Source: Candidatus Hydrogenedentes bacterium CG07_land_8_20_14_0_80_42_17 (GTDB taxonomy: Bacteria > UBA8481). From it: a DNA stretch of 15,044 nt. The stretch lies in contig PEWQ01000119.1 in NCBI GenBank assembly GCA_002780065.1, forward strand, positions 1 to 15,044, read 5' to 3'. The notes below the pieces were generated by a model. That model did not search any database. It was not told the DNA's origin and was given only the letters and a program-made list of their open reading frames with translations. This document shows positions 1 through 15,044 of the stretch, piece after piece; position 1 is the stretch's first letter, and each line of letters begins with the position of its first letter. The translations under genes and the position numbers were made by a program.

Positions 1-323
1 CTAAATACGGAATAATCCGAATTCTAATCGGCGCCGCAGACCTCATATCAATAAAAATTCAATTTTCACTGATGGAAAAACCATTTTTGATCTTTGGCAC
101 GCTCGGCATACTCCTTTTTACTTCTGGTTGTATTTTAGGAGGAGCTTTATCTATTGCAGATTTCTTTTTTGGAGCGAACCTTTCCGATGTCATGGTTCTG
201 GTTATTTTAGACGTATTGCTTTTGATTGTCGGCATAGGCTTTTTCAATGTCGGATTGTTAGCCGAATACATTATAGGTTCGTCGGTGATTCCAAAACCAA
301 CTTTCAAAAAGATCAATCGCTAG
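1..323 (+). CDS. Membrane-anchored family 2 glycosyltransferase, C-terminal fragment (5' end outside window)
   Basis: The reading frame is open from the first base of the window to the TAG at 321-323, so this is the tail of a longer gene; the ATG at 72 is internal, not the start. The visible part has a KYG..R motif at its start, as in the region joining the catalytic domain to the membrane anchor of DPM1/GtrB/ArnC-type polyprenyl-phosphate glycosyltransferases. Two long hydrophobic segments follow, the second ending in GLLAEYI, a hallmark of that tail, and then a short basic end (FKKINR). Family members move a sugar from a nucleotide donor to undecaprenyl phosphate on the cytoplasmic face. 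The catalytic DXD region is not in the window, so the donor cannot be inferred. The last 11 bp overlap the end of the convergent GT39-like gene, whose family would use such a lipid-linked sugar. Confidence 0.75.
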   Translation, partial: KYGIIRILIGAADLISIKIQFSLMEKPFLIFGTLGILLFTSGCILGGALSIADFFFGANLSDVMVLVILDVLLLIVGIGFFNVGLLAEYIIGSSVIPKPTFKKINR

Positions 324-1866
324 ATAGAGTGTCCGTTCCCTGCTCCGCTTTAACTTTCTTCAGCCCAAAATGAAATAGCCTTGCGGAAACTCCCGGCCAC
401 GGCAAGGCAACCGTAGTCTCTCCAAGAAAAACATTTTCTTCTTTCAAAAGCTCTAATAATTTTTCGTCAGGATCCACGATCGTCATCATATTCGACAGGT
501 ACCAGACACCCTCGAAAGGCAAAATATCTTTTCGGAATTTTTCCAACTCCTCGTCCGTAACTTTTGTCGCCTTGAAATGTATTCTCCCTGGAGCAGGATA
601 GCAAAGAAGTGGAATATCATTGTTATCCAGAATCCAGTAATATTTCAAAGGGTACCACAGTTCAGCCGCAGAAATTACCGCTTCATTTTTCTCCGCATGT
701 TTGACAATAGTCTTCTCGATTCCCTTGAAGTCAGGATAATCAATAGGACTTTTTAAATTGTAAGTTGTATTTAATCCGACCGCACTAATCATTACGATAG
801 ATAGCCCGCACAAAACCGCAGGTATTTTCATCGTTTCATAAAGCTTGTTTAATCCAATCGCAATCAACCCCAGCAGCGGTATTAGCGACGGCAAGAGATA
901 CTTAGGGACGATATAAGGAGTAAGCGGCAAACCGTTTGTAATATAAAGAGCAGTAATATGTGCGGTTACAATGGTCAATATAACTATATCCAACTTGTTT
1001 CTCAATTCCGCATTTGTGGTTTTTCTAAAAATAAATATTCCATATCCGACAAAAAGTAAGAGCACTCCGGTAATCGACTTCCATATTCTGGGAGAACCCG
1101 GCAAAGGAAAATGTCCCCATAAATGATTTATCATAATTGTATAAAGGTGCCACGCTCCAACATATCTATTGAATAACAATTTCAGAAAACGAAAAGGAGC
1201 TTCAAAAAAAACAAACGAAGCTGAATAATGATCCGACCACAATAATGGATGAATCAGCCAGAAGAACGTATAAATGCCGAATACAATAACCAGCAGCATT
1301 CCAATTTTTATTCGTATTCTAAATTTAGAAGTCATCAGAACTGATATTATAAAACCGAATATGTATAGAACTGCTGTAAAGTGGCATAGAAATGCAAACA
1401 GAGCTATTAGTAAGGCTAAAGTAATTCTAATATAAGTTCTTTTTTCTAACGCGAGTATCAATGCCGCCAGACATAAAAATGATATAATCGCATAAGGTTT
1501 AAAAAATTGAGCATAATAAATACTGAAAGGAGAAATCACAGATAAGAGCAAATAAAATCGTTGACCGGTTTTGCTAAGAAAATCCTTAAACAATATCCAG
1601 CCGAGTAAAATAGTTAATACTGAAGCAACCATAGAAGGAAATCTCAAAGAAGTAATAGTAATTCCAAAGATCCATGACCATATCTTCATGAGAGCGTAAT
1701 AAGGCGGTAGAAACGTATAAGGATATTCTATGTACGAGAAGATTCTTACTGCCGCAAAGCCCTCGTCGTGTTCGAGTAAGCGCGAACCAATTTCGATAAT
1801 GCGAAGAGCAAATCCAGCTAACAGCCAAATTCCTAATTCAAGTTTATTGATTTCATTTTGCTTCAT
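313..1866 (-). CDS. GT39/ArnT-like integral membrane glycosyltransferase (PMT_2 type)
   Basis: A 517-residue protein with about ten hydrophobic segments over residues 10-370 and a soluble C-terminal domain of about 130 residues. Near the end of the first span is an acidic LEHDEGFA motif (H33-D34-E35), the position of the catalytic Asp/Glu pair in the first periplasmic loop of GT-C enzymes (ArnT, protein O-mannosyltransferases). SPFSIYYAQFFKPYA near residues 110-125 resembles the conserved second-loop region of the PMT_2 family. Family members take a sugar from a polyprenyl-phosphate carrier and place it on lipid A, protein or another glycan outside the cytoplasmic membrane. The acceptor here is unknown. 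The ATG start has no clear ribosome binding site and lies about 20 bp from a TATAAT box, so the leader is probably very short. It diverges from rplM. Confidence 0.75.
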   Translation of the reverse strand: MKQNEINKLELGIWLLAGFALRIIEIGSRLLEHDEGFAAVRIFSYIEYPYTFLPPYYALMKIWSWIFGITITSLRFPSMVASVLTILLGWILFKDFLSKTGQRFYLLLSVISPFSIYYAQFFKPYAIISFLCLAALILALEKRTYIRITLALLIALFAFLCHFTAVLYIFGFIISVLMTSKFRIRIKIGMLLVIVFGIYTFFWLIHPLLWSDHYSASFVFFEAPFRFLKLLFNRYVGAWHLYTIMINHLWGHFPLPGSPRIWKSITGVLLLFVGYGIFIFRKTTNAELRNKLDIVILTIVTAHITALYITNGLPLTPYIVPKYLLPSLIPLLGLIAIGLNKLYETMKIPAVLCGLSIVMISAVGLNTTYNLKSPIDYPDFKGIEKTIVKHAEKNEAVISAAELWYPLKYYWILDNNDIPLLCYPAPGRIHFKATKVTDEELEKFRKDILPFEGVWYLSNMMTIVDPDEKLLELLKEENVFLGETTVALPWPGVSARLFHFGLKKVKAEQGTDTLSSD

Positions 1867-1885
1867 TATTTTATTGTAAGCATAA

Positions 1886-1912
1886 ATTATAAATCGTTCT
1901 GAACAAACACAA
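1886..1912 (-). promoter_or_regulatory. Candidate promoter for the GT39-like gene
   Basis: On the minus strand there is a perfect TATAAT at 1891-1886. The best upstream match is a weak TTGTGT at 1912-1907 with a short 15-nt spacer. The start codon at 1866 is about 20 nt past the TATAAT, so the leader would be about a dozen bases and shows no Shine-Dalgarno motif. The -10 box is convincing; the -35 is not. Confidence 0.35.
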
Positions 1913-1940
1913 TTATTTCCAAAATTTTTTCAATAATCCC

Positions 1941-1969
1941 TTGACACATTTCTTTTTTTATTCTAATCT
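1941..1969 (+). promoter_or_regulatory. Strong sigma-70-type promoter of rplM-rpsI
   Basis: A perfect TTGACA (1941-1946), an ideal 17-nt spacer and TAATCT (1964-1969), one base from consensus. An A/T-tract (1921-1937) just upstream could act as an UP element. The expected transcription start, near 1975-1977, is only about five bases before the rplM ATG at 1981, so the transcript would be almost leaderless. This agrees with the absence of a Shine-Dalgarno motif there. Confidence 0.75.
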
Positions 1970-1980
1970 CACAGACTCTT

Positions 1981-2409
1981 ATGAAAACAACTATTCCTAA
2001 AAAGGACTCGATCGTTCATGATTGGGTCGAGATAGATGCAGATGGCAAGACACTCGGCGATGTTGCTACTTGCGCGGCTTCGATACTGCGCGGAAAGCAT
2101 AAGGTTATCTTTACTCCTCACATGGACACAGGCGATTTCGTTATAGTAACGAACGCGTCTAAAATCCGTTTGACGGGGCAAAAAGCTACCAACAAGATTT
2201 ATTATCGACATTCAGGTTATCCGGGCGGATTGAAGGCGACTAAATACGGTGACCTCTTAGAAAAGAACCCTGAAAAGATGGTTGAGATAGCCGTAAAAAA
2301 AATGTTGCCGAAGAATCGGCTTGGCAGAAAGTTATTTTCGAATTTAAAAGTTTACGCTGAAAGCACGCATCCTCATGCGGCGCAAAAACCGCGTAAGATC
2401 GAGGTTTAA
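1981..2409 (+). CDS. rplM: 50S ribosomal protein L13
   Basis: A 142-residue protein of normal L13 length. Diagnostic features are the N-terminal W.EIDADGKTLGD..T segment, LRGKHK followed by TPHMDTGDFVIV (about residues 36-56), the Y.RHSGYPGGLK motif around residues 75-85, and MLPKNRLGRK..LKVY near residue 110. L13 is an early-assembling 23S rRNA binding protein of the large subunit. It is the first gene of the classic rplM-rpsI operon, with the next start six bases past its stop. No Shine-Dalgarno lies upstream of the ATG, and the promoter places the transcript start about five bases away, so translation may begin on a near-leaderless mRNA. Many bacterial L13 operons carry a regulatory leader; there is no room for one here. 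Confidence 0.97.
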   Translation: MKTTIPKKDSIVHDWVEIDADGKTLGDVATCAASILRGKHKVIFTPHMDTGDFVIVTNASKIRLTGQKATNKIYYRHSGYPGGLKATKYGDLLEKNPEKMVEIAVKKMLPKNRLGRKLFSNLKVYAESTHPHAAQKPRKIEV

Positions 2410-2415
2410 TTTACA

Positions 2416-2814
2416 ATGGCAATTTCAACAAAAAACATTCCGCACACTGGGCGCAGAAAAGAAGCTTCGGCGCGGGTAATAGTAAAACCCGGAAAAGGCA
2501 ATATCACAATCAATGATCGAACTCTTGACGATTATTTTCCACGCTCCGATCATCGAGCAGAGGTTTTAAAATCACTTGAAGTCACAAGCATGAAAGATTT
2601 AACTGATGTTGTCGCAACAGTTGAAGGCGGCGGCATAACTGCTCAGGCTCAGGCGATAAAATTGGGTATTGCCAGAGCATTAAGCACTATGAATGCGGAT
2701 TTCAAGCCGAATCTTAAACGCGAAGGACTGCTTTCCAGAGATCCCAGAAGTGTAGAGAGAAAAAAATACGGTCAGCCAGGAGCTCGAAAGAGATTCCAGC
2801 ATTCGAAGCGTTAA
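2416..2814 (+). CDS. rpsI: 30S ribosomal protein S9
   Basis: A 132-residue protein with the S9 signatures: TGRRKEASARV near the N-terminus, the G.I.IN.R.LDDYF stretch around residues 28-41, VEGGGITAQAQAI..GIARAL around residues 69-90, and the basic tail ending KRFQHSKR. The C-terminal tail of S9 reaches into the P site and contacts tRNA. The terminal KR is intact, although the last residues are HSKR rather than the more common QFSKR. It sits six bases after rplM; a GAGG inside the last rplM codons (2401-2404) is a distant but possible ribosome binding site. No clear terminator follows before the TPR gene at 2848. Confidence 0.97.
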   Translation: MAISTKNIPHTGRRKEASARVIVKPGKGNITINDRTLDDYFPRSDHRAEVLKSLEVTSMKDLTDVVATVEGGGITAQAQAIKLGIARALSTMNADFKPNLKREGLLSRDPRSVERKKYGQPGARKRFQHSKR

Positions 2815-2847
2815 TTCGTTCAGCGTTCAAAGTTTCTCTGAATAAAA

Positions 2848-3753
2848 ATGGATCATTTAAATCGCGGGCATAAGCTAAGGCTTGAAGGCAGATTCAACGA
2901 AGCTATCAATGAATATTCTATCTTCAAAAAAAATGTAAAATGCGAAGTAGATAAAGCCGACGCCATTGCAGGAATAGGAATGGCTCTTCGCGGTCTCTGC
3001 AATTACAAAAAAGCTGTCTTCAATTTTAATCAAGCTCTAAAAATTTACCGCAAGCAGAAAGATCAAGAAGGAATCGCTTTTGCTCTTTACGGGCGCGGCG
3101 GAGCGGAACGTTTTGTAGGACAATTTAAGACTGCCTTACGCGATCTTAATCTTTCCCTAGAATTAACCGAAGATGAAGAATCCAGAATATTCACGCTTAT
3201 GGCTCGCGGCGGGCTTTACAGAATGATTGGAGATTACAAAAGTTCTTTGCAAGATTATACCGAGGCGCGAAAAAAAGCCGGACGCTTAAAAATTTCCTAC
3301 GCAATGGCATATTCTGATTGCGGCATAGGAAATGCTCTGCGAATGCTCGGTAAATCAAAAGAAGCTCGAAAAGGATTAAAATTGGCGGCGGAGCGCTATC
3401 GTTCAATCGATGATATAGTCTCGATTCCATATACACTCGTATCACTTTCCCTAATGAATCTTTCAGAAAAAAAGAATCCCGAATTTGAAGAGGCCGAAAA
3501 ATTGTTCATTCATACCGGCGACAAACGAGGTTTGATTTACATTGATATTGTAAAAGCAATTTATGAGTATTTATCCAAAAAAGATAATTCAAGAATATTG
3601 CAGTCTGCCAAAACCAAAGCTGAACGCTTAGGACTAAAGCTTGAAGCGGCTCATATCGACTTTATTCAAGGTTTTAAGTCGGAAAAGCGCTCGGTTGCAG
3701 GGTATAAGAAACTCGGCGTCAAAATTCCTAAAACAATATTTTCTATTCCGTAA
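2848..3753 (+). CDS. TPR-repeat protein of unknown function
   Basis: A 301-residue soluble protein with no signal peptide or membrane segment. It is built of tandem helical repeats of TPR type: GRFNEAINEYSIF, CNYKKAVFNFNQALKIY, GQFKTALRDLNLSLEL, GDYKSSLQDYTEARK and GKSKEARKGLKLAAERY are five successive examples with the usual G.(Y/F)..A pattern at roughly 40-residue spacing (about residues 13-190). The last 100 residues are more divergent helices. TPRs bind partner proteins; no catalytic residues are evident and the partner cannot be inferred. The ATG has no good ribosome binding site. The gene sits between rpsI (33 bp gap) and tig (46 bp gap), on the same strand as both, so it may be read through from the ribosomal promoter. 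Confidence 0.8.
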   Translation: MDHLNRGHKLRLEGRFNEAINEYSIFKKNVKCEVDKADAIAGIGMALRGLCNYKKAVFNFNQALKIYRKQKDQEGIAFALYGRGGAERFVGQFKTALRDLNLSLELTEDEESRIFTLMARGGLYRMIGDYKSSLQDYTEARKKAGRLKISYAMAYSDCGIGNALRMLGKSKEARKGLKLAAERYRSIDDIVSIPYTLVSLSLMNLSEKKNPEFEEAEKLFIHTGDKRGLIYIDIVKAIYEYLSKKDNSRILQSAKTKAERLGLKLEAAHIDFIQGFKSEKRSVAGYKKLGVKIPKTIFSIP

Positions 3754-3790
3754 CGGATGTTTTTTCTTTACAATAATACAAAATAGATTT

Positions 3791-3795
3791 GGAGG
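3791..3795 (+). promoter_or_regulatory. Ribosome binding site setting the tig start
   Basis: GGAGG sits four bases before the ATG at 3800, the best site in the area. It fixes the trigger factor start, although the frame stays open upstream into the 3' end of the TPR gene. Confidence 0.85.
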
Positions 3796-3799
3796 AAAA

Positions 3800-5113
3800 A
3801 TGAATTTCAATAATTTACAATTTACTGAAGAACCGGGCTGTAAGGTTCATATTACATTCGACGTGCCGGCAGAAGAAAACAGCAAACTTTATCAGGAAAA
3901 ACTTAATCAGCTGGCCAAGCATGTGCAGATGAAAGGTTTCCGCAAGGGAAAAGCTCCGCTTAACATGGTTGAGAAGCAATACAAAGAGACTCTAAAGAAA
4001 GATATCCGAGATGATTTAATTCCAATGTCCATTATAGAATCAATAAAAAGTTACGAAAAATTCGACAAAGAAAATCAGAGTTTGCTCTCGATATCAATTG
4101 TTTCTGCCGGAGAATTTGAACCTGACAAAGAATTTCATATTGAGACCAAAGTTGATATAACTCCGAAGATAGAGCTAAAGAAATATAAAGGCATCTCGTA
4201 TAAACAAAAGGAAGCAATCGTCGACGAAAACGAAGTCAAAGAGGTATTAGAGCGAGCAAGAGAAAGATACGCAACATACGAAACAGTCGAATCAGAAGCA
4301 AATGAAAATAATTATGTACTGGTCGATTACGAAGGATTCGATGAGGAAGGAAAAGCTATTCCTCAATTCAAACAGACTAACTACACTATGAGCATTGCTT
4401 CCGATAAATACGACAAAGACTTATTCAAAAAAATAAAAGAGTCTTTGGCAGGCTCACGCGCAAATGATGAGAAAACTTTAGAGATTGTCTTGCCGGACGA
4501 TTTTGAGATAGAGAAATTTAGAAACAAAAAAATTCTGTTCAAGATTAAAGTAATAGCCGTTAAAACAAAAAAACTTTCTGAACTTGATGACGAGTTTGCT
4601 AAAGACCTCGAGTTTGAAAGTCTTGAAAGTATGACTCAAAATGCAAAAGAGAGTATTAAGCTGAAGATGGAGGAAGAATACTCTAAAGAAGCGGAAGCCG
4701 ATTTTCTGGAATCTCTTCGCAAAGAAAATCCAATAGAAAATATTTCCGATTATCTAATTGAAGAGGAATATCAGCGCAGGCAAACCGCCTTTGGAAAGGT
4801 AAGCAAAGAAAAATATTGTCAGGTTACCGGAAAAACTCCTGAGGCTTTGGAGGAAAAGATACGTAAGCTTTCTAAAGAAACCGTTCATTCTTCATTACTA
4901 CTTTTAGACATTGCCAAAAAGGAATCGATTACAGTATCTGATGAAGAATTTGCCGCTGAAATAAAAAAAATCGCTTACTACAATAACATGTCGGAAGAGG
5001 TAGTAATAGATAGATTGAAGAAAAATAGAGATTTGAAATCATTAGAAGAATCAATTTTAAAAAGAAAGGCTCTTGAATTTATTCTAAAAAATGCCGAGAT
5101 AATAAAGAGCTAA
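3800..5113 (+). CDS. tig: Trigger factor, ribosome-associated chaperone
   Basis: A 437-residue protein of usual trigger factor length. The N-terminal domain carries the ribosome-docking signature GFRKGKAP at residues 46-53, which contacts L23 at the tunnel exit. A middle FKBP-like domain spans about residues 170-256 ([10 protein letters not shown]...VLPDDF...FKIKVIAVK), then [12 protein letters not shown], and the helical C-terminal chaperone domain ending with [12 protein letters not shown]. It shields nascent chains in the cytoplasm. The FKBP-like domain is divergent: where many trigger factors have a GSG.FIPGFEE-type segment lining the isomerase pocket, this one has lysine-rich sequence at about residues 200-215, so prolyl isomerase activity may be weak or lost. 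The start is the ATG with GGAGG just upstream. The stop overlaps the clpP start as TAATG. Confidence 0.95.
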
Positions 5114-5760
5114 TGAATTCTAAATCTAAAGGACCAGATATGACACTCATACCAATGGTAATCGAGCATTCAGCGCGAGGCGAAAGAGCGTTCGATATTT
5201 TTTCACGGCTTCTAAGAGACAGAATAATTTTTATCGGCGATGCAATAGATGATCAGCGCGCCAATCTGGTTATTGCTCAGATGCTCTATCTTGAATCTGA
5301 GGACCCTGACCGAGACATATATCTCTATTTGAATTCTCCTGGCGGAGTTGTCACAGCCGGAATAGCGATATTCGATACAATGAACTACATCAAGTGCGAT
5401 GTTTCGACAATCTGTCTCGGGCAGGCGGCATCGATGGGAGCGCTTCTACTTGCGGCCGGAACAAAAGGCAAACGTTATGCGTTACCTCACGCCAGGATAA
5501 TGATACATCAACCTTTAGGCGGCGCTCAGGGGCAGGCATCGGATGTTGCAATACAAGCTAAGGAAATTCTTCGAGTAAAAGAGATGATTAACAACATACT
5601 CGTTAAAAGCACAGGTCAGATGGTTGAGATGATAGAAAAAGATACCGACAGAGACAAGTTCATGTCGGCTGAAGAAGCAAAAGTATACGGGCTTATAGAC
5701 GAAGTAATATACGAGCGAAAAAATTTGAAGGTTTCAAAAGATACGAAGGATAAAAAGTAA
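5113..5760 (+). CDS. clpP: ATP-dependent Clp protease, proteolytic subunit ClpP
   Basis: A 215-residue serine protease subunit that forms the tetradecameric chamber fed by ClpX. The catalytic triad is complete: Ser107 in GQAASMGA, His132 in MIHQPLGG and Asp181 in TDRDKF. The N-terminal gate segment [23 protein letters not shown] is typical. Two starts are possible. The ATG at 5113 overlaps the tig stop (TAATG) and gives a nine-residue extension about the size of a cleaved ClpP propeptide. The ATG at 5140 has AAAGGA at 5128-5133 and gives MTLIPMV, matching species without a propeptide. The longer form is listed; the shorter is about as likely. It lies in the conserved tig-clpP-clpX order and overlaps clpX by one base. 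Confidence 0.96.
5128..5133 (+). promoter_or_regulatory. Ribosome binding site favouring the shorter clpP start
   Basis: AAAGGA lies six bases before the in-frame ATG at 5140. The outer ATG at 5113 has only a weak purine stretch (AAGAG) before it and would rely on coupling to the tig stop. This motif is the main argument for the 206-residue form of ClpP. Confidence 0.5.
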
Positions 5761-7028
5761 TGTTCAAATTCGGAAATGAAAAAGAGCGGTTAGTCTGTTC
5801 ATTTTGCGGAAAGAGTCAGGATGAGGTAAAAAAGCTTGTTGCAGGGCCCAACGTATATATCTGCGATGAATGCATCAATCTGTGCAACGAAATAATCAGC
5901 GAACAACCTGAAGGTTTGGCTCAACAGACTTCCAAAGGTCTGCCTAAGCCTTTCGAAATCAAAACTGCTCTTGATGAATATGTTATAGGGCAAGAGATTG
6001 CAAAAAGAGCTCTCGCTGTTGCAGTCTACAATCATTACAAGCGAATAAGATATCCGAAAACATCTAATAAAGATGTAGAACTCGAAAAGACAAATTTTCT
6101 TCTAGTCGGACCGACAGGCAGTGGTAAAACTCTGCTTGCTCGAACTCTAGCAAAAATAATTGATGTACCATTTGCAATAGCCGACGCGACTGCTCTGACA
6201 GAAGCCGGTTATGTTGGAGAAGACGTAGAAAACATACTTTTGAGGCTGATTCAAAATTCCGATTACGACATAAAAAAAGCCGAATCAGGCATTATCTACA
6301 TAGATGAGATCGACAAGATTACCCGCAAAACAGATTCTCCATCATTGACGCGTGATGTTTCCGGAGAAGGAGTTCAACAGGCTCTTCTTAAAATTCTTGA
6401 GGGCACAATAGCAAACGTTCCGCCTCAAGGCGGTCGGAAACATCCTCATCAGGATTATGTTCAGATAGACACCACAAACATTCTATTTATTTGCGGAGGC
6501 GCTTTTGAAGGGCTCGAACGCATAATTGAAGAGCGGCTCGGAAAAAATCAAATGGGATTCTCGGCGGATATAAAGACAAAAGATGAAAAAAAATTATTCG
6601 ATATTCTCAGCAAAGTTTTGCCAACCGATCTGCTGAAGTACGGACTTATTCCGGAATTTGTAGGAAGGCTTCCTATGATTGGAGTCTTAGGAAAGCTTGA
6701 CCGAGAGCATCTAATAGAAATTCTGACAAAACCGAAGAATGCATTAATCAAACAGTATTTAAAACTCTTTGAGATGGAAAATGTGAGACTAATATTTTCC
6801 GAAGATGCAGTAACTGCAGTCGCCGAAGCAGCTCTGGAGAGAAGTACAGGTGCTAGGGGCTTGAGATCCATTGTAGAAGATGTTATGCTTAATATCATGT
6901 TCGAAGTTCCTTCACTGGAAGGGGTTACAGAGGTTGCCATTACAAAAGAAGTAATAGAAAAGAAAGGTCAGCCGATAATAACTTACTCCGCAGAGAAGGA
7001 ACAGAAGCAGGCAAAGATTACTGCCTAA
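5760..7028 (+). CDS. clpX: ATP-dependent Clp protease ATP-binding subunit ClpX
   Basis: A 422-residue AAA+ unfoldase of normal length. The N-terminal zinc-binding domain has C13-x2-C16 and C35-x2-C38. The AAA+ core shows Walker A GPTGSGKT at 117-124, the GYVG substrate-gripping pore loop at 150-153, Walker B IIYIDE at 178-183, the second pore loop RKH at 226-228, the arginine finger in FVGR (R303) and sensor 2 GARGLRS (R366). The ClpP-docking loop is MGF at 265-267, a variant of the usual IGF/LGF tripeptide. It unfolds tagged substrates and feeds them to ClpP. The ATG overlaps the clpP stop (TAATG), which suggests coupled translation and fixed stoichiometry. The small proline-rich gene starts 15 bases past its stop. 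Confidence 0.97.
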
Positions 7029-7036
7029 AAAGGAGG
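7029..7036 (+). promoter_or_regulatory. Very strong ribosome binding site for the 65-residue protein
   Basis: AAAGGAGG begins right after the clpX stop codon and lies seven bases before the ATG at 7044. It is among the closest anti-Shine-Dalgarno matches I found in the window and argues that the small frame is a real, well-translated gene. Confidence 0.8.
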
Positions 7037-7043
7037 CATCAAT

Positions 7044-7241
7044 ATGGCCGGTAGAATAGATAATCCAGCAGTACCGCCATCTGTAACACCTCTTCCAGTT
7101 CCAGCCGCAGAGAGGAACACATCTGCCCAGCAAGCTCCGCCAGGCGCAGTTCCTCCAAGAGCAGTTTCACCAACCGAAAATCAAACGTCCGAAGCCGCCC
7201 GCTCATTTGGAATAGGATCACTCATCAATACCGGAGCGTAA
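7044..7241 (+). CDS. Small proline/alanine-rich protein of unknown function
   Basis: A 65-residue protein rich in Pro, Ala, Ser and Thr (PAVPPSVTPLPVP, QQAPPGAVPPRAVSP). It has no cysteine, signal peptide or hydrophobic span, so it is predicted to be disordered, ending with GIGSLINTGA. A perfect AAAGGAGG lies seven bases upstream, and the gene begins 15 bases after the clpX stop, so it very likely shares the clpX transcript. I recognise no family. Low complexity alone would be a poor reason to call a gene; the ribosome binding site and placement are what support it. It could be a disordered linker, an adaptor or a Clp substrate, but these are guesses. The segment VSPTENQTSE is echoed in the exported TPR protein at 7509. 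Confidence 0.65.
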   Translation: MAGRIDNPAVPPSVTPLPVPAAERNTSAQQAPPGAVPPRAVSPTENQTSEAARSFGIGSLINTGA

Positions 7242-7270
7242 ACAAGCCGTATCGAAGTATAATCAAGCCG

Positions 7271-7303
7271 TCATTCCCGAATGTTTTAATCGGGAATCCA
7301 GTA
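7271..7303. repeat. Hairpin repeat of the GTCATTCCCG...CGGGAATCCAG type
   Basis: ATTCCCGA (7273-7280) and TCGGGAAT (7290-7297) form a perfect 8-bp inverted repeat with a 9-base AT-rich loop, flanked by GTC and CCAGT. This outline matches a widespread class of dispersed palindromic repeats (the neisserial dRS3 consensus ATTCCC-N8-GGGAAT is the best-known relative; here the gap between ATTCCC and GGGAAT is 13). It lies between the 3' end of the small proline-rich gene and the 3' end of the tRNA gene, where it could also weakly stop transcription: a T6 run (7308-7313) follows 10 bases after the stem. Only one copy is visible, so repetition is inferred from the family pattern. Confidence 0.55.
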
Positions 7304-7333
7304 TTGCTTTTTTCTCTGAAAAGTTTTTATTCT

Positions 7334-7416
7334 TGCCCGGGGTGGGAGTTGAACCCACATACCCGTACGGGCGGGGGATTTTAAGTCCCCTGCGTATGCC
7401 ATTCCGCCACCCGGGC
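7334..7416 (-). tRNA. tRNA-Leu (anticodon UAA)
   Basis: The minus strand folds into a complete class II tRNA of 83 bases. The acceptor stem GCCCGGG pairs with CCCGGGC and is followed by discriminator A. The D arm is closed by GCG/CGC, the anticodon stem is GGGGA/TCCCC with loop CTTAAAA (anticodon TAA, bases 7383-7381), the long variable arm has self-pairing CCCGTACGGG, and the T arm is GTGGG-TTCAACT-CCCAC. The long variable arm with a UAA anticodon identifies leucine. CCA is not encoded and must be added after transcription. The gene lies alone, opposite to its neighbours. No convincing promoter is visible in the AT-rich stretch at 7417-7508. Confidence 0.95.
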
Positions 7417-7508
7417 TAATTCAATTCTACAAAATATAATATCAAAAGTTTTATAAAACTCCAGCACAAGGATATTGATTTTAAAAAAAAGAATAATATA
7501 GTTTCAAT

Positions 7509-8234
7509 GTGATAATTACAGCCGCGTTGATAACGACATTATTGGTCTGCGATACAAGTGCTCAACTTGTTGAGCCTTCGCCCACTATTCGTATTCGTTC
7601 AGCATCTCGAAATGCAGAATCACATAAACTTCAAGAGCCTCAACCTAGAATTAGAGCAGTAGAGCCCCAGCCGGCTCCTAGAGCTATTCCAGAGCACGTT
7701 ACACCGATAATAACTGCAAGTGATTCGGACACTCGTCCTGAAATTTCTATCCGCACTGCTCCTGTAATTTCTCCAACTGAAAATGTCACAGAGTCATCTC
7801 TGTCGTCAGATACAAAATCCGCTCCAATGCAAAAATTTGTTCCAAGAGTAGAAACAAAGCTCGAACCGGAAATAAAATTAAATCGTTCAAGAACATTATT
7901 GAACGCGATACGATTCTTTGACCGCAAAGAGTTCTCCAAAGCAGAAAGCGCATGCATCGAGGTTCTCCATTATTATCCGAATGACACCATAGCTATGACG
8001 CTTATAGGCGCAGTGCTTTTCAAATTGAACCGCCCCAGCGAAGCCGTTCTCATATTCATGGAATTTGTCAGGCAACAGCCGCTGGATGCCATGGCGCATT
8101 TTTATCTCGGACTTGCATATCATTTATCCGGAGACAAAAAAAGTGCCATCGAAGAATACTGGTCTGCAAAGCTCATAGACCCATCGTTAGAAGCAGCTCA
8201 GGCAAATCTAAAACAATTAACCGAATTAAATTGA
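7509..8234 (+). CDS. Exported proline-rich protein with C-terminal TPR repeats
   Basis: A 241-residue protein from a GTG start. Residues 2-18 form a hydrophobic signal core ending CDTSAQ, with likely signal peptidase I cleavage after TSA; the Cys is not in a good lipobox. Residues 20-120 are low-complexity, rich in Pro, Ser, Thr, Arg and Glu, with repeated PxIRIR/QPRIRAVEPQP-like patches. Residues 128-240 hold three TPR-type units (KEFSKAESACIEVLHYYP, NRPSEAVLIFMEFVRQQP, GDKKSAIEEYWSAKLIDP). It is probably a periplasmic scaffold. The GTG lacks a ribosome binding site and the signal peptide lacks the usual basic N-region. An MILKKRII-like stretch lies just upstream in another frame (7475-7498), so the true N-terminus may be hidden by a frameshift. 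The glycosyltransferase gene starts one base past its stop, and the T2SS genes follow. Confidence 0.75.
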   Translation: MIITAALITTLLVCDTSAQLVEPSPTIRIRSASRNAESHKLQEPQPRIRAVEPQPAPRAIPEHVTPIITASDSDTRPEISIRTAPVISPTENVTESSLSSDTKSAPMQKFVPRVETKLEPEIKLNRSRTLLNAIRFFDRKEFSKAESACIEVLHYYPNDTIAMTLIGAVLFKLNRPSEAVLIFMEFVRQQPLDAMAHFYLGLAYHLSGDKKSAIEEYWSAKLIDPSLEAAQANLKQLTELN

Positions 8235-8235
8235 G

Positions 8236-9048
8236 ATGAAAGAAGAAAGCAAAAAACTTTCCGCTGTAGTCATCTCCGAAAACGAAGAGGATGTGATAGA
8301 GGCATGCCTCAATTCTCTTTGTTTTTGTGATGAAATAATTTTGGTGGACGGCGGTTCAAAAGACAGAACAATCGAGATTGCATCGAGGAATTCGATTGTG
8401 AGAATTATAAATCACTCATCGTCAGAGGGCGGTATTCACTTCAACAAAAATCTTGGAGCTAAAGAAGCTAAAGGCGAATGGATTCTTTCAATCGACGCAG
8501 ACGAAGTTGTCAATTCAAAACTAGCTGGTGAAATTTTAAATACGATTGAGCGCGCTGAATTCCATGCTTATTATCTAAAACGCAAAACATTCTTTCTCGG
8601 AAAGTGGATACGTCATTGCGGATGGTGGCCTGGAAAAGTAATTCGACTATGGAAAAAAGGTCATGCCGAATGGCCGCTTGAAGTTCATTTAACTCCTTCT
8701 GCAAAAGAACCTTGCGGGCTTCTAGAAGAATCGCTAGAGCATTATTCTTACAGGAGCGTAAACGATTGGATCAGAAAGGCCACACACTTTTCAGGTTGTG
8801 AAGCAGTTGAATTCAAACAAAAAAAAGAACTGCCCAATAATTTAAAATTATGTTATGAGATTACTCTATTGCCGGCGCTGACTTTTATCAAAAAATTACT
8901 CTTTCAATCCGCATGGCGCGACGGAATCCACGGCATTGTTATCGCCGGTTCTGCGGCATTTGCCGTCTGGCTGCGCGGAGTAAAAAAATGGGAGATGAAG
9001 ATAACCGGAAATGTTCCAAACCTCGGAGGCAGAAAAGGAAGCCTATAA
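8236..9048 (+). CDS. Family 2 glycosyltransferase, WaaE/KdtX-like
   Basis: A 270-residue GT-A fold enzyme. The N-terminal LSAVVISENEEDVIEACLNSL and EIILVDGGSKDRTIEIA (residues 8-49) form the nucleotide-binding half, and DADE at 87-90 is the metal/nucleotide-sugar DXD motif. LGKWIRHCGWWPGKVIRLWKK (121-141), the downstream EVH (149-151) and LEHYSYRSVNDWIRKATHFS (167-186) are typical of the WaaE/LgtF-like group, which adds a sugar to the inner core of lipopolysaccharide. Residues 205-250 include a hydrophobic patch that could sit on the membrane. Specificity cannot be read from sequence; LPS core glucosylation is the default. It starts one base after the TPR gene stop and ends 58 bases before gspG, so it appears to share a transcript with the secretion genes. 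Confidence 0.85.
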   Translation: MKEESKKLSAVVISENEEDVIEACLNSLCFCDEIILVDGGSKDRTIEIASRNSIVRIINHSSSEGGIHFNKNLGAKEAKGEWILSIDADEVVNSKLAGEILNTIERAEFHAYYLKRKTFFLGKWIRHCGWWPGKVIRLWKKGHAEWPLEVHLTPSAKEPCGLLEESLEHYSYRSVNDWIRKATHFSGCEAVEFKQKKELPNNLKLCYEITLLPALTFIKKLLFQSAWRDGIHGIVIAGSAAFAVWLRGVKKWEMKITGNVPNLGGRKGSL

Positions 9049-9083
9049 AAAAAAGGGGGAAAGGAGTTTCTTTACTTCAAACT

Positions 9084-9110
9084 ATGTTAAATGTAGGATT
9101 AAGTTCATGA
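9084..9110 (+). other. Possible eight-codon leader ORF overlapping the gspG start
   Basis: ATG at 9084 opens a frame encoding MLNVGLSS. Its stop TGA (9108-9110) overlaps the gspG ATG (9107-9109) as ATGA. An AAAGGAG lies upstream at 9060-9066, somewhat far (17 nt) from the ATG. The arrangement could couple gspG translation to a leader peptide, or be chance. Confidence 0.15.
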
Positions 9111-9520
9111 ATAAATTTCAAACTTCTTCCGGCGGTTTTACGCTCGCTGAAATTCTAATCGTAGTGGTTATTCTCGGCATACTCGCTACTTTCGTGCTCC
9201 CACGTTTCTTCGGCAAAACTGAAGAAGCCAGAATCACTGCAACTCGATCTCAAATCGCTAATCTAGCAACTGCACTTCGTTCTTACAATATGGATACGGG
9301 AAAATTCCCATCAACCGACGAAGGATTAGAAGTGCTGCTTGAGAAAACACCGGAAGGAAAAGGTCCGTATCTCGAAAATACCAGAACTCTTCCTAAAGAC
9401 CAATGGAACAACGAATACAGGTATTTATGTCCAGGCGATCATAATCCGGATTATGATCTTTGGTCAGCCGGTCCTGACGGCACATCCGGAACAGAGGACG
9501 ACATAGGAAACTGGTCTTAG
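9107..9520 (+). CDS. gspG: T2SS major pseudopilin GspG
   Basis: A 137-residue prepilin. After a 10-residue leader the prepilin peptidase site is G10/F11 in GGFTLAEILIVV, with the essential Glu at +5 (E15) and a hydrophobic N-terminal helix to about residue 32. GKFPSTDEGLEVLL (residues 65-78) and AGPDGTSGTEDDIGNW (121-136) are strongly diagnostic: the latter is the calcium-binding loop of GspG. It is the main subunit of the periplasmic pseudopilus that pushes substrates through the outer-membrane secretin. The frame is open far upstream into the glycosyltransferase, but this ATG gives a normal short leader and has TAGGA at 9094-9098 as ribosome binding site. gspH follows five bases past its stop. 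Confidence 0.95.
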   Translation: MNKFQTSSGGFTLAEILIVVVILGILATFVLPRFFGKTEEARITATRSQIANLATALRSYNMDTGKFPSTDEGLEVLLEKTPEGKGPYLENTRTLPKDQWNNEYRYLCPGDHNPDYDLWSAGPDGTSGTEDDIGNWS

Positions 9521-9525
9521 CTGAA

Positions 9526-9993
9526 TTGCCTAAAGACAAATTTTCAAATTTTTCAAAATCCGGTTTCACTCTGATAGAACTTCTTATCGTTGTAGCAGTT
9601 ATTTCCATCGGAGCTCTTATTCTATTGCCAAATATAGATGCAGTATCTACGCAAGGAAGCGACGAAAGAAGCTTCAGGCTCATCAATTCAGCATTACAGT
9701 CTGCTCAAGACCAAGCTCTTATCAGCCATACAAAAACAGAACTCAACATCGATCTTACTCATAAAGTTATTAATATTTCAGGAAAATCCGAGCCGATAAA
9801 ACTTCCTGACTCCAGCGATATCGTTATCATTCAGGAAAATGGAGAACCGATTTCAAGCGGAAAGGTTTCGATTAAAATTGACGATTATGGAAATATAGAA
9901 CCGTTCGAGGTTAAAATCGGTCTTAGAATCAAAGCAATGGCAAATCCATTCACGGGATTGTTAGAGGATTTGAATGAAGAAAATAACAGATAA
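9526..9993 (+). CDS. gspH: T2SS minor pseudopilin, GspH-like
   Basis: A 155-residue prepilin with leader MPKDKFSNFSKSG, cleavage at G13/F14 (GFTLIELLIVV) and Glu at +5 (E18). After the N-terminal helix, FRLINSALQSAQDQALISHTKTELNID (about residues 50-76) matches the GspH/FimT pattern, in which a helix of this kind leads into a beta sheet. GspH is a minor pseudopilin that joins the pseudopilus. The only in-frame initiator near the right place is TTG at 9526; no ATG or GTG lies close by and no ribosome binding site is evident, so translation is probably coupled to gspG. The last 20 bases overlap gspI. The H assignment rests on gene order and the FimT-like helix; sequence similarity among minor pseudopilins is low. 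Confidence 0.8.
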   Translation: MPKDKFSNFSKSGFTLIELLIVVAVISIGALILLPNIDAVSTQGSDERSFRLINSALQSAQDQALISHTKTELNIDLTHKVINISGKSEPIKLPDSSDIVIIQENGEPISSGKVSIKIDDYGNIEPFEVKIGLRIKAMANPFTGLLEDLNEENNR

Positions 9994-10354
9994 AAAAAGC
10001 TCTGCGGGTTTTTCTCTAATCGAGGTTCTTGTCGCTCTTGCAATCGTTGCTATCGTGTCAGTCAGCATAATCGGATCTACTGTAGGAATGAGCATGCACG
10101 CCGAAAGATATCAGGAAGATATTCAGTTGTCGTTTCTCTTGAAAGCGTTGGCAGGCGACATATTTCTTCGCGGTCTTCCCGCTTCAAAAAGCGCATCGTT
10201 CGATACTCATCCGGACTACACGTGGAGAATCGAAATCAGACCTTTAAGATTCGGCGAGTTCGAAGGAATAACTGCGCCGATAAGCAAGAAAGAGGTTCTC
10301 ATGACGGTAATTGCTCCATCCGGCCGCACTGTCTCCGCAACAATGGTAATATGA
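9974..10354 (+). CDS. gspI: T2SS minor pseudopilin, GspI-like
   Basis: A 126-residue prepilin: basic leader MKKITDKKSSAG, cleavage G12/F13 in GFSLIEVLVALAIVAIV, Glu at +5 (E17). FSLIEVLVALAI is the typical GspI N-terminus. The short globular domain is of GspI size. In characterised systems GspI forms the tip complex with GspJ and GspK that starts pseudopilus assembly. The start lies 20 bases inside gspH and the stop overlaps the gspJ start as ATGA, so the three genes are probably translationally coupled. Confidence 0.85.
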   Translation: MKKITDKKSSAGFSLIEVLVALAIVAIVSVSIIGSTVGMSMHAERYQEDIQLSFLLKALAGDIFLRGLPASKSASFDTHPDYTWRIEIRPLRFGEFEGITAPISKKEVLMTVIAPSGRTVSATMVI

Positions 10355-10869
10355 ATAAAAGTTTATCCCGCGGATTCACTCTCATCGAAATTCTTGCCGC
10401 TCTGGCAATAGGCTCCATGGTAATGCTTGCTATCGCAGAGACGTTCTATTCCGCCGTAATGATCGAAAAGCAAAACGGAAATAAATCCGCCGACGATAGA
10501 ACTGCAAGTATTCTCTTAAACAAAATGTCGCGCGAAATTATTTCCGCTTTTCGGTTTGAAGATACTTCTGTATTCAAATCTGAAGGCAACGGAGAAAAAG
10601 ACAATATAACCATTTGGACCGGAGCATACGGCGTACCAAAGTTCGTCGAGTATGAATGGCAAAGCGAAACATTACTCCGTAAAGAAATCGATACAACAAA
10701 ATTGAGAGAAAATAAACCGATTCCAATCAGAGGTGTCACAAAACTCGGATTAAGATTCTACGATAACAACGGCTGGCATGAAGACTGGAACGGAAACGGA
10801 ATTCCAAAAGGTATCGCAATAGAACTGCATATAGGCTCAAAGGTTTATGGAACTATCACAACTTTGTAA
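10351..10869 (+). CDS. gspJ: T2SS minor pseudopilin, GspJ-like
   Basis: A 172-residue prepilin with a very short leader MNKSLSRG, cleavage G8/F9 (GFTLIEILAALAI) and Glu at +5 (E13). It matches GspJ in size, in the pattern R.ASILLNKMSREI after the N-terminal helix, and in the C-terminal V..LGLRFYDNNGW..DWNG segment, where GspJ proteins usually describe a W-rich edge of the domain. It would sit in the GspI-J-K tip. The frame is open for 43 codons upstream within gspI, but only the ATG at 10351 gives a proper prepilin leader; it overlaps the gspI stop as ATGA. The last 23 bases overlap gspK. Confidence 0.85.
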   Translation: MNKSLSRGFTLIEILAALAIGSMVMLAIAETFYSAVMIEKQNGNKSADDRTASILLNKMSREIISAFRFEDTSVFKSEGNGEKDNITIWTGAYGVPKFVEYEWQSETLLRKEIDTTKLRENKPIPIRGVTKLGLRFYDNNGWHEDWNGNGIPKGIAIELHIGSKVYGTITTL

Positions 10870-11776
10870 CTCTTCAGAAAAAAGCAAAGGAGCCGTTCTA
10901 ATCCTTGCCCTTATCCTTTCCGTCCTTTGCGCAGCGATTGCAGTCGAAATCGCATATTCAGTTCAAATAGAAGGTGAACGCGTAGCGGCTCAGTATTCGC
11001 TTGAAAAAGCAGAACTGCTGTCGCAGGCAGGTTACGAGTTGGCAATAGAAATATTAAAGCGCGACGACGGAGCAATAGATTCACAAAATGATTTGTGGAA
11101 CAATCCAATAGATTATTCGAACGAAAACGGAGCAGTTAGAGTTCAAATTTTCGACGAATCCGGCAAGTTTCCGATCAATTCACTCACAAGTTCCGATGGT
11201 CTTTTAGATATCGGTTGGAAAGGCAGATTCGAAAGGTTGACTTCAAATTTAAATATGCCGGAAGACCTGCCGGACTGCGTCGTCGACTACATCGATCCCG
11301 ACGACAATATGCTCATTCGAGGCGCGGAGCGGGAATACTACGAGAGATTAGAACCGCCGAGGCTTCCTGCAAACAGAAGATTGATGTCGCTTGATGAATT
11401 GAAATTCATAAAAAATCTCGATGATACCTCAGCACAAAAATTAGCCGGCGTTACTACTCTTTTCCCCACACGCATTAATATTAACTCTGCCAGTCCTGAT
11501 GTATTATCAAGTCTTCTGCCTTCGATAACGCTTGATGACGCAAACCGAATTTCAGCGAGACGGACAATAACTCCATTTAAAAATTTATCAGAACTCAACG
11601 ACATTATTAAACTTTCGGAAGATGATTTTAACGAACTAAATGGTTTAGCTTCTGTTTCATCAACACTTTTCAGAATAGAATCGACCGGCAGATCAGGTTC
11701 GAGTGAAATTAAGATAGTTACAATTGTTGAGAGACAAGGAGCTGATTTTGTCATTAAATATCGTAGAATGATATGA
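10847..11776 (+). CDS. gspK: T2SS minor pseudopilin GspK (tip subunit)
   Basis: A 309-residue protein with leader MELSQLCNSSEKSKG, cleavage at G15/A16 (KGAVLILALILSVL) and Leu at +5 instead of Glu. The missing Glu is the classic GspK feature and fits its role as the cap of the pseudopilus. The large size relative to other prepilins, the WNNP patch, the acidic DCVVDYIDPDDNMLIRGAE segment (about residues 143-163) and ININSASPDVLSSLLP (about 209-224, the helix-hairpin-like NINTA.xEVL motif of GspK) are all typical. The gene starts inside gspJ with an AAAGG four bases upstream. gspL follows 10 bases past its stop. Confidence 0.93.
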   Translation: MELSQLCNSSEKSKGAVLILALILSVLCAAIAVEIAYSVQIEGERVAAQYSLEKAELLSQAGYELAIEILKRDDGAIDSQNDLWNNPIDYSNENGAVRVQIFDESGKFPINSLTSSDGLLDIGWKGRFERLTSNLNMPEDLPDCVVDYIDPDDNMLIRGAEREYYERLEPPRLPANRRLMSLDELKFIKNLDDTSAQKLAGVTTLFPTRININSASPDVLSSLLPSITLDDANRISARRTITPFKNLSELNDIIKLSEDDFNELNGLASVSSTLFRIESTGRSGSSEIKIVTIVERQGADFVIKYRRMI

Positions 11777-11786
11777 GAGAGAAAAT

Positions 11787-12941
11787 ATGTCATCGATAAT
11801 AGTTATAACATGGCCGTTGAAAGAAATATTTCTTTTCAGCAGAGGGTTCATGAAAACCGAATTGAAAGAGTCCGTAAGCATAAATTCCGGTTCATTAGAA
11901 ATTCCTGTTGAATGGCTAAAAGAAGCGAAAGAACTGCGCGTTCTATGCAGAGGCGGATTTAATCGAATCACCGAAATTGCCGGAGCAAGCGGCAGTGAAG
12001 CCGAAGATGCCGCGATTTATTCCATCGAGAATACATTGCCTTTGCCTATTTCGTCTCTTGTCTTCGCGGCGCGCACGATAAAGAAGCGAGGTGGACAGCG
12101 TAAGCTTCTCGTTTCGGCTCTGCCGGCAGGGAACATTTCTGAACTTCAAAATCAATTAAGTAAATATCAAAAAGAAATATTTTGGATCGGCACTGCTCCG
12201 CTTGCAATGAGCGTAAAAGGCGATCAATGCATATATGGAGCTGACTGGGCGGGGGTTTGGAAAAAAGGCGAATGCATCGATATTCAATCCGGGCTGACAG
12301 GAATAGATGCCAAAAATGTTATTGATAAAAGAGGAAAAGAAAATCTTGAATGGCGAGAAATTAATTCACTTGAAGAGGCAGAAGCTCTTGTCTCTGCAAA
12401 AGACGGCTCATTCAAATTTGAAGAAGAGACGAGAGACGAAAAGCGATTTAATTTTGCCGCACTCTTTGCGGTAATCGCGTTTGCAATTCTCATCTTCGCA
12501 TTCGGTTTGCGCTACTGGAGTGCAAACAAAAGAATAAATGCATCTGAGGCGGCTGTCGGAAAAATTTTCGCCGAGGCAATGCCAAATACTAAAATGGTTT
12601 CTCCGATAGAACAGATGCGATCCGAGCGAAAAGAATTACTGACCGAATTCGAACTGATTAAAAATAGAGTTGAAAAGAAGGGGTCGGCGCTAGACTGGCT
12701 TATCGCGCTTGGAACGTGCAAGCAAAAAGATTCATTTGTTATAGATGATTTCAGAGCTTCAGGCAACTCGGTCACAGTAATAGGTTCGGCTTCCAGCACT
12801 GATGCAATAGACGAGGTCACAAAAATCCTCAAAGAAATCGGCGCAGTTAATCAAATTGAAATTAGTGATCCGGAAATAAGGCGGTCGGCGCAAGGAATGG
12901 GGCTTGATTTTGTTTACAAAGGTGATAAGAAGAATTCATGA
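11787..12941 (+). CDS. gspL: T2SS inner-membrane platform protein, GspL-like (PilM/PilN-like architecture)
   Basis: A 384-residue protein. Residues 1-220 are a soluble, cytoplasmic, actin-like PilM/GspL-type domain (EDAAIYSIENTLPLPIS is the recognisable segment around residues 73-89). One membrane span lies at about 222-244 (FNFAALFAVIAFAILIFAFG). A coiled-coil stretch and a PilN-like ferredoxin-fold periplasmic domain follow (LDWLIALGTC..DSFVIDDF, then GSASSTDAIDEVTKILKEIG). GspL recruits the GspE ATPase and pairs with GspM. The sequence is divergent and the call rests on architecture plus gene order between gspK and gspM. The ATG has a GAGAG purine stretch upstream (11775-11779) and the stop overlaps the gspM ATG as ATGA. 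Confidence 0.82.
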   Translation: MSSIIVITWPLKEIFLFSRGFMKTELKESVSINSGSLEIPVEWLKEAKELRVLCRGGFNRITEIAGASGSEAEDAAIYSIENTLPLPISSLVFAARTIKKRGGQRKLLVSALPAGNISELQNQLSKYQKEIFWIGTAPLAMSVKGDQCIYGADWAGVWKKGECIDIQSGLTGIDAKNVIDKRGKENLEWREINSLEEAEALVSAKDGSFKFEEETRDEKRFNFAALFAVIAFAILIFAFGLRYWSANKRINASEAAVGKIFAEAMPNTKMVSPIEQMRSERKELLTEFELIKNRVEKKGSALDWLIALGTCKQKDSFVIDDFRASGNSVTVIGSASSTDAIDEVTKILKEIGAVNQIEISDPEIRRSAQGMGLDFVYKGDKKNS

Positions 12942-13450
12942 TTTCATATAACTTCACATCTGTCAGATCGCCGCTAATTGTAGGATTGATTATTATAGCG
13001 GTTATTGTCGGAATACTATCCGCTGAAGATTACGTAAAAAGTTATGAAAAACGAGCGGCAATAAAAGAATCTGAAGTCGATAGAGCAAAGGAAATTGCAG
13101 GAGAAATTACAGGCCTCAGGAGTGCGCTCGAAAACATGAGAGGAGCAGTCTCAGGCGGCGAGCCGGTCGGCCGAACAGTAGAGCGCATTTGTATGGAAGA
13201 AAGCATAATCCTTGTTTCTTCTCAAAGCGCAGGGCAAAAAAATATTCCGCCATTTCGAGATGTCATCACTTCGTTCAGAGTCAAATCAGTTGCTCACAAA
13301 CCTCTGATAAATCTTCTCAATAAACTCGAATCTGCCCGCACCGGTCTTATTGTTTCCCAACTTACAATTCGCCGATCTATCGAAAAAAGAAATAAGCTCG
13401 ATGCAGAAATAATCGCATCACAATTTGAAATTCAAAATGAGCGGGGGTAA
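12938..13450 (+). CDS. gspM: T2SS inner-membrane platform protein, GspM/PilO-like
   Basis: A 170-residue bitopic membrane protein: short cytoplasmic N-terminus, one span at about residues 12-29 (PLIVGLIIIAVIVGILSA), a charged coiled coil (about 30-70), then a ferredoxin-like periplasmic domain of PilO/GspM type (VERICMEESIILVSSQSAG followed by FRVKSVAHKPLINLLNKLE, a common pattern in which a helix follows the first strand). GspM binds GspL and stabilises the platform. Sequence is weakly conserved in this family, so the name rests on topology, size and the position right after gspL, with an ATGA overlap. The next gene begins three bases past its stop. Confidence 0.8.
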   Translation: MISYNFTSVRSPLIVGLIIIAVIVGILSAEDYVKSYEKRAAIKESEVDRAKEIAGEITGLRSALENMRGAVSGGEPVGRTVERICMEESIILVSSQSAGQKNIPPFRDVITSFRVKSVAHKPLINLLNKLESARTGLIVSQLTIRRSIEKRNKLDAEIIASQFEIQNERG

Positions 13451-13453
13451 AAA

Positions 13454-14140
13454 ATGGAAATAAAAGAAGAAGAAATAAAAAATAACTTATCTGCAAAACA
13501 CGAAGATGAAACGGTTCCAATGCCAATTGCAAAGTTGTTGATAGTTGTATATGTCGGCACTCTGTTTCTGGTTATTATGACTCAAATAATTTCAATCTAT
13601 AACCGTGACAAACTTTCTTCCACAATAAAGGCATACAGCGAAGACATCAATGCAATAGGAAATCTTTCAATGGCATTGATAGAGATTGAAAATGCTGACG
13701 AAGAGCTCAGAAACTGGGTTCTCTCGGAGAACAATAACACTTCTTTTAATTCTTCAAATTATTCTCTGCATCTCAGTACTGCTAAAGAAGCTTTGGATTC
13801 AGCAAAAAATGTTTCCAAGAAATATCAAAATTTAAGAGATATCATTCTTGCTTCCATAGAGGACCTCAAAAATAGAAATATTCTCATAAATCAAGCCATT
13901 AATTCAAAAGAAATAAGCATAGCAAAAAAATACGCAGTCGATAGAAGGTCGATAAGTTCAGCTATGAATCTTCTTTCATCTATTCTGCGTGAATCGAGAC
14001 ATGACATGGAATTGCTTCAAGCAAAATTGCAAATTGAAACCAAAACATTAGATATATCTTTGACGATAATAATTACGGCAATGATCATTGCATCAATTTT
14101 TCTAGCATTACTTTGGTCAAAGCTGGTGGCGCTACATTGA
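13454..14140 (+). CDS. CHASE3-like two-span membrane protein without output domain
   Basis: A 228-residue protein: a charged N-terminal tail of 26 residues, one span at about 27-49, an all-helical periplasmic region of about 150 residues, a second span at about 201-221 and only seven residues after it. Topology and pattern (SMALIEIENADEELRNWVLS near 72-91, then long amphipathic helices ending DMELLQAKLQIETKTLD) resemble CHASE3/four-helix-bundle sensor domains of chemoreceptors and histidine kinases. There is no HAMP, kinase, cyclase or methyl-accepting region, so it cannot signal by itself. It starts three bases after gspM and overlaps the next gene by TTGA, so it is part of the T2SS transcript. 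It is not a known T2SS component I can name; it could be a platform accessory or a sensor for a separate partner. Confidence 0.75.
   Translation: MEIKEEEIKNNLSAKHEDETVPMPIAKLLIVVYVGTLFLVIMTQIISIYNRDKLSSTIKAYSEDINAIGNLSMALIEIENADEELRNWVLSENNNTSFNSSNYSLHLSTAKEALDSAKNVSKKYQNLRDIILASIEDLKNRNILINQAINSKEISIAKKYAVDRRSISSAMNLLSSILRESRHDMELLQAKLQIETKTLDISLTIIITAMIIASIFLALLWSKLVALH
14125..14129 (+). promoter_or_regulatory. Ribosome binding site setting a TTG start
   Basis: GGTGG lies seven bases before the TTG at 14137, whose last bases form the stop codon of the preceding gene (TTGA). It favours this start over the in-frame TTG at 14113, which would lie deep inside the preceding gene. Confidence 0.5.
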
Positions 14141-14352
14141 TAAACAAACTGCTTCTATTGGGAACTGCAGGCATCTTCTACATCCTCTTGATAGTATATG
14201 TTGCATCAGAGCTTTACTACAATCACACTTACTGGCGGCTGGTATTGAGAAAAAAGAGGCGGCATCGGTGGGAGTTTATGCTTTGGCTTGAACGAACTCT
14301 TCTTATAATCATCGGAGTAATTGTTATTCTAATAGCAATGGTCAAAATTTAA
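14137..14352 (+). CDS. Small two-span membrane protein of unknown function
   Basis: A 71-residue protein from a TTG start. Two hydrophobic spans (about residues 4-24 and 52-69) flank a short loop with a basic cluster, LRKKRRHRWEFMLW, which by the positive-inside rule should be cytoplasmic, leaving both ends outside. I recognise no family. It overlaps the CHASE3-like gene by four bases (TTGA) and ends the plus-strand run, with the hicA stop only 25 bases further on in the opposite direction. The tight coupling suggests the two membrane proteins act together, perhaps with the small one as a cytoplasmic-side adaptor; this is inference. Confidence 0.65.
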   Translation: MINKLLLLGTAGIFYILLIVYVASELYYNHTYWRLVLRKKRRHRWEFMLWLERTLLIIIGVIVILIAMVKI

Positions 14353-14377
14353 CTTAATCACGCATCGCACTAACATA

Positions 14378-14611
14378 TTACAGCAAATTGAGAAATTCAT
14401 CTCGACTTAATCCTGCCTGCTCAATAATTGCCAGAAGGGTTCCTTTTGGAATATCTCTGCCTTCAGGCACAATTACAAGTCGAGTTTTATTTTGATCAAG
14501 TCTAACGAAAGCGCGATGACTTCCTTTTCCGCGATTAGGAGCATAGATAAATCCTGCTTTTCTCAAAACAGAAATAATTCGTTGTGAAGAAATAGAAGGT
14601 AATCGTTTCAA
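14378..14611 (-). CDS. hicA: HicA family mRNA interferase toxin
   Basis: A 77-residue protein with the HicA double-stranded-RNA-binding fold pattern: I.VLRKAGF (residues 13-21), GKGSHRAF with the catalytic His at 32 following Gly-Ser, then VIVPEGRDIPKGTLLAIIEQAGLSRDEFLNLL. In characterised HicA toxins the GSH His is needed for ribosome-independent mRNA cleavage, so the toxin looks intact. The start is TTG overlapping the hicB stop (TTGA), which may keep toxin output below that of the antitoxin by weak, coupled initiation. It is convergent with the small membrane protein gene. Confidence 0.92.
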   Translation of the reverse strand: MKRLPSISSQRIISVLRKAGFIYAPNRGKGSHRAFVRLDQNKTRLVIVPEGRDIPKGTLLAIIEQAGLSRDEFLNLL

Positions 14612-14847
14612 GCTACCGCTACGTCTAAGTTGCTGGTAAAGTGAACTGGTGAAGAAAGCGCAGGAGTTAGATCAGAAAGAATTCCAAGCTGTTCTGCATT
14701 TTCAAGATATAAAATAACAGCCTCTTCCAACGCCGAACGAGCCTTTTCTGGCGTAGAGCCATACGAAGCAACTCCAAGCTCAGGACATTTCGATACAAAC
14801 CTCTTACCTTCTTTCCAAATAACAACAGTTACTCTAAATCTTTTCAT
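14608..14847 (-). CDS. hicB: HicB family antitoxin
   Basis: A 79-residue protein with the HicB partial RNase H-like fold: strand-forming FRVTVVIWKEGKRFVSKCPELGVASYG (residues 4-30), then STPEKARSALEEAVILYLENAEQLG (31-55), the usual helix. It neutralises HicA by binding it. The 24-residue tail after that is short and polar and has no helix-turn-helix or ribbon-helix-helix DNA-binding domain, unlike many HicB proteins, so autorepression may be weak or rely on another protein. It is the first gene of the pair, the reverse of the classic hicA-hicB order but common in HicB-HicA systems. A promoter lies directly upstream. Confidence 0.88.
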   Translation of the reverse strand: MKRFRVTVVIWKEGKRFVSKCPELGVASYGSTPEKARSALEEAVILYLENAEQLGILSDLTPALSSPVHFTSNLDVAVA

Positions 14848-14856
14848 GATAACTAA

Positions 14857-14884
14857 ATCATATACAAAAATATTGAAGCTTCAA
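14857..14884 (-). promoter_or_regulatory. Promoter of hicB-hicA with overlapping palindrome
   Basis: On the minus strand TTGAAG (14884-14879), a 16-nt spacer and TATGAT (14862-14857) form a good sigma-70-type promoter. The predicted start falls within a few bases of the hicB ATG (14847), and no ribosome binding site precedes that codon, so the transcript should be nearly leaderless. A perfect 12-bp palindrome TTGAAGCTTCAA (14873-14884) overlaps the -35 box and is a possible operator. Wider arms AAAATATTG (14867-14875) and CAATATTTT (14894-14902) are also inverted repeats. Confidence 0.55.
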
Positions 14885-14980
14885 GTGAACTTACAATATT
14901 TTCATAATCCCTCAGTCTCGGGAGTAAACATTCAGCTACGCACTCTTATTCTGCACGTGCCTCCATGACGAGTTATAATA

Positions 14981-15044
14981 TTTGAAATTGCAAATTGGAA
15001 AGTGCAAATTGAAAATTTTATTTTTCCAATTTTCATTTTTCAAT
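14981..15044. repeat. AT-rich direct and inverted repeat at window end
   Basis: TGCAAATTG occurs twice with a 14-base period (14989-14997 and 15003-15011). AATTGGAAA (14993-15001) is mirrored by TTTCCAATT (15023-15031). The block is almost purely A/T with short AAATTG/TTTTC units and continues past the end of the window. No gene is seen between the hicB promoter and here. Confidence 0.45.

Follow-up and report, generated by a model that had tools for sequence, protein, structure and literature searches.

Two overlapping genes directly downstream of gspM, here called P1 and P2, form a new pair, restricted to one lineage and linked to a known machine, the T2SS, in two genomes of one phylum. On balance their products are best read as two subunits, translated together, of an accessory to the T2SS platform that is specific to this lineage, sits in the inner membrane and would stabilise or tune platform-ATPase assembly; this reading is preferred to a sensory gate, to a replacement of GspC and to a chance passenger at the operon tail.

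The genes were analysed in a stretch of 15,044 nucleotides (the window), in which a gspG-H-I-J-K-L-M run occupies positions 9107–13450, all on the plus strand. By sequence, this block is assigned to the T2SS through the G and K pseudopilin families together with colinear H, I, J, L and M; T2SSG, T2SSK_1st and T2SSJ were matched above cut-off (Pfam), and GspL and GspM were recognised from weak NCBIfam matches and position. P1 follows gspM after a 3-bp gap (gspM end 13450, P1 start 13454), and the TTG start of P2 lies on the TGA stop of P1 within the tetranucleotide TTGA, both as reported in the preliminary description of this DNA. A scan for terminator and promoter signals gave nothing above chance level. 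Coordinates and assignments are collected in the table.

Table. Genes of the T2SS run in the window, with identity of their products to the colinear orthologues in the comparison genome G001 (for gspH to gspK, the range over the four proteins).
Feature	Position	Strand	Identity to G001	Assignment
gspG, major pseudopilin	9107..9520	+	67%	Pfam T2SSG, 8.7e-29
gspH-type pseudopilin	9526..9993	+	28–40%	N_methyl; colinear orthologue
gspI-type pseudopilin	9974..10354	+	28–40%	N_methyl; colinear orthologue
gspJ	10351..10869	+	28–40%	Pfam T2SSJ, 1.8e-7
gspK	10847..11776	+	28–40%	Pfam T2SSK_1st, 7.1e-18
gspL (divergent)	11787..12941	+	28%	TIGR01709, 5.4e-4, under cut-off; position; colinear orthologue
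gspM (divergent)	12938..13450	+	26%	NF040576 GspM, 2.4e-5, under cut-off; position; orthologue
P1, 228 aa, ATG start	13454..14140	+	28%	Two-span protein with predicted periplasmic four-helix bundle; no known family
P2, 71 aa, TTG start	14137..14352	+	56%	Two-span hairpin with conserved basic cytoplasmic loop

For comparison, Candidatus Hydrogenedentota MAG J006 (G001; contig RFFU01000040.1), which belongs to the same order and a different family, was used; the evidence for the pair thus comes from two genomes of the phylum, that of the window (G000) and G001. An identical, colinear gspG-H-I-J-K-L-M-P1-P2 run was found in both. When the 21 window genes were searched by tblastn against 27 kb of the G001 region, exactly nine matched, namely gspG to P2 in unchanged order; the 12 flanking window genes had no match in the 27 kb around the run, so that the conserved block ends at P2. 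The P1 and P2 orthologues of G001 directly follow gspM and P2 overlaps the P1 stop by 1 bp, the two genes thus overlapping in both genomes; the G001 P2 starts with ATG at the aligned position of the window TTG, which supports the window start. Within the nine-gene run only GspG is more conserved than P2, which excludes a spurious open reading frame. Each genome has one copy of P1 and of P2 (2/2 genomes of the phylum), and in both the pair lies next to gspM and was found nowhere else. The link to the T2SS, proposed earlier from tight linkage in the window, is therefore strengthened: the whole run from gspG to P2 is kept in another family, where its flanks are different, and the relative that keeps the same gspG-M run has retained the pair.

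In both genomes the genes for the secretin, GspE and GspF share a second locus (G000:C24 and G001:C63), so the main parts of the machine are present, and the T2SS is divided in each genome between two loci, D-E-F and G-M-P1-P2. The secretins are of 903 aa (L062, G000:C24, 249–2960) and 930 aa (L063, G001:C63, 7270–10062); on reading the sequences by eye, both GspD homologues carry an N-terminal TPR-like extension before the N0-type domains. The GspC HMM (T2SSC) matched in neither genome, and the T2SSN HMM gave no match in G000 and weak sub-cut-off matches, away from P1, in G001. In studied systems the platform consists of GspC, L, M, F and E, GspC joins the platform to the secretin, and GspN occurs in some T2SS only (PMC11981180, PMC10128026).

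The slot after gspM was surveyed in other phyla, where the GspK family PF21687 was found in 138 of the genomes searched (140/376 with both genomes of this phylum). Sixty other-phylum gspK loci were sampled, and none had a protein of P1 layout after gspK or gspM or a look-alike pair; in 36 of these loci rule-based recognition of an L-M pair made the next gene readable. This slot held GspN (L069, E 1.2e-42), GspC-like proteins (L091, L110), an AsmA/GspN-like protein (L090), unassigned one-span proteins, large proteins of secretin size (by size alone) or unrelated genes closely following gspM (hrcA, polA, pantothenate kinase). The slot thus varies across phyla, lineage-specific genes in it are not unusual in themselves, and the earlier view of gspN/O-type genes as the end of T2SS operons was too simple. 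P1 shares with GspN (PF01203) the position after gspM found in some phyla; unlike GspN, it is all-helical with two transmembrane segments (TMs) and has no T2SSN match.

Hydropathy placed the spans of P1 at residues 28 and 201 (start positions) and those of P2 at residues 5 and 53, in agreement with the two spans described for each protein. P1 consists of a TM, a helical domain of about 150 aa and a second TM, probably with both termini in (N-in/C-in) and the helical domain out. It stops 7–9 residues after TM2, both orthologues ending in ALH, and there is no HAMP, kinase or MCP domain, which bears out the earlier description of a protein with essentially no cytoplasmic output. Between window and G001, conservation within P1 is highest in TM2 (13/23 identical, 57%), versus 32/146 (22%) in the periplasmic domain. 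An AlphaFold model computed from the two sequences (pLDDT 80.6, pTM 0.62) has two long helices, each holding a TM, with shorter helices between them that complete a four-helix bundle. Foldseek with this model returned many sensor domains, at a best E of 0.1 and with none at E ≤ 0.001. VIA-align gave as top match Tsr in the chemotaxis core unit (Z 14.6, 204 residues, 3.8 Å), followed by domains of PcaY_PP, Tar, LytS, NarQ and McpS (Z 10–14.6 overall); helical bundles readily reach Z values near 13–14, and the agreement may reflect a common arrangement. P1 is accordingly modelled as a predicted four-helix bundle of the periplasmic type seen in chemoreceptors and sensor kinases. CHASE3, PilJ and Tar-type domains have a common bundle without sequence similarity (PMC6381276). 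The label 'CHASE3-like' given to P1 in the preliminary description is fair for the predicted fold and fails for the family, as neither P1 nor its orthologue matched CHASE3 (PF05227), 4HB_MCP or PilJ up to E = 1 (Pfam). Relative to 4HB_MCP, CHASE3, PilJ and NarX-type sensor domains, P1 has the same predicted TM-helix bundle-TM layout but differs in lacking a family HMM match and any cytoplasmic output.

The loop of P2 holds 8 K/R and each end of the protein a single K, so the loop is placed in the cytoplasm and both termini outside; the very basic cytoplasmic loop noted from the window is thus well supported. This loop is also the most conserved part of P2, with 23/28 residues identical between window and G001 (consensus ELYYNHTYWRLxLxKKRRHRWExxLWxE). 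Structure prediction gave a helical hairpin, and fold likenesses to PsbZ, EMC5 and others (Z ≤ 7.3) were dismissed as generic hairpins.

Pfam and NCBIfam contained no credible family for P1 or P2; weak matches to MSC, Zwint, MbpC and OadG_rel_small (E ≥ 0.0026) were under curated cut-offs and inconsistent between orthologues. The T2SSN (PF01203) and T2SSC (PF11356) HMMs did not match P1, and a PDB sequence search returned coiled-helix noise only. In 384 genomes from other phyla, searches with P1 and P2 profiles gave no credible homologue. A P1 match in G057 (E 1.9e-4, with an internal stop) was not found again with the two-sequence profile, and P2 matches in other phyla at E 0.003–0.1 were short and often ran across stops. 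A P2 match in an uncultured bacterium (L009, 10001–10141, 38% over 47 aa) places a KKRRHRW loop motif within an O-antigen-ligase/TPR-like protein of 759 aa; no T2SS lies near it, and the match was therefore taken as a chance resemblance of a basic motif. A pattern scan for the conserved P2 motifs in 84,980 species genomes, which is blind to relatives without both exact motifs, returned J006 and one chance match only. Full-text searches of the open-access literature yielded no comparable T2SS accessory.

In the preferred reading, P1 and P2 would form a membrane complex through the conserved TM2 of P1, and the periplasmic four-helix bundle would pack beside the periplasmic domains of GspL and GspM as a fast-changing surface, as GspL and GspM themselves are. 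The arginine-rich hairpin of P2 would lie on the cytoplasmic face and hold acidic lipid or the cytoplasmic domains of GspE or GspL, and the pair would act from a slot given elsewhere to GspN or GspC-like genes. Like the components of the T2SS assembly platform (GspC/F/L/M/E, sometimes GspN), the two are inner-membrane proteins with periplasmic domains, encoded directly after gspM; they match no Gsp family, and a helical two-span P1 and a hairpin P2 have no known platform counterpart. Three points weigh against an accessory of the platform: the sample is two genomes; since the order of the whole operon is conserved, the pair could ride along; and the predicted fold of P1 resembles sensors more closely than any known platform subunit. 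A passenger of this kind, in which the pair is an envelope module of this lineage with no role in secretion and came to the operon tail by chance, is judged improbable; it would fit a sample of two genomes and the unrelated genes that closely follow gspM elsewhere, but the conserved block stops exactly at P2, all other neighbours differ between the two families, and P1 and P2 turned up nowhere else in the searches.

The likeness to sensors leads to a different reading, in which, unlike in a platform accessory, P1 would respond to a signal. P1 would sense a ligand or the state of the envelope, and movement of TM2 would be passed through P2 to the secretion motor, gating the T2SS; this takes up the earlier, conjectural suggestion that periplasmic state is sensed and relayed by the small protein towards GspL and GspE. 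In its favour, sensing is a frequent role of four-helix bundles (PMC6381276), the P1 model is similar to sensor domains together with their TMs, and conservation peaks at P1 TM2 and the P2 cytoplasmic loop. Against it stand the structural scores, which may reflect helical arrangement in general, a periplasmic domain of 22% identity, with no ligand-pocket motif to be read from two sequences, and the missing HAMP or other output domain; signal-driven gating is thus unlikely, if still the strongest competitor. Its more specific form, a built-in gate in which an orphan four-helix-bundle receptor acts directly on the platform and ATPase via P2 as a 71-residue transmembrane relay, is about as improbable as the chance passenger. 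The least probable proposal is that P1, with P2, replaces GspC and links the inner-membrane platform to the extended secretin. The unmatched T2SSC, the TPR-like extension on both secretins and the use of the same slot by GspC-like or GspN genes in some other phyla speak for it; P1, however, has two TMs, is helical throughout and lacks an HR-type beta domain, and a GspC gene could sit on an unassembled stretch of G000, which is 87% complete. GspC is moreover a divergent protein that HMMs often fail to find outside Proteobacteria, which also counts against replacement.

If the preferred reading is correct, two uncharacterised families from a poorly sampled lineage would be added to the T2SS assembly platform, as a compact case in which to study how extra inner-membrane subunits or sensor-type domains may control pseudopilus assembly. 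The 28-residue loop of P2, almost unchanged between families, offers a precise handle on the partner of P2.

Both flanks of the run differ from those in G001. A TPR protein and a family-2 glycosyltransferase, not found in this position in G001, are encoded immediately 5′ of gspG (7509–9048). Likewise absent beside the G001 operon, genes for a HicA-type toxin (PF07927, E 1.7e-13) and its HicB-like partner are found shortly after P2 in the window (14378–14847, minus strand), convergent to the operon.
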